Origin: an uncultured Candidatus Puniceispirillum sp.
GTDB lineage: Bacteria; Pseudomonadota; Alphaproteobacteria; Puniceispirillales; Puniceispirillaceae
DNA length: 64,000 bases
Reading direction: 5' to 3'
Assembly (NCBI GenBank): GCA_905182545.1
Contig: CAJJBY010000002.1
Location: forward strand, 124,001 to 188,000
Shown: positions 1 through 64,000 of the stretch, one piece after another
Numbering within the stretch: position 1 is the first letter of the stretch
Layout: every line of letters begins with the position of its first letter
Position numbers and translations under genes: made by a program
The notes under the pieces: model-generated
Told to the model about the DNA's origin: nothing
The model's input: only the letters and a program-made list of their open reading frames with translations
The model's database searches: none

Positions 1-1
1 G

Positions 2-181
2 GATCCAGCATTATTTAACCAATATGGCGTTGTTTTGGTTAGCCAAACCCATTGCCCAACAATAAAGGCTGCCGAATCCCGTATTTTTGTCGATTGGCTA
101 TTATCGCCCAAGGGGCAAAACGCAATTGCCACTTTCCAGCATGAAAACAGGCCTTTGTTTTTCCCAAATGCGACCCCTTAG
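2..181 (+). CDS. tupA: C-terminal fragment of a tungstate ABC transporter substrate-binding protein (TupA-like), 5' end outside the window
   Basis: Reading frame 2 is open from the first base to a TAG at 179-181 and gives 59 residues. The features LFNQYGV, a DWLLSPKGQ-like segment and a terminal FFPNA match the conserved C-terminus of TupA-type periplasmic oxyanion-binding proteins, where LFNxYGV, FIDWxxSxEGQ and FFPNA recur. In that family the protein captures tungstate outside the inner membrane for a TupB/TupC transporter. Only the end is present and no start can be seen. Tungstate supply would suit the formate dehydrogenase at 16.7-21.2 kb, whose closest architectural relatives use tungsten or molybdenum; that link is inference. 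Related molybdate/tungstate-binding proteins are the alternative. Confidence 0.72.
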   Translation, partial: DPALFNQYGVVLVSQTHCPTIKAAESRIFVDWLLSPKGQNAIATFQHENRPLFFPNATP

Positions 182-283
182 CTTGCTGCCTCGTGGTTGC
201 CGCTGCTGTCGTCGACTGTGACAAATCAGCCGATGCACCAGATACCCCATCGTCAATGCCGCGATTGAATGCTAGACTAAAAA

Positions 284-1676
284 ATGAAAAGACGTCATTT
301 CCTCACCCTCGCCGCCGCTGGTGCAACAAGCTCATTAGTTGCGCCTTCGCCTTGGAAGCGCCTCAATGCCGCAACTCCCGTGCAGCAAATCATGGCTGGC
401 AAGACACGGCTGAACATTGCTGGTGCTGGCCAGCCTGACACTGATCTCTGGCTCTATAACCAATCCTGCCCCGGCCCCATGCTGCGCTATCGCAAAGGCG
501 ATATGCTTCATGCTGAGGTTCGGAACAATCTTGACGTGGCAACGACCATTCACTGGCACGGTATTCGTAATTTGAATGAAATGGACGGTGTTGCCAATCT
601 AACGCAAGCACCGATCGAGCCGGGTGAGAGCTTTGCTTATGAATTCCCGCTAAATGACAGCGGCACCTATTGGTATCACGCCCATAATATGGGCTGGGAA
701 CAGGTGGCACGCGGGCTTTATGGCCCTTTGATTATTGATGATGACCAAGACCCTGAAGTTGACCATGATCTGTGTTTGATGATTGATGATTGGCGGCTGG
801 ATAATGATGGGCAAATTGACCAAGCCTCATTAGGCGGGTTGCATGATTGGTCACATGGTGGACGGCTTGGCAACTGGCTAACGGTCAATGGCAAATCGGC
901 ACCCGAATTTCGGGTGAAAGACAAAGCACGCATCCGTTTACGCTTGATCAGCGCCGCTAATGCGCGGATCATGACATTCCAATTGACCAATGCGTCAGCG
1001 ACTTTGATTGCGCTTGATGGCGCTTTTTGCCAGCCTGAGCAAGTGACCAAAATCACCTTGGCACCAGCGCAACGCGCCGATGTTATTCTGGATATGGATC
1101 GTGGCAGCATCGAGATTGCCGAAATCAGCACCGGCGAGCCTTATCCAGCTGCGACCGTGCTTGTTGATCCTGCGCTTGGCCCTTCAAGCCTCAGCAAAAC
1201 GCCAATTAACACGCCAAAACCGGCGGCTTTACCATCTTTGAACAAACTGCGCCGCATCCCAATTCACATGCAGGGCGGCGCGATGGGCAATTTGCAAACA
1301 GCGATGTTTGAAGGGGCGGAATTGTCACTTCGCAAATTGGCGCAAAAACACAAAAAACTTATGGGCTTTTAACGGCGAGATTGGCGATTACTCAACGCTC
1401 TTTGCCGAGATTGATCAAAATGACCTCGTATCACTTGATGTCTATAACGATACGGCATGGCGCCATGCAATGCATCTTCATGGCCATCATTTCTGGGTTA
1501 TGTCGGATGATCCGGCGCTTGCCCTTCCCTCAGGCCAGCGCGACACATGGCTTATGCAACCGCAAGAACGTATCAGCCTTGTTTTCAAGGCTGATAACCC
1601 GGGTCTATGGCTGTTTCATTGTCATATGCTAGAACATGCCGCATCAGGCATGGGCGCGGTTCTATCAATCGACTAG
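284..1676 (+). CDS. Tat-exported multicopper oxidase (one frameshift)
   Basis: Periplasmic copper oxidase of the laccase/CueO/SufI type, about 463 residues once repaired. The N-terminus carries a Tat signal with RRHFLT at residues 3-8 and an alanine-rich h-region. Copper ligands are in order: HWHG at 90-93, WYHAH at about 130-134, then after the break HLHGHHF, and HCHMLEH followed by GM, which supplies the trinuclear-site histidines, the type-1 Cys and an axial Met. The first frame ends at 1372, while the C-terminal third continues in another frame to 1676. Removing one base at the A6 run at 1352-1357 joins them. All four copper motifs survive, so a sequencing error is more likely than decay. 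The substrate (Cu(I), phenolics or Mn) cannot be told. Confidence 0.85.
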
Positions 1677-1730
1677 CCCCACGCCCAGGTCTGTTTCTCA
1701 TTTCAAGCCGTTTTGGCCAGCGGCGGCTTA

Positions 1731-2417
1731 TTAGACAACGGTAACGGTAAATGATCCGATGCCTTCGACCTCTCCAACCATCACGTCACCGCGTTCGATC
1801 GGCCCAACACCGGCTGGCGTTCCAGACATGATCAGATCACCAGCAGCAATGTCATAAAAGCGCGATAGATACGCAACCATTTCCGGCACTTTCCAGATCA
1901 TCTGGTTCAAATCACCAATTTGACGTTCGGCGCCATTGACCTGAAGCGAAATACGCCCTTGATCAAGATGCCCCGTGTCACTGGCTGGCACCAGCTCGCT
2001 CATCGGTGCCGACCTTTCAAACGCCTTGCCGATTTCCCAAGGACGGCCCATCTTTTTGGCCTCGCCCTGCAGATCGCGGCGGGTCATATCCAGCCCAAGA
2101 CCATAGCCAAACACATGATCAAGCGCATCTTCTTCACGAATATCAACACCACCACTTTTCAGCGCGACAATCATTTCCATTTCGAAATGCACATCACTGG
2201 TTTGAGGCGGATAAGGAAATTCACCGCCAGTATCAACATTTTCCGCATTTTTCTGGAAAAAGAATGGCGGTTCTTTATCCGGATCATGGCCCATTTCAAT
2301 GGCGTGATCAGCATAATTACGGCCGATACAATAGATCCGGCGCACCGGAAAAACAGCATCGCTGCCGCGAACTGGCAAGCTTACTTGCTGTGCCGGCTCG
2401 ATTACATAATTAGTCAT
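1731..2417 (-). CDS. Fumarylacetoacetate hydrolase family protein
   Basis: A 228-residue cytosolic enzyme of the FAH superfamily, the size of fumarylpyruvate and acylpyruvate hydrolases, which cleave C-C bonds of 2,4-diketo acids using Mg2+ or Mn2+. Visible family features are GRNYADHAIEMG near residues 32-43, the metal-site segment HFEMEM, a GYGLGLDMTRRDLQ stretch and SGTPAGVGPI near the C-terminus. The ATG overlaps the stop of the upstream 650-residue gene by 4 bp (ATGA), with an AAGGA about 12 bases upstream, so the two are probably translationally coupled. The precise substrate is unknown; aromatic (gentisate-type) catabolism genes are not seen nearby. Confidence 0.85.
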   Translation of the reverse strand: MTNYVIEPAQQVSLPVRGSDAVFPVRRIYCIGRNYADHAIEMGHDPDKEPPFFFQKNAENVDTGGEFPYPPQTSDVHFEMEMIVALKSGGVDIREEDALDHVFGYGLGLDMTRRDLQGEAKKMGRPWEIGKAFERSAPMSELVPASDTGHLDQGRISLQVNGAERQIGDLNQMIWKVPEMVAYLSRFYDIAAGDLIMSGTPAGVGPIERGDVMVGEVEGIGSFTVTVV

Positions 2418-4363
2418 CTTGGAATTTTCCTTTTTACCAATAACAAAGCAAATAGATTAAACAGACCGGCGTGCACCATAATAGCCCACGCGCCGTTCAA
2501 GATAGGCAAGAATTCTGCAATCAAGAAAGATTTACTGTCAATGGAATAGCAGTCAAATTGGCACTTAGAAAGAGGCCTAAAACGCTTTACCTTACCAGAA
2601 TCTAATTGCTGCGGCACACCCCATGCGCCAAGCGTTACCGTTTTGACCACATCGCTATCAATCAATTCAATTGGCAAGGGATTTGGCGCTGGTGGCGCAT
2701 CCCATCCGATTGCCGCCAAGCATTCATCTGCATTTGCGCTATCAGGCTTGGCCGCAGCATTTTTATAGGCCCATTCCCCCTTTTCGATACGCCCATAGAT
2801 TTTCGCGCTGTCCTGATCGGCAAATTCCAGCTTTGGCAACGCCTCAATACATTGCCGCAGAAATTGATAGCTTGGTATCCATTCAGGATTTAACACATCT
2901 TCGGGTCGTGTTGCGGCAACATTGACCTCTTTAAATCGATCAATATTAGACAAGGCCACCGGATCAAGAACCGTCATTGAACCATTACGGCCAAAGGCAA
3001 TTGTTTTTGGCAATTCGCCAAGCGGAACATCATTATCCAGAAATTCAAAATAAATGTTTTTATCGGTGATCGACATCCATGAAAAAAATAATTCGGGAAT
3101 GCCGGTGAAAGCCTCGATATTGTGATAGAGAAGATCATCCACCGCCTTGTAACGCGCGGTTGTCAGCCCACGTTGCCATGCACGTTCAACGGTTGCTGGC
3201 GGCGGCGTGATCGCAAAAAACAAAAATACCGTCGATCCAAACCGGCTCAATAGCGTGCTTTTGTAATCGCCCTCACTATCAATTTTGAAACTATCAAATC
3301 GAAACCGGTCAATCAGCAAATGTGGAACAGTTTTTTTCTTCGCCTTTTGCGCCATATACCGATCAAGCTTTTTATCAACAAATTCAAGTTCACGACCAGT
3401 CAACATAGCGGCATATTTATAATCAACACCAAGACTGTCATAATCCAGTAGATATTTGCGCCAATAATCCGGGCTGATAAGGGCAAAATCTTCCCATGGC
3501 ACGCCCATGCGTTCGGCAAGAAGCCGTTGTTGTGGGCGGATCGTGCTTTTCCCAGCGGCCGACGCCCCCTTTGTATTCATCACAATTGGTTCGCTTTGCG
3601 CTGGCAAAAACTGATAGCCCTCGGCCTTGGCCGCATTTTCAAAAATTGGCGCAATCAAATGGCCGATTTCGGCACTGCCCTGATCATTGCAAAACACCCG
3701 AAGCGCCAGCTCGACAATCAATTGCCGGTCAGTAACAATGCGCCCCTGCTTTCCCAAAATGCCACTCACCACACTAATCAGCGCGGTCATGCAGGCGGCG
3801 GGGAAATCATCCTCATTGCCTACCCGCTGCCGCAATTGATCCAAGGCCTCTAGTTCCGGCGGTTTTGTGGTTCGATCGATGGGTTCCGGTTGCCGTTTCA
3901 AAAATCCGAAAAAACCTGATTTTGGTTTTTTCTGCGGCGCATCAAAAGAACAGATTTCATCGACAAGCAAGGTCAGTTCATGTTTGGCGCGTTGCCGCAC
4001 AAGGTCAAACCCCACCGCGATATCCTGCATTTCGGGAACCATATAACCGCGATAGATCGAATCAACCATGCCGCGAAGCTGCAAACCCAGATATTCATAG
4101 CTTGGTCCATCGGGAACCGATAAATCAGCAGTGACACGGATCAGCACCTCATGCGCGACAAGCCGTTCCACCTTTAAGGCGCAAAGCTGTTCGACTGGAA
4201 GGCCGGAAAAATCAGCCGCTTCTTTGGCCTGCTGATAGCCAACATCGCTATTTTCAAGCCGGAATAAGGTGATAAGTGGCAACAGCCTTGTTGGCAAATT
4301 GGAACTAAGGCCTGGGTTCCATGCGTGATATTCACTATCGGGCAAAGATGGTTTTTGAGCCAT
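2414..4363 (-). CDS. Large P-loop protein, zeta-toxin/polynucleotide-kinase-like core; function unknown
   Basis: About 649 residues from the ATG at 4363. An earlier in-frame TTG at 4387 lies inside the terminator of tctA and is unlikely. I do not recognise the first 250 residues; they are mostly soluble, with a Lys/Pro-rich linker near 145-170. A Walker A motif GASAAGKST sits at about residues 266-274, followed by a region resembling zeta-toxin-like kinases (LISPDYWRKYLLDY, HLLIDRFRFDSF, then a helical part with repeated Arg). The C-terminal 100 residues are unplaced. No signal peptide or membrane segment is evident. The stop overlaps the FAH gene by 4 bp. An ATP/GTP-dependent phosphotransferase is plausible; no partner antitoxin is visible. 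Confidence 0.7.
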   Translation of the reverse strand: MAQKPSLPDSEYHAWNPGLSSNLPTRLLPLITLFRLENSDVGYQQAKEAADFSGLPVEQLCALKVERLVAHEVLIRVTADLSVPDGPSYEYLGLQLRGMVDSIYRGYMVPEMQDIAVGFDLVRQRAKHELTLLVDEICSFDAPQKKPKSGFFGFLKRQPEPIDRTTKPPELEALDQLRQRVGNEDDFPAACMTALISVVSGILGKQGRIVTDRQLIVELALRVFCNDQGSAEIGHLIAPIFENAAKAEGYQFLPAQSEPIVMNTKGASAAGKSTIRPQQRLLAERMGVPWEDFALISPDYWRKYLLDYDSLGVDYKYAAMLTGRELEFVDKKLDRYMAQKAKKKTVPHLLIDRFRFDSFKIDSEGDYKSTLLSRFGSTVFLFFAITPPPATVERAWQRGLTTARYKAVDDLLYHNIEAFTGIPELFFSWMSITDKNIYFEFLDNDVPLGELPKTIAFGRNGSMTVLDPVALSNIDRFKEVNVAATRPEDVLNPEWIPSYQFLRQCIEALPKLEFADQDSAKIYGRIEKGEWAYKNAAAKPDSANADECLAAIGWDAPPAPNPLPIELIDSDVVKTVTLGAWGVPQQLDSGKVKRFRPLSKCQFDCYSIDSKSFLIAEFLPILNGAWAIMVHAGLFNLFALLLVKRKIPR

Positions 4364-4384
4364 ATTTCGTGATCCAATCAACGC

Positions 4385-4414
4385 CAAAAATAGGAAGGGG
4401 CACCGAAGTGCCCC
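4385..4414 (-). terminator. Rho-independent terminator of the tct operon, UUCG tetraloop
   Basis: On the minus strand GGGGCAC-TTCG-GTGCCCC forms a 7-bp GC-rich stem closed by a UUCG-type loop at 4397-4414, followed by TTCCTATTTTT. It begins 8 bases after the tctA stop and ends just before the next gene. Confidence 0.9.
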
Positions 4415-4421
4415 TTTTGTT

Positions 4422-5942
4422 TTATGCCGTTTGTCTTATCTTGTCGCGGATTAACTTGAACAATGGCAAGAGGATCAGCACGATGGCAATGATCGTGATC
4501 GGCCCGGCGATTGGTCGGTTGAAGAAGATCATGAAATCACCGTCAGAGAATAAAAGCGACTGCCGCAGTTTTGGTTCAGCAATCGGTCCTAAAACAATAG
4601 CGAGAACTGCTGGCGCCACTGGATAATCCAACAACCGCAAGAAAAAAGCACATACTCCAACAATAACCATCAACCAGACATCAAACATATCCTGATAGGC
4701 CGCAAACGTTCCAACAAGCGAAAGTACGAAAATCAGCGGTGCTAGAATAGTAAACGGCATCCGAAGCATCCACAAAAACACCGGAATGAAGGCCAAATTG
4801 ATTAAGACAGCAATCACGTTTGAGATATAAAATGACCCGATCAGTGGCCAAACAAAATCAGGTTGATCGGTAAACAACAACGGTCCTGGCTGCAAACCCC
4901 AAATCACCATACCGGCGAGAAGAACAGCCGTTGTTGGCGACCCCGGAATCCCAAGGGTCATCATTGGCAACATTGCTCCTGTTGACGCTGAGTTATTTGC
5001 TGCTTCGGGTGCCGCAACCCCATCGATAGAGCCTTTGCCATATTCATTTGGATTACGAGAAGTCAGCTTAGCGACACCATAGGCCATCAATGACCCTGGA
5101 GTTGCCCCCGCAGCTGGGAGTATGCCAACAAAGAAGCCCAAAAATGAGCCAATAACTGTGCCCCGCCATGCGTGTCGGAACTCCTTAATGGCATCAATAA
5201 CTGCCCGCGCAGTCACATCAACATTGGACATTGATGAACCATGCCGCGACGTATTGATGGTCCAGAGCATCTCACCGATACCATAAACGCCAATAGCGAG
5301 CACAAGAAACCGTATACCATGCGAAAACCCGGTAATATCAAAGAATATCAAACGCGGTTCCCCTGAGACAATATCAAACCCAACCGTTGCCAACACGAGA
5401 CCGATACAAATCGAAAAGATTGTCTTAGGAATATCATCACCGCCAAGCCCGACAAAAGTCGCAAAGGCAAGTAACATCAGCGCAAAGACTTCAGGATCGC
5501 CAAATGACAGGGCAACAGCCGCCAGCAGGGGTGCAAAAGCCGTAAACATAACGTTTGAGACCGTGCCGCCAGCAAAAGATGCTAAGGCAGCAGCTACAAG
5601 CGCTATGTGCGCTTTTCCAGCCAACGCAAGAGGGCGGCCGTCAAAGGTTGTTGCAACCGCGGTTGACGCCCCCGGAATGCCAAGCGTAATCGATGAAATC
5701 GCACCACCATACATTGCCCCATAATAGATTGAGGCAAGGAAAATCATCGGTGATGTTGCACCACCTGTGTACCCCTGAATAACGAAAGTGAAAGGCAGCA
5801 GAATGGCGACACCATTCACCGATCCCAAGCCAGGCATTGCACCAACAAACAAGCCAACAATCACACCAATAATTGCGAGACCAAGATTGATAGGCTCAAG
5901 CGCAACCAAAATGCCATTCATAAGAGATGCTATAACATCCAT
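4422..5942 (-). CDS. tctA: Tripartite tricarboxylate transporter, large permease subunit TctA
   Basis: A 506-residue polytopic inner-membrane protein with about twelve hydrophobic segments and the TctA-typical glycine-rich motifs GAMPGLGSVNGVAILLPFTF, ITLGIPGASTA and PAAGATPGS, plus TLGIPGSPTTAVLLAGM in the second half. With TctB it forms the cation-driven permease fed by a periplasmic TctC protein. It is last in the order tctC-tctB-tctA and is followed by a strong terminator. The three tct genes lie directly downstream of oxc, frc and a formyltransferase gene on the same strand, so an oxalate or related small-carboxylate substrate is a reasonable guess, not shown. The tct genes look somewhat more AT-rich than the housekeeping part of the window. 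Confidence 0.95.
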   Translation of the reverse strand: MDVIASLMNGILVALEPINLGLAIIGVIVGLFVGAMPGLGSVNGVAILLPFTFVIQGYTGGATSPMIFLASIYYGAMYGGAISSITLGIPGASTAVATTFDGRPLALAGKAHIALVAAALASFAGGTVSNVMFTAFAPLLAAVALSFGDPEVFALMLLAFATFVGLGGDDIPKTIFSICIGLVLATVGFDIVSGEPRLIFFDITGFSHGIRFLVLAIGVYGIGEMLWTINTSRHGSSMSNVDVTARAVIDAIKEFRHAWRGTVIGSFLGFFVGILPAAGATPGSLMAYGVAKLTSRNPNEYGKGSIDGVAAPEAANNSASTGAMLPMMTLGIPGSPTTAVLLAGMVIWGLQPGPLLFTDQPDFVWPLIGSFYISNVIAVLINLAFIPVFLWMLRMPFTILAPLIFVLSLVGTFAAYQDMFDVWLMVIVGVCAFFLRLLDYPVAPAVLAIVLGPIAEPKLRQSLLFSDGDFMIFFNRPIAGPITIIAIVLILLPLFKLIRDKIRQTA

Positions 5943-5972
5943 ATCATTATTCCTCAGTTATTCTGATGGTGC

Positions 5973-6503
5973 CTAAAGAAACATTTCGTATAAGGGAATA
6001 AACAGAGGCTCTGACAAACCCTTTGGAAGGACAATACGCATGGCAATGTCAAAAAAGAAAAAGCAAGCGATAACTAAACCAAAACTAATAGACAAAGTTG
6101 CCCACCAGCTGTGACGCCCCAAAAAGCGGACGTAATAAATCATGAACGCCAAGATTGCAGCGTAGAAACCAGCAATCTCAATTAAAATCAAAAAACCAAA
6201 AAGACCACCACCGACGACAAATAACATGCGTCGTCCATACCCATCTAAAAATTCTTCGTCTGATTGGGATGGGGGTGACGTTCTACGGTACCAATTTATA
6301 CCAATCCAAACAGAGCAAATTAACATGATAAAGGACAACCAAAATGGCCAAAACCCGCTACCTGGGCCTTCACCTTCTATCAACCCGATATTGTCAAAAC
6401 GGGCAATGTCAGGATTCCAGTCTGGTGCCTCTCCTGACTTCCACATTAAGTATATTGAGAGAATTCCCAAGATAAATGCCGTTACAATTTCAGCTCTACG
6501 CAT
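5973..6503 (-). CDS. tctB: Tripartite tricarboxylate transporter, small permease subunit TctB
   Basis: A 176-residue protein with four predicted membrane helices: one at the N-terminus (VTAFILGILSIYLMW), one near residues 50-70 and two in the C-terminal half. This is the usual TctB layout and length. It has little sequence conservation, so the call rests on size, topology and position between tctC and tctA, with 30-bp gaps on either side. It should be co-transcribed with both. The loop after helix 1 is long and probably periplasmic. Confidence 0.85.
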   Translation of the reverse strand: MRRAEIVTAFILGILSIYLMWKSGEAPDWNPDIARFDNIGLIEGEGPGSGFWPFWLSFIMLICSVWIGINWYRRTSPPSQSDEEFLDGYGRRMLFVVGGGLFGFLILIEIAGFYAAILAFMIYYVRFLGRHSWWATLSISFGLVIACFFFFDIAMRIVLPKGLSEPLFIPLYEMFL

Positions 6504-6537
6504 ATCTTAGAACTCCTCTCAATATTTTTTTACGACG

Positions 6538-7539
6538 CTATTTAATTGCGCCAGATGCCTTCAAGATTTTTGTATGATTCTTGATTTGGTCAGCCCAATA
6601 AGCTTTGAGCGCGTCACCAGACATCAAATCACCCATGAGTGATTTCTTTGACTTGTACTTCTGCCAATCTGCTGAGGCATAAACTTTTGCAAACAGATCA
6701 GTATAGTAAGCTTGTGCTTTTTCAGACATTCCAGGTGCACCAACAACCGACCGTTGCATGAAATATGACCAGCTAATCTGCTTACCACCTGCAAACACTT
6801 CACTCAATGTTGGCACATTTGGGAACATTGGCAGACGCGATTTGGTGAATGCAACCAATGGAACCATAGTGCCTGCCTCGTAGAAACCAAGAGCTTCTGA
6901 TGGGTTATTTACAGATGAATTCAACTGCTTACCAGCAACCTGCTTTGCAACAGCTCCACCGCCCTTATATGGAATATATTTCATAGATAAACCATAGTTT
7001 TTGTTCAGGAAGTCGGTGATGATGTTGTCTTCAGAGTTTTTGCCGGTACCACCCATTACCCACTTATTGCCGTCGGCTTTTGCTTTTGCCAGGAACTGGG
7101 CAAATGTTGTTAGGCCACTATCCTTGTGCACCCAAAGCAAAAATGTGTCTTCAGCCATGCGAGCTACTGGAGCAAAGCTCAAGCTGTCGATTTTCAGGCC
7201 GGGCTGACGAAGCGGCGTTGTATAAAATGAGTTCAACGTCACCATGATTGTATGATCTGGGTCACTGGCGTTAGAGGCTGCAATTAACGCCTCGGCCCCA
7301 GATCCACCTGACTTGTTTGTTGGAACCAACGGTCGATTAGAGAGATTTTCTTTCTCTACAATTGCTTGCATCAATCGAGCCATTTTATCAGCACCACCGC
7401 CTTTACCCGCCATGATGATAAAATCAATTGGCTTTGTAGGCTCCCAGCCATGGCTTCCGGCTACCGCAACACCTGATACTGACGTTGCCGCCAATGCCAT
7501 GCCAACTGCACCGAAAAATAGTTTTTTAATAGACTTCAT
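6538..7539 (-). CDS. tctC: TctC/Bug-family periplasmic solute-binding protein
   Basis: A 333-residue extracytoplasmic receptor of the Bug family. The start at 7539 is preferred over the upstream ATG because a perfect AAAGGAGGAG precedes it by 4 bases and it begins a clean signal peptide (MKSIKKLFFGAVGMALAA, cleavage near VAVAG). Family hallmarks are the KPIDFIIMAGKGGGADKMAR segment near the N-terminus, where Bug proteins bind the carboxylate through the beta-strand/loop, and the YIPYKGGGAVAKQVAGKQ segment. The ligand is unknown; the receptor gene comes first of the three, as usual for TTT operons. The strong ribosome-binding site suggests it is made in excess over TctAB. Confidence 0.92.
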   Translation of the reverse strand: MKSIKKLFFGAVGMALAATSVSGVAVAGSHGWEPTKPIDFIIMAGKGGGADKMARLMQAIVEKENLSNRPLVPTNKSGGSGAEALIAASNASDPDHTIMVTLNSFYTTPLRQPGLKIDSLSFAPVARMAEDTFLLWVHKDSGLTTFAQFLAKAKADGNKWVMGGTGKNSEDNIITDFLNKNYGLSMKYIPYKGGGAVAKQVAGKQLNSSVNNPSEALGFYEAGTMVPLVAFTKSRLPMFPNVPTLSEVFAGGKQISWSYFMQRSVVGAPGMSEKAQAYYTDLFAKVYASADWQKYKSKKSLMGDLMSGDALKAYWADQIKNHTKILKASGAIK

Positions 7540-7777
7540 AGTCTCCTCCTTTGTTTGGACATTATTTAGATACACCTTGTGGTTCAAAACTTTAAGTAAA
7601 TTAATGTAATATTGTAAACGGTGTTTAATTTACAAAACACAAAGCTGTTTGTTGTCACTCTTATTCTATTACGGTGACTTAATTAAATTTATTTTACAAC
7701 TCTTCAATTATATCTCAATTCATTTCAAAATTACTGGATTTGACCAATTCAAAACAGCCCCGTTTAATGTTTTCACA
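7540..7777. other. AT-rich leader between the fhs remnant and tctC
   Basis: This 238-bp AT-rich stretch holds no supportable ORF. It may carry a separate promoter for tctCBA, but I see no convincing -35/-10 pair with proper spacing. Confidence 0.5.
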
Positions 7778-7970
7778 CTAAAACAAGCCATCAATCTCAC
7801 CATTTTCATTTGTAAAAATAGTCTTGACGGCCGGATTACTTGGCAAACCAGGCATTATCATAAGCAGATGGAAACAGCTCAGCGGACAATATGCCAACGC
7901 CATCACCAATTTCAAAAATTGACTTCTTTTTCGCCGCGCGTGCGATTTCTATTTCTGTTAAGAGGCTCAC
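7778..7970 (-). pseudogene. fhs: Internally deleted remnant of formate-tetrahydrofolate ligase (N- and C-terminal ends joined)
   Basis: Three bases after the stop of the formyltransferase gene, a GTG at 7970 opens a frame containing TEIEIARAAKKKSIFEIGD and then GILSAELFP. This matches the start of Fhs (IEIAxAAxxKPIxEIxxxLGI...LxxYG). The homology stops abruptly and, in a shifted frame, resumes with MIMPGLPSNPA and ends NENGEIDGLF-stop at 7778, matching the Fhs C-terminus (IMTMPGLPKxPAA...DxNGxIDGLF). About 500 of the usual 557 residues, including the ATP P-loop and folate site, are absent, equal to about 1.5 kb. The piece shows that fhs once followed the formyltransferase gene in this operon, or that clone or assembly lost it. 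Confidence 0.85.
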
Positions 7971-7972
7971 GA

Positions 7973-8887
7973 CTATAAGCCTAATTTTGTTCCAGGGTTA
8001 ATTCCAGCAGCGGCAGCCCATTCGTTTGCCGTCATTTTTCCGCCATCAGCAGGCCGTAAACGCTTAATTAAAATCCGTCCACCTTCGGCCTGTACCGTAA
8101 CGCCATCTTCATCAACCGAAACGACTTCCCCAGCAGTCCCAGTGCCGTCAGCGCGTGCAATATCATAAATTTTCAATTCACTGCCAGCAATTGTTGTCCA
8201 CGCGCCAGGCGCAGGATTGGCAGCACGGATCATATTGTAAACATCGGTAACCGGCTTTGACCAATCGATCTCGGCAGACGCTTTGCCAAACCAACTTTCA
8301 TATGAACCATCTTCCAAACGCTGGTCATGTTTGATGATGACGCCAGCCTTGACCAGTTCCAACCCTTCGATCATCGCATCAACACCCATCGGGAACAGCT
8401 TTTTGAAATAAACATCGCCAAGCGTTTCATCAGGGCCTATTTCGCAAGTTTTCTGCAACATCATCGGACCTTCATCCAGACCATCATCAGGCCAGAAAAT
8501 AGACAAGCCAGTGCGCGTTTTACCCATTGCAATCGGCCAGTTGATCGAAGATGGCCCCCGATGTTCTGGGCAAAGTGACGGATGGTACTGAAAGGTGCCA
8601 TATGTTGGTGCATCGCGCACTTCCTGCGGAACAAACAACAACACATAAGCCATCATACAAACATCAGCATTGAATGATTTCATCAACGCTAATGCTTCAG
8701 GTGTTTTCCATGATGCAGGTTGATGGACGGGCAAACCTTTTTCACGCGCCAGTTCAACCAATGGGTCTTCAGGTTTTCCTTCTTTTGTCGGCGCACAACA
8801 AACAGCAACAACATCTTCGCCGCGCTCTAAAAGTCTTTCCAAAACAGTCTGACCAAAGGCCTGTTGTCCGTGTAATACAATCCTCAT
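7973..8887 (-). CDS. Stand-alone formyltransferase/hydrolase resembling the N-terminal domain of 10-formyl-THF dehydrogenase
   Basis: A 304-residue cytosolic protein. Residues 1-200 form the formyltransferase fold with the conserved segment YHPSLCPEHRGPSSINW and a WPDDGLDEGP loop containing the catalytic His and Asp. The C-terminal 100 residues form the OB-like Fmt_C domain (PGAW...LKIYD). The residue pair before the His (QYH rather than NVH) and the HPS/INW pattern are those of ALDH1L1/FDH hydrolase domains, not of methionyl-tRNA formyltransferase. The carrier and aldehyde dehydrogenase domains of FDH are absent. Good start: AGGAGAG precedes the ATG. It lies between frc and the fhs remnant, so it probably moves a formyl group to or from tetrahydrofolate; formyl-CoA as a donor is a speculative option. 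Confidence 0.8.
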   Translation of the reverse strand: MRIVLHGQQAFGQTVLERLLERGEDVVAVCCAPTKEGKPEDPLVELAREKGLPVHQPASWKTPEALALMKSFNADVCMMAYVLLFVPQEVRDAPTYGTFQYHPSLCPEHRGPSSINWPIAMGKTRTGLSIFWPDDGLDEGPMMLQKTCEIGPDETLGDVYFKKLFPMGVDAMIEGLELVKAGVIIKHDQRLEDGSYESWFGKASAEIDWSKPVTDVYNMIRAANPAPGAWTTIAGSELKIYDIARADGTGTAGEVVSVDEDGVTVQAEGGRILIKRLRPADGGKMTANEWAAAAGINPGTKLGL

Positions 8888-8963
8888 TGCCTGCTCTCCT
8901 AAAGTGCAAAGCCTAATCTGAACGATAAATGATTTGAATCAATGATTAACCAAAATAACATTC

Positions 8964-10224
8964 TTATTTAGCCGCGCCAACCGCGCCTGATTCAATGATC
9001 TGGACAAGCTCTTCGGCTGAATAGCCTAGAACATCAGTTAGGATTTCGGTTGTATGCTCACCAAGCAATGGTGAGCGCTGAACCTCAGCCGGACTATCGG
9101 ACAATTTCACCGGACAGCCAACCGAGATATATTCGCCGCGCTCTGGATGATCGACCTTTACCAAGGTTCCAGTCGCATACAAACCCTGATCTTCGGCAAT
9201 TTCTTTCATCGACAAGATCGGGCCAACCGGAATATCAAGCGGATTACATGCATCCATGACCTCAAATTTGGTCTTGGTCATTGTCCATTGTTCGATACGC
9301 TCAAAAATTTCGTTCAATTTATCAAGCCGCTGTGGTGGCTTGGTATATCCATCTCTTGGTTTTCCAGTCAGGCTCACCAATGATATCGCAAACTTTTTCC
9401 CAAACCGCCGCCTGAATGATGAAATAGGTATAGGCGTTTGGATCTTGTTCCCACCCCTTACAACGCAGAATACGTCCAGGCTGTCCACCACCAGAATCAT
9501 TGCCAGCGCGCGGTGTGGCATCACCGAATGGGACGCCTTCGCCAAATTGTGAATATTCTTTCAATGGGCCAGCGGCAAGGCGCTGCTGATCACGAAGCTT
9601 TACGCGGGCAAGGTTTAGAACCGAATCCTGCATCGCGGCTGTGACTTTTTGGCCACGGCCAGATTTTTCACGATGGAACAGCGCCGTTACAATACCAAGG
9701 CACAAATGAAGTCCAGTTCCTGAATCACCAATCTGCGCACCCGTCACCAATGGCGGGCCATCGCGAAAACCCGTTGTTGAGGCTGAACCACCAGCACATT
9801 GCGCGACATTTTCATAAACCTTGCAATCTTGATATTTGCCCGGGCCAAAGCCTTTGATTGACGCCAGAATCAGGCGCGGATTGATTTCTTGAATCCGTTC
9901 CCATGTAAAGCCCATCCGGTCAAGCGCGCCAGGGGCAAAATTTTCCACAAGAACATCACAGGTTTCGATGAGACGCGTCAAAATCTGTTTGCCGGTCTCG
10001 TTTTTGGAATTCAGCTCAATTGACCGTTTATTATGATTCAACATGGTGAAATAGAGGCTGTCGGCCCCGTCAACATCGACCAGCTGCTGGCGCGTTGCAT
10101 CACCGACCCCCGGACGTTCAACCTTGATCACATCAGCGCCAAACCAAGCCAAAAGCTGGGTACAGGTCGGGCCTGACTGAACATGGGTGAAATCCAGAAC
10201 TTTAATACCTTGAAGAGCTTTCAT
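8964..10224 (-). CDS. frc: Formyl-CoA:oxalate CoA-transferase (one frameshift)
   Basis: Class III CoA-transferase that swaps CoA from formyl-CoA to oxalate, giving oxalyl-CoA for Oxc and releasing formate. The repaired length is 419 residues, close to Oxalobacter Frc (428). Seen: start [20 protein letters not shown], the catalytic-Asp segment [10 protein letters not shown] around residue 170, and a glycine-rich loop DSGGGQPG that corresponds to the mobile active-site loop. The frame breaks at a T4 run at 9360-9363: the N-terminal 290 codons end early while the C-terminal part ([15 protein letters not shown] onward) continues one frame over. Removal of one base restores it. It lies 42 bp downstream of oxc and in the same direction. 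Acetyl- or succinyl-CoA:oxalate transferase activity is a less likely alternative. Confidence 0.9.
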
Positions 10225-10266
10225 AATCTTATCCTATGTCTAAACTGGAATGCTTTGTCTTTGGCG

Positions 10267-11979
10267 CTATTTCTTAGAAACCACACTTTGCGGGTTAAGG
10301 TTACCGATACGGCCACTTTCCGTTCCAGCATTTTCATCAATGACAGCGTTGACCAAGGTTGGCTTGCCACTATCCATTGCTTCGTTTACCGCGCGTGTTA
10401 GCTCATCCGGTGTCGTCGCATAGACGCCAACACCGCCAAAGGCAGCCATCATGAGGTCATAGCGGGCATCTTTGACAAATACAGTCGGGGCTACATCTTC
10501 ACCACCTGTTAAGTTTTGATCGGTACCGCGATAGATGCCGTTATTATTGAACACAACAACACAGACCGACAAATTGTAACGGCAGATTGTCTCAATCTCC
10601 ATGCCCGAAAATCCAAAGGCACTATCGCCTTCAACAGCAAGAACGCGCTGGCCGGTTTCAACGGCTGCGGCGACAGCAGCGCCCATGCCAATACCCATAA
10701 TGCCCCATGTGCCAACGTCAAGGCGCTTGCGCGGCTTGAACACGTTAATGATGCTACGCGCAAAATCAAGGGTGTTTGCCCCCTCATTCACAAGGATTGC
10801 ATCAGGACGCTGCTTGACGATCGTGCGAAGCGCACCAAGCGCGCTATGGAAATCCATTGGCACTGTATTACTCATCAGCTTGGCTAACATTTTTTCCAGA
10901 TTCACATCTTTGCGCGTCTGAATATTGGCAATCCAATCGGCAGAAACGGCTGGCCATTTATCGCCCATCGCCTTGGTCATAGCGCTCAAGCATGATCCGA
11001 TATCGCCAACGACTGGTGCCACAATCTCGACATTACTGTCCATTTCGCGCGGCTCAATATCAACCTGAATAAAGCGTTTCGACCCAGGCTCGCCCCAGCT
11101 TTTTCCCTTACCATGTGATAATAGCCAATTCAAACGCGCTCCAACCATGACCACAACATCGGCCTCTTTTAGTACCAGCGAGCGTGCGGCGCCAGCTGAT
11201 TGCGAGTGATCATCTGGCAGCAGGCCTTTGGCCATACTCATTGGCAGATAGGGAACACCACTTTTTTCAACAAAGCTGCGAACAATTTCATCTTCTTGAG
11301 CATAAGCAGCGCCTTTACCAAGAATGATCAATGGACGCTTTGCGCTTTTCAACACATCAAGCGCACGCGCAATCGAATCTGCTGATGGCAATTGCTGCGG
11401 TGCTGGATCAACAACCTTTACCAGTGATTTCTGGCCTTCCACCGCATCCATGACTTGGGCGAATAATTTGGCTGGCAGATCAAGATAAACACCGCCCGGG
11501 CGACCTGAAACAGCGGCGCGAATGGCGCGGGCAACAGCAATGCCGATATCTTCAGCATGAAGAACGCGGAACGCCGCCTTACAAAGCGGCTTGGCAATAG
11601 CCAACTGATCCATTTCCTCATAGTCACCTTGCTGTAAATCAACAATTTCACGCTCGGATGAGCCACTGATCAGGATCATGGGGAAACAATTTGTGGTGGC
11701 ATTGGCAAGCGCGGTCAGACCGTTCAAAAAGCCCGGGGCCGACACCGTCAAGCAGATGCCCGGCTTTTTGGTCAGATAACCAGCAATCGATGCTGCGTTG
11801 CCTGCATGCTGTTCATGGCGGAAAGAAATTACCCGCATGCCTTCAGCTTGCGCAATTCGGCCAAGATCGGTGATCGGAATGCCCGGCACACCGTAAATAG
11901 TGTTGATATCATTGAGCTTAAGCGCATTAATAACGAGGTGAAAACCATCGGTTAGCGCCCGTGTCTCGGATGAAGTCAT
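10267..11979 (-). CDS. oxc: Oxalyl-CoA decarboxylase
   Basis: A 570-residue thiamine-diphosphate enzyme converting oxalyl-CoA to formyl-CoA and CO2. Domain order is Pyr (residues 1-190), ADP-binding middle domain (190-360) and PP domain (370-550). The ThDP-activating Glu is in SFRHEQHAG, and the Mg/ThDP motif runs from GDSAFGFSGME to NNNGIYRG. The segments SGSSEREIVDLQQGDYEEMD and GKGAAYAQ are characteristic of Oxc rather than of 2-hydroxyacyl-CoA lyase or acetolactate synthase. Start: AAGGAGACGCACAA before ATG. It is the first catabolic gene after gntR (99-bp gap) and is followed closely by frc, the classic oxalate-degradation pair. Confidence 0.96.
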   Translation of the reverse strand: MTSSETRALTDGFHLVINALKLNDINTIYGVPGIPITDLGRIAQAEGMRVISFRHEQHAGNAASIAGYLTKKPGICLTVSAPGFLNGLTALANATTNCFPMILISGSSEREIVDLQQGDYEEMDQLAIAKPLCKAAFRVLHAEDIGIAVARAIRAAVSGRPGGVYLDLPAKLFAQVMDAVEGQKSLVKVVDPAPQQLPSADSIARALDVLKSAKRPLIILGKGAAYAQEDEIVRSFVEKSGVPYLPMSMAKGLLPDDHSQSAGAARSLVLKEADVVVMVGARLNWLLSHGKGKSWGEPGSKRFIQVDIEPREMDSNVEIVAPVVGDIGSCLSAMTKAMGDKWPAVSADWIANIQTRKDVNLEKMLAKLMSNTVPMDFHSALGALRTIVKQRPDAILVNEGANTLDFARSIINVFKPRKRLDVGTWGIMGIGMGAAVAAAVETGQRVLAVEGDSAFGFSGMEIETICRYNLSVCVVVFNNNGIYRGTDQNLTGGEDVAPTVFVKDARYDLMMAAFGGVGVYATTPDELTRAVNEAMDSGKPTLVNAVIDENAGTESGRIGNLNPQSVVSKK

Positions 11980-12078
11980 TTGTGCGTCTCCTTGGTATCT
12001 TCAAAGTAAATGTAAAAAGTGATGGTTATGCTTTTGGTCAAAACTGCCGTTTGTCTGATTTGCTATGAAGATGACCGT

Positions 12079-12810
12079 TTATGTTTGTTCTGATTCCGCG
12101 ATTTCAGCACGAGCCTTGCCTTTATTTGCCAGCCGCGTCCATCTTTCCCGAATATGATCATGCAAGCGCATGGTATGCACGCGCACTAGCCGAGACGCCA
12201 ATTCGCTGTCGCGTGCCTCAAGCGCTTCGATGATTTCCATATGATCTGCAACTGAATGGGTGGCGCGATTATTTTCGCCCATCGCCCGACGCCTAACCGC
12301 AAACATATGCGCAAACAACCCATCCGTTGTCGACTTTAATAGCGGGCTGCCCGACAGATCAAAAATTGCCTGATGGAATTTGATATTGGCATCTGAATAT
12401 TCGCTTAGCTCAGCCTTGGAAGAGGTCGCGCTGTGGCGCATGGAAAAGTCGCGCAATGCTCTAATATCGGCCTCAGGGGCAATGCGCGCAGCAATATGCG
12501 CTGCCATGCTCTCAAGCGCAGCCCAAGTCACAACCATATCCAGAATTTCTTCAAGACTTTTGCGATGAATGAAAACGCCTTTGCGAGGCAAAATCTCGAC
12601 TAAGCCATCCTGTGCCAATCGCGCCAAAGCTTCTCGAATGGGTGTTCGTGAAACACCAAGCTGTTCTGCAAGCCGTCGCTCATCAAGGCGTAGTTCTTCA
12701 TCGGCATCATAGATATCGACCTTTAAAATGCTTTCGCGAAGCACGTCATAAATATGGTCTTTCAGCGTGAAATTGATCGAAACAGGCTTTAATTTGACAT
12801 CAATTGCCAT
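12079..12810 (-). CDS. GntR-family (FCD) transcriptional regulator of the oxalate locus
   Basis: A 243-residue repressor-type regulator. The winged helix-turn-helix at residues 20-80 contains LAEQLGVSRTPIREALARL, diagnostic for GntR. The FCD effector domain spans 95-225 with its metal/carboxylate-binding residues (D/N-x-x-F-H near NIKFHQAI, and later histidines). ATG at 12810 is chosen over the TTG one codon earlier; GGGAGT lies 6 bases upstream. It is immediately upstream of and co-directional with oxc. FCD regulators usually sense small organic acids, so oxalate, oxalyl-CoA or glyoxylate are candidate ligands. Two TGGYATACC palindromes in the divergent region toward sucC are candidate operators. 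Confidence 0.88.
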   Translation of the reverse strand: MAIDVKLKPVSINFTLKDHIYDVLRESILKVDIYDADEELRLDERRLAEQLGVSRTPIREALARLAQDGLVEILPRKGVFIHRKSLEEILDMVVTWAALESMAAHIAARIAPEADIRALRDFSMRHSATSSKAELSEYSDANIKFHQAIFDLSGSPLLKSTTDGLFAHMFAVRRRAMGENNRATHSVADHMEIIEALEARDSELASRLVRVHTMRLHDHIRERWTRLANKGKARAEIAESEQT

Positions 12811-12876
12811 CAATTACTCCCACTTCAATTTCCTGCCTTCGTTGATGTAACTTTTACGCTATGTCAGGCTTTATCT

Positions 12877-12884
12877 GGTATACC
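12877..12884. promoter_or_regulatory. Candidate GntR operator, site 1 (GGTATACC)
   Basis: A perfect 8-bp palindrome, GGTATACC, about 67 bp upstream of the gntR start. It shares its core with site 2 at 12961. FCD-type GntR proteins commonly bind short palindromes of this sort; assignment is by position and symmetry only. Confidence 0.45.
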
Positions 12885-12960
12885 TTACACCTGATACAAT
12901 ACTCGTCAAGCGGTTTTTACAGGCTATAATTCAATGATAGCGCTTGCTATTAATGGTGTG

Positions 12961-12970
12961 TGGCATACCA
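12961..12970. promoter_or_regulatory. Candidate GntR operator, site 2 (TGGCATACCA)
   Basis: A near-perfect palindrome, TGGCATACCA, 84 bp from site 1 (8 turns of DNA), in the gntR/sucC divergent region. The spacing would allow looping or joint control of both directions. Confidence 0.45.
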
Positions 12971-13167
12971 TATAAAGTGAAAATGTTGCGAAACATGTGG
13001 CGAAACAACGACCCGATTTAACTGATATGTCGCAAGGCGGTTTCACCCAAACTGTCGCGCCAAAAAACTTTGTGCATTTGTTGTACGAATATGTGACAAG
13101 AGATCGCTCATTGCAATTTTCGTGGCTTTATCACACAAGTCCACATAGCGGGGGAAAGACAGTAACA

Positions 13168-14360
13168 ATGAATATCCATGAACATCAGGCGAAGAAAATT
13201 TTACAGACATTTGGTGCGCCCATAGCTGCTGGCGTTGCAATCACCAGCCTTGACCAAGCCAAAAGCGCGATTGCATCCCTTCCCGGCCCAGTATGGGTGG
13301 TCAAAAGCCAGATCCATGCTGGCGGACGCGGCAAAGGAAAATTCAAGGAACTTGGCGCTGATGCCAAAGGCGGCGTTCGCGTCTCTTTTTCGGCTGGGGA
13401 AGCGCTTGCCAATGCTGTTGAAATGTTTGGCAAAACCCTTGTCACACAGCAAACCGGTCCAATTGGCAAAGCCGTCAATCAGCTTTATGTCGAAGATGGC
13501 GCCGATATTGACCGTGAATTATATCTGTCAATTCTTGTTGACCGCGAAACCGGCAAAACCTCATTCGTCGCCTCAACCGAAGGCGGCATGGATATTGAAA
13601 CGGTTGCGCACGACACGCCTGAACTGATCCATTCGGTTGGCATAAACGCCAGCGCTGGCTGTACTGATGCCGACGCGGCAACGCTTGCCGACGCCTTCAA
13701 GCTTGAGGGTCAGCCCGCGAACAGGGCATGGCGCTTTTCAAGAATCTTTACGAAGCCTTTGTCAGCAAGGATATGAGCCTGCTGGAAATCAACCCGTTGA
13801 TCGTCACCAAATCAAATGACGTTCAGGTACTTGATGCCAAAGTGTCTTTTGATAATAACGCACTGTTCCGACATCCTGACGTTATGGAATTACGCGACAT
13901 TACTGAAGAAGATGAAAAAGAAGTCGAAGCCTCAAAACATGACCTTGCCTATATCGCTCTTGATGGTGAAATCGGCTGTATGGTCAATGGTGCTGGTCTT
14001 GCGATGGCCACAATGGACATCATCAAGCTATATGGCGCCGAGCCAGCAAACTTTCTTGATGTTGGCGGCAGCGCAACAACCGAACGCGTTACCGCAGCCT
14101 TTAAGATCATTACCGCTGATCCAAATGTAAAAGGGATTTTGGTCAATATTTTCGGCGGCATCATGCGTTGTGATGTAATTGCCGAAGGCGTTGTCCAAGC
14201 GGCCAAGGATATTAATCTTGAAGTGCCTTTGGTGGTGCGCCTCGAAGGCACCAAGGTCGATGAAGGCAAAGCCATTATCAACAGCAGTGGACTGAATGTT
14301 ATCGCCGCTGATGATTTGGATGATGCAGCTCAAAAAATTGTTAAAGCAGTGAAAGGCTAA
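13168..14360 (+). CDS. sucC: Succinyl-CoA synthetase beta subunit (one frameshift)
   Basis: ADP-forming succinate-CoA ligase beta subunit of the TCA cycle. The repaired product is 397 residues, the usual length. The ATP-grasp domain begins [12 protein letters not shown] and includes [19 protein letters not shown]; the C-terminal CoA-ligase domain has [20 protein letters not shown] at 13168 follows GGGGAAAG by about 9 bases. The frame breaks at about 13711 (GGGTCAGCCC): one missing C restores [14 protein letters not shown]. It sits 5 bp before sucD and divergent from gntR, away from the usual mdh-sucCD-sucAB block as far as the window shows. Malate-CoA ligase is a homologous alternative, but the sequence follows alphaproteobacterial SucC closely. 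Confidence 0.93.
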
Positions 14361-14364
14361 GCAC

Positions 14365-15267
14365 ATGTCGATTCTCATCAATAAAGACACTAAAATCATT
14401 GTGCAGGGTCTGACCGGTAAAACCGGCACATTTCACACGGAACAGGCATTGGCCTATCATGGCACGCAAATGCTCGCCGGAACCCACCCGAAAAAAGGTG
14501 GCCAGCAATGGACAAGTGTAGACGGGCAAAGCCTGCCGCTATTTGCCACTGTTGCCGAAGCCAAGAGCGCCACCGGCGCCAACGCCTCGGTTATTTATGT
14601 TCCACCAGCGGGTGCTGCGGCCGCGATTGAAGAAGCGATTGATGCTGGCATTGATCTGATTACCTGTATCACCGAAGGTGTGCCTGTACAGGATATGGTG
14701 CGGGTAAAAGAAAAGCTGGATAATTCGAAATCACGCCTGATTGGACCAAACTGCCCGGGCCTGATGACACCTGACGAATGCAAAATCGGCATCATGCCGC
14801 CAAGCATTTTCCGCAAAGGCTCGGTTGGCGTGCTGTCACGTTCTGGCACTTTGACCTATGAAGCGGTTTATCAAACATCAATGGCGGGTCTTGGCCAGTC
14901 TTCGGCTGTCGGTATTGGCGGTGACCCGGTAAAAGGCACCGAATTTATCGATGTTTTGGAAATGTTCCTTGCTGATGATCAAACCGAATCCATCATCATG
15001 ATTGGCGAGATTGGCGGATCTGCCGAAGAAGATGCGGCGCAATTCCTGATCGACGAAGCCAAAAAAGGCCGGTCAAAGCCGATGGTTGGCTTTATCGCTG
15101 GCCGCACCTCACCTCCGGGCCGCACCATGGGTCATGCTGGTGCCGTTATTTCTGGTGGCAAGGGCGGCGCTGATGAAAAAATTGCGGCGCTAGAAGAAGC
15201 AGGAGTGCGCGTGTCACCGTCTCCCGCCAAACTTGGCGTCACGCTTGTGGATGTGCTGAACGGCTAA
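14365..15267 (+). CDS. sucD: Succinyl-CoA synthetase alpha subunit
   Basis: A 300-residue CoA-binding alpha subunit. It begins [20 protein letters not shown], with the CoA-binding Rossmann domain in the first half. The phospho-histidine lies in [16 protein letters not shown] near residue 250, which transfers phosphate between nucleotide and succinyl phosphate. It forms a heterotetramer with SucC. It starts 5 bp after the sucC stop and is followed by a Rho-independent terminator, so sucCD is a two-gene operon. Confidence 0.96.
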
Positions 15268-15290
15268 ATCAGCATCATTCCACCGCAAGC

Positions 15291-15326
15291 AAAAGGGGCG
15301 ATACCAATGGAACCGCCCCTTTTTTT
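15291..15326 (+). terminator. Rho-independent terminator of sucCD
   Basis: AAAAGGGGCG at 15291-15300 pairs with CGCCCCTTTT at 15314-15323 and is followed by further T residues. It lies 24 bp after the sucD stop. Confidence 0.9.
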
Positions 15327-15396
15327 GTAGCTCATTAGTACCTGCCAACATTATACGTACCAAATATTTGGTGACGCGCACGCTGACTTACGTCCC

Positions 15397-16464
15397 TTAA
15401 GCGACATCAAGGACATTAGAAGGCGCCTCAAACCGGTTGGCATCAAGCCGATCATTCACAATTGCCACGGTCTCATCAAGAAGATCATTCTGCATGCCAA
15501 TGCTGGCGGCAATCCGCTGCACCAGAAGATCAACACGCTCAATCGTCTTGGCACCGCCATCAATCGCGCGCCCAGCTGAGGACGGCTTTAACAGGCTGCT
15601 AGCCGCATTTGCATATTTTTCAAACGGCACCTGATCGGCCGCATCCGCGCCAAGCGCCCGCGCCAGTGTGTCAACCCAGGCATACATATCAGCCGAGGCG
15701 GCAAGATCTCCATGAACAGCATCGCGAATTGCCCGCACGCCGTCACGCTGCACGCACTGGTAATTGCCAGTCAAAAGCATGCTCCATTTCGCCATTGGTA
15801 CGAATAGGCTGTCATAGATGCGCAGCTTTACCGGAACATCCTTGCCATCAACGGTAACCGCGGCAATATCGGATTCGAGCTGGCGAAGCATTGCATTATG
15901 CGCCGGATCAGCAAATACCGCTGCCTTGAAATTAGTTGGCAGGCCGACATGAAGTATATTGGTGCCTTCTTCCGGTGGGCGAAAGGCCTGAGGATCAGGG
16001 CTGCAAAGCGACATCAGACCCGGCTCGAAATCAGCCCATACCGATGCATCATCAAAGCACATTTCAAGTGGTGCCTCAGCCAGCGCATCGATACGGCGCA
16101 AAAACGGCAAAGGCGGCATATTCATGATCGACAAGCAAGGCTTGCGGCTGGCAGCAATACGCTGCATCAGATCGCGTACCTGCGGCTCGGAATATTGCGG
16201 TTCCTGCATGGCAAGGCTGATCATGTCATAATCTTCAGGCCGTGCATCGGCCGGTGTGACCGCATCGAGCGTTCCGGCAAGATCATATGACCGAAAAGCC
16301 CGATGGCTATCTTCATCGCGCAATTTGATCCGGACTTCAGTGCCCTCAGCATTAATCAGCGCGGCCGATTTGCTACGGCAAATCAAAGTGACATCATGGC
16401 CAGCCATCAATAGTTTTGTTGACAGAAGTGAGCCATATGAGGCTCCTAGGATCAAAATTTTCAT
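15397..16464 (-). CDS. Ketopantoate reductase-like (ApbA/PanE family) dehydrogenase
   Basis: A 355-residue protein with an N-terminal Rossmann fold (MKILILGASYGSLLSTKLLMAGHDVTLI, GxxxG pattern) and a helical C-terminal domain resembling ApbA_C or opine-dehydrogenase-like folds. Conserved NADPH-binding positions follow the family, but it is longer than E. coli PanE (about 303) and the pantoate-site Lys/Asn/Ser pattern is not clear to me, so the substrate is uncertain. It is the last gene on its strand after the formate dehydrogenase operon but 256 bp away, so it may have its own promoter. Confidence 0.7.
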   Translation of the reverse strand: MKILILGASYGSLLSTKLLMAGHDVTLICRSKSAALINAEGTEVRIKLRDEDSHRAFRSYDLAGTLDAVTPADARPEDYDMISLAMQEPQYSEPQVRDLMQRIAASRKPCLSIMNMPPLPFLRRIDALAEAPLEMCFDDASVWADFEPGLMSLCSPDPQAFRPPEEGTNILHVGLPTNFKAAVFADPAHNAMLRQLESDIAAVTVDGKDVPVKLRIYDSLFVPMAKWSMLLTGNYQCVQRDGVRAIRDAVHGDLAASADMYAWVDTLARALGADAADQVPFEKYANAASSLLKPSSAGRAIDGGAKTIERVDLLVQRIAASIGMQNDLLDETVAIVNDRLDANRFEAPSNVLDVA

Positions 16465-16581
16465 GGTTCGAATTTCCCCTTCATTGCAGCATGATCTGCA
16501 AATGCTTAAGCCTATCTAAGCGGCTTTTCAATCTTACATATTCAGACATTAACGGCTGGAATACAGAGTTAAAGGAAAATA

Positions 16582-16620
16582 GTGAAAAAATGAAAATTGT
16601 AAATTTTTTACATTTTCACT
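16582..16620. repeat. AT-rich inverted repeat with GTGAAAA/TTTTCAC arms
   Basis: GTGAAAAAATGAAAATTG on the left mirrors the segment ending TTTACATTTTCAC on the right. TGAAAATTGTAAA at 16591-16603 pairs with TTTACATTTTCA with one bulge. It lies between the formate dehydrogenase alpha gene and the ketopantoate-reductase-like gene. It could be a weak hairpin terminator for fdhA or an operator. A similar motif occurs at 32264. Confidence 0.5.
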
Positions 16621-16720
16621 TTTTACAGTGGTGACAAAACCAACCAAAATCCCAGATCACACGGTGATTGCGATTGGGGCTGTGTTTTGGATTCTATCAC
16701 ATGATACTGGCTCGCATCGT

Positions 16721-19510
16721 CTATTCGGCAGCAATTCCCAGCGTGGCGACAACCCTGCAAGCGGCAAATTTGAACTCAGGTATCTTACCAAATGGATCAA
16801 CAACCGGATTAGTCAAAATATTCGCGGCTGCCTCGACATATGCAAATGGCACAAAGACCATATCTTCAGCAACCGCACGATCAGCACGCGCCATGATCGA
16901 AATTGACCCGCGTCGCGTTTCAATAGTTATCATGTCACCAGCCTCAGCTCCCAATCGACGAAGGGTGCGAGGATGAAGTGAGGCATTTGCCTGCGGTTCA
17001 ACCGCATCAAGCACCTTGGCGCGGCGGGTCATTGATCCCGTATGCCAATGTTCGAGCTGACGACCCGTTGTCAAAATCATCGGATATTCTGTATCCGGTG
17101 TTTCAGCTGGTGCAATAATGCTGGCAGGGGTGAATCTAGCCCTTCCATCAGTTCGCGGGAACCCATCACCAAACACGATCGGCTGACCCGGATCAGTCTC
17201 ATCCAATGACGGATAGGTGACAACATTTTCAGCAGCCAAACGATCCCATGTAATATTATCGAGTGATTTCATTGATAGTTTCATTTCGGCAAACACTTCT
17301 CGCGGATGCCTGTAGGTCCAATCAAGACCAATGCGTTTGGCAAGCTCAACTGTAATCCACCAATCTTCGCGGGCATCACCTGGCGGTGCAATGGCCGGAC
17401 GACCCATTTGCACCTGACGGTTTGTATTGGTGGCGGTCCCTGTTTTTTCTGCCCATGCCGATGCTGGCAATATCACGTCAGCATAATTTGCAGTTTCAGT
17501 TAGGAAAATATCCTGCACAACTAGATGATCCAGCTTGGCAAGCGCATGCACGCGCATGATCGGACATCAGGATCGGACATGGCCGGGTTTTCACCAAGAA
17601 CATACATCGAAGTGATATCACCGTCGTGGACCGCATCCATAATTTCAGTCACGGTCAGACCTTTTTCTGGCGCAATCGAATCTGAATGCCAAATTTCATT
17701 AAAGGCCGAACGAACACCATCATCGTGACACTTTGATAATCGGGAAGGAACATCGGGATCAAACCCGCGTCAGATGCGCCCTGGACATTGTTCTGGCCGC
17801 GCAGCGGGTGTAAGCCTGTCCCTGGGCGCCCAACTTGCCCACACATCAAAGCCAGCGAAATCAGACAGCGTGAATTATCGGTTCCGTGAATATGCTGCGA
17901 AACGCCCATTCCCCAGAAAATCATCGCTGATGTGGCACCGGCAAAATCACGCGCAACAGCACGAAGGGTTTCAGCATCAATACCGCAAAATTCAGACATT
18001 TTTTCTGGCGAAAACTCTTTGAGATGCGTTTTCATCGCATCCCAGTTTTCGGTATAGCTCTCGATATACTGCTGATCATAAAGCTGTTCTTCGACAATCA
18101 CATGCATGATGGCATTCAGCATTGATACATCGGCACCCGGGCGGAATTGCAGCATATGCGATGCATGTCGCTTTGAGCCCCTGCCCTCGAGGATCCATCA
18201 CAATCAATTTGCCGCCACGTTTGGCAAATTGCTTGAAAGTAGGTGGCTGCTACCGGATGGTTTTCGGTCGGGTTGGCACCGATAACAATGGCGACATCGG
18301 CATTTTCAATTTCATTAAAAGTTGCTGTGACAGCAGCTGAACCTACATTTTCCATTAGCGCCGCAACTGAAGATGCGTGGCATAACCTTGTGCAATGATC
18401 CACGTTATTATGACCAAACCCTTGCCTGATCAACTTCTGAAATAAGTAAGCCTCTTCATTTGAGCATTTAGCTGAACCAAACCCGGCGACACGCTTTCCG
18501 CGACTATCACGGTGCCTTGCAAACCCGTTTGCCGCCACATCAAGCGCTTCTTCCCAAGTGGCTTCTCGGAAATGTGTCAACGGGTTTGCCGGATCTACAT
18601 TCAGCCCCTTTGCTGGAGCATCTTCACGCCTGATTAATGGTGTGGTTAAGACGATGATCATGATGCACATAATCAAAACCAAACCGACCTTTTACGCATA
18701 GACGATTTTCATTTGCTGGCCCATTTATGCCCTCAACATATTTAATTTTATCATCTTTAATTTTGAACGATAGCTGACAACCAACACCACAGTAAGGGCA
18801 AACAGACTTAACCTCGCGGTCATAATCTTGACTGTCGCCATGCTTGTTTGTCATCTAACACAGAGGCTGGCATTAAGGCTCCCGTTGGACAGGCCTGAAC
18901 ACACTCTCCGCATGCAACACAAGTTGACTGCCCCATCGGATCATTCATATCAAAAACGATTTGCGCATCAAGACCGCGTCCGGCCATGCCAATCACATCA
19001 TTAACCTGCACTTCACGACAAGCCCGAACGCAAAGATTACAATGGATACAGGCGTCCAGATTCACACTCATCGCCACATGGCTATCGTCAAGCAACGGAA
19101 CATGACAGGCTTCACGCGCCGGAAAACGGCTGTCCGACACGCCATTCAATGCGCGCCATGTCCAGAAAATGTGATGACGCATCATGCGGTTGATCTGGCT
19201 GATCTGCGGCAAGCAATTCGACTACAAGCGCGCGTGATTTCTCAGCACGTTCGCTTGCAGTATTCACCACCATGCCATCTTGCACTGGCCGAATACAAGA
19301 GGCGGCTAAAACCCGCTCACCCTCGATTTCGACCATACAGGCACGGCAATTTCCATCCGAGCGATAACCAGGCTCGGGCTTGTGACACAAATGTGGAATC
19401 AAGGTTCCTTGCGCTTGTGCCGCTTCCCAAATTGTCGCGTCTTCTGGCACGGAAATATCCTTGCCATCCAGTTTAATGGTTACAGTTTTTTGCGGCGTTG
19501 AATCTAGCAT
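16721..19510 (-). CDS. fdhA: NAD-dependent formate dehydrogenase, molybdo/tungsto-pterin alpha subunit (heavily frameshifted)
   Basis: Catalytic subunit oxidising formate to CO2, about 929 residues when repaired. Order: N-terminal [2Fe-2S] domain (ATIWEAAQAQG, DGNCRACMVEIEG), two [4Fe-4S] sites (CIHCNLCVRAC and CVACGECVQACPTGAL), bis-MGD domain with CPYCGVGC and a later CVKGRFG, the active-site Cys in CTRLCHASSVAAL, and the C-terminal MopB domain starting near PMILTTGRQLEHWHT. The active-site position is Cys, not Sec. At least seven frame changes are visible, near 19146, 18840, 18650, 18242, 18175, 17735 and 17570, yet conserved residues continue through each. Start: TGAGG before ATG, 7 bases after fdhB ends. 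The net length is a multiple of three. Confidence 0.9.
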
Positions 19511-19517
19511 GGGGGCC

Positions 19518-21215
19518 TCAGCTAACTTCTTCAGAGAAATGTTTCATCGTCAATACGAATTGGATTTGGGGCTGCTTGTCCCAGACCGCAGATCGAAGCA
19601 TCCTGCATCACTTGCACACAGATCACTCAACAAGAGGCTTGTCCCATTTATCGGCTTGCATCAGCTTGAACTGCCTTTCTCGCAACCGGCTCGGCATGGC
19701 GTGCATTGGCCACAGCTTTCATCTTCGAAAAAGCGCAGCATATTCAAGCGCCGCATCACGTACCCTATCTTGATCCGACAGCACCACCACCGCGGCCGAT
19801 CCAATAAAGGTACCAAGCGGTTGCAATGTATCAAAATCAAGCGGAACGTCATTCACGCTGGCAGGCAATAAGCCAGATGATGGCCCGCCCGGTTGATAGG
19901 CCTTAAAAACATGACCTTCGGTCATGCCACCAGCCGCCTCGATAATATCGGTAATGGTTGATCCAGCTGGCAAAAGATGCACACCCGGATTTACCACACG
20001 GCCCGAAACTGAGTAGCTGCGAAGGCCTGTCCGCCCGTTCTTTTCAACCGAAGACAGCACCTCTGGCCCTTCACGGCAAATGCGGGTGATCCAATGCAGC
20101 GTTTCGATATTATGCACCAATGTTGGCTGGTTAAAGACACCAACCTGCGCCACATAGGGTGGACGGTGACGCGGCAACCCGCGCTTGCCTTCAATCGATT
20201 CAATCATCGCGCTTTCTTCACCGCAGATATAGGCACCGGCACCACGGCGCAAATCAATATATCCCTTTGCCACCAAACCAGCATCTTCAAGCCTTGCGAT
20301 TTCATCAGCCAGAATTTTTAGCACAACCGGATATTCGTCACGCATATAAATAAAACAGGTATCTGCCTCAACCGCCCATGCCGCAATCAACATGCCCTCA
20401 AGGAACAAATGCGGCGTCCGCTCAAGATAATAACGGTCTTTGAACGTACCCGGCTCGCCCTCATCGCCATTCACGGCAAGATAGCGTGGCCCTTCAGCAG
20501 CCCGCACGAAGCCCCATTTTTTACCTGACGGAAATCCTGCTCCACCAAGCCCGCGAAGACCGCTTTGGTTCACCAATTCCTGAACCGCCTGCCAATCACC
20601 ATCAGCACGAAGCGACTCAAGCTTGTCATAACCGCCGGTCGCCCGATAGGCCGCCAAATCCTGATAATCGGTCATGTGCGGATGCGTGTCATCTGCCGCA
20701 ATCGCAGCATCGACCTTTTCGACTGTTGCAAAATCAATATGATTATGGCCAATTTCTAGCACTGGCGCGGTATTACAGCGTCCCATGCACGGCGCGCGCA
20801 AAACCCTTACCTTGGTCGGATCAAGACCATCTTCAAGCGCCGATTTCAACGCCTGCGCTCCAGCCAACTCACATGACAGCGAGTCACACACACGAATAGT
20901 CAATGCCGGTGGTGGCACGTCACCATCTTTCACAACGTCGAAATGCGCGTAAAAGGTGGCAACTTCGTAAACTTCGGTCTGCGCCATGCGCATTTCATCA
21001 GCAAGCGCATTGAGATGCCTCACGCTGAGATGTCCGTAATGATCCTGAATCAGATGCATATGTTCGATCAGCAAATCGCGTCGCCGCGACCGGTCGCCCA
21101 GAAGCGCCCGAACATCCGCCATGGCAGCATCATCAATTTGGCGTCCTTTCGGAGTTTTACGCCCTTTACCGGGGGCTGATTTCCAAACACCAATATCACC
21201 GTCGAAAGTATCCAA
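19518..21215 (-). CDS. fdhB: NAD-dependent formate dehydrogenase, fused NuoE-NuoF-type beta subunit (3' end frameshifted)
   Basis: Electron-transfer subunit passing electrons from formate to NAD+, about 565 residues. Residues 1-150 are a NuoE-like thioredoxin-fold [2Fe-2S] domain (CDSLSC, APCMGRC). Residues 200-500 are NuoF-like with the FMN loop GLRGLGGAGFPSGKKWGF, NADH site GAGAYICGEESA, and the [4Fe-4S] ligands ESCGQCTPCRAGC plus SICGLG. Fusion of the gamma and beta units is known from Methylobacterium Fdh1B. TTG start at 21215 with AGGAGAG 7 bases upstream. The frame is clean to 19740; then at least four indels occur in about 220 bp before the stop TGA at 19518. Complex I is excluded because the next gene is a formate dehydrogenase alpha subunit. 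Confidence 0.9.
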
Positions 21216-21510
21216 TCTTCTCTCCTAAAAATAACAACGAGACTGTCACATTGTCCTCGCCCAGCGTCAATTAGATTGTGTGAATTACCAGATAGCCCAA
21301 GCTATATATTCAAAAAAATCAGATATTGACTTTGGCTATAAAAACCAGAAAAAAATGACTTAAATGAAGCCTGGAGCAGTATTTGACGGATTAAGGCAAC
21401 TAGGATAATCAGTGTCGAATATTTGTACTTTTTTAATAATCAACACCTGGTAGGCCTTTAATCCCCATTTTATAACAAAACTGCTAGTTAACACCCTTAG
21501 AGGACCTTTT
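21216..21510. other. Divergent intergenic region between fdhB and the quinone oxidoreductase gene
   Basis: A 295-bp AT-rich region with no supportable ORF; promoters for both directions are expected here. TTGTACTTTTTTAATAATC at about 21423-21441 is promoter-like but has no canonical spacing. Confidence 0.5.
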
Positions 21511-22503
21511 ATGACCCTGCCAACTCAAATGACCGTTATCGAAATGCGCGAAGCTGGAAAGCCCAATGTACTGATTGAAGGCAAACGTGAGCTGCCTGCA
21601 GCGTCCGCCGATGAAGTGTTGATCAAAGTAACAGCCGCTGGAGTAAACGGGCCTGACCTGGTTCAACGGCGCGGCCATTACCCACCTCCAAAAGGTGCAT
21701 CCGACTTATTAGGTCCTTGAAGTATCGGGGGAGATTGTGGCTACGGGGAGTGATCAAACGCAATGGGCAATAGGCGACCATGTTTGCGCCTTAACCAATG
21801 GCGGTGGCTATGCTGAATATGTCGCGGTAACGGCAAGCCATTGCCTGCCAATTCCGGCAGGCGTGTCTGAAATTGATGCCGCTGGCCTTCCCGAGACTTA
21901 CTTTACCGTCTGGAGCAATGTGTTCTTTCAGCAGCAAATCAAACAAGATGGGGTTTTTCTTGTTCACGGCGGTGCTGGTGGTATTGGCTCGACAGCAATT
22001 CAGCTTGGCACAGCAATGGGATTGCAGGTTTTCACGACCGCTGGCTCGGATGAGGCCTGCGCCTATTGCGAAGCGCTCGGCGCGAAACGAGCCATCAATT
22101 TCAAACAGGATGACTTTGTTCCCATTCTGCGCGAGGCAGGCGGTGCAGATATCATCCTTGATATTATTGGTGGCGATTATGTTGCACGCAATATCAAAGC
22201 AGCCCGTGCCGATGCACGAATTATCCAGATTGCGTTCAATCTGGGATCAAAAATGGAAATTGATCTGATGCCGGTGATGCTTAAACGCATCACCCTTACC
22301 GGATCAACATTACGGTCACGCCCCGAAGCTTTTAAATCGGCAGTTGCCGCCGATCTGCAAAAAACCGCATGGCCTTTTTTCGACGCGGCACCGGCGCAAT
22401 TGAGGCAACGACTTTTACCAGCTTTGATCTGGCTGATGCAGCAAAAGCGCATGAATTGATGGAATCGGGAACCCAGCGCGGCAAGATTTTGCTGACGATA
22501 TAA
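21511..22503 (+). CDS. NAD(P)H:quinone oxidoreductase, zinc-less MDR family (two frameshifts)
   Basis: Medium-chain reductase of the QOR/PIG3 type, 330 residues after repair. The N-terminal GroES-like domain has AAGVNGPDLVQRRGHYPPP. The Rossmann domain has HGGAGGIGSTAIQLG near residue 150. The Cys/His zinc ligands of alcohol dehydrogenases are absent. The first frame stops at 21720, and LEVSGEIVATGSD continues one base over. The last frame change is near 22380, after which SFDLADAAKAHELMESG...GKILLTI reaches TAA at 22501-22503. One gain and one loss cancel, leaving a length divisible by three, which supports two sequencing errors. An AGAGGACC lies before the ATG. Confidence 0.85.
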
Positions 22504-22510
22504 TCTGGAT

Positions 22511-22543
22511 CATCTGGCGGCTATTGTTTGGCGGCTATTGTCT
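22511..22543 (+). repeat. Short tandem duplication of TGGCGGCTATTGT
   Basis: Two adjacent copies of the 13-mer TGGCGGCTATTGT lie just after the stop of the quinone oxidoreductase gene. They look like a replication-slippage duplication; no function is evident. Confidence 0.7.
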
Positions 22544-22562
22544 TTCCATCACAAAAGCAGCG

Positions 22563-23207
22563 TTAATCCCATTCAACGTCAAAATGGGTAACAACGTCCC
22601 GAATTTGCGCGTCATCAAGCCCTCGTGCCGGCAAACCGCGCAGTAAAAGCGCCAGCCTTGCCGTCTCTTCCAATTCTTCAACCGCATAAACGGCGGCCTC
22701 CAGCCCCTTGCCTGCGACCACCGGCCCATGATTGGCAAGCATCACCGCGCTATGTTTTCCGGCAAGCCCCTTAATGGCATTGGCCACGGCAGAATCACCC
22801 GGCCGAAAATAAGGAAGCAGCGCAACCTTACCAAGCCGCATCACCGAATAGGCAGTCAAAGGCGGTAAAAAATTTGCCGCATCATCAACAGGCAAGGTCG
22901 ACAGCGCCACTGAATGGGTTGCATGAAGATGCACAATCGCACCGGCTTGCGACCGGCCGTCATAAAACGCGGCATGAAGCGGCATTTCCTTGGTTGGCGG
23001 GTCACCCGAAATCAATGCTCCGGTCGCATCAAACCGGCTTAGCCTTGCTGGATTCAGCCTGCCAAAGCAGCTGTCAGTTGGCGTTACAAGAAGCCCACCA
23101 TCTTCACATCGAACCGAGATGTTCCCGCTTGACCCAACGGTAAGCCCGCGATCAAACATTGATTTCGCCAATTGGCAAATCTGTTCACGAAGCTCGGTTT
23201 CTGTCAT
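22563..23207 (-). CDS. otnC: 3-oxo-tetronate 4-phosphate decarboxylase (class II aldolase family)
   Basis: A 214-residue class II aldolase/adducin-fold enzyme. Metal and catalytic features: GNISVR near residue 30, HLHATHSVAL around residue 95 with the HxH zinc ligands, and a later ANHG. Its start overlaps the stop of the DUF1537 kinase gene by 4 bp (ATGA), so the pair is translationally coupled. In the characterised otn pathway OtnK phosphorylates 3-oxo-tetronate and OtnC decarboxylates the product to dihydroxyacetone phosphate. L-fuculose-phosphate aldolase and methylthioribulose dehydratase are homologous alternatives; the kinase partner favours OtnC. Confidence 0.82.
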   Translation of the reverse strand: MTETELREQICQLAKSMFDRGLTVGSSGNISVRCEDGGLLVTPTDSCFGRLNPARLSRFDATGALISGDPPTKEMPLHAAFYDGRSQAGAIVHLHATHSVALSTLPVDDAANFLPPLTAYSVMRLGKVALLPYFRPGDSAVANAIKGLAGKHSAVMLANHGPVVAGKGLEAAVYAVEELEETARLALLLRGLPARGLDDAQIRDVVTHFDVEWD

Positions 23208-24457
23208 TTTGCACCTCCTGCCAAAATCGCTGCGGCCTTTTCAAAAAAATTATCAGTGCCAAAATTCCCTGATTTCAGCGCAATCGTCAGATTTGATCCG
23301 ACGCGCATCGCTGGCACGCCCGGGTCAATTTCCGGCCCCATTGATAGGGCGTTCAACTGCAAAGCCCCGACAACCGCACCCGAGGTTTCACCGCCAGCAA
23401 CAATCAGACGTTCAACCCCAGCAGCAACAAGCGCAATGGCAAGATCACCAAATAATTTATCAAGCCGGTCAGCAATCGCTTGCATTCCAAATTCTGCCTG
23501 CACATGCTGAACCGCCGTTGGCGATGCCGATGAATAGAGTATCGGCAATCCGTCCTGCGCCAGAAACCATCTTAACAGACCATCAATTTCCACCTCACCC
23601 CGCATCACGCCAGCGACATCAATTTCATGTTGCGCGCCAGTTTTGGCATGGGTGGCAATCTGGTTTCGGGTTGCCTCAGAACAAGACCCGCTTAGAATGG
23701 CGCAGCGTCCAGCCTGCCCTTGCCAATCCAGCTTTGTTGCCGAAATCTTGCCGGTTTTGGCAAAATTTGCCGGCAGCCCCATCGCCACACCCGACCCGCC
23801 AGTGATCAAAACCAGATCACGCGCCGCAGCCCCAATCGCAATCAGATCATCATCATGAATTGCATCAACCACAATTAGATTGCGGCCATGACGCGCCTCA
23901 GCAGCAAGCGCATCACGAATTGCATCACTGCCCTCAGCGACGATAGCCATTGGCACATGCCCAACCACACCACAGCTTTGGCGACTTAGAACATTGCGAA
24001 GATCGGGATTGCACATTGGCGTTAGCGGATGATCTTTCATCGGGCTATCTGACAGCAATTGATCTTTGACGAAAAGATGGCCTTGGAATACCGTGCGTCC
24101 GGTTCTGGGAAATGCTGGACAAACAATGACCGCATCAGCCACCAATGCAGATGCCAGCGCCTCTGCCACCGGCCCGATATTGCCGTCATCGGTTGAGTCA
24201 AATGTTGAACAATATTTGAAGAAAAATTGTTTGCAGCCCTGATTTTGGAGCCATTTCAAAGCCGCTAACGACTGTTTGATAGCCTCCGCCGCAGGGATTG
24301 AACGCGACTTCAGCGCAATCACCCCTGCCTCGACAGATGCGTCTGCTGGTACTGATGGCACGCCGCTATATTGCACAACTGCCATTCCGGCTTTCGCCAA
24401 TGTATTGGCAAGGTCGCTAGATCCGGTAAAATCATCACCAATACAGCCAAGCAACAT
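23204..24457 (-). CDS. otnK: 3-oxo-tetronate kinase (DUF1537, four-carbon acid sugar kinase)
   Basis: About 417 residues. Two-domain DUF1537 kinase: the N-terminal acid-sugar-binding domain begins LLGCIGDDFTGSSDLANTLAKAG with the family IGDDFTGxxD motif, and KYCSTFDSTDDGNIG follows. The C-terminal nucleotide-binding domain has SGSCSEATRNQ and GGETSGAVVGAL. It uses ATP to phosphorylate a C4 3-keto acid sugar in the cytosol. ATG at 24457 is preferred over TTG at 24466. It is coupled to otnC. The OtnI isomerase and LtnD-type dehydrogenase that usually accompany OtnK are not in the window; other dehydrogenases stand nearby. Confidence 0.88.
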   Translation of the reverse strand: MLLGCIGDDFTGSSDLANTLAKAGMAVVQYSGVPSVPADASVEAGVIALKSRSIPAAEAIKQSLAALKWLQNQGCKQFFFKYCSTFDSTDDGNIGPVAEALASALVADAVIVCPAFPRTGRTVFQGHLFVKDQLLSDSPMKDHPLTPMCNPDLRNVLSRQSCGVVGHVPMAIVAEGSDAIRDALAAEARHGRNLIVVDAIHDDDLIAIGAAARDLVLITGGSGVAMGLPANFAKTGKISATKLDWQGQAGRCAILSGSCSEATRNQIATHAKTGAQHEIDVAGVMRGEVEIDGLLRWFLAQDGLPILYSSASPTAVQHVQAEFGMQAIADRLDKLFGDLAIALVAAGVERLIVAGGETSGAVVGALQLNALSMGPEIDPGVPAMRVGSNLTIALKSGNFGTDNFFEKAAAILAGGAK

Positions 24458-24596
24458 TGCGCTCAATCATCCATTGAAAAATAAATTCAAAAATGCCTTT
24501 CGGCGGTTTGCAGCATATCATGCCAATCGGTAACTACCAGCATGAAGTCGGTCTTTGCTGCCTTGGCCAAATGGGGTTGCAAAAGCCAGCGACAAA

Positions 24597-25211
24597 TTAG
24601 GCATGAAGCTCAAGCACGCGCTGCATTGACGGGCGTTCGCGCATTAATGCGTCATGCGCCCTGATTTTGGCGAATGGATCAAGATCAACCTCATCATCTT
24701 TGAACCAACGTGTCACCAGCGCCATATAGGGATCACAAAAAGAGAATTTATCACCAAGAACATACGGCCCTTTGAAATAATGGGCTTCGATCATCTGCGC
24801 ATATTCGGTCATGTTTTCCTTGACCTTGGCGCGCATTGCTTCATGCGCTGCTGGATCATCTGCCCAGCGTGCGCCGCGATGTTTATGCGCATGCGCAACA
24901 TGAACCGTTGATGCCATATAGCTGTTAAAGGCCTGCGCGATAGCAAATTCAAACGGATCGCTTGGTGCCAGATCTTGCTCGGGGAACCGCTGCGCCAAAT
25001 AAACAAGAATGGCAGGTGTTTCGGTCAAGACCCCCTTTTCGGTAACAAGTGACGGCAACCGCCCTTTCGGATTTACCGCTAAATAGGCTGGCGAGCGTTG
25101 TTCTCCTGTCATGAAATCAATACGAACCGCGTTATAGTCGGCACCAATATCTTCGAGCAGGATATGCGGCGCATAAGCTGCAGAATTTTTTGCATAGTAA
25201 AAGGTCAACAT
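24597..25211 (-). CDS. Glutathione S-transferase family protein
   Basis: A 204-residue protein with an N-terminal thioredoxin-like GSH-binding domain (MLTFYYAKNSAAYAPHILLED; VNPKGRLPSLV; LTETPAILVYLA with the Glu-Thr/Ser GSH contact) and an all-helical C-terminal domain ending ERPSMQRVLELHA. The active-site residue is probably the Ser/Tyr near position 10. It shares the strand with the otn genes but gaps of 130 and 57 bp make membership of that operon uncertain. It may be a detoxification or isomerase enzyme; the substrate is unknown. Confidence 0.88.
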   Translation of the reverse strand: MLTFYYAKNSAAYAPHILLEDIGADYNAVRIDFMTGEQRSPAYLAVNPKGRLPSLVTEKGVLTETPAILVYLAQRFPEQDLAPSDPFEFAIAQAFNSYMASTVHVAHAHKHRGARWADDPAAHEAMRAKVKENMTEYAQMIEAHYFKGPYVLGDKFSFCDPYMALVTRWFKDDEVDLDPFAKIRAHDALMRERPSMQRVLELHA

Positions 25212-25268
25212 GTCACAAGCCTCTTTTGGGTTATTATTTCGGGTTAGGTTTCGAGTTAAGGGTTTTGC

Positions 25269-26347
25269 TTATCGGCTTATCTTCGGCAGTTCAGCCACGC
25301 CATGATCGGACGCCAATTTGGCAAGAAGCGCAAGATCTGATGCCGCAAAAGGAATGCCGGTCTTGCGCCGTTCAGCCTCGAGGCGTGACTCAATTTCACC
25401 TGGCATCAAGATTTCGTCAAACCCATCGGCCAGCGGGTTGGTCTTGATCCGGCCAACAAACGTGTCCATCCGGTCGCGAAACCCCTGTTCAGTGACAAAA
25501 ATCCCCGGTTTCAGAGCCATGAAGAAATGCCCAACATTTTGTGGCCGATCCCAGACAGTATATTGATCCGGAACATCGCCACCAAAATTTGCTCCCGAAA
25601 AAACCCCAGCCAAAATTTCCATCAGCAACGACAGCCCTGACCCTTTATAGCCACCCATCGGCAAAACAACACCGCGAAGCGCGGCGGTTGCATCAGTCGT
25701 GACTTGGCCATTTTCATCAAGCGCATAGCCCTCAGGGATCGGCTCGCCACGTTTTTCCGCAAGCCTGATTTTACCTCGTGCCGCCACTGCAGGCGACATA
25801 TCCAACACAAAGGGCGGCAGCTTTCCAGCTGGTGCCGCCGCGCCAAACGGGCTTGTGCCAAGCAATCCTTCGCGCCCGCCCCATGGCGGCATAGCCTTTG
25901 ACGCATTGGTAAATACAAAGGCAAAATATCCAGCCTTGACCGCCTGCAAAAGATAGGTTGCCGCCATGCCAAAATGATTGCTGTTTCGCGCTGCAACAAC
26001 ACCAACACCGCAGCTATCCGCCATAGTGATGGCCTCATGCATGGCTTTGCGCCCGACAAGAAAGCCAAAGCCATTATCACCATCAAGCGACGCACAAGCC
26101 GCCACCGGTTTTTCAAGCTTCATTTCGGCACTGCTTTCACCATCCCGCGCTGAACCCGCTCAACATAAACCGGCAACCGTGAGAGCCCATGCGTGTGCAC
26201 CCCGCGAAGATCAGCCTCGACAAGACATTCGGCAATGATGGCTGCATCTTCATTGTTGACCCCCTTTCCGATCATGATCATGGTCGCAAAACGAACCGCA
26301 TCATCTGACATGACATAGGATTGAGACATTTGATTGGGCTTTGACAT
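25269..26347 (-). CDS. Malate/L-lactate dehydrogenase (Ldh2) family oxidoreductase (one frameshift)
   Basis: NAD(P)-dependent 2-hydroxy-acid dehydrogenase of the Ldh2/YlbC/sulfolactate-dehydrogenase family, about 359 residues after repair. N-terminal helices include LRGVHTHGLSRLP with the catalytic-His motif. The Rossmann-unlike core has RNSNHFGMAATYLL, NASKAMPPWGG with a GTSPFG pattern, and PMGGYKGSGLSLL. The frame changes near 26130-26138, where the first part ends as GMVKAVPK and the rest restarts MKLEKPVAACAS; one base restores AEMKLEK. Family substrates include malate, sulfolactate, ureidoglycolate and diketogulonate. Position next to otnKC suggests a C4 hydroxy acid, by inference. Confidence 0.82.
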
Positions 26348-26452
26348 TATTGATGCTCTTTGATGCTGATTGGGGTAACTACTGCCTTGGCAAGCCTTCC
26401 ATGACCGGCATCATTGCCGCCAAGTACGGGTCAAATCGGCTGAACTGGCAAA

Positions 26453-27550
26453 TTATGGTTTTTTGATCATCGACAAAAGCCCATCGGTAAAGGCGGTTGT
26501 GCCAAGTGGCCCGCCCAAATCTGCCGTTCGCGTGCTGGCCGTCGCCACAGCCTTTGTAATGGCCTGTTCAATCGCATCAGCGGCTGCTAGAAATCGAGGT
26601 GCTTCGCGCCGCTCGCCCATCCACCGAAGCAGCATCGCCGCCGAACCGATCAAAGATGATGGGTTGGCCTGATCCTTTCCGGCCAATGACGGTGCCGATC
26701 CATGCTGTGCCTGCGCCATGGCAAATGTTTCACCCGCATTCAATGATGCCGCCATACCAAGGCTGCCAGCAATTTCCGACGCTTCATCCGACAGGATATC
26801 ACCATACATATTGGTCGTGACGATAACATCAAACTGGCTAGGGTCGCGGATCAACAGCGCCGCCATCGCATCAATGATCTGTTCTTCATATTCAAAATCA
26901 GGAAACTCATCACGAACGGCGCGAACCGCCTCAAGAAACAACCCATCAGATACATGAAACACATTCGCTTTATGAACAACAGTGACTTTCCGGCGGCGCT
27001 GTGCGGCCAGTGCAAAGCCTGTTCGGGCAATCCGCGTTGAGGCCTGACGGGTGATTTTTCGAACCGACAAAGCCATATCTTCGGTTGGCATAAATTCGGC
27101 ACGCCCGAGAAACATCGAACGATCTGAATAAAAGCCTTCAGTATTTTCGCGGGCAATTACCAGATCAACTTTGTCGCCAACACGCGGCGGTAAACCCTCA
27201 TAAGATTTTGCAGGCCTGATATTGGCATAAAGATCTAGCTGTTTGCGCAAGAAACCTGATGGGTTAATCCCGCCTTCGCTGGCTGGTGGGTAATCAATGG
27301 TCGAAACCGGCCCCATAACGATGCCATCAGCCGCCTTTGCTGCATCCAACACTTTATCCGGAAATGTTGTTCCCGATGCCGCCAAAGACACAAAGCCAAT
27401 ATCTTCTGTGGTAAAGGTCAAATTCAGGTCAAAGCAATCATCAACCACTCGCAAAACACGGCGGGTTGCCGCGGTGATTTCGGGGCCAATCCCATCACCA
27501 TCAAGGCATAATATCTGCACCGGATCCAAGCTGTTTTTTGACGCTGACAT
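26453..27550 (-). CDS. Isocitrate/isopropylmalate/tartrate dehydrogenase family protein
   Basis: A 365-residue beta-decarboxylating dehydrogenase of the IDH/IPMDH fold, which oxidises an (R)-malate-like 2-hydroxy acid and decarboxylates at the beta position using Mg2+ and NAD(P)+. Seen: LDGDGIGPEITAATRRVL; the substrate Arg region GFLRKQLDLYANIRPAKSY; IARENTEGFYSDRS; HKANVFHVSDGLF; MYGDILSDEASEI with the Mg-binding Asp residues; and a C-terminal AQHGSAPSLAGKDQANP. It is not the leuB type by context because no leu genes are nearby. It neighbours the Ldh2 and otn genes, suggesting tartrate or a C4 acid-sugar derivative. Start: AAAGGACAACCCTTT before ATG. Confidence 0.83.
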   Translation of the reverse strand: MSASKNSLDPVQILCLDGDGIGPEITAATRRVLRVVDDCFDLNLTFTTEDIGFVSLAASGTTFPDKVLDAAKAADGIVMGPVSTIDYPPASEGGINPSGFLRKQLDLYANIRPAKSYEGLPPRVGDKVDLVIARENTEGFYSDRSMFLGRAEFMPTEDMALSVRKITRQASTRIARTGFALAAQRRRKVTVVHKANVFHVSDGLFLEAVRAVRDEFPDFEYEEQIIDAMAALLIRDPSQFDVIVTTNMYGDILSDEASEIAGSLGMAASLNAGETFAMAQAQHGSAPSLAGKDQANPSSLIGSAAMLLRWMGERREAPRFLAAADAIEQAITKAVATASTRTADLGGPLGTTAFTDGLLSMIKKP

Positions 27551-27571
27551 AAAGGGTTGTCCTTTCTTATT

Positions 27572-27606
27572 TCGTGGGCTTATTTCGCTACGGGCTAATC
27601 GGGGCT
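27572..27606. repeat. Imperfect short tandem duplication (CTTATTTCG / CTA..GGGG units)
   Basis: Upstream of the IPMDH-type gene, CTTATTTCGTGGG is followed at once by CTTATTTCGCTACGGG, then CTAATCGGGG and CTAACC. The pattern suggests slippage duplication. Similar short duplications occur at 22511 and 32111. Confidence 0.5.
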
Positions 27607-27647
27607 AACCAACCGCAAAACCTGTTGTCTATTTCTTATATTTAAGA

Positions 27648-28293
27648 TTAACTAATTTTAACTATTTCACTATATTCATTGAAATAATATTCTGGATTTA
27701 ACATTTCAATACTGCTGGTTCGATAGCCTTTGGTAAAAAGCGCAAAAGGCTGGCCAGCGGCGGTTGCCGTTTCGCGGTCTATTTCGCTATCACCAACAAA
27801 CAAACATGATGTCGTATCCAAACACGCCATGGCATGAAACAGCATTGCCGGATCAGGCTTGCGGCTGGCAAGCTGATCACCGCCGACAATCGTATCAAAA
27901 AAACGCGTCAGACCAAATTGATCCAGCACAATTTTGGTTGGTGCCAGCGGCTTGTTCGTGCAGATACCAAGGCGAAAACCGCCATCCTGCAGCCGGTCAA
28001 GCGCATCAAAAGCGCCATCAAATATTGTTGTTAATTTTGTCGCATCTGCCGAATATAGGCGCAGAAAATCGGCCAGGGCAGAGGCGCAGGATGCCTCATC
28101 ATTTGGCAAATTCTGCGCCGTTAGGGCGCGCATCACCAGATTGGCCGATCCTTTACCGATAAAGCCACGCACCGTTGCCAGCGCCAGCGGTGGCGCATTG
28201 CGCAACTGCAAGAACGTCATTCAACGCCGCATGAATATCACCAAGACTGTCAATCAAGGTGCCATCTAGGTCAAAAATGACGGCTTTATTCAC
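27648..28293 (-). CDS. gph: Phosphoglycolate phosphatase-like HAD hydrolase (one frameshift)
   Basis: HAD-superfamily phosphatase, 215 residues after repair, starting at a GTG at 28293 with GGAG 10 bases upstream. Motif I FDLDGTLIDS carries the two catalytic Asp residues; motif II/III is TNKPLAPTKIVL; motif IV is FVGDSEIDRETATAAG. The Gph type removes phosphate from 2-phosphoglycolate, which arises from DNA repair. The frame breaks at about 28208: ALNDVL is followed in another frame by LQLRNAPPLALATVRGFIGKG. Phosphatases of this family have broad specificity, so the substrate is not certain. It is divergent from the CoA-transferase gene. Confidence 0.83.
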
Positions 28294-28315
28294 GCGCGAT
28301 GATCTCCGTTGAAAA

Positions 28316-28337
28316 GCTGGCTTTGGATCAAGCCAGC
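28316..28337 (-). promoter_or_regulatory. Perfect 8-bp stem-loop upstream of gph
   Basis: GCTGGCTT-TGGATC-AAGCCAGC, followed on the minus strand by TTTT, 23 bp before the gph start. It could act as a leader hairpin or attenuator. No gene lies upstream on that strand, so it is not a simple operon terminator. Confidence 0.5.
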
Positions 28338-28530
28338 AAAGCCCGACAGGACAGGCAGGCACTAAGGTTAAAATCTTAGCCAGCAATTGTGCATTTGCCG
28401 AATGATTTTTTGCGCCGTAACACCAGTTTTCCCAAACATTAGGCAATCACGACTGGAAATGATGGCGTAATTCAGGAATATTAACGCGAGAACCGCCAAT
28501 CTTTTTAAAATCTCAAAACAATGATGATTT

Positions 28531-28543
28531 GCCAAAAATTGGC
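28531..28543. promoter_or_regulatory. Palindrome GCCAAAAATTGGC upstream of the CoA-transferase gene
   Basis: GCCAA-AAA-TTGGC, followed by ATTTTTATGTTTTT on the plus strand, 25 bp before the ATG. It is either an operator or a weak leader hairpin. Confidence 0.4.
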
Positions 28544-28568
28544 ATTTTTATGTTTTTAGGAGTGTTTC

Positions 28569-29750
28569 ATGTCCAATCCGTCGCAATCAGCCCTCGCCCC
28601 TTTGGCAAATGTTCGGGTTCTTGAGCTGGGTCAAATTGCTGCTGGGCCCTTTACCGCATCGCTACTGGCCGATCTGGGCGCCGATGTTGTGAAAATCGAA
28701 CGGCCCGATGGCGGTGATGGCATGCGGCAATGGCCGCCTCTCAGCAAAACCGAAGATGGCGGCGTCTTTAGCGAAAATTTTGCCTCGGTTAACCGTAACA
28801 AACGCAGCGTTGCGCTTGACCTGAAAAGCCCTAATGATATTGCGCTGCTAAAATCGCTTGTCGCGAAAACCGATATTCTGATCGAAAATTACCGGCCTGG
28901 CGTGCTTTTCCGTCTTGGGCTTGGCTATGATGATTTGAAAGCGGTTAATCCCAAATTGATCTATTGTTCAATTTCTGGCTATGGGCAAACCGGCCCCTAT
29001 GCCAGCAAAGGTGCCTTTGATGTAACCGTTCAGGCCATTGCAGGCATTATGAGCGTTACCGGCGAACCGGGCGCACCACCAGTCAAATGCGGCGTGCCAA
29101 TTGGCGATTTTTGCGCTGGTCTTTATGCTGGTTTCAGTGTTCTTGCCATGCTTCGCAAGGCTGAACAGACAGGCCAAGGCGCGCATATTGATTGTTCGAT
29201 GCTGGGAAGCCTGCTTGGCGTATCAGCCCTGCAAACAAGCGAGTTTTTCGGCAATCAAATTCCGCCAGAACGCCTTGGCTCGGCGCATCCGCGCAACGCC
29301 CCCTATCAGGCCTTTGAAGCCGCCGACACGCATTTTGTGATCGCCGCTGGCAATGATAAATTATGGCATGAGGTTTGCGCCGCCGTTGGCATCAATGAAC
29401 TGGCAAGCGACGCACGATTTCTGACACAGGCCGACCGGGCAAAAAATCAAACCATTCTTGTTGATATTCTAGCACCTGTTTTCAAAAGTCGCAGCGCTGC
29501 CGATTGGCTTAAAGAAATGGATGGCCGTAACGTGCCTTGTGCGCCAATCAATGATTTTGCCGAGATTTTGCGCGACCCGCATGTCCAGCATATGGGGCTG
29601 GTCAAACCGCTTGATCTTCCCAATGGCGCCAAGACCAGCAGCGTTGCTTTTCCGATTGCGATTACCGGCGTTGACACAAGCCGCATGCAGCCACCACCAG
29701 CGCTTGGTGCCCATAATGACGAAATCATCGCTGACTGGCTTGGAAAATAG
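28569..29750 (+). CDS. CaiB/BaiF family (class III) CoA-transferase
   Basis: A 393-residue CoA-transferase, a paralogue of the Frc in this window but not its close match. Seen: VLELGQIAAGPFTASLLADLGADVVKIE; the CoA-adduct region SGYGQTGPYASKGAFD; the catalytic Asp in GVPIGDFCAGLYAG; and NRNKRSVALDLK. It moves CoA between a small organic acid and an acyl-CoA without a free-energy cost. It is followed 11 bp later by an enoyl-CoA hydratase-like gene, so the pair likely activates and then hydrates or isomerises an acid. The Gly-rich loop of true Frc is absent. An AGGAGTGTTTC ribosome-binding site precedes ATG. Confidence 0.9.
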   Translation: MSNPSQSALAPLANVRVLELGQIAAGPFTASLLADLGADVVKIERPDGGDGMRQWPPLSKTEDGGVFSENFASVNRNKRSVALDLKSPNDIALLKSLVAKTDILIENYRPGVLFRLGLGYDDLKAVNPKLIYCSISGYGQTGPYASKGAFDVTVQAIAGIMSVTGEPGAPPVKCGVPIGDFCAGLYAGFSVLAMLRKAEQTGQGAHIDCSMLGSLLGVSALQTSEFFGNQIPPERLGSAHPRNAPYQAFEAADTHFVIAAGNDKLWHEVCAAVGINELASDARFLTQADRAKNQTILVDILAPVFKSRSAADWLKEMDGRNVPCAPINDFAEILRDPHVQHMGLVKPLDLPNGAKTSSVAFPIAITGVDTSRMQPPPALGAHNDEIIADWLGK

Positions 29751-29761
29751 GATAAAATAAT

Positions 29762-30511
29762 ATGACACAAACCATATCACAAAACCCTGTTATTATTGAA
29801 CATAATGACTCAATAACATGGCTTCGTCTAAACCGGCCTGATCGGTTGAACGCGGTTAATGCCGCCGTGATTGAGGGGCTGATCGACGGCTTGATTGCGG
29901 CGCGTGATCGTGGCTCAGATCTAGTGGTTTTTGCTGGTGAAGGCCGCGCCTTTTCGGCAGGATTTGACCTTAGCGGGCTTGGTCAGCAAAGCGATGCTGA
30001 TCTGCTATGTCGGTTTGTTCGGGTCGAACAATTGCTGCAAATGATCTATCAATTGCCGATGACCAGTGTGGCGCTTGTTCAGGGGCGCTGTTTTGGTGCG
30101 GCTGCCGATATTGTGGCATCTTGCCGAAAACGCATTGCCACCCCTGACGCCAGTTTCCGCATGCCGGGCCTGCAATTTGGTATTGTTCTTGGCACCCGCC
30201 GCCTTGCCCGCCTGATTGGTGATGACGCCGCGTTTGATTTGCTGGAAACATCTCGCATTTTTACCGCTGATGACGCGTTGGACGTAGGTTTTCTAACCGA
30301 TATCCAGCCGGCTGAAGATTGGGCTAGCCATATCGACAAACTGGCCATTGATGCTGGCAATCTTGGCGATGACGCCAAAACCGCCCTGCTTGCCGCAATG
30401 CGTGATGATAGCGGGCTTGACCATGATCTTGCCGCGCTGGTGCGCTCGGCCGCCAAGCCCGGCCTAGCCGATCGGGTTCGCGCCTTTGTCGCAACACAGA
30501 TTAAAAAATAG
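29762..30511 (+). CDS. Enoyl-CoA hydratase/isomerase family protein
   Basis: A 249-residue crotonase-fold enzyme. The oxyanion-hole segments are FAGEGRAFSAGFDLSGL near residue 60 and QGRCFGAAADIVASC near 105. At the position of the catalytic Glu144 of mitochondrial hydratase is PGLQFGIVLGTRRLARLIG, where Glu is not present, so isomerase, hydrolase or another crotonase activity is possible. It is co-transcribed with the CoA-transferase gene (11-bp gap). Its 3' end overlaps by 11 bp the end of a convergent small ORF. Confidence 0.85.
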   Translation: MTQTISQNPVIIEHNDSITWLRLNRPDRLNAVNAAVIEGLIDGLIAARDRGSDLVVFAGEGRAFSAGFDLSGLGQQSDADLLCRFVRVEQLLQMIYQLPMTSVALVQGRCFGAAADIVASCRKRIATPDASFRMPGLQFGIVLGTRRLARLIGDDAAFDLLETSRIFTADDALDVGFLTDIQPAEDWASHIDKLAIDAGNLGDDAKTALLAAMRDDSGLDHDLAALVRSAAKPGLADRVRAFVATQIKK

Positions 30512-30714
30512 CCTCATCTGGTGCAACATGCCGCGCCAGCAATGCATTGCGGTCAGACCATTTATCGGGTTTCACCTGATCAAAAAAGGCCGCAGATTCG
30601 GCATTAAGCCGCTTTGGGTCTTGCGGCCAGCTTGCATATTTTTACGCGCTTTTGCGCTTTTTGAACTCCGTGATATGCTTGCCGTCCATCATCTGGGTTA
30701 TGCTTTTGCATCAT
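30501..30714 (-). CDS. Small unrecognised ORF (about 70 residues), one likely frameshift
   Basis: Minus-strand reading from ATG at 30714 gives MMQKHNPDDGRQAYHGVQKA, then QKRVK. Removing one A from the A5 run near 30640 continues YASWPQDPKRLNAESAAFFD and on to RHVAPDEAIF-stop (TAA at 30501). In the raw sequence it is split into two frames of about 25 and 47 codons. Composition and codon use look like real protein: charged, Ala-rich, few rare codons. The stop overlaps the crotonase gene tail and the start is close to and opposed to the FAD-oxidase start. I do not recognise the family. GTG codons at 30726 and 30744 are alternative starts. Confidence 0.45.
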
Positions 30715-30745
30715 CTGGCCAATCACTTTTTTTAGGGCAATCACT

Positions 30746-32125
30746 TTGTTTGAAAAGCAAAATATAAAAAAAGCAATAAGCACTTTAAAACAATATTTTG
30801 GCGACCGTCTTTCAACATCTTTATCAGTTCTAGAGCAGCATGGCCATACCACAACATGGATTGCCAACCAGCCGCCTGACGCTGTGGTCTTTGCCAAAAC
30901 CACCGACGAAGTTTCGTCAATCTTGAAGATCTGCCATGATTGCTGCTGTCCAGCTATTGCCTTTGGCACGGGATCATCACTTGAAGGTCATGTGAACGCC
31001 CCTTTCGGCGGCATCTCGATTGATATGTCGCATTTTGATTCGGTGCTTGCTGTTCATCAGGCCGACCTTGATGTGATCGTGCAACCGGGTGTCACCCGCG
31101 AGGGGTTGAACCAGCATCTTCGCGATAGCGGCCTGTTTTTTCCGATTGATCCGGGCGCAAATGCCAGTATTGGTGGCATGGCGGCAACGCGCGCATCAGG
31201 CACCAATGCGGTGCGTTACGGCACGATGAAAGACAATGTTTTAGGGCTCGAGGTGGTGCTGGCCGATGGGCGCGTGATCAAAACCGGTGGGCGATCACGC
31301 AAATCGGCCGCGGGCTATGATTTAACGCGGCTTTTTATTGGCTCGGAAGGCACTCTTGGCATCATTACCGAATTGACGCTTCGCTTGCAGGGCATCCCCG
31401 AAATGATCGCTGGCGGCATTTGTTCATTTCCGACCATCCGCAATGCCTGTGACGCGGTGATCGAAACCATACAGCTTGGCATTCCAGTTGCGCGCATTGA
31501 AATGCTCGACCCGTTGCAAGTGCGCGCCTGCAACGCCTATTCCAAACTTGATCTGCCAGAGGAGCCGCTATTGCTTGTTGAATTTCACGGCAGCCCCAAC
31601 GCGGTTCACGATGACGCCACCCGCTTTGCTGAAATTTGTGCCGATTATTCACCACGGCCTTTTTCCTGGTCTAGCGATGTCGACAAACGGCAAAAACTGT
31701 GGAAAGCACGCCATGATGCGCTTTGGGCAGGCTATGCGCTTCTTCCAGGCGGTACTGGCTTTGCAACTGATGTCTGTGTTCCGATTTCGCGTTTGGCCGA
31801 ATGTGTTGAAGACACGATTGCCGATATCGCGGCGCATGATCTAACCGCCCCCATTCTCGGGCATGTTGGCGATGGCAATTTCCATGTTCTGCCCCTTGCC
31901 ATGCCTGATGACACCGAAATGCAAACAAAAATTGGTGCCTTTTCAAGCCGCCTGACCAAACGCGCAATTGCGCTTGGCGGCACCTGCACTGGCGAACATG
32001 GCATCGGACAGGGCAAAACCGCCTATCTTCGCGCCGAAATGGGTGGCTCAGTAGATGTTATGGCCGATATAAAGACGACCTTTGACCCAAAACATATTTT
32101 GAACCCCGGCAAGTTATTTGAATAA
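30746..32125 (+). CDS. FAD-linked 2-hydroxy-acid oxidase (D-lactate/glycolate dehydrogenase type)
   Basis: A 459-residue flavoprotein with an N-terminal FAD-binding_4 (PCMH) domain (PPDAVVFAKTTDEVSSIL, AFGTGSSLEGH, GGMAATRASGTNAVRYGTMKDNVLGL) and a C-terminal FAD-oxidase_C domain with the metal-site and catalytic histidines in LGHVGDGNFHVLP and GTCTGEHGIGQGK. It is closest in type to cytochrome-linked D-lactate dehydrogenase or glycolate oxidase GlcD. No start upstream of TTG at 30746 is in frame; AGGG lies 8 bases upstream and the length fits. It stands alone, without the GlcE/GlcF partners, favouring the single-subunit D-lactate/D-2-hydroxyglutarate type. Confidence 0.88.
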   Translation: MFEKQNIKKAISTLKQYFGDRLSTSLSVLEQHGHTTTWIANQPPDAVVFAKTTDEVSSILKICHDCCCPAIAFGTGSSLEGHVNAPFGGISIDMSHFDSVLAVHQADLDVIVQPGVTREGLNQHLRDSGLFFPIDPGANASIGGMAATRASGTNAVRYGTMKDNVLGLEVVLADGRVIKTGGRSRKSAAGYDLTRLFIGSEGTLGIITELTLRLQGIPEMIAGGICSFPTIRNACDAVIETIQLGIPVARIEMLDPLQVRACNAYSKLDLPEEPLLLVEFHGSPNAVHDDATRFAEICADYSPRPFSWSSDVDKRQKLWKARHDALWAGYALLPGGTGFATDVCVPISRLAECVEDTIADIAAHDLTAPILGHVGDGNFHVLPLAMPDDTEMQTKIGAFSSRLTKRAIALGGTCTGEHGIGQGKTAYLRAEMGGSVDVMADIKTTFDPKHILNPGKLFE

Positions 32126-32165
32126 ATTATTTGGATAAAACTATCTGGATAACGTTATTCGGCTG
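32111..32165 (+). repeat. Degenerate short tandem repeats at the 3' end of the FAD-oxidase gene
   Basis: The gene end AAGTTATTTGAATAA is followed by ATTATTTGGATAAA, ACTATCTGGATAA and CGTTATTCGGCTGATA: three or four near-copies of a 13-15-bp unit. It suggests repeated slippage of the stop-codon region; no function is evident. Confidence 0.6.
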
Positions 32166-32263
32166 ATAGACAGATAGGCTGGCAAGACCATCACGCCATT
32201 GTGCCACCGCGGCATTCGATTATTTTTCAAAACATTACAAAATTTTTGTGGTGATTTTCCAAA

Positions 32264-32284
32264 GTGAAAAATAATTTTTTTCAC
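32264..32284. promoter_or_regulatory. Perfect GTGAAAAA inverted repeat upstream of fpr
   Basis: GTGAAAAA-TAATT-TTTTTCAC lies 79 bp before the fpr start, between it and the FAD-oxidase gene. It is a candidate operator or a hairpin terminator for the upstream gene, but is AT-rich for the latter. The motif resembles the one at 16582-16620. Confidence 0.5.
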
Positions 32285-32362
32285 CGTGAAACCCTTTCTT
32301 TCAAAAAAAAACATTCTATCTATAGCGAGTAGACATCACCGCATTTGGAATATTGACTGATC

Positions 32363-33226
32363 ATGTCACAGCTTCGAAACCCCACCACCCTCGCCGCGCC
32401 AGATCAGGCCGACAAATCGCTTGCGTCATTTCCGAAAGGCGGGAAGAGCGTTCCCGATCAGGTAAAGGTGACTGCGGTTACGCATTGGACCGACAAATTG
32501 TTTTCCTTTCAGACTGACCGCCCGCCAAGCTTTCGGTTTCAATCTGGCGAATTTGCCATGATCGGTCTTGCCGATGATGACGGCAAAGCTGTTACACGTG
32601 CCTATTCGATTGCCAGCCCGCATTGGGATAATCATCTGGAATTCTATTCGATCATTGTTCCTGATGGCCCGCTAACCTCACGGCTTCGGCATATTCAGAT
32701 TGGTGATGAAATCATACTTCGCCCCAAAACCACCGGTACTTTGAATTTGGCACGGTTACGCAATGGAAAACGCTTATATTTACTGGCAACCGGCACCGGA
32801 TTTGCACCTTTTGCCTCGCTTATCCGTGACCCGGAAACCTATGAACGGTTTGAACAGATCATTCTTGTTCACGGGTGCCGCACGATTGCCGAGCTTGGCT
32901 ATAGTCAAAAGATTGTTGCCGACAGCCGCACCCATCCGTTGATTGGCGAAATGGTCGCTGCCCAATTGCATTATGTGCCAAGCGTAACCCGTGAAAACTT
33001 TACCCAGACCGGCCGCATCACCGCGCTTTTGGCCGATGGCAAGCTGGCCAACAGCCTATCACTACCGCCTCTTGATCCAGCTTTTGATCGGATCATGATT
33101 TGCGGGTCGATTGGCCTTAATCAGGATATTGCGGCGCAATTGCTGGCAAAGAATTTTCATGAGGGCAATTTATCCAGCCCGGGGGATTATGTTATTGAAC
33201 GTGCCTTTGTTGGCGACGGCATCTAA
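32363..33226 (+). CDS. fpr: Ferredoxin/flavodoxin-NADP+ reductase
   Basis: A 287-residue FAD enzyme that exchanges electrons between NADPH and ferredoxin or flavodoxin, supplying iron-sulfur biogenesis and oxidative-stress defence. The FAD domain has RAYSIASPHWDNHLEFYS with the RxYS motif, and PDGPLTSRL. The NADP domain has LATGTGFAPFASLIRD, then CGSIGLNQDI, and the C-terminal extension ends VERAFV, as in alphaproteobacterial Fpr. The first 35 residues extend beyond most homologues (usually about 258), so the true start may be further in. A GTGAAAAA inverted repeat precedes it. Confidence 0.93.
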   Translation: MSQLRNPTTLAAPDQADKSLASFPKGGKSVPDQVKVTAVTHWTDKLFSFQTDRPPSFRFQSGEFAMIGLADDDGKAVTRAYSIASPHWDNHLEFYSIIVPDGPLTSRLRHIQIGDEIILRPKTTGTLNLARLRNGKRLYLLATGTGFAPFASLIRDPETYERFEQIILVHGCRTIAELGYSQKIVADSRTHPLIGEMVAAQLHYVPSVTRENFTQTGRITALLADGKLANSLSLPPLDPAFDRIMICGSIGLNQDIAAQLLAKNFHEGNLSSPGDYVIERAFVGDGI

Positions 33227-33651
33227 TCGCCACCCCCTTTGCGACCAACGCTGGTTGGCGCTGATAGCGGCCAAAGGGATCATTCTTAGGATTTCATCGG
33301 AAGTGTTAACATCTTTGCAAAAGATAAAAGCATTGCCAAAAGTTTAGAGACATCTTGTAAAACATGCAGCGCATACACGCCTTATAACTATGGGGGTGGT
33401 CTTATTATTGACACTGCGTTTTGCGCCGCGAGACTTGCTTCCCAAAGTTAAAAGATAGAATGAACATGCTCACGGGCCGATGGCCGAACGAGGCATGGCG
33501 GTTTTCATCAGGGTTTTTGATCTACAAGCAGCAGAGTGCAACGCCGATAGCCAGCGCGATCGCCTTACCAAAACTGGCGGCAGCAAAAAACCCTATCTAT
33601 TTTCGATCCCAATTACAGACCGGCAACGAACAAAATAAAAATCGAAAAAAA
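33227..33651. other. Gene-free stretch between fpr and tRNA-Ser
   Basis: A 425-bp region with only short ORFs. One, at about 33468-33650 on the plus strand, contains MAVFIRVFDL, which superficially recalls the start of LysR regulators but has no helix-turn-helix after it. I support no gene here. Confidence 0.6.
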
Positions 33652-33743
33652 TGGCGGAGGGGAAGGGATTCGAACCCCCGAAAGGAATTTCTTCCTTTAA
33701 CGATTTAGCAAACCGCCGCCTTCAGCCACTCGGCCACCCCCCC
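33652..33743 (-). tRNA. tRNA-Ser (anticodon GCT)
   Basis: Read on the minus strand: a G7 acceptor strand pairing with CCCCTCC (one G-T), a D-arm GCCGAGTGGCTGAAGGC, anticodon arm with loop TTGCTAA (anticodon GCT, reading AGC/AGT), a long variable arm built from AAAGGAAGAAATTCCTTT as expected for class II tRNA-Ser, T-loop TTCGAAT, discriminator G and an encoded CCA. 92 nt. Confidence 0.95.
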
Positions 33744-33962
33744 GCCGGGGTCACAGGATCGGCCGGTAAAATCTTGACCAACTCCCATGTTCACAGTACA
33801 CGGCGTATGCTATTCTTTCTCTAACTTCGATTTCCCCGACTGTCAAATACCAAAACCACCTTTTTGCCGGTTTTGACATTGCCAAAACGAGGCAAAATGC
33901 GCCACCCGTAACTAATGCTTGGCAATTGCAACCAAACAACCCTGAATTTGAGAAAAATAACA

Positions 33963-34913
33963 ATGGATCAACTGGCATCAATGCGCATCTTTCTGGCGGT
34001 TGCCGAAGCCAATGCCTTAAATGGTGCCGCGCGCCAGCTTGGACTGTCGCCATCAGCGGTTTCAAAACATATCGCCGCCCTTGAAAACCGGCTTGGCACC
34101 CAGCTTTTTACCCGCACCACTCGCCATATTGCGCTAACCGAAGTTGGCGCAGCCTATCTTGAAAATTGTCGGCAAATTCTGGCTGATCTTGACAAGGCTG
34201 ATGCCGAAGCGCGAAGTGCCAGCGGTGCCGTTAAGGGACATTTGCGCGTCGAAGCCCCACCCGGTTTTGCACACCGCCATGTTGCCCCGCACCTACCTGC
34301 TTTTTTGAAACAATTTCCGCATTTGACGATCGAGTTAAAGGGCAATGATGTTCCGAATGATATGATCGGGTCGGGCTTTGATCTGTCGATCCGAATCTCG
34401 CCCCAAAGCGACCATGACCATCTTGTCTATACTGAACTTGCCCCCAACAGCCGCCGTCTTGTCGCAACCCCAAAATACCTTGCCGAAAAAGGCATGCCGA
34501 AAAATCCAAATGATCTGGCACGACATCAATTAATTACGCAAAGCGCCACCAGCAGCAGCAATTTCTGGCATTTCAAAGACGATGATGGCAAGCCAAGCAC
34601 CATCCGCGTTCGCGGCAATATCATGGCTGATAATGGTGATGCGATTATTCGCGCGGTTATGAATGATGGCGGCATTGCCATGCTTCCCAATTACATGACC
34701 GCCGATTATCTTCGTGATGAGTCTTTAACAACGGTTCTGGATCAACTGGTGATGGAAGACCATCCTATCCATGCTGTTACCGTGCCAAGCCGCCATTCAA
34801 TCCCAAAAATTGACGCATTTCTGGCCTATCTTCGGTCGCTTTATCAGCCAGTGCCTTATTGGGATGCGCTTGACGCGCCACCAAGTGAGGCCGCGCGCCG
34901 CGCCGATATTTAA
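33963..34913 (+). CDS. LysR-family transcriptional regulator
   Basis: About 316 residues from ATG at 33963, where the family start pattern MDQLASMRIFLAVAEANAL begins; an ATG at 33915 is upstream but the added residues do not fit. Helix-turn-helix: NGAARQLGLSPSAVSKHIAALENRLGTQLF, with TRTTRHIALTEVGAAY completing the wing. The periplasmic-binding-fold effector domain covers 95-300 with FDLSIRIS, typical of the CrgA-like subgroup. It converges on gatB with only 13 bp between the genes. The divergent partner that LysR genes often regulate would be tRNA-Ser or fpr, neither typical, so the target is unknown. Confidence 0.9.
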   Translation: MDQLASMRIFLAVAEANALNGAARQLGLSPSAVSKHIAALENRLGTQLFTRTTRHIALTEVGAAYLENCRQILADLDKADAEARSASGAVKGHLRVEAPPGFAHRHVAPHLPAFLKQFPHLTIELKGNDVPNDMIGSGFDLSIRISPQSDHDHLVYTELAPNSRRLVATPKYLAEKGMPKNPNDLARHQLITQSATSSSNFWHFKDDDGKPSTIRVRGNIMADNGDAIIRAVMNDGGIAMLPNYMTADYLRDESLTTVLDQLVMEDHPIHAVTVPSRHSIPKIDAFLAYLRSLYQPVPYWDALDAPPSEAARRADI

Positions 34914-34926
34914 ACCGCGTTTATGA

Positions 34927-36384
34927 TCACGCGCCGTCGAGTTTGCTTCGCAAAATCTGATTGACCATGCCTGGGTTGGCCTGACCACCCGATTCTTTCA
35001 TCACCTGACCAACAAAAAAGCCAAACAATTTGTCTTTACCACCGCGATAATCATCAACCTTTTCCTGATTGGCGGCAAGCACCTGATCAATCAAAGTCTC
35101 GATCGCACCGCTATCCGACACCTGCTTTAGGCCCTTTTCATCGACAATGGCCGCAGCCCCCTTGCCGGTTTCAAACATATCGGCAAACACGTCTTTAGCA
35201 ATACGCCCCGAAATTGTGCCATCGCTTATCAAACCAACCAGCTCGCCAAGATTTTCAGGGCTGATCGGGCAATTTTCAAATGTATTGCCTGATTTATTCA
35301 GCGCCCCAAACAGCTCAACCGTCATCCAATTGGCAACAAGCTTACGATCACGGCCATCACTGGCAGCTTCATAATATCGAGCAGTGTCACGTTCTTCGGT
35401 GATCACTGACGCATCATAGGCCGATAATCCATATTTCCCCATCAAGCGGTCACGAATATCATCGGGCAATTCCGGCAATGCCGAAGCAAGCGCGTCAACC
35501 TCGACTTGGGTGACAATCATCGGCAATAGATCAGGGTCAGGGAAATAACGATAATCATGCGCATCTTCTTTGCTTCGCATTGTCCGTGTTGCCCCGGTGG
35601 CGGTATCAAATAATCGGGTTTCCTGATCAATCGTGCCGCCATCTTCAATAATTTCAATCTGGCGGGCAACTTCATAATCAATCGCCGCCTGAATAAACCG
35701 GAGCGAATTCAGGTTTTTGGTCTCGGTTCGTGTGCCAAGTGGGCCACCCGGGCGGCGCACCGACACATTCACATCAGCCCGAAGCGAGCCTTCTTCCATA
35801 TTGCCATCACATGTGCCGAGGTAGCGCAAAATAGACCTTAATTTGCGGACATAGGCCGCCGCTTCAGCAGCCGAGCGCATGTCGGGCCGCGAGACGATCT
35901 CCATCAGAGCAACGCCAGTCCGGTTCAGATCGATATAGCTTTTCGTTGGATGCTGATCATGCATCGATTTGCCGGCATCTTGCTCTAGATGCAGCCGTTC
36001 AATGCCAATATCGCGCGTACTGCCATCGGCCATGACGATCCGCAATGAGCCTTCGCCAACAATAGGGTGTTTAAACTGGCTGATCTGATAGCCTTGCGGC
36101 AAATCAGCGTAAAAGTAATTTTTACGGTCAAAAACGCTTGTCAGATTAATTTGCGCTTTCAGACCAAGGCCAGTGCGAATGGCCTGATAGACACATTCCC
36201 GATTGATCACCGGCAGCATGCCAGGCATCGCCGCATCGACAAGTGACACATTTTCATTCGGTGCCGATCCAAAGCTGGCTGATGCGCCGGAAAATAATTT
36301 GGCGTTGCTGCTAACCTGCGCATGAACCTCAAGGCCGATAACGACCTCCCAGTCTCCGGTGCACCCTGTTACAAGATCGCTCAT
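34927..36384 (-). CDS. gatB: Aspartyl/glutamyl-tRNA(Asn/Gln) amidotransferase subunit B
   Basis: A 485-residue subunit that activates misacylated Glu-tRNA(Gln)/Asp-tRNA(Asn) by phosphorylation. The kinase-like domain begins [22 protein letters not shown], has [31 protein letters not shown] and [14 protein letters not shown], and the tRNA-binding YqeY-like tail lies at the C-terminus. It starts 4 bp before the gatA stop (ATGA overlap), so translation is coupled in the order gatC-gatA-gatB. Confidence 0.97.
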
Positions 36385-37862
36385 GCTGCGCCTCCTGCCA
36401 TGCGTGCTGGTGTCGTGGTAAATCCGGCTGCCTGTTCAAGAACCCCTGCCACACGGTAAAGGGTGGCCTCATCAAATGGCCGGCCAAGCACCTGTAGTCC
36501 AAGCGGCAAGCCGTCGCTGGTCACCCCGCCGGGAACCGCAATCCCCGGAAGACCGGCAAGATTTGCCGGCACGGTAAAGACATCATTCAGAAAATTAGTC
36601 ACCGGATCATCAATTTTACGACCAACCGGAAAAGCAGCGGATGGCGTTGCAGGGGTAAGAAGCGCATCAACGATTTGAAAAGCCGCGTCAAAATCGCCCT
36701 TGATAAGACGGCGGACTTTCTGCGCTTTTAGATAATAGGCGTCATAATAGCCTGCAGATAAAACATAAGTGCCGATCATGATGCGGCGCTGAACCTCTTC
36801 GCCAAAACCGGCGGCGCGGGTGGCCTCATACATGCCGTCAAGCGTTTCAGCGTCAACCCGCATGCCATAACGAACACCGTCATAGCGGGCTAGGTTTGAT
36901 GATGCTTCGGCTGGTGCAATAATATAATAGGCTGGAAGCGCATATTTGGTATGCGGCAGTGACACATCAATCAGCTCGGCGCCTGCATCGCGAAGCCATG
37001 CCTGCCCCTGCTCCCATAAAGTGACAACTTCGCTATCCATGCCATCAATGACATATTCTTTTGGCACGCCAATTTTCATGCCCTTAACCCCATCGCCAAC
37101 AGCCCCGATCAAATCTTGAAGCGGGGCCTGTGTTGAGGTTGAATCCTTGGCATCATGGCTGGCCATTGCCGTCATCATCAAAGCATTATCAGCCACCGTA
37201 CGGGTAAATGGCCCCGCCTGATCAAGTGACGATGCAAAGGCGACAATCCCCCAGCGCGAACAGCGGCCATAGGTTGGCTTTAATCCAACAACGCCACAAA
37301 AAGCGGCTGGCTGGCGAATTGACCCGCCAGTATCGGTTCCGGTTGCCATAAGCGCTGACCGCGCAGCGACGGCTGATGCCGACCCGCCAGACGATCCACC
37401 CGGAACAAGATCAACTTTGTCCTTACCCTGCCACGGATTGATTGCCGGTCCAAAGGCGCTGGTCTCATTGCCTGATCCCATGGCGAATTCATCACAATTC
37501 AATTTGCCAAGCATAATCCCGCCAGCCGCCCAAAGATTGGCGGTAACAGTGCTTTCATAAGGCGGCACAAATCCTCTCAGGATATTCGAACAAGCCGTGC
37601 TGCTGATGCCCTTGGTGCAGAACAAATCTTTCACACCAATTGGCAAGCCTTCAAGCAAGCCAGCCGCACCTGAGGCAATGCGCTTGTCCGATTCAGCGGC
37701 CAATGCAAGCGCATGATCGGCTGTCAAAGCCACATAATTATTCAAACCCGCCGTGGCTTCAGCCGCACCAAGATACGCCGTGGTAAGCTCAACCGCCGAA
37801 ATTGCTTTTTTATCCAGTGCATCGCGCGCTGCAACCGCATTTAACTCCAGTAAACCATTCAT
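36381..37862 (-). CDS. gatA: Aspartyl/glutamyl-tRNA(Asn/Gln) amidotransferase subunit A
   Basis: A 493-residue amidase-signature enzyme that makes ammonia from glutamine for transamidation. Catalytic Lys in [10 protein letters not shown], cis-Ser/Ser pair in [13 protein letters not shown] and [16 protein letters not shown]. It begins with ATG overlapping the gatC stop by one base (TAATG) and overlaps gatB by four. Confidence 0.97.
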
Positions 37863-38149
37863 TATTCAACAACCTTTGGCACAACAAAAAAGCCGCTAGC
37901 GCCTTCTGGAACATTGGAAAGGACATCATCAGGACGATTCCCGTCAGTCACGACATCATCGCGCATCGGCAAGGCATGGCCGGTAACGCTTGCCAATGGC
38001 TCAACATTGTCGGTATTTACTTCTTCAAGTTCGGCAATCCAGTTCAGAATGCCATTCAATTCGGCGGCAAGAGGCTCAAGACGGTCATCTGGAACATTAA
38101 TTCGGGCTAGCCGCGCGATTTTTGCGACTGTGGTCTTGTCAACGGACAT
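37862..38149 (-). CDS. gatC: Aspartyl/glutamyl-tRNA(Asn/Gln) amidotransferase subunit C
   Basis: A 95-residue structural subunit that wraps around the GatA-GatB interface. Typical N-terminus [21 protein letters not shown] and a [21 protein letters not shown] segment, then a PMRDDVV motif. It is the first gene of gatCAB, with a divergent ruvX start about 57 bp away. Confidence 0.96.
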
Positions 38150-38206
38150 GTCACTGTGCTTTTTGCTGTTACGAGGAAAACCTTAATTTGTGACTTATCA
38201 CTCAGC

Positions 38207-38710
38207 ATGACAATCTGCAAGATAAACGACGTTAACGCGATGATTTCAACAGGCCAACGCCTGCTTGGACTTGATATTGGCAAGAAAACCATTGGCCTTG
38301 CCTTGTCCGATCCTGGGCTGAAAATCGCCTCGCCAGTTAAAATTCTCTATCGCACCAAATTCACCCCCGATGTCGAATCCCTGTTCAAGCTCATTGATAA
38401 CGAATCAGTTGGCGGGCTAGTACTTGGCTGGCCGGTGAATATGGATGGCAGCATTGGCCCCCGCTGTGATTCCGTTCGTGATTTTGCGCATGCGCTGATG
38501 AAAATCAGGGATATGCCAATTGCGTTTCAAGATGAAAGGCTGTCAACGCGCGCCGTGGAAAGCGCGATGATCGCTGCCGATATGACCCGCGCTAAACGCG
38601 CCGTACGCCGCGATGCGCTTGCTGCCTGCTGGATTTTGCAATCGGCTTTAGATGCCTTAAATGACGAGACTGCCCGCAATCAAGCCACATCGCCAAGCAT
38701 AAACGACTAG
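38207..38710 (+). CDS. ruvX: Holliday junction resolvase-like protein RuvX/YqgF
   Basis: About 167 residues from ATG at 38207; ATG at 38240 is an alternative and the open frame reaches 38156. Upstream residues of other alphaproteobacterial YqgF proteins before the RLLGLDIG motif number about 15, favouring 38207. RNase H-like fold with [15 protein letters not shown] (first Asp), FQDERLST, and the C-terminal helix [14 protein letters not shown]. Such proteins act on 16S rRNA 5'-end processing or on recombination intermediates. The gene lies between gatC and pyrB, the usual alphaproteobacterial neighbourhood. Confidence 0.9.
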
Positions 38711-38786
38711 ATGGCTGGCATTTTGGTTTTTCAATCTTGCATTTAGCGCTAGACCAGCACGACCGGTTACGGTAATAAACTGGTTT

Positions 38787-39758
38787 ATGACTAAGCAGGA
38801 GACCAAAGGCGTTCAGTCGCACGAAGCAACCGGCCCTGTCGCCTTGACCAGCCGGCATTTGCTTGGCATTGAAGGTATGTCCCCCATTGAAATCCGAAGC
38901 CTGCTCGATCGCGGTCATATGTTTGCCGACAATCCCCATGACGGGGTTAGCGATGCACTTAAGGGCAAAACAATCATTAATCTGTTTTACGAAAACTCAA
39001 CGCGGACCCGCGTTTCTTTCGAACTTGCCGCCAAACGGCTAGGCGGATCGGTTCTCAATATTGCGGTTGCCGGATCATCGGTCAAAAAGGGCGAAACGCT
39101 GCTTGACACGGCGACAACGCTGAATGCGATGCATCCTGATATTCTGGTGATACGCCATAATTGCTCGGGAGCGGCACTGCTGCTAAGCCAGCATGTTGAT
39201 TCGGCGGTGATCAATGCTGGTGATGGCCGCCATGAACATCCGACCCAAGCCTTGCTTGACGCGCTGACAATTTGCCGGCGCATTGGCCGGATTGAAGGGC
39301 TGAAAATTGCCATTTGCGGTGATATCGCCAACAGCCGTGTCGCCAGATCAAATATCCATCTTCTTGGCACGCTTGGTGCCGAATTGCGGCTTGTCTGTCC
39401 GGTTACCCTGCTTCCTGCCAATATCGGCAATATGGGCGTTTCGGTCTATACTGATTTTGAGGCTGGCATTGAAGGGTGTGACATTGTGATGATGCTGCGC
39501 CTGCAAACCGAACGCATGGCAGGAACCGAAACGCCGTCACAGCGCGAATATTTCAATTTGTTTGGCCTTGATAGCGGCAAATTGATGCGCGCCGCGCCAA
39601 AAGCATTGGTGATGCATCCAGGGCCAATGAATCGTGGCGTTGAAATTGACTCGGCAACGGCGGATGATGTGGAAAAAAGCCTGATCCGCACACAGGTGGA
39701 AATGGGCGTTGCTGCCCGCATGGCCTGTCTTGAAGCTTTGGTAACGAGGCAAACATGA
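38787..39758 (+). CDS. pyrB: Aspartate carbamoyltransferase catalytic subunit
   Basis: A 323-residue enzyme making carbamoyl aspartate, first committed step of pyrimidine synthesis. Carbamoyl-phosphate motif [21 protein letters not shown]; active-site loop [26 protein letters not shown]; aspartate-binding [12 protein letters not shown]; and LRLQTERM. It is followed by the pyrC-like gene with a 4-bp ATGA overlap, and no pyrI is seen. Confidence 0.97.
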
Positions 39759-41041
39759 CCGCAATTCGTTTTTTCGACGCTCATATCATTGACCCGTCGC
39801 AATCAATCGACGGCATTGGATATCTCGATGTTGTTGACGGTGTTGTTGACGCTATCGGGCTTGGCACGCCGCTAAAAACTGGAAAATTTGAGCAGGTAAT
39901 TGATTGCAAATTATCCTGCCTGTCGCCCGGCCTTGTTGATATGCGCGTTCAACCTGCCGATCCGGGATCAGAACATCTCGAGAGCCTTGCCACGCTTTTG
40001 GCCGCAGCTGCCAATGGCGGCATCACCGCCTTGGCCTGTCTGCCCGACACACGGCCAGTCATTGACGAGGCCAGCGCTATTGATTCGCTATGCCTTCGCG
40101 CGTCACGCATTGGCGGCTCTCGGCTTTACGCCTATGGCGCGGCAACAAAATCACTGGCTGGCACAGAAATGGCTGAATTGGGGCTGATGGCCGAAGCGGG
40201 CGCCATTGGGTTTACCAACAGCACAACATCAATTGATGACAGCTTGATCATGCGCCGACTTCTTGCCTATAGCAGCATGCTCGACAAGCCATTTATTCAG
40301 CATTGCGAAGATCATGCGCTGACCGCAGATAGCGAAATGAATGAAGGCGAGACATCAACAAGGCTTGGCCTGCTTGGCAGCCCTAGCGAAGCTGAAGTGA
40401 TTATCATTGATCGTGATCTGCATCTGCTTCGCCGTACCGAAGCCCGATATCATGTTGCCCATATCTCAACGCGTGCCGGAATTGAGGCGGTTCGCCAAGC
40501 CAAAGCCGAAGGTCTGGCCGTTACCGCCGATACATCCCCGCCTTATTTCCTGCTCAATGAACTGGCAATCAGCACCTATAACACCGCATTCAAACTGTCG
40601 CCGCCATTGCGAAGCGAAGATGACCGGCAGGCAGTGATCGAAGGTCTTGCCGATGGGGCGATTGACGCGATTTCTTCTGATCATATGCCGGTTGACCGCG
40701 ACGCCAAAATGCAGCCCTTTGGCCCAGCACAGCCGGGCGCATCAGGCGTTGATACCTTGCTGGCGCTTAGCCTTACCCTTGTCCATCAAGGCCATATCTC
40801 CATGACCCGCATAATTGAGGCGCTTAGCCTTGCACCAGCGTCTATTTTAGATACGACGGGTGGCACGCTAAGTCCGGGCGGTGCGGCCGATTTTATCTTG
40901 TTCCGGCCCGATAGTAGCTGGATCATTGCCGGAGCAAATTTCAAATCAGATTCGCGGATCACACCTTTTGAATCCCATCCGGTGCAAGGCATTGTTGACG
41001 CAACCTATGTCGATGGTGCCGCCATATTTCTGCGCCAATAA
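39755..41041 (+). CDS. pyrC: Dihydroorotase-like protein lacking the HxH metal motif (pyrC'/pyrX type)
   Basis: A 428-residue amidohydrolase-fold protein. Where active dihydroorotases have PGxxDxHVH, this one reads [15 protein letters not shown], so both histidines of the first metal motif are absent. Later features remain: [18 protein letters not shown] and SSDHMP. This pattern is known for the non-catalytic second dihydroorotase that forms a complex with PyrB in pseudomonads, and similar proteins follow pyrB in alphaproteobacteria. It is translationally coupled to pyrB, so a structural or stabilising role in an ATCase complex is likely. A separate active pyrC would then lie elsewhere. Confidence 0.85.
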
Positions 41042-41078
41042 ACTGGCCGGAACAGCTTCAATCAGGAACGATAACTAA

Positions 41079-41684
41079 ATGTTTGATGATGTTGGGTCGG
41101 TTTTTCTTGTGGCGTGTTTTTCCTATGGGCTTGGCAGCATTCCGTTTGGCTTGATTTTGACGAAGTTTGCCGGTGCTGGCGATATTCGGCAAATCGGTTC
41201 AGGCAATATTGGCGCAACGAATGTGCTGCGAACCGGCAATAAAAAACTAGCCATTGCAACCTTGATTTGTGACGCCAGCAAAGGTGTTGGCGTGGTTTGG
41301 CTTGTCGGTCAGGCAACCACGCCGGCCTTGACAGCCCTTGCCAGCATTCTTGTTGTTACAGGGCATTGTTTTCCAATTTGGCTGAAATTTAATGGCGGTA
41401 AAGGCGTTGCGACCAGCCTTGCCGTCATGGCCGCGCTTGATCTGCGGCTTGGTGCGGTTTTTGTGTTTGTCTGGCTGTTGACTGCGTTTTTATCCCGCTA
41501 TTCGTCATTATCGGCATTATTAGCGATGGCGGCTTGTGTTGTGGCGGGGTTTGGCTTGCTTGACTCCAACATGATCAAAATTGCCATTTTGGTGCTTGGC
41601 GGCATTGTGTGGAGCCGTCACCATACGAATATTGGCCGCCTTTTATCGGGTACAGAAACCAAAATTGGCGCAAAAAAATCCTAA
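41079..41684 (+). CDS. plsY: Acyl-phosphate:glycerol-3-phosphate acyltransferase
   Basis: A 201-residue inner-membrane enzyme that acylates glycerol-3-phosphate using acyl phosphate. About five membrane helices; three conserved loops: GSIPFGLILTK, GSGNIGATNVLR and FNGGKGVATSLAV. It lies 38 bp downstream of the pyrC-like gene and upstream of dprA, the gene order common in alphaproteobacteria. Confidence 0.96.
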   Translation: MFDDVGSVFLVACFSYGLGSIPFGLILTKFAGAGDIRQIGSGNIGATNVLRTGNKKLAIATLICDASKGVGVVWLVGQATTPALTALASILVVTGHCFPIWLKFNGGKGVATSLAVMAALDLRLGAVFVFVWLLTAFLSRYSSLSALLAMAACVVAGFGLLDSNMIKIAILVLGGIVWSRHHTNIGRLLSGTETKIGAKKS

Positions 41685-41754
41685 AATGTCCCGATCAAAG
41701 GGATAATCCTTTTCAGTTAATTGTTCGTTAAATCAGTGCCTTTATGATTTGGGT

Positions 41755-42851
41755 ATGGATGAAAGTGAAAAACTGACGCGGATCCGATTGATCCAAACGC
41801 GCCATATCGGGCCAATGACACTCAGTCTTTTGATTCAGCGTTATGGAAGCGCCCTTGCCGCGCTTGCCGCGATGCCTGATCTTGCCGCGCGTAGGGGACG
41901 CAAACTATCGATCGCAAGCCTTGCCGGTGCCAAGGCCGAACTTGCTGCAAATGACCAAGCTGGTGCTAGACTGATCTGGCAGGACAGCGATTCCTACCCG
42001 CTTCGATTGGCTCAATTTGATGACGTGCTGGTCACTTTATCAACACGGGGCAATCTGCATCTGCTGAACAAACCGACGATTGCACTTGTTGGGGCGCGCA
42101 ATGCTTCGATTAATGCCATTCGCCATGCCGAAACTCTGGCACGCGAACTTGGCGAGGCAGGCTATGTGATAATGTCTCGCATGGCGCGCGGTATTGATGC
42201 CGCTGCCCATCGCAGTGCCATGGCAACGGGAACGATTGGCGTGATTGCCAGCGGTATTGATATTATCTATCCACCAAAAAATCGCGCCCAGTTTCAGCAA
42301 ATTGTTGATGAAGGGTTGCTTTTGGCCGAAAAGATCCTGGAACGGCCGACCCCGCGTCATTTTCCAACACGCAACCGGATTATTGCCAGCCTTGCGCTTG
42401 AGGTTGTGGTGATCGAGGCAGCGGCCAAATTAGGATCACTGGTCACCGCGCTTGAGGCTGGCGAACGCGGCAGTGAGGTGATGGCCATTCCCCGATCGCC
42501 ACTTGATCCAAGATCAAATGGGTGCAACCAGCTTATCCGCGATGGTGCAACACTTTTGCAAAATGCGACGGATATCATCGAGGCGGTTGGCCAGCATTGT
42601 TCCGTTGAAGCTCCCCTAAAAAAACAATATCGGTCGAAATGCCACAAACAACTTTTACCGACGCAGAAATTTCAAAATGCCGCGAGATCATCATTTCAAC
42701 GCTTGGCGGCGAACCGGTTGATGTTGACGATTTGATTGTGTGGTGCGATCAGCCATCTGCGGTCGTCTGGCCAGCCATTCTTGAATTTGAATTGGCGGGT
42801 CAGTTAACACGTCATTATGGCAATCGCGTATCACGCCAATTTGAATTTTGA
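41755..42851 (+). CDS. dprA: DNA processing protein DprA (one frameshift)
   Basis: 365 residues after repair. It loads RecA on incoming single-stranded DNA during transformation. The Rossmann fold has IALVGARNASINAIRHAE (usual GSR start), MARGIDAAAHRSA, PTPRHFPTRNRII and a DPRSNGCNQLIRDGATLL motif. The C-terminal DprA winged helix has DVDDLIVWC and ILEFELAGQLTRHYGNRVSR. The frame changes at the A7 run 42618-42624: one missing A restores continuity into QTTFTDAEISK. An ATG at 41755 is preferred over a TTG two codons upstream. No other competence genes are in the window. Confidence 0.93.
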
Positions 42852-43017
42852 TGGATTTGATTGACACATCAGCGGCCAATTCCAGCAATCAACCAACCAT
42901 GCGATCAGGCTGAATCACCCTCAAAACAGGCTAAATTCTAAAAAAACCACGAGAAATTTTGACAAATCCCATTTTTGCCTTTATCGCAAGCTCTTCACAA
43001 TATAGCAGGGCCAAGTG

Positions 43018-45668
43018 ATGAAAGTCGTCGTTGTCGAATCTCCAGCCAAGGCCAAGACCATCAACCGTTACCTCGGTGATGGCTATAAGGTGCTTGCGTC
43101 TTATGGTCATGTTTGCGATTTGCCAAGCAAGGACGGATCCGTTCTGCCTGACAATGACTTTGAGATGAAATGGCAGATTTCCAGCGGCTCTGAAAAACAT
43201 CTAAAAGATATCATTGCCGCGCTGAAGGGTGCGGATAAATTGATCCTTGCGACTGACCCTGACCGCGAAGGCGAGGCCATTAGCTGGCATGTTCTCGAAC
43301 AGCTAAAAGGCACGAAACATCTAAATGGTGTTGATGTCGAACGGGTTGTCTTTAACGAGGTTACCAAAACCGCGATTCTTGCCGCCATGGATAATCCGCG
43401 TCAGCTAGATGTTGAACTGATTGATGCCTATCGGGCGCGGCGTGCGCTTGATTATCTTGTCGGCTTTTCAATCTCGCCCGTTTTGTGGCGCAAATTACCC
43501 GGATCAAAATCTGCTGGACGCGTGCAATCGGTTGCGCTGCGGCTGATTTGCGAACGCGAAGCCGAGATCGAAGCCTTTCAGTCACAGGAATATTGGAGTG
43601 TTGAAGCTGCGCTAGGCCTTGCCAGCGGTGACAATTTCACAGCGCGGCTCACCCATTTGGACGGCGCCAAGCTTGGCAAGCTTGATATCACATCCGAAGC
43701 CCAAGCTACCCAAGCCGTCAATGCCATTTCAGCCGCCAAGCTTGCCGTTCAATCGGTCGAGACCAAGCGCGTGCGCCGCAACCCGCAACCGCCCTTTACC
43801 ACATCAACCCTTCAGCAAGAAGCGTCGCGCAAGCTTGGCTTTTCCGCAAGCCGCACGATGCAGATCGCGCAAAAGCTATATGAAGGCATTAATATTGGCA
43901 GCGAAACCACCGGCCTGATCACCTATATGAGAACCGATGGGGTTCAGCTAGGCGGCGAAGCAATTGCCTCAATCCGCCAGAATATCGACCAGAATTTCGG
44001 CAAGCGTTATCTGCCAGATGCGCCGCGTGTCTATAAAACCAAGGCGGCAAACGCTCAAGAAGCGCATGAGGCGATCCGCCCAACCGAAATTGCACGCCAC
44101 CCCAATGAAATGCGCGCCTTTCTTGATCATGACCAGTCGCGGCTTTATGAATTGATCTGGAAACGCGCCATTGCCAGCCAGATGCAATCGGCCGAGCTAG
44201 ATCAGACCGGTATCGATATCGGTGATGCGGCAAACAGCGTTATCCTACGCGCCAGCGGTCAGGTGATGGTTTTTGACGGATTTTTATCGGTTTACCGCGA
44301 AAGCAAAGACGCCGCCCAAGATAATGGCAATGCCGAAAAGGCCAATGGTGATGGCGACGATAATACCGCCCTTTTGCCAAGCATGGCCAAAGGTGATCAG
44401 CTTTCCACCCATAGCGTAACGCCGGAACAGCATTTCACCCAGCCACCGCCGCGCTTTACCGATGCCAGCCTTGTCAAACGGATGGAAGAATTAGGGATTG
44501 GCCGTCCATCAACCTATGCGTCAATCATTCAGGTTTTGCAAAACCGCGATTATGTCATCAAGGATAAAGGCCGGTTCACGCCCGAAGATCGAGGCCGGTT
44601 GGTATCGACCTTCCTTGGCAATTTCTTTGACCGCTATGTTGAATATAATTTCACTGCCCAGCTTGAAACCCAGCTTGACGAAGTGTCGGCTGGCAATCTT
44701 GATTGGAAAACGCTGCTAGCGCATTTCTGGGGCGATTTCAAAACTGCCATTGACGGCACCAAAGAATTAACCATCACCAATGTTCTTGATGTTCTTGACG
44801 AAGAATTGGGGCCGCATTTCTTTCAGGCTGATGAAACTGGCGCATTGAAACGAAGCTGCCCGAATTGTGATAATGGGCGTCTTGGCCTAAAGCTTGGCAA
44901 ATTTGGTGCCTTTGTTGGTTGTTCGAACTATCCGGAATGCAAATTCACCCGCCAGTTGGCAAACCAGAATGACAATGCTGATGGTGAAGCGCCCTTGACC
45001 GATAAAGAGCTTGGGCCTGATCCGGTTTCGGGTCTTCCTGTCTATTTGCGAAACGGGCCTTATGGGCCTTATGTACAAATTGGCGATCCCGAAACCAAAA
45101 AACCAAAACGCGCCTCCCTGCCCAAAGGCACAAGTGCATCATCGCTGGATTTAGAAGCTGCGCTTAACTTGCTGGCGTTGCCACGCGATATTGAACCGCA
45201 TCCCGAAACCGGTGATATGATTCAAGCTGGTCTTGGCCGGTTTGGCCCTTATTTGAAATATCAGGGCAAATTTACCAGTCTTGCACCCGATGATGATGTT
45301 CTTGAAATCGGCATCAACCGTGCTGTTGATCTTCTTGCTGAAGCCGCCAAAAAGGCCGGACGCTTGCTTGGCACGCATCCATCTGGCGGTGAAGTTCATG
45401 TCAAAAAAGGCCGGTTCGGCCCCTATGTCGAACACAACAAGCTTCGTGCCACCTTGGGCAAAGCGCATGACATCGCCGATATCAGCCTTGAAACAGCCCT
45501 AGAATTGTTGGCCGCCAAAGCAGCCAAAGGCCCCGCAACGCCAAAGAAGGCTGCACCAAAGAAAAAAGCCGCCGCCAAAAAGACAGTGACCAAAAAAGCG
45601 GCCACAAAAAAGACAGCGACCAAAAAAGCGCTACCAAAAAAACGGCTGCTAAGCAGAAAGTGGTCTAG
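43018..45668 (+). CDS. topA: DNA topoisomerase I (frameshift in the Lys-rich tail)
   Basis: About 883 residues. Type IA topoisomerase relaxing negative supercoils. TOPRIM: VVVVESPAKAKTINRYLG and ATDPDREGEAISWH with the acidic residues; catalytic Tyr in ITYMRTDG near residue 305; a C-terminal zinc ribbon CPNCDNGRLGLKLGKFGAFVGCSNYPEC and repeated Toprim-CTD units (FGPYLKYQG, GRFGPYVEH); then a Lys/Ala-rich tail. The raw frame runs past 45668 into rnr because of the A7 run at 45636-45642. With one more A the tail ends KQKVV-stop at 45666-45668, immediately before the rnr ATG. ATG at 43018 is preferred over GTG 43015. Confidence 0.95.
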
Positions 45669-47988
45669 ATGGTGCGTAAACCGGGTGACTCCCGCCCAGA
45701 TCATGCGCCGGAAAAACTGGCTTTGCCCGATGAGGCAACGGTTCTTGACTATATCAACAGCTGCGCTGTCCCGCCAAGCCTTCGCGATATCACCCGTGCC
45801 TTTAAAATTGGGCAAGATCAACGCGCCTCGATGCGCCGGATGCTGCGCGATATGGCCGAACGCGGCATTCTGGCCGGCGATCGCCGCGGCATTGCCGCCC
45901 CCGACACATTGCCTGAGGTCACAGTTCTTGAACTCACCGACTTTGACGATAATGGCGATGGCATGGCGCGTCAGGCCGGAAATGATGTTGAAAACCAGCC
46001 TGAAATTCGCGTCATCCTAAGCCGCCGTGCAGGACGTGCGCCCGCTGTTGGCCAGCAGGTGCTTGCCCGCCTTGCCCGTGTAGGTCCTGCCTTATATGAG
46101 GCGCGCATCATCCGCGTTCTTGATAGCCAGCAAAAGCGGCTTTTTGGCGTTGTTGTTCCTGCCGGAAAAGGGTTTCGTCTGCAACCTGCCGATCGCGGCA
46201 AACGTGACAGCCTTATTTTGACGGCAAATGATAAAATCACCCTCACGGCTGGCGATCTGGTCGAGGCTGAATTACTGCCCTCACGGGGCTATATTGGCAA
46301 AAATGCGCGGGTCATCACCAATCTTGGCAATGCCGGATCACCTGGTGCATTTAGCGCGCTTGCCCTTGCCGAATTTGGCATCAGACATCAATTTCCCGAT
46401 GCGGCAATCAGCGAGTCACAGGGCTTAAAGATACCGCCAGTAAAAGGCCGACGTGACCTTCGCGATCATCCGCTTGTGACGATTGACGGGGCTGATGCGC
46501 GTGATTTTGATGATGCGGTTTTTGCCGAACCAGCTGAAAATGGCGGTTGGCGTCTTCTTGTTGCCATTGCCGATGTATCGCATTACGTCCGCCCTGACAG
46601 CGCGCTTGATCAGGAAGCGCGCAAACGCGGCAATTCGGTCTATCTACCCGATCGTGTTGTACCAATGCTTCCCGAGGCGATCTCGAATGATCTTTGCTCG
46701 CTGCGGCCACATGAAGACCGCGCGGTGATGGTTGCCGAAATCCACATTGATAAAAATGGCAAACGCCTATCGCATCATATTGAACGCGCCTTGATCCGGT
46801 CACACGCCAGATTGACCTATGATCAGGTTCAGGCGGTTTTTGATGGGGTGATGGATGAGTCTGATTGCGATGTACCGCATGGCTGCCTTCACGCATTATT
46901 CGGTGCATGGCGGGCGCTTGATCAAGACCGGCAAGACCGCGAACCCTTGGCACTGAACCTGAAAGAACGCCGCGTTGTGATGGATGAAACCGGCAAAGCC
47001 ATTGCCATTTCCCAACGATCACAAACCGAATCGCAACGCTTGATTGAAGATTTCATGATTGCGGCGAATGTCGCGGCGGCCGATAGTTTGATTGCCAGTC
47101 ATCAACCATGCGTCTTTCGCGTTCATGACACGCCTGATCCGAAAAAAGCGGCCACGCTTACCAAGCTTGCCGAGTCTGTTGGCGGCAACTTTACCACCGG
47201 ACAGGTGCTTCGTCCCTATCATTTCAACCAGATTCTGGCGCTTGCTGAAAACACCCCCGATGCTTTAACGGTGAATGAGGCGGTGTTGCGTAGTCAGGCA
47301 AAAGCTGTCTATAGCATCGATAATATCGGGCATTTCGGGTTATCGCTTCGCAATTATGCACATTTCACCTCGCCAATCAGGCGTTATGCTGATCTGCTTG
47401 TCCATCGTGCGCTTGTCGATGCCGCTGCAGGCCGAAAAACCGGCCCAAAGGACGGCTTGAATGGCATGCCACTTGATCAGATTGCCGAAATTTGCACGCA
47501 TATTTCAGAAACCGAGGCCAATGCGGCCGCGGCGGAACGCCGAACCATTGACCGTTTTGCCGCTGCCCTGTTTGAAGCGCGGCTTGGCGCGGTGGTAGAT
47601 GGCGTAATTGTCGCCATTACCGGTTTTGGGGCTTTTATCCGGCTTGAAGATGGCGCCGCTGACGGATTATTGCCGCTGAACGGCTTTCCTGACGATTTTT
47701 ACGACTATGATGAAGCCACGCAATCGCTCGAAGGGCGGCATAATGGCTGGCGCTTTGTCATGGGACTGTCTTTGCGGGTTAAAGTGACTGAGGTCACGCC
47801 AGTATCGGGCGGCATTCTTTTGGAATGGGTTGAAGGCGGTCTGCAAAGCGAGAAATCTGCCCGTAAATCAGCAAAATACGCAAAAAAACATGGCGCCAAC
47901 ACATCGGGCCGCAGGTGCCAGAACAAAGTCGGCCAATGGCCGCAATGCGTCAGGGCATAGCAAAGGGTCGAAACGAAAAAGACGATGA
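45669..47988 (+). CDS. rnr: Ribonuclease R (probable frameshift near the C-terminus)
   Basis: A 3'-5' exoribonuclease of the RNase II/R family, about 772 residues as reconstructed. Cold-shock domains occupy the first 250 residues. The RNB catalytic centre starts ITIDGADARDFDDAVFAEP, with the four Asp residues near ARDFDDA. The S1 domain has ITGFGAFIRLEDGAADGLLPL. The raw frame stops at 47960 with an atypical tail, but one base less near 47908 gives SGAGARTKSANG and a basic GHSKGSKRKRR-stop at 47986-47988, a typical RNase R tail. The ATG follows the repaired topA stop with no gap, so the two genes are probably coupled. Confidence 0.92.
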
Positions 47989-48081
47989 TCTGCGCTTGAC
48001 ATTTGTTGCGATTTACCCCAATTTGCGCGCAGTTTTCCAAGAAGGGTCCAACCAAAAACCCCCAATTTAGGAGTATGTGTC

Positions 48082-48249
48082 ATGGCGAAGCCAGCGACCC
48101 TGCAAATTAAACTCGTAAGCACAGCTGACACTGGGTACTTTTATGTGACCAAAAAGAACCCACGCACCAAGCCTGAAAAGCTGGAGCTGAAGAAGTATGA
48201 CCCACGCGCTCGTAAGCATGTCATCTTCCGCGAATCAAAAATCAAATAG
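48082..48249 (+). CDS. rpmG: 50S ribosomal protein L33
   Basis: A 55-residue gene below the usual ORF cutoff. It begins [19 protein letters not shown] and continues with [20 protein letters not shown], then [16 protein letters not shown], the full proteobacterial L33 pattern. It lacks the four-Cys zinc motif, so it is the C-minus type. An AGGAGT lies 10 bases before the ATG. It lies 94 bp downstream of rnr and 28 bp before the ROK-like gene. Confidence 0.95.
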
Positions 48250-48276
48250 CCTGACAATCGGGCCAAAAGGCCGGAT

Positions 48277-49179
48277 ATGTATTTAGGGCTATCTATTGAA
48301 AATAGCGTTATAAACGCCGCCATCCTAAACGATTGCGGTGATTTTGTTTGGCAAGACAGTCACAGCCTTGACCATGACAAAATTTCCAATTTGCTGGAAA
48401 TTTGCGGTGCCCTCGTTGCGAACGCGGCCAAAGCGCATCCCAATCTGTCCCAATCCATTGCGGTTAGCGCGCAAGGCGGCTTTATCGGCCAGCCAAGCCC
48501 GCCTGACGGCCTGAAATGTCTTGCTGGCACAGATTTAAAGGCAAATTTACAAGCCAGCCTCGGACGTGCTGTTGCCTTGGCAAGCCCCGGACAAGCCCTC
48601 GCCCTTTATGAAAGTCGTTTTGGCGCGGCAAAAGATAGCGCCGTTGCCTGCGCCCTTTATCTCGATAATCATGTTTTCGGCGGCGTGACTTTTGGTCAAA
48701 AACTATGGCGCGGCGCTAACCGCATTGTTGGCGCATGGGGTCATACCCCGCTTGCCTGGCCAGTGCCGCACGAACTTGATGGACGCGATTGCTGGTGTGG
48801 ACGCACCGGATGCCTTGATTGTTTTTTATCGCTTGGCGGACTGGAAACCGAATATCACAATATCACCCAGACACGCCTTGATATCAAAGCGATTGCGGCG
48901 GCAGCCGATGCCAACGATCTGGTCGCGTCAAGCGTTTTGCAGGTTCTAGATGACCGCATTGGCCGAACCACTGCGATGATCATCAATATGTTTGATCCTG
49001 ATGTGATTATTCTTGGCGGCCGTCTTGCCGGCCTTGATCGGCTTTACCAGAATGTGCCGCGCAAATGGCCTGGCTATCTCTTGGTTGAACGCAATGAAAC
49101 GAAATTGCAAAAAGCCAATCAAGATGTATTTACGCTGGCCAAGGGCGCAGCCTGTCTTGCCATCGACCCAGCCATTTAG
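48277..49179 (+). CDS. ROK-family protein with degenerate active-site motifs
   Basis: A 300-residue protein of the ROK (sugar kinase/repressor) fold. The zinc-binding element CWCGRTGCLD at residues 172-181 and the preceding GHTPL histidine are intact. The N-terminal ATP/phosphate loop, usually DxGGTK, reads SIENSV at 6-11. The catalytic NDAN is replaced by SPGQ-like residues around 103-106, and the second phosphate loop (GTGxGGG) reads LDNHVFGG near 129-136. No helix-turn-helix is present. It therefore looks like a ROK pseudokinase or a very divergent hexokinase. It is 28 bp downstream of rpmG and convergent with eipB. Confidence 0.82.
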   Translation: MYLGLSIENSVINAAILNDCGDFVWQDSHSLDHDKISNLLEICGALVANAAKAHPNLSQSIAVSAQGGFIGQPSPPDGLKCLAGTDLKANLQASLGRAVALASPGQALALYESRFGAAKDSAVACALYLDNHVFGGVTFGQKLWRGANRIVGAWGHTPLAWPVPHELDGRDCWCGRTGCLDCFLSLGGLETEYHNITQTRLDIKAIAAAADANDLVASSVLQVLDDRIGRTTAMIINMFDPDVIILGGRLAGLDRLYQNVPRKWPGYLLVERNETKLQKANQDVFTLAKGAACLAIDPAI

Positions 49180-49213
49180 CCATCACCGCATCAATGGCCA
49201 TCGCAATTGGCAA

Positions 49214-50041
49214 TTAGGGACAGGTTGGCGTTTCGACACTTTCCAGCTTTAGCAATTTGGCAATGATGGTAAAATCACCATAATCAATGATATACCGACG
49301 AATTACGCCATTTGGCTGCATTGAATATTGAATTTCATATTCAGGTGCGGCCGCTATCGCTGTGGGTTTGAAATAGGCAATCTGGACTGGCCAATAGCCA
49401 TCTTGGCCAAATTCACCCATCTGAATGGCCGCCTCTTCAACGCGCCACCCACCAATAACCGTATTGGTCGATAACAGCGCATCATCAGGCTTAGCACCGG
49501 TAAATACTGACGCAGCAAGCATGGTTTTGCCATTTTCGGCGCTATCAATAATCGCATTCAAATGCCGCATTGGAAAATAGGTATCGGCTGGCAAAGCCAC
49601 TGCCATCTCATCAGCCATTGAAAAATACGCATCGCCACCGCCAGATTTTATTTCGGCAAAGCCGCCAAAATCTTTTGCCGCTTCAAAGCTGCTATTTTCG
49701 CTGATCTCGAAACTATACATATCGCCTTTGTCGGATTCCCAGGACTCAAAGCGCGACAAAATCCGGTCACGGCTGCCTTCTTGGCCGCCAAATTCAATCA
49801 GATATTCTTCGTTAGAACGCCATCCATCGCAATCACGATCAAGCGTAAATGCCGATCGGCCACTAACGGCCTGCACATTGGAGTTCTGGTCAGCTACACC
49901 AAGCTGCATATCATAAAATGCGCGATGCGGCGTCACCGTTGCGGCAACAGCCTGACTGCTAAGGCCGACGGCCCCTACCAGCATGAATAGAGCTGTTGTG
50001 GCATTTTTAATCTTTTCAGATGGGTTTTGAATTTTTGTCAT
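49214..50041 (-). CDS. eipB: EipB-family periplasmic protein (DUF1849)
   Basis: A 275-residue secreted protein with a signal peptide (ALFMLVGAVGLSSQAVAA, cleavage near AVAA-TV) and the DUF1849 domain beginning VTPHRAFYDMQLG. Brucella EipB has a beta-spiral fold, a disulfide between a Cys in an early strand and one at the C-terminus, and supports cell-envelope integrity. Here the two cysteines are in DRDCDGW and the terminal TPTCP, both present. It is divergent from rnd and convergent with the ROK gene. Confidence 0.85.
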   Translation of the reverse strand: MTKIQNPSEKIKNATTALFMLVGAVGLSSQAVAATVTPHRAFYDMQLGVADQNSNVQAVSGRSAFTLDRDCDGWRSNEEYLIEFGGQEGSRDRILSRFESWESDKGDMYSFEISENSSFEAAKDFGGFAEIKSGGGDAYFSMADEMAVALPADTYFPMRHLNAIIDSAENGKTMLAASVFTGAKPDDALLSTNTVIGGWRVEEAAIQMGEFGQDGYWPVQIAYFKPTAIAAAPEYEIQYSMQPNGVIRRYIIDYGDFTIIAKLLKLESVETPTCP

Positions 50042-50139
50042 GACTTAGATTTAGGAGCGCTATTCGACGAAATCAATAGGTTTGCCTTTCAGAAGCGTGC
50101 TTTTTGCCGTATATCATCGAGGACTAAGCGAGGTAATTA

Positions 50140-51345
50140 ATGAAACGACATGCCAGCCAAGCGAGCAGCAATGACGCAAATGTGCCAAAGGCAGCACCGC
50201 CTATCGCCACAAATGACGAGCTGAACGCCATCTTAACACAATATCAAAATGCCGAATTTTTGGCGGTCGATACTGAATTTCTGCGCGAGCGCACCTATTA
50301 TCCTCAATTATGTCTGATCCAGATCAGCGATGGCGTTGATGCTGTTGCGATTGATCCGCTTGCCCCCAATCTTGACCTAAACCCGCTTTGGGATTTGATG
50401 CGCAATCAAAATATCACCAAAGTGTTTCACGCTGGCAATCAAGATATGGAAATCTTTTTGCATCTGATGGGCAGCCTGCCTGAGCCAATCTATGATACGC
50501 AGATTGCGGCGATGGTTTGCGGGCTTGGCGACCAGGTTGGCTATGACAAGCTGGTCAAGGCCATGCTTGATCATGATATTGATAAAACCTCACGCTTTAC
50601 CGATTGGTCAAAACGCCCATTGAGCAACCGTCAGATTGTCTATGCGCTTGATGATGTGATCTATCTTGCAAAATTATATCCCCTGATGCGCAGCAAGCTG
50701 GAGGCCGAAAACCGCAGCCATTGGCTTGATGAAGAATATGCCAAATCAAATGATCCGGCGACTTATGTCACCGCGCCCGATGCCGCATGGCAAAAGCTCA
50801 AAGTGCGGAATATGCGTCCGGCACCATTATTGCGGCTGATGCATCTGGCAGCATGGCGTGAAAGAGAAGCGCAAAGTCGCGATTTGCCAAGAAACAGGGT
50901 GATCCGTGACGAAACCTTGATCGATCTTGCTGGATCAAATCCTAAAGACCGGAATGATTTTGCCAATATCCGCAATTTTCCGGGTGGCAAAGATGGCAAG
51001 CTGGTTGCCCCAATTAGCAAGATTTTGGATATGGTTGCCGCCATGCCATCATCATCGCTTCCCGAGGCAGAAAAACGCGGCCCAGTAAAACGCCCACCTG
51101 CCGCGGTGATGGAGCTTCTTCGGGTGCTGCTAAAACATGTAACTGACAAGCATGATATTGCGCCAAGATTGATTGCTTCTGCGGATGAATTGGAATTGAT
51201 GGCAAGCGATGATGAAGCACCGATTCGCGCATTAAATGGATGGCGCCGTGAAATTTTTGGTGATCTGGCATTGCGCCTAAAACAGGGTGAAATTGCCCTT
51301 GCCGTCAAAAAGGGCCGCATTGTTCTAATCGAAAATAACGGCTAG
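50140..51345 (+). CDS. rnd: Ribonuclease D
   Basis: A 401-residue 3'-5' exoribonuclease for tRNA 3'-end trimming. DEDDy exonuclease residues: AVDTEFLRERTYYPQL (ExoI Asp/Glu), VFHAGNQDMEIF (ExoII Asp), and YALDDVIYL (ExoIII Tyr/Asp). HRDC domain follows near LHLAAWREREAQSRDLPRNRV, with the tail less conserved. It is divergent from eipB and convergent with hdaA. Confidence 0.94.
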   Translation: MKRHASQASSNDANVPKAAPPIATNDELNAILTQYQNAEFLAVDTEFLRERTYYPQLCLIQISDGVDAVAIDPLAPNLDLNPLWDLMRNQNITKVFHAGNQDMEIFLHLMGSLPEPIYDTQIAAMVCGLGDQVGYDKLVKAMLDHDIDKTSRFTDWSKRPLSNRQIVYALDDVIYLAKLYPLMRSKLEAENRSHWLDEEYAKSNDPATYVTAPDAAWQKLKVRNMRPAPLLRLMHLAAWREREAQSRDLPRNRVIRDETLIDLAGSNPKDRNDFANIRNFPGGKDGKLVAPISKILDMVAAMPSSSLPEAEKRGPVKRPPAAVMELLRVLLKHVTDKHDIAPRLIASADELELMASDDEAPIRALNGWRREIFGDLALRLKQGEIALAVKKGRIVLIENNG

Positions 51346-51368
51346 CCCGATATGGCCATGGCGCCTAG

Positions 51369-52031
51369 CTATGGCAATTCGTCAAACATGGCGCGCGCCA
51401 GCGACACCGATAATGGTTTGCGTTCGGCCATTGATCGGCGATCAAGCGCGCAGGCAATATTTTGAACGGCGCTGAATGACCGTTCCATGCGCCCCACAAG
51501 ATAAGTCAGCAGTGACGGCGATGCCAGCATTTGCCGATCGGCAAAATATTTATCCAACAGCGCATAAAGCAAATCATCATCAGGCAGATCAATACGCGCC
51601 ATATTCACCGCCCGCATGCGTGACCGCAAATCGGGCAATTGCCAATTCATTTGCCCAACTGGCGTTTGTGACAGCAAAAGCGACCCGCCCTGGTCAGCCG
51701 CACAGCGATTGAAGAAATGAAACAATGCTTCTTCATTCCATTTGTCGTTGGCATCAATATTGTCAAAAACATAAAAGGTAGGTTCAGGCGGTATTTGTCC
51801 TGCCTCCAACGTGACAAAGTGATGGCTACTACCGATAAGCGATTGCCAGATTGCCGCAAGATGCGATTTTCCCGCGCCTGATGGCCCAACAAGATTTAGC
51901 GCCCGACAACTGCCCCGCCAATCCGGCCATTGATCAATTGAGGCCACGGCCAAGGCATTGCAATCACTGACAATAAAATCAGCACGCCCAGCCACTTGGC
52001 GAAAGGGTAGTTCAAGCGGTAATTGTTTCAT
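51369..52031 (-). CDS. hdaA: DnaA-homologue HdaA, regulatory inactivation of DnaA
   Basis: A 220-residue AAA+ protein without a DNA-binding domain. It begins KQLPLELPFRQ, a clamp-binding-motif-like start; Walker A LVGPSGAGKSHLAA; Walker B YVFDNIDAND; then a sensor region in RSRMRAVNMARIDLP. In alphaproteobacteria HdaA with the beta clamp stimulates DnaA-ATP hydrolysis to limit initiation. It is downstream of the DUF2066 gene, 19 bp after its end, and divergent from purM at the other side, a conserved arrangement. Confidence 0.9.
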   Translation of the reverse strand: MKQLPLELPFRQVAGRADFIVSDCNALAVASIDQWPDWRGSCRALNLVGPSGAGKSHLAAIWQSLIGSSHHFVTLEAGQIPPEPTFYVFDNIDANDKWNEEALFHFFNRCAADQGGSLLLSQTPVGQMNWQLPDLRSRMRAVNMARIDLPDDDLLYALLDKYFADRQMLASPSLLTYLVGRMERSFSAVQNIACALDRRSMAERKPLSVSLARAMFDELP

Positions 52032-52049
52032 AACAATTGATCCATCGCC

Positions 52050-53195
52050 CTAGCTGTTTTTCGGCTTGGCTTTGATCAGCAGACGACCATCATCATCGAC
52101 AAGCTCTAACTTATGCGGGGCAAGCGCATTGCCCAAGGCTTCGCGCGATCCGACAAGCCGCAAAACAACCTGTCCGCCCTTTGTATCAAGCGACAAGATG
52201 TCATAGCTTTGAACCACCGCCACCTCATTCAAGACCGTTAGGCGCTTTGCCCAGTCCTTGATTGAAGACACCGGCATGAAAACCGTTAAATAATCGGCGA
52301 CAGCGCCATCAATCAGATTGGCCATATGCCAGCTTGAGTCCATCTTGGCGATGATTTTCCGGCGCATTTTGTCAAGACCGTCTTGATCCAGATTGGTCAC
52401 TATCATCTGATCGCCATAAAGAATATCGGTTAGCAATTGGCCGTTTTTATCAAATAGCCGTGCGGTGATCGTGATGACCGACTTTGAGCCCTCATAATCG
52501 AGTGCGGCCATTACCACCATTATCTGTTCGGCTTTGACAAGGCTGGCAGCAGCCGCCAATTTGGCCGGTTTGGCATCGGCCAGATCTTCACCGCGAAACT
52601 GGCGCTCATTGATCAAATTACGATCAAGCTGGCGCAATGATAACAAGCCGCTGTAAGACGCCACCGCATCCCACCAGCTCGCAAGCCATTTATTGTCACG
52701 ATACCATGCCCGCGCGCCATCCGGGCCTTTCCAAACAGGCACAACCAGAATGGGCGGGCTTTGCAGTTCTGACCATTGCAATCCAGCAGCGATCATTGCT
52801 TGACGCAGCCGCGACGCGTCAAAACAGAAATCCAGCGTCGCGATATAGCGTTTTTCTATATTATTTTCTTCAACAATATGGGTGAAATCGGAAAAATTAT
52901 CGAGATCATGCACCGCCATGAATTGCGCCTGACCTTCGGCGGTTGGCAGCAATCGATCCAGAACAATTGCAAAGGCCCGTTCTGCGGCATTGCGAATCCC
53001 CATATCGCGCGCTTTTGACGCATTTTCAGCGCGTTGGTCAATTTGAACGCCAGCAACACCAAATATCGGCTCATTACAGCGATCATTGGCCGCCAGAGCC
53101 GGTTCACTGATGGCAAGACCAAGCGTCAAAACCACCAGCAGTCTGGACTGGTGGCGAAATAGTGTGATTAAGTGAAAGATAAATGCTGCGCACAT
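52050..53195 (-). CDS. DUF2066-family exported protein
   Basis: A 381-residue protein with a signal peptide (LLVVLTLGLAISEPALAA) and the DUF2066 domain, recognised from its start GVAGVQIDQRAENASKARDMG and the following RAFAIVLDRLL. Function is unknown; homologues accompany hdaA and purM in alphaproteobacteria. The TTG at 53204 is an alternative start, but ATG at 53195 fits the signal peptide. It is probably co-transcribed with hdaA, and divergent from purM. Confidence 0.82.
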   Translation of the reverse strand: MCAAFIFHLITLFRHQSRLLVVLTLGLAISEPALAANDRCNEPIFGVAGVQIDQRAENASKARDMGIRNAAERAFAIVLDRLLPTAEGQAQFMAVHDLDNFSDFTHIVEENNIEKRYIATLDFCFDASRLRQAMIAAGLQWSELQSPPILVVPVWKGPDGARAWYRDNKWLASWWDAVASYSGLLSLRQLDRNLINERQFRGEDLADAKPAKLAAAASLVKAEQIMVVMAALDYEGSKSVITITARLFDKNGQLLTDILYGDQMIVTNLDQDGLDKMRRKIIAKMDSSWHMANLIDGAVADYLTVFMPVSSIKDWAKRLTVLNEVAVVQSYDILSLDTKGGQVVLRLVGSREALGNALAPHKLELVDDDGRLLIKAKPKNS

Positions 53196-53296
53196 GTCGT
53201 CCAATGCCTATTATGCGGGTTGTTTCTCTGCCAATTTTGAAACTGCCAAAACGAATTACTTAAAGTCTTATATCATTCCTAATCATCGAGGCCAGC

Positions 53297-54388
53297 ATGT
53301 CTAGAGGACAAAAACAACCTAAATCCCTGAAATATAGTGACGCTGGTGTGGATATTGATGAAGGCGATGCGCTGATTGGTGATATTGCCCCGCATGCCAA
53401 GCGCACAAAACGCGCTGGTGCCAGCACCGACCTTGGCGGGTTTGGCGGTCTGTTTGATACCAAGGCAGCCGGTTTCCATGACCCAATTTTGGTTGCAGCT
53501 ACCGATGGGGTTGGCACCAAATTGGAACTTGCCAAAACCACCGGATTACATCGCGGCGTTGGCATTGATCTTGTTGCCATGTGTGCAAATGATATTTTGG
53601 CTCAAGGCGCAAAGCCACTGTTTTTTCTTGATTATTTTGCAACGGGAAAATTAGAACGCGACATGGCTGTTGAAGTCATTGCTGGCATTGCCGATGGTTG
53701 TGTCGAGGCCGATTGCGCCCTGATTGGTGGTGAAACAGCAGAAATGCCGGGCATGTACCCAGCTGGCACTTATGATCTTGCCGGTTTTTGCATTGGCGCG
53801 GCTGAACGCGGCACATTATTGTCACCCGGCCAGCCAAAATCGGGGGATGTGGCGATTGGTCTTCGGTCATCAGGCGTTCATTCCAACGGCTTTTCACTGG
53901 TTCGCAAAATCATTGAGATATCAGGTGCCGCGCTTGATGCGCCAGCCCCCTTTGCCCCTGATCAAGGCAATCTTGGCGCACAATTGATGGCACCGACCCG
54001 CATTTATCAAAAGGCAGCGGCAACCGCGCTTGCAACGGGTGGTGTGAATGGCATTGTTCATGTTACTGGTGGCGGTCTTATCGAAAATCCGCCGCGCGTT
54101 TATGATGACACGCTGGCATTCACATTTGATTGCGCCGCCACACCTTTACCACCGATATTCGGCTGGCTTCGAGACCAAGGCTGGATGGAACTTTTTGAAC
54201 TGGCGCGCACATTCAATTGTGGCATCGGCCTGATCATCTATGTCGAGGCCAATAAGGCTGATGCTGTGCTTCAAGCCTTAAAAAATGGCCCTGAGCCTGA
54301 CGCCCTGATTATCGGCAAGCTTGTCAGCCGTGATGACGGTGATGCTGTCATTCTAGAAAATAGCGACCACTGGCTTGGGCAGGCATGA
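53297..54388 (+). CDS. purM: Phosphoribosylformylglycinamidine cyclo-ligase
   Basis: A 363-residue purine-pathway enzyme (AIR synthetase). Features include YSDAGVDIDEGDALIGDI, DGVGTKLELAKTTG, GETAEMPGMYPAGTYDLAGFCIGAAER and LRSSGVHSNGFSLVR. It is overlapped by purN at ATGA. It lies divergent from the DUF2066-hdaA pair. Confidence 0.97.
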   Translation: MSRGQKQPKSLKYSDAGVDIDEGDALIGDIAPHAKRTKRAGASTDLGGFGGLFDTKAAGFHDPILVAATDGVGTKLELAKTTGLHRGVGIDLVAMCANDILAQGAKPLFFLDYFATGKLERDMAVEVIAGIADGCVEADCALIGGETAEMPGMYPAGTYDLAGFCIGAAERGTLLSPGQPKSGDVAIGLRSSGVHSNGFSLVRKIIEISGAALDAPAPFAPDQGNLGAQLMAPTRIYQKAAATALATGGVNGIVHVTGGGLIENPPRVYDDTLAFTFDCAATPLPPIFGWLRDQGWMELFELARTFNCGIGLIIYVEANKADAVLQALKNGPEPDALIIGKLVSRDDGDAVILENSDHWLGQA

Positions 54389-55068
54389 TCCGGCTTGCCG
54401 TTCTCATTTCAGGGCGTGGCAGCAATACGCTGTGCCTTGCTGATGCCATTGAAAACGACAAAATTGATGCCACCATCGCCCTTGTGATCAGCAATAAGGA
54501 TTGTGACGGCATTGCCCTTGCCGCAGCGCGGGGGCTTGCAACCAAAGTGGTGAAACGAGGCGATTTTGACAATCGCCTTGCGCATGATGCAGCCATCGCA
54601 TCCGCCATTGAAGATTGCCATGCTGATTATGTGTTTCTGGCAGGCTATATGGCTATTTTAGGATCTGTTTTTGTAAATCAATTTGCCGGAAAGCTGATTA
54701 ATATCCACCCATCATTATTGCCCGCTTTCAAAGGGCTGGACACTCATCAACGTGCCATTGATGCTGGCGTTAAAACGCATGGCGTATCAATCCATCTGGT
54801 GAATGCCGCGCTTGATGACGGGCCGCTGATTTTGCAAGCGTCACTGGCGGTTGCAGAAACCGACACTGCCAAGATACTGGCTGGCCGCGTTCTTCAGCTT
54901 GAGCATCAAATTTATCCTTTTGTTTTGCTCAGTCTGGCCGCGCAGAATGTGACGTTGCTACCCGATGGGGTTATCTGGCATGTAACGACGCTCGCTGCAG
55001 CCCCAGCAGAGATGCAAAATGTTTTAGCGCCTTGTGTGATTTGGCCTGACGGTTCGTCGCATCGGTAA
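54385..55068 (+). CDS. purN: Phosphoribosylglycinamide formyltransferase
   Basis: A 227-residue enzyme transferring the formyl group of 10-formyl-THF to GAR. RLAVLISGRGSNTLCL; LAGYMAILGSVFV; the catalytic His/Asn in NIHPSLLPAFKGLDTH; and later the Asp. The C-terminal 30 residues beyond the core are unusual but short. It overlaps purM by 4 bp. Confidence 0.95.
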   Translation: MIRLAVLISGRGSNTLCLADAIENDKIDATIALVISNKDCDGIALAAARGLATKVVKRGDFDNRLAHDAAIASAIEDCHADYVFLAGYMAILGSVFVNQFAGKLINIHPSLLPAFKGLDTHQRAIDAGVKTHGVSIHLVNAALDDGPLILQASLAVAETDTAKILAGRVLQLEHQIYPFVLLSLAAQNVTLLPDGVIWHVTTLAAAPAEMQNVLAPCVIWPDGSSHR

Positions 55069-55130
55069 AATCGTCAAAATGTCCGGTTGATTTGCCCCGC
55101 TTATTCGGTCATAAAGCTAGGGAGATTTAA

Positions 55131-55177
55131 ATGACGGTATGGGGCGTTGCAGGTCAATCAGCCCATTAGCATACCGT
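55131..55177 (+). promoter_or_regulatory. Possible leader mini-ORF inside a stem-loop upstream of ctaH
   Basis: AGGGAG precedes an ATG at 55131 that starts a 12-codon ORF (MTVWGVAGQSAH, stop at 55167-55169). ACGGTATG at 55134-55141 pairs exactly with CATACCGT at 55170-55177, and inside it GGGC pairs with GCCC. Whether it is a leader peptide or a chance ORF in a structured leader is unclear. Confidence 0.35.
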
Positions 55178-55198
55178 TTTGGGGAAAAGACATTTATC

Positions 55199-55330
55199 AT
55201 GGATACAAAATCACTCGACAAGCAGGACAAGGCGCATCTGCAAATCTATCAAAATTTCATGTTTGCTGCGAAAATCAGCATCATTGTGATTATCGCAACG
55301 CTAGTGATTATGGCAGCAACGCTGATCTAG
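55199..55330 (+). CDS. ctaH: aa3-type cytochrome c oxidase subunit IV
   Basis: A 43-residue membrane peptide (MDTKSLDKQDKAHLQIYQNF and one membrane helix with IIVIIATLVIMAATLI). It matches the bacterial aa3 subunit IV family, which typically has a short charged N-terminus followed by a single helix. It probably sits at the periphery of cytochrome c oxidase. It starts 130 bp after purN and is followed by a Rho-independent terminator. Confidence 0.8.
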   Translation: MDTKSLDKQDKAHLQIYQNFMFAAKISIIVIIATLVIMAATLI

Positions 55331-55367
55331 CTTTGAATTTGCCCTATCGGCATCTATCCAGATCAAT

Positions 55368-55398
55368 AAAAAGGCGGGGCAAAACCCCGCCTTTTTTT
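55368..55398. terminator. Bidirectional Rho-independent terminator between ctaH and ndk
   Basis: AAAAAGGCGGGG-CAAAA-CCCCGCCTTTTTTT: a GC stem with A and T runs on both sides, placed between the convergent ctaH and ndk genes. Confidence 0.92.
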
Positions 55399-55416
55399 AT
55401 GATCATCAATGATGGT

Positions 55417-55839
55417 CTACGATGTGATTTCACATCCGGCAAAGAAATAGGCAATTTCGATGGCCGCATTTTCTGGGCTGTCTGAACCGTGAACCGAATT
55501 AGCCTCGATTGATTCGGCAAAATCCTTACGGATTGTCCCATCAGCCGCATCAGCAGGGTTTGTTGCGCCCATGACTTCACGATTAGCAAGAACAGCGTTT
55601 TCGCCTTCAAGCACCTGAACAACAACTGGACCAGATGTCATAAAGGCAACAAGGTCGTTGTAGAAAGGGCGTTCGGCGTGAACAGCATAAAAAGCTTCGG
55701 CTTCGCCTTGGGTTAATTGAATACGCTTTTGCGCAACGATGCGAAGACCAGCCGCTTCAAGACGGGCATTGATCTGGCCGGTCAAATTACGGCGGGTTGC
55801 ATCTGGTTTAATGATTGAGAAGGTTCTTTCGAGAGCCAT
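55417..55839 (-). CDS. ndk: Nucleoside diphosphate kinase
   Basis: 140 residues from the ATG at 55839, chosen for the AAGGA 8 bases upstream and the standard [18 protein letters not shown] start. Phospho-His in [20 protein letters not shown]. It moves phosphates between NTPs and NDPs. It is probably expressed on its own, with its terminator shared with ctaH. Confidence 0.97.
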
Positions 55840-55997
55840 TATGCATCCTTTGGTTTTACAGGGCATGGCTCATAGCCACGCCAATTTTCAGAGCTGGAAT
55901 CTACGCCGCCTTAATACGGCAAGCACCGGCCATAGCACAAGCCAAAAATCAGTTGCATGGCAGAAAGACCGCCAACCATAGGCAAACTGATCCGACT

Positions 55998-56450
55998 TTA
56001 GGCCATCTTGTCCCATCCGCCTTGGGCACTTTGGGAAAAATAGCCCAATTTACTGTCGGCAAGACCCTGCCATTCTTTCCATTGATCGCGCGCCTGTTGC
56101 AATTGCGCATCCGAGCGCCCGTCAAACAAATAGAAACTGCGGGCAATGCCATCCCATGTTGTTGGCACACTGCCATGAAGCAAGAACAAAAATTCCGCCT
56201 TTATCGGATTGGCAGCCATATCAGTGGAAATCCAGAGATTACAATGCTCAGTACCGTCGGCATCGTCCAGACCATGTGCAATCCATGATTCGGCATCATG
56301 GCTCCAAAGCGCGTCATCAAGGGCGCTTGCCGCTGGTATCGGACATAAGATTAAGGCTTTCTTTTTTGCCGCGAGCGTCTTTTTCAACAGCATCAAAAGC
56401 ACTGGCTCTAATCCGGCTTGACCTATTTGATAAAAATCAATCTGCTCCAT
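55998..56450 (-). CDS. holC: DNA polymerase III chi subunit
   Basis: A 150-residue clamp-loader accessory protein, recognised by QIDFYQIGQAGLEPVLLMLL and the LLHG...YLFDGRSDAQLQQAR segment. It pairs with psi and contacts single-stranded DNA-binding protein. It lies 11 bp downstream of pepA, a neighbourhood shared across proteobacteria. Confidence 0.88.
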   Translation of the reverse strand: MEQIDFYQIGQAGLEPVLLMLLKKTLAAKKKALILCPIPAASALDDALWSHDAESWIAHGLDDADGTEHCNLWISTDMAANPIKAEFLFLLHGSVPTTWDGIARSFYLFDGRSDAQLQQARDQWKEWQGLADSKLGYFSQSAQGGWDKMA

Positions 56451-56461
56451 AAGCTTTGTTT

Positions 56462-57945
56462 TTACCCGTCAGCCTCACCGGCCTGCTCTAGAATTGTGGC
56501 ACCCTGCCAATCATCAATTAACCGGTTTAGCAACCGCACCCCGTATCCAGTGCCACCTTTTGGCACGATGGCGGTTGCTGCGTCCGACCATGCCTTGCCA
56601 GCGATGTCAAGATGCGCCCATGGGGTTTTCTCGACAAATCTTGCCAAGAAGCAGGCGGCTGTGATCGCACCGCCATAAGGCCCACCAATATTTTTCATAT
56701 CGGCAATATGCGATTTCAGCATGCGGTCATAGGCTGGCCCCATTGGCATCTGCCAAAGTCCTTCGGTGGTGGCCTTGCCTGCGGCGACCAATTGTTTGGC
56801 CAGATCATCACTATTGGCAAACAGCCCACCATATTCCTTGCCAAGCGACCCGATGATTGCACCGGTCAATGTTGCCAGATTAACCATTGCCTCGGGTTTA
56901 AAGCGGTTTCGGTGTAATGCAGCGCATCAGCCAAAACCAACCGGCCTTCAGCATCTGTATTAATCACTTCAATGGTCTTGCCCGACATTGCGGTCACAAC
57001 ATCACCCGGACGCTGGGCGTTACCATCAGGCATATTTTCAACAAGACCAATGACGCCAACAACATTTTTTGCCAGTTTCCGGCCAGCAATAGCACACATC
57101 GCGCCGGTTACCGCGGCTGCGCCGCCCATATCCCATTTCATATCTTCCATGCCTTTGGCAGGCTTTATCGAAATACCGCCCGTATCAAAGGTGACGCCCT
57201 TTCCGACAAGGGCAAAGGGCGCTTCATCACCGCCCCCTTTCCAATTCATCACCACCATAAAGGAATCGCGCCGGCTACCCTGCCCAACCCCCAAAAGGGC
57301 ACCCATTCCCAGCTTTTCCATCGCAGCTTCATCAAGGATTTCGACCTCAAGCCCAAGCGCGCTAAGTGCCGAACAGCGTGACGCAAATTCAGCAGGAAAC
57401 AATTTATTGGCTGGTTCAAACACCAGATCACGCGCCAAAAACACACCATTAGCAAGCGCCTGTCGATCTTTGATTAATGCACTATCAGCATTCAATGCAT
57501 CACCACCAACAGCAAGCTGAATGCTGACATCATCTTTGCCTTTATCCGTGAAATAGCTGTCGAAATGATAGGACGCCAAATTTGCCCCAAAACAAATATC
57601 AGCCAGAACAGCATCATCCAACTTATGACCAGGAAGCCAGCCGCGCTTTGACGCGGTTCCATTCAGCGCCAAAAACAGCTTTCCACCTAAATTTTCTGCT
57701 TCGGTGCCCGCCGCCAGCTTGTCACCAGTTCCGATCAGCAAATAGCTGTTTTGATCAGCATAGATCGCCAAGCTTTTGCCAGATTTACCGGTAAATTGTG
57801 CCGTTGCCATCGCCGCAATCAGATAGGCGGCAACATCCTTTTCAAGATGCGGAATAATTTCCCCATTTTTGCCAATCAAACAAATCGTGGTGATATCGCC
57901 CTTTGGCGCGGTTTTTGCGAAGCTCAGCTGTAATTTAACAGGCAT
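56462..57945 (-). CDS. pepA: Leucyl aminopeptidase (one frameshift)
   Basis: 494 residues after repair. M17 aminopeptidase. N-terminal domain, then metal and catalytic residues in [29 protein letters not shown] and [14 protein letters not shown]. The first frame ends at 56866 in an improper tail, and [16 protein letters not shown] continues in another frame; one base near 56898-56903, at GGTTTAAAG, restores PEAMVNL. It is divergent from lptF and upstream of holC, as in other proteobacteria. Confidence 0.95.
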
Positions 57946-58093
57946 TGTTTTGTCGTCTCCAAACTATGGGTTTGTCTAGTTAGAACAGGCACCGGCCGTG
58001 ACTGTCAATCCGACCGATTTGGTCATGCTATAGGTTTTGCCATTATATGGCCAATTGTGCTATTGAAACCACTGGCAATGGATGGGGTCTTGT
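57946..58093. other. Divergent promoter region pepA/lptF
   Basis: 148 bp between divergent pepA and lptF. It should hold the promoters of both; no clear -35/-10 pair or palindrome was found. Confidence 0.4.
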
Positions 58094-59211
58094 ATGCAGT
58101 TTAATCTGTATATTTTCAATCAGCTTTTACGAACCACGCTGGCACTGACATCAGTGCTTGTAGGGATCATTTGGCTGTTTCAAACAATCCGCATTCTTGA
58201 ATTGGTGGTGAATCGCGGCGCGGCAGTTGGTGACTTCCTGATAATGTCGGTTGCATCCATGCCGCTATGGCTGATGATCGCCATCCCGATATCTGGATTT
58301 ATTGCCGTAAATTGGGTGTTTAGCCGCATTCTTGCCGATCGTGAATTACTGGTGATGCAATCGATTGGCCTTAGCCCCCTGCAGCTTGCCAAGGCGCCAA
58401 TCGCGCTTGGTATTTTGCTAACGACCTTTCTGGCGGTAAATACTGTCTACATTTTGCCAACATCTTTTGGCGTTTATAAAGATCTACAATTCAAATTGCG
58501 GAACAGCATTCCAACAATTCTGCTTCGCGACGGCGTGTTTATCGAGGTTGTTGATGACATGACCATGTTCATCGGGTCGCGTGATGACAATGATATCATG
58601 CGCGATCTGTTCATCCATGATGCCCGCATCGCCGACCGGATCATCACGATGACCGCGCAATCGGGCGAATTTATCGAACGTGATGGCAGCCCAACCCTGA
58701 TTTTGCAAAATGGCGAGCGGTCCGAGCGCAATGCCGAAGGCCAAAGCGGCGCTGTTTTACTGTTTGATACGCATTCAGTAACCATCACCCGCAACAGCAG
58801 CCAACAAACCGAACGCGCAACAATCGATATCAATGAAGACAGCATCAGCAATTTACTTATCACCAGACGCTGCCCATTCACCGCAATATTATCTTCAGCG
58901 GCATGCCGAAGGCCATTACCGCATTGCATCGCCGTGGCTAGGTCTCGGCCTAGCCCTATTGTCAGCCGCCATTATTTTACGCGGTCAGATCAGACGCGAT
59001 TTATGGACAAGGCGGGCAAGCCTGAATATCGGCGCTTGTGTTTTGGTGATTATCACCTGTGGTAGTATCGCGCGGCTGGGTAACAAATAATGCCAATCTT
59101 TGGCCCTTTATCCATCTGAGCGTGTTAGCTCCGATCGTCATTGCATTTTGGCTGCTTCGCCAACCGCGTGACACGATCGATGCAACAGCGCAAAAAGAGG
59201 CGCTGACATGA
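58094..59211 (+). CDS. lptF: LPS export permease LptF (two frameshifts)
   Basis: 371 residues after removing two extra bases. Inner-membrane permease of the LptB2FG transporter. N-terminal helices from ALTSVLVGIIWLFQTIRILE and a periplasmic beta-jellyroll domain through the middle, then C-terminal helices such as PWLGLGLALLSAAIIL and HLSVLAPIVIAFWLL. The raw frame breaks near 58857 (LLIT read instead of LLSPDAAHSPQYY) and again near 59065-59075 (ARLGNK-stop read instead of RGWVTNNANLWPF). The TGA at 59209-59211 overlaps lptG ATG. LptF is normally essential, so both changes are probably sequencing errors. Confidence 0.92.
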
Positions 59212-60314
59212 GCCAATTTGCGCCATTTGGAACCCTGTTTCGCTATTTTGCCTTGCTTTTTGTTGGCTGGATCACGCTTTGCCTTCTTGGCCTTGCCTCG
59301 ATTATCAGCCTGATTCAGACGGTCGAGCTTGTGCGCCGCGTAAGCGTTTTAACATCTTCCCCGCCCGATATTAATTTCCTCAAAATGGCGCTGTTAAACT
59401 TGCCAGCGGTCATTGAAATGATCTTGCCCTTTGCAATGTTGGCAGGGGCGATGCTGTGTTTTTCATCATGGAACCGCAGTAATGAATTTGTTGCTGTTCG
59501 TGGTTTCGGTCAATCGGTTTGGGCCGCTTTGGGGCCAGCGCTATTTTCAGCCTTTATCATCGGCATGCTTCTTGTCACCGTCATCAACCCAATTGGGGCA
59601 GTTACATCGAAACGCCATGAGGCTCAAATGGCCAAAATTTTTGGCGAATCAGACAGTAATTTTTCGGTCTCAACCAGTGGGATATGGCTTCGCGACACGC
59701 TGGAAAATGGAAAATTGATTATCCGCGGTGACGCCTTAAACGCCGAAACGGCAAGCATTATTAATCCGGTCATTTATCTCTATCATGACAGTATCCACAT
59801 GAAAGCGCTTTACAAAGCCAGCAGCATGCAATTGACCGATAAGGGCTGGATGCTAGATCGCGCGTCACGATGGCAGACAGATGGGCAAAAAACCGATCTT
59901 GGCAATTTGCTTTTGCCAACCGGACTTGACGCGCTTGATCTGCGACAATCCGGCCTTCGCCCCCAATCAATTTCGGTCTATCTGTTACCGGGCTTTATCG
60001 ACGCGCTTGAACGGGCGGGGATTCCGGCAAGCGAATATCGGTTTCACCTTTATAAAACATTATCAGTGCCCCTATTGATGATTGGCATTGCCATGCTTGC
60101 AGCGCGCGTGACCTTGACCAATGTCTCACGCGGACGTCGAAGCCGGTTGTTTTTACGCGGCGCGTTCCTGGCAATTGTGATTTTCATCTTTAGCTATTTC
60201 ATGCAAATTCTGGGATCATCCTTACAAGTGCCAATGTCGGTTGCCGCCTGGACACCGGCAATTGCCATCTCTTTGGTTGGTGCCATTATCCTTGCCCGAA
60301 CCGATGAAAGCTGA
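59208..60314 (+). CDS. lptG: LPS export permease LptG
   Basis: A 368-residue partner of LptF, 6 membrane helices around a periplasmic beta-jellyroll. N-terminal helix LFVGWITLCLLGLASIISLIQ; coupling-region helix EMILPFAMLAGAML; later DNPEVY-like IINPVIYLY and C-terminal LGSSLQVPM. It overlaps lptF by 4 bp and is not frameshifted. The export system extracts LPS from the inner membrane using LptB. Confidence 0.94.
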   Translation: MSQFAPFGTLFRYFALLFVGWITLCLLGLASIISLIQTVELVRRVSVLTSSPPDINFLKMALLNLPAVIEMILPFAMLAGAMLCFSSWNRSNEFVAVRGFGQSVWAALGPALFSAFIIGMLLVTVINPIGAVTSKRHEAQMAKIFGESDSNFSVSTSGIWLRDTLENGKLIIRGDALNAETASIINPVIYLYHDSIHMKALYKASSMQLTDKGWMLDRASRWQTDGQKTDLGNLLLPTGLDALDLRQSGLRPQSISVYLLPGFIDALERAGIPASEYRFHLYKTLSVPLLMIGIAMLAARVTLTNVSRGRRSRLFLRGAFLAIVIFIFSYFMQILGSSLQVPMSVAAWTPAIAISLVGAIILARTDES

Positions 60315-60394
60315 TTTATAGTGATAGACATTGATGCGATCCGGCGAGCTAGCCCGCCCCCCTCATCTGTAACGTCTTGGACAAATTTGAAACC

Positions 60395-61669
60395 ATGATT
60401 GCGATGCTGAAAAAAACAAGCCTGTTGTCTGCCTTTTGCTTGCTATTCTTGCTTGGCAGCGGCCTGTCGCAGGCCAATGCCGCGCTGGAAATTGTTGCCA
60501 AGGTAAATGGCAAGGCCATTACCAATTATCAGGTTGACCAGCGCGCCACCTTTTTGCGCATGGTCACGAATTTGGAAGATACCGCGGAAAACCGCGCCCA
60601 GATCAAACAAGATGCAACCCAGATGCTGATTGACGAAATCTTGAAACTGGATGCCGCCACGGCGCTTGACCCAACCCTTGCCCAAAGAAGCCGTGAAACC
60701 GCCCGCAAGCTGGTTGATGAGAATTTTGCGACCAATGGCAAGACCGGTTCACAAAGCCTGCGCGAACAGGGCATTGATAGCAGCAATATCCAGCAGAAAT
60801 TCATAACCGATATTGTGTGGGGCGAGGTCATTCGGTTCAAATTTCAAACCAAATTTGCCGAAATGGACACGATTGTAGATAAGGTGCTTCGCCGTATCGA
60901 AGCCAACGCAAGACAACCACAAGTCAAGCTAAGCGAAATCATTCTTCTTCCCGAACCAAATCGTCCGCTTGACCGCACCCTTGTTCTGGCCAATGAAATT
61001 ATCAAAGCGGTGAATAACGGCGCTAACTTCAATGCCATTGCCAAACAATATTCCGCATCAGGAACCGCCGCAAATGGCGGCCAGCTTGGCTGGGTTATGC
61101 TTGATCAATTGCCTGATGATATCCAAGGCCAGATAAAAATGACCAAGATTGGCGCGGTCAGCGCACCGCTTCAACGAGACGGGCTGATTATTTTGGTTCG
61201 CAATGAAGGCCGCCGTCAGGACGGCGTTGCCGACCCGAGTCAGGATATGATCACCCTTGCACGGGCGGTTTATCAACTTGCCAAGGACGCCAGCAATGCC
61301 GACAAGCTGGAAGCCGCAGCAAAGCTTGAGCGTGACACCGCATCAATCAATAGCTGTGACGGTCTTGTGGCGCTGAATCAAAGCTATAATTCAGGCATTC
61401 AAAGTTTGATTGAAAATATCAATCTTGGCTCTTTCAACCGCCCCTTGCAGGCTTTGGTCAATGATCTGAAAGCCGGCGTTCCAAGCAAGCCTCTGTCATT
61501 CACCGAAGGCATCAGTGTTTTCATGCTGTGCGATCGCATATCACCAAAGATCACCCTGCCGTCGCGTGACGAGGTATTGCGGGTTGAATTTGACAAGATT
61601 TTTGGGTCGCTTGCCGAACGCTATCTGCTGCGGCTGCGCCGTTCAGCGATTATTGAAACCAATTCATAA
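60395..61669 (+). CDS. surA: SurA-like periplasmic chaperone/peptidyl-prolyl isomerase
   Basis: About 424 residues from ATG at 60395, with a signal peptide (LSAFCLLFLLGSGLSQANA-AL). N-terminal SurA domain with VAKVNGKAITNYQVDQRA, and a parvulin PPIase domain with VKLSEIILLPEPNRPL, then YSASGTAANGGQLGWVMLDQLP. Outer-membrane-protein folding factor. The parvulin copy is single as far as visible (E. coli has two). An upstream TTG at 60377 is an alternative start. pdxA starts 4 bp after the stop, as in many proteobacteria. Confidence 0.9.
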   Translation: MIAMLKKTSLLSAFCLLFLLGSGLSQANAALEIVAKVNGKAITNYQVDQRATFLRMVTNLEDTAENRAQIKQDATQMLIDEILKLDAATALDPTLAQRSRETARKLVDENFATNGKTGSQSLREQGIDSSNIQQKFITDIVWGEVIRFKFQTKFAEMDTIVDKVLRRIEANARQPQVKLSEIILLPEPNRPLDRTLVLANEIIKAVNNGANFNAIAKQYSASGTAANGGQLGWVMLDQLPDDIQGQIKMTKIGAVSAPLQRDGLIILVRNEGRRQDGVADPSQDMITLARAVYQLAKDASNADKLEAAAKLERDTASINSCDGLVALNQSYNSGIQSLIENINLGSFNRPLQALVNDLKAGVPSKPLSFTEGISVFMLCDRISPKITLPSRDEVLRVEFDKIFGSLAERYLLRLRRSAIIETNS

Positions 61670-61673
61670 TCCA

Positions 61674-62675
61674 ATGACAAACCGCCCTTTGCTCATCACC
61701 CCCGGCGAACCTGCAGGTATCGGGTCTGAGATTGCGCTTAAGGCATGGCAAAGCGGGATCAGCGATATTTGCCTGATCGAGCAGCCAGCGCAAATCGCGC
61801 AAATGGCAGCGTCACTTGGCATCACCGCCAAGATTCGAGAAATTGACCATCCAGCGTCTTTTGACAGCACCAGCCAAGACCTGCATGTCATCCCCATTTC
61901 ATGGAAAACAACACCGGTTGCTGGCGCCACTGATCCGGCTAATGCGCCGCAGGTGATCGATGCCATCCGGCAAGCCACGCTTTGGAGCCAATCAGGAACC
62001 GCCGCAGGGATCGTGACCAACCCCATCCAGAAATCAAGCCTTTATGATGCTGGCTTTGCCTATCCTGGCCATACTGAATTTCTTGCCAGCCTGTCAAAAC
62101 CTGTTGCTGGTGCACCGCTTATGATGCTTGCTTGTGATGAATTGCGGGTTGTGCCTGCGACCATCCATATCGCCCTAAACAAGGTTCCTGCCGCCATTTC
62201 AACAGCGTTGATTATCGAAAAATGTCAGCTTCTTCATGGCTGTCTAAAGGCCAATTTCGGCATTGATAACCCGCATATTGCGGTTTGTGGTCTCAACCCG
62301 CATGCTGGTGAAAACGGCAATATGGGGGATGAAGACACCCAAATTATCCTACCCGCAATTACCAAGCTTCAGGCTGCGGGAGTTAAAGCAACAGGGCCGC
62401 ATCCAGCCGATACTTTATTTCACAGCGAGGCGCGCAAAACCTATGATGCGGTTTTGGGCATGTATCATGACCAAGTTCTTATTCCGCTGAAAACAATTGA
62501 TTTTTTTGGTGGGGTTAATGTGACTCTTGGCCTTGATTTCATCCGAACATCGCCAGATCACGGCACCGGACTTGATATTGCTGGCCGCGGCATTGCCCGT
62601 GCTGACAGCCTGATCGCGGCAATCAAAATGGCGCGCAATTTCGCGGATAACAGCCAGAACCAGAAGGCGGATTAA
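61674..62675 (+). CDS. pdxA: 4-hydroxythreonine-4-phosphate dehydrogenase
   Basis: 333 residues from ATG at 61674. NAD-dependent step of pyridoxal 5'-phosphate synthesis. ITPGEPAGIGSEIALKAW; metal-binding GHTEFLASL; HIALNKVPAAIS; HNPHAGENG-like LNPHAGENGNMGDED; and GTGLDIAGRGIAR at the C-terminal end. It stands between surA and rsmA, the standard order. Confidence 0.95.
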   Translation: MTNRPLLITPGEPAGIGSEIALKAWQSGISDICLIEQPAQIAQMAASLGITAKIREIDHPASFDSTSQDLHVIPISWKTTPVAGATDPANAPQVIDAIRQATLWSQSGTAAGIVTNPIQKSSLYDAGFAYPGHTEFLASLSKPVAGAPLMMLACDELRVVPATIHIALNKVPAAISTALIIEKCQLLHGCLKANFGIDNPHIAVCGLNPHAGENGNMGDEDTQIILPAITKLQAAGVKATGPHPADTLFHSEARKTYDAVLGMYHDQVLIPLKTIDFFGGVNVTLGLDFIRTSPDHGTGLDIAGRGIARADSLIAAIKMARNFADNSQNQKAD

Positions 62676-62732
62676 TGCCCGATTGCCCCCGCCAAAAGAT
62701 GATCCGGAAAAATGGGTCAATGATTGGTATGA

Positions 62733-63593
62733 ATGACTGATAAGCAACAGATGATCGAGCGTATCGAGGCTTTGCAGCCCTTGCGCCAGCTTGTCGACTC
62801 AATGGATATGCGCGCACGGAAATCACTTGGGCAGAATTTCCTGTTTGACCTGAATCTCACCCGCAGAATTGCGCGTTCGGCTGGCACTTTATCAGGAACA
62901 ACGATCGAGATTGGCCCGGGTCCGGGGGGATTAACCCGCGCCCTTCTTCTTGAAGGTGCTGATCACGTGATCGCCATTGAAAAAGATCGCCGCGCCGCCG
63001 ACGTTCTTGCCGGATTGACCAGCGCCGCCGGTTCACGTCTTAGCCTGATCGAAGCTGATGCCATGACCAGTGCGATCTGGGAGATGGGCGACGCACCACG
63101 GCGAATCATTGCTAATTTGCCATATAATATCGCCACAACATTGCTGATAAGCTGGCTTGGCCATGCCAACGCCTTTGCGTCAATGACCTTGATGTTTCAG
63201 CGCGAAGTGGCCGAACGCATCACCGCCAAGCCCGGCGACACCGCCTATGGACGGCTTAGCGTTCTAACTGGCTGGCTTGCCGATAGCGAGATCTTGTTTG
63301 ACGTGCCAGCATCGGCCTTTGTGCCAGCGCCAAAAATCACTTCATCAATTGTACAGATCGTCCCGCTGGACGCGCCACGCTATCCCTGCAGCCAAAAAGC
63401 GCTTGAAGATATCACCCGCATTGCCTTTGGTCAGCGCCGCAAGATGCTGCGAAGCTCGCTGAAAAAAATTGGGGGTGAAACGCTGTTGAATGCCGCTGGC
63501 ATTGATCCAGAAAAACGACCACAAGACATTGATATAGAGTCATTTTGTAAGCTGGCACTGCTAGCCGAAGCGGCCGCAAAACAAACCGCCTAA
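62733..63593 (+). CDS. rsmA: 16S rRNA A1518/A1519 dimethyltransferase
   Basis: A 286-residue SAM-dependent enzyme (KsgA) modifying adenines 1518 and 1519 in 16S rRNA. KSLGQNFLFDLNLTRRI; SAM loop IEIGPGPGGLTRALL; catalytic NLPYN; and the C-terminal helices ending RKMLRSSLKK. Its TAA overlaps the gmk stop on the other strand. Confidence 0.96.
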   Translation: MTDKQQMIERIEALQPLRQLVDSMDMRARKSLGQNFLFDLNLTRRIARSAGTLSGTTIEIGPGPGGLTRALLLEGADHVIAIEKDRRAADVLAGLTSAAGSRLSLIEADAMTSAIWEMGDAPRRIIANLPYNIATTLLISWLGHANAFASMTLMFQREVAERITAKPGDTAYGRLSVLTGWLADSEILFDVPASAFVPAPKITSSIVQIVPLDAPRYPCSQKALEDITRIAFGQRRKMLRSSLKKIGGETLLNAAGIDPEKRPQDIDIESFCKLALLAEAAAKQTA

Positions 63594-64000
63594 TAGCCAG
63601 CGCGAAGCCGTTTTACAAAATCGGTTAGGCCAATCTGCCTATCAAGGCGAAGCCGTTCAGCCTGCAAAATTGCCCGAACCTCTTTGACGGCCTGATTAAG
63701 ATCAGCATTGACCAAGATATAATCATATTCGCGATAATGGCTGATTTCATCCGAAGCTTTGGCCATTCGCGAAGCAACAACATCAGCACTATCTTGGGCG
63801 CGGCTTAACAACCGTTTTTCCAGATCGCGCGTCGACGGCGGCAGAATAAATACTGACACCAGATCTTCGCGGCTTGCATCGGCAAGCTGCTGGGTGCCTT
63901 GCCAATCAATATCAAACAGCACATCGCGCCCCTCTCCAAGCGCAGTCATCACCGGCGCTGCAGGCGTGCCATAATAATGATCAAATACCTTTGCATATTC
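63590..64000 (-). CDS. gmk: Guanylate kinase, partial (5' end outside window)
   Basis: Frame open to the right edge; 136 residues are present. EYAKVFDHYYGTPAAP is the GMP-binding region (YGT), DVLFDIDWQGTQQL carries the second acidic motif, VFILPPSTRDLEKRL the LID region, and DYILVNADL the C-terminal core. The P-loop N-terminus lies beyond 64000. It is convergent with rsmA, and their stop codons overlap. Confidence 0.95.
   Translation of the reverse strand, partial: EYAKVFDHYYGTPAAPVMTALGEGRDVLFDIDWQGTQQLADASREDLVSVFILPPSTRDLEKRLLSRAQDSADVVASRMAKASDEISHYREYDYILVNADLNQAVKEVRAILQAERLRLDRQIGLTDFVKRLRAGY

Follow-up and report, generated by a model that had tools for sequence, protein, structure and literature searches.

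In the 64,000 nucleotides of Candidatus Puniceispirillum DNA analysed here (the window), an operon for CoA-dependent oxalate use contains, at 7778-7970 of the minus strand, what is left of an fhs gene: its first ~40 and its last 28 codons (stop included), joined out of frame. Fhs is formate-tetrahydrofolate ligase and brings formate into folate metabolism, and the locus raises the question of whether the loss is genuine and, if it is, what it means for the use of formate by this organism. The sequence-only reading, which had placed the two ends at exactly these coordinates, left two answers standing: either the strain lost at this locus its route from formate to the C1-folate pool, with oxalate use turning from assimilation towards oxidation, or about 1.5 kb is missing through an artefact.

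The gntR, oxc, frc and formyltransferase genes are ordered as in relatives (Table 1), and both oxc and the N-terminal piece of frc (531 bits, cut-off 504) score above their curated cut-offs. The source genome departs from the usual oxalate operon in carrying an fhs relic, in having no usp gene and in a possible sequencing frameshift in frc.

Table 1. Features of the oxalate operon in the window and of the locus bearing the oxygenase-reductase fusion elsewhere in the source genome (G000); G003 and G013 are genomes of the same genus.
Feature	Position	Strand	Details
GntR-type regulator gene, operon head	12079..12813	-	named by eye; synteny tested
oxc (oxalyl-CoA decarboxylase), intact	10267..11979	-	TIGR03254, 983 bits (cut-off 739)
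frc (formyl-CoA transferase), two frames	8964..10224	-	one extra base near 9355
Formyltransferase, 304 aa	7973..8887	-	Formyl_trans_N and _C
N-terminal fhs relic	7851..7970	-	operon-type leader 7956-7970 (VSLLT) and 35 island-type codons 7851-7955; leader alignment
C-terminal fhs relic	7778..7861	-	27 residues and stop; frame shifted against the N-terminal part
Deletion joint, common to both parts	7851..7861	-	ATGATAATGCC; imperfect repeat (9/11) in the intact fhs
Spacer before tctC	7541..7710	-	170 bp; 79% to G013, 76% to G003
tctC, tctB, tctA, intact, syntenic in relatives	4422..7540	-	names from the sequence-only reading
796-aa Rieske oxygenase and ferredoxin reductase fusion	L191:10962-13352 = G000:C1:76961-79351		26-residue MsmA spacer

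The N-terminal part of the relic starts with a GTG at 7970, directly downstream of the formyltransferase gene, reads VSLLTEIEIARAAKKKSIFEIGDGVGILSAELFPSAYDNA and stays open for 44 codons, while the C-terminal part reads MIMPGLPSNPAVKTIFTNENGEIDGLF in another frame up to a stop at 7778. Against the intact fhs of the source genome (L001), 85/105 nucleotides of the N-terminal part (E 8e-25) and 71/84 of the C-terminal part (E 1e-22) are identical; the corresponding protein comparisons, which bear out the assignment of the two fragments to the Fhs termini, give E values of 6e-13 and 5e-12. The similarity to Fhs is far beyond chance, and both ends align to the family (Fhs/FTHFS; PF01268, NF010030). 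The relic nevertheless falls short of a full-length PF01268 open frame, with ~63 of 555 codons left and a frame change; compared with intact Fhs it lacks ~1,484 bp, among them the part coding for TPAGEGKTTTT in the intact copy. A scan of 7500-8000 found promoter-like sites on the minus strand only (four; shuffled sequences gave 1.5, s.d. 1.0) and no terminator.

The operonic copy is certainly nonfunctional, the middle of the protein being gone, and this is what would speak for a strain that can no longer assimilate formate into folate and is left with oxidizing the formate derived from oxalate. The search for a second, intact fhs that the sequence-only reading had proposed was, however, successful. 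The source assembly (2.0 Mb in 13 contigs, 98.4% complete, contamination 4.48%) contains one FTHFS match, at G000:C1:86014-87678, which is full length and free of stops, covers positions 1-556 of the 556 of PF01268 with 897.9 bits (cut-off 27) and also passes NF010030. This gene adjoins folD, and by its predicted product the formate-to-folate step is still encoded in the source genome. Loss of the route from formate to the C1-folate pool, which had been claimed for this locus only, is thus not a loss for the genome, and with an intact fhs elsewhere the switch of oxalate use from assimilation to oxidation does not follow; we consider it extremely unlikely. The loss of a pathway should not be read from a single locus.

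The intact gene sits between a PanB-like gene and folD; past folD come a second folD-like gene and an exporter of the TauE type, and aprA also lies downstream; upstream are a 796-residue Rieske oxygenase-reductase fusion, a Rieske ferredoxin, a transport-type binding protein and a 171-residue protein with a weak likeness to a dioxygenase beta subunit. The fusion protein contains, at residue 86, the motif CXH-X26-CXXH, which according to the main text of PMC4433239 is characteristic of MsmA, the methanesulfonate monooxygenase; for Filomicrobium the paper also places TauE and a PanB-like gene next to msm. An oxygenase with a 26-residue spacer, a Rieske ferredoxin, TauE, PanB-like and transporter-like genes are common to the msm cluster described there and to the C1 locus, whereas the fusion of oxygenase and reductase into a single 796-residue protein sets the source genome apart; the words 'tetrahydrofolate', 'formate', 'fold' and 'fhs' are all absent from that main text. 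By its gene content the C1 locus is a methanesulfonate-oxidation (msm) island, with a putative activity on methanesulfonate.

Contamination was considered as a source of the intact fhs and rejected. Eight kilobases of C1 (150-158 kb) best match the same clade, with identities of 92% to G009, 87-93% to G001, 88% to G015 and 85% to G012, against 79-80% to G002, G003 and G013, some shorter pieces being lower (73% to G009, 77% to G001). C1 appears to fit the same clade as the source genome, with some room left for a chimeric contig, a reservation that, together with the 4.48% contamination, weighs against the explanation favoured below.

The length missing from the relic is 1,484 bp, counted with one copy of the shared 11-mer kept, in agreement with the ~1.5 kb and the frame change at the joint that had been noticed from the sequence. 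As 1,484 is 2 modulo 3, the length of the deletion is by itself enough to explain the frame change and no extra mutation is needed. The statement that no flanking repeat accounts for the deletion needs correction: at the two joint sites the intact copy carries the 11-mers ATGATAAAGCC and ATGACAATGCC, which agree in 9/11 positions, and the joint of the relic, ATGATAATGCC, has its left end as on the N-terminal side, its right end as on the C-terminal side and AA common to both in between. Similarity of 9/11 is reached by only 32 of the 212,226 pairs of 11-mers lying at least 1 kb apart in the intact fhs. The middle of the gene is likely to have been removed by a slippage-type deletion between these imperfect short repeats.

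Two fhs copies in one genome and an 11-bp near-repeat are also what might mislead an assembler, and a working operonic fhs could then have lost 1.5 kb through the collapse of reads from the two copies; the single-base frameshifts in frc and sucC of the same assembly, and the contigs of two other genomes (G015 and G010) that break within the same gene, would fit such an error. A working gene cut by an assembler should, however, keep ends like those of a working gene, and the ends of the relic have changed, which disfavours an artefact. With the joint codons excluded, the relic differs from the island copy by 16 amino-acid-changing and 13 silent substitutions, compared with 6:25 between the island copies of G000 and G003 (Fisher p 0.007 against 16:13) and 4:28 between the operon copies of G001 and G005 (Fisher p 0.0008). 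Constraint on the relic thus appears relaxed relative to intact copies, as in a pseudogene, with one exception that keeps the ratio test from being clean: the intact island pair of G014 and G010_C45 gives 11.5:7.5 in the same codons.

Residues point in the same direction. The relic is altered at 7 of 31 positions that are invariant among the 12 intact copies of the genus (joint codons again excluded), with changes in both ends. When 25 intact copies from a broader sampling are each scored against the residues that all others share, 23 show no departure at the 24 residues concerned; the remaining two, from Filomicrobium and Granulosicoccaceae and the most distant of the set, depart at 4/28 each, and the relic departs at 3/24, one of the three lying inside the joint. 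Furthermore, both ends are merely 81-85% identical to the island copy, so that they are no splice of it, and parallel structures are seen in other assemblies. The excess of amino-acid changes and these parallels oppose the artefact that the sequence-only reading had kept as its alternative, which we regard as very unlikely; on balance, the comparisons indicate a genuine, old pseudogene.

A residual role as a 44-codon peptide or a leader RNA is compatible with the open N-terminal part. With residues changed, signs of constraint absent and at most a few leader codons retained by the three genus relatives that lack an operonic fhs, this has next to no chance of being correct.

How exceptional the arrangement is can be judged from 80 related loci in named records. 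An fhs match lies downstream of the formyltransferase gene in 60 of them; in six of the remaining 20 the sequence ends within ~520 bp of that gene, and 14 have no adjacent fhs despite at least 1.4 kb to inspect, three of these being members of the genus (L076, L087 and L139). The ancestral order proposed from the sequence, oxc-frc-formyltransferase-fhs-tctCBA, is supported as regards the place of fhs, but omits a usp gene (Usp domain, universal stress protein) between fhs and tctC. A whole-genome FTHFS search covered 35 genomes of the 80 loci, leaving out L094 and L098; L123, where the sequence ends 193 bp after the gene, was left out of the tally. Among the other 11 loci lacking an adjacent fhs, which are from more distant genomes, nine have an FTHFS elsewhere and two (L099 and L150) have none, which we count against the explanation favoured below. 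A further full or partial copy is carried by 5 of 23 genomes with an adjacent fhs. By these counts, loss of fhs at the operon site is recurrent and usually, not always, accompanied by a second copy elsewhere. The L099 genome retains the oxalate genes and the formyltransferase gene with no FTHFS match.

Within the genus of Candidatus Puniceispirillum (SAR116), 16 genomes including the source were surveyed. Of the 15 others, 11 have a formyltransferase closely related to that of the window (78-96% identical), whereas G002, G004, G006 and G008 have no close match and drop out of the operonic count; G004 (94% complete) has no FTHFS match either. Five genomes (G001, G005, G007, G009 and G012) carry an intact fhs of operon type downstream of the formyltransferase gene, which is their sole FTHFS match and is followed, before tctC, by usp (the G001 copy of which includes a run of N). 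No usp match was found in the other 11/16 genomes. Between the formyltransferase gene and tctC of G003, G011 and G013 there is no fhs. G010, G014 and G015 are left out of this operonic count because their sequence ends in or before fhs: the operon contig of G015 stops within fhs and its tctC contig begins within tctC, that of G010 ends 69 nt into an island-type fhs and that of G014 ends within the formyltransferase gene.

The msm fusion protein is present in G000, G002, G003, G010 (twice), G011, G014 (in two pieces) and G013 (a fragment at a contig edge), with full-length matches at 83% in G002 and G003 and at 68-69% in G010 and G011; the other 9/16 genomes give weaker relatives only. In all seven msm genomes, none of which has usp (0/7), the island-type fhs adjoins a PanB-like gene and folD. 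Two such copies (PanB-like, fhs, folD) occur in G010, on C16 and C45. The G013 assembly has stops within the island fhs, and no intact copy was found in this genome, which we count against the explanation proposed below. The operonic fhs is intact in 5/5 readable genomes without msm and in 0/4 with it (G000, G003, G011 and G013; Fisher p 0.008); the nine genomes compared are not mutually independent, since G003 and G013 are sisters.

According to the part of PMC12262181 that treats the SsuD/MsmA split, SsuD and MsmA are exclusive alternatives in the genomes of SAR116 subclade I. The division of the genus into members with and without msm is common to both studies, and the position of fhs, which that part does not mention, may follow this already known split. 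Among the papers listed in literature searches, none has a title on fhs in SAR116 oxalate operons.

The relic is not just the usual operon gene cut short. Its leader, GTGAGCCTCTTAACA, resembles the operon-type leader GTGAGCTTCAAAACA, whereas its body is, by sequence comparison, of island type, unlike the operon-type fhs of its nearest relatives. Among 25 intact genes the body is nearest to its own island copy in both parts (85/105 and 71/84), followed by G003 (77/105 and 67/84). Placement of the relic, based on ~185 nt, groups it with the G000 island copy and the G015 operonic fragment (support 95) and rejects its being forced into the operon type (AU p 0.010). G015, probably the sister of G000 (support 77), has in its operonic fhs the same leader and the start of an island body, open to the contig end, and close relatives of the PanB-like and msm genes were not found in it. 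The operonic start of G010 likewise combines the leader with an island body; its 69 nt are identical to the genome's own C45 copy, and a TAA is the third codon after the GTG.

The spacer of 170 bp that precedes tctC resembles G013 and G003 and has no such match in G001, G005, G007 and G012, nor in G011, which does have msm. The oxc, frc and formyltransferase genes, on the other hand, group G000 with G001, G009, G012 and G015. The segment between formyltransferase and tctC was therefore probably exchanged or converted, and the spacer speaks for another msm-bearing lineage as the source, at least of the spacer itself. Pieces of Fhs were looked for in the spacers of G003, G013 and G011 and discarded, the matches being weak (G003 start, E 0.12); by eye, G003 and G013 keep ~8 codons of the operon-type leader, a resemblance that is not significant.

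The body itself could instead have come by conversion from the genome's own island, as its closeness to that copy and the identity over 69 nt between the operonic start of G010 and its own C45 copy suggest. Conversion of fhs alone leaves the likeness of the spacer to G003 and G013 unexplained, and G015 carries the hybrid with no island found there; we give this origin, rather than exchange with another msm-bearing lineage, somewhat less than an even chance. Alternatively, the hybrid fhs with a short spacer would be the older state of the genus, and operon-type fhs with usp a later arrival in some lineages. The island-type body behind an operon leader in G000, G015 and G010, and the spacer common to G000, G003 and G013, could be read in this way. 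We consider it unlikely: the branching of operon-type fhs tracks that of the species (G001, G009, G012, G005 and G007), and the order fhs-usp-tctC is also seen in Pelagibius and in two MAGs, one of Afifella and one labelled Rhodobacteraceae, which makes that arrangement old.

The explanation that we favour, and hold to be probable, is that the relic is a decayed fhs pseudogene and that the operonic copy was dispensable because a second, intact fhs of island type is present beside folD. An island-type fhs would formerly have stood behind an operon-type leader in the oxalate operon, its body brought there by allele exchange or gene conversion and at least the spacer before tctC by way of an msm-bearing lineage. 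Redundancy with the island fhs would have permitted the loss, and the ~1.48 kb middle would then have disappeared by the slippage-type deletion described above.

More tentatively, fhs, usually a single gene in this genus, may move between two sites, the oxalate operon and the msm island; island genomes would drop the operonic fhs together with usp, and the segment between formyltransferase and tctC would be exchanged or converted from one lineage to another. On this reading G000, with an island copy and an operonic relic, and its likely sister G015, with a hybrid start and no island found, may represent opposite outcomes of one duplication. As a case of gene decay the relic is ordinary; of more interest are its mixed ancestry and the association with msm. 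The relic suggests that one folate entry enzyme serves both oxalate- and methanesulfonate-derived C1 units in these marine bacteria, and the association of msm with where fhs sits makes a simple prediction for SAR116 genomes as they are sequenced.

Among solved structures, the operonic formyltransferase has its best match in 1s3i (E 5e-56), the N-terminal domain of 10-formyltetrahydrofolate dehydrogenase, which is closer than methionyl-tRNA formyltransferase (E 8e-38), and the protein scores below the NCBIfam fmt cut-off (134 versus 201.5 bits). If it moves formyl groups between formyl-CoA and folate, which is speculation, the operon would be linked to folate even without fhs.

The frameshift in frc was considered as a second lesion of the pathway and set aside, as it consists of a single extra base and sucC nearby has a one-base lesion too. 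Frame changes affect 2/10 genes in the comparison with L046 and 2/13 in that with L047, the same two genes both times, and the frc and sucC indels are possible sequencing errors. The one-base indels relative to relatives lie at 9350-9360 in frc and within the succinate-CoA-ligase beta-like gene (sucC) at 13072-14360. Beyond the oxalate operon, 16721-21215 holds open reading frames that by eye are formate dehydrogenase-like, the large subunit apparently in pieces, and a gene at 284-1676, multicopper-oxidase-like by eye, is split over two frames.
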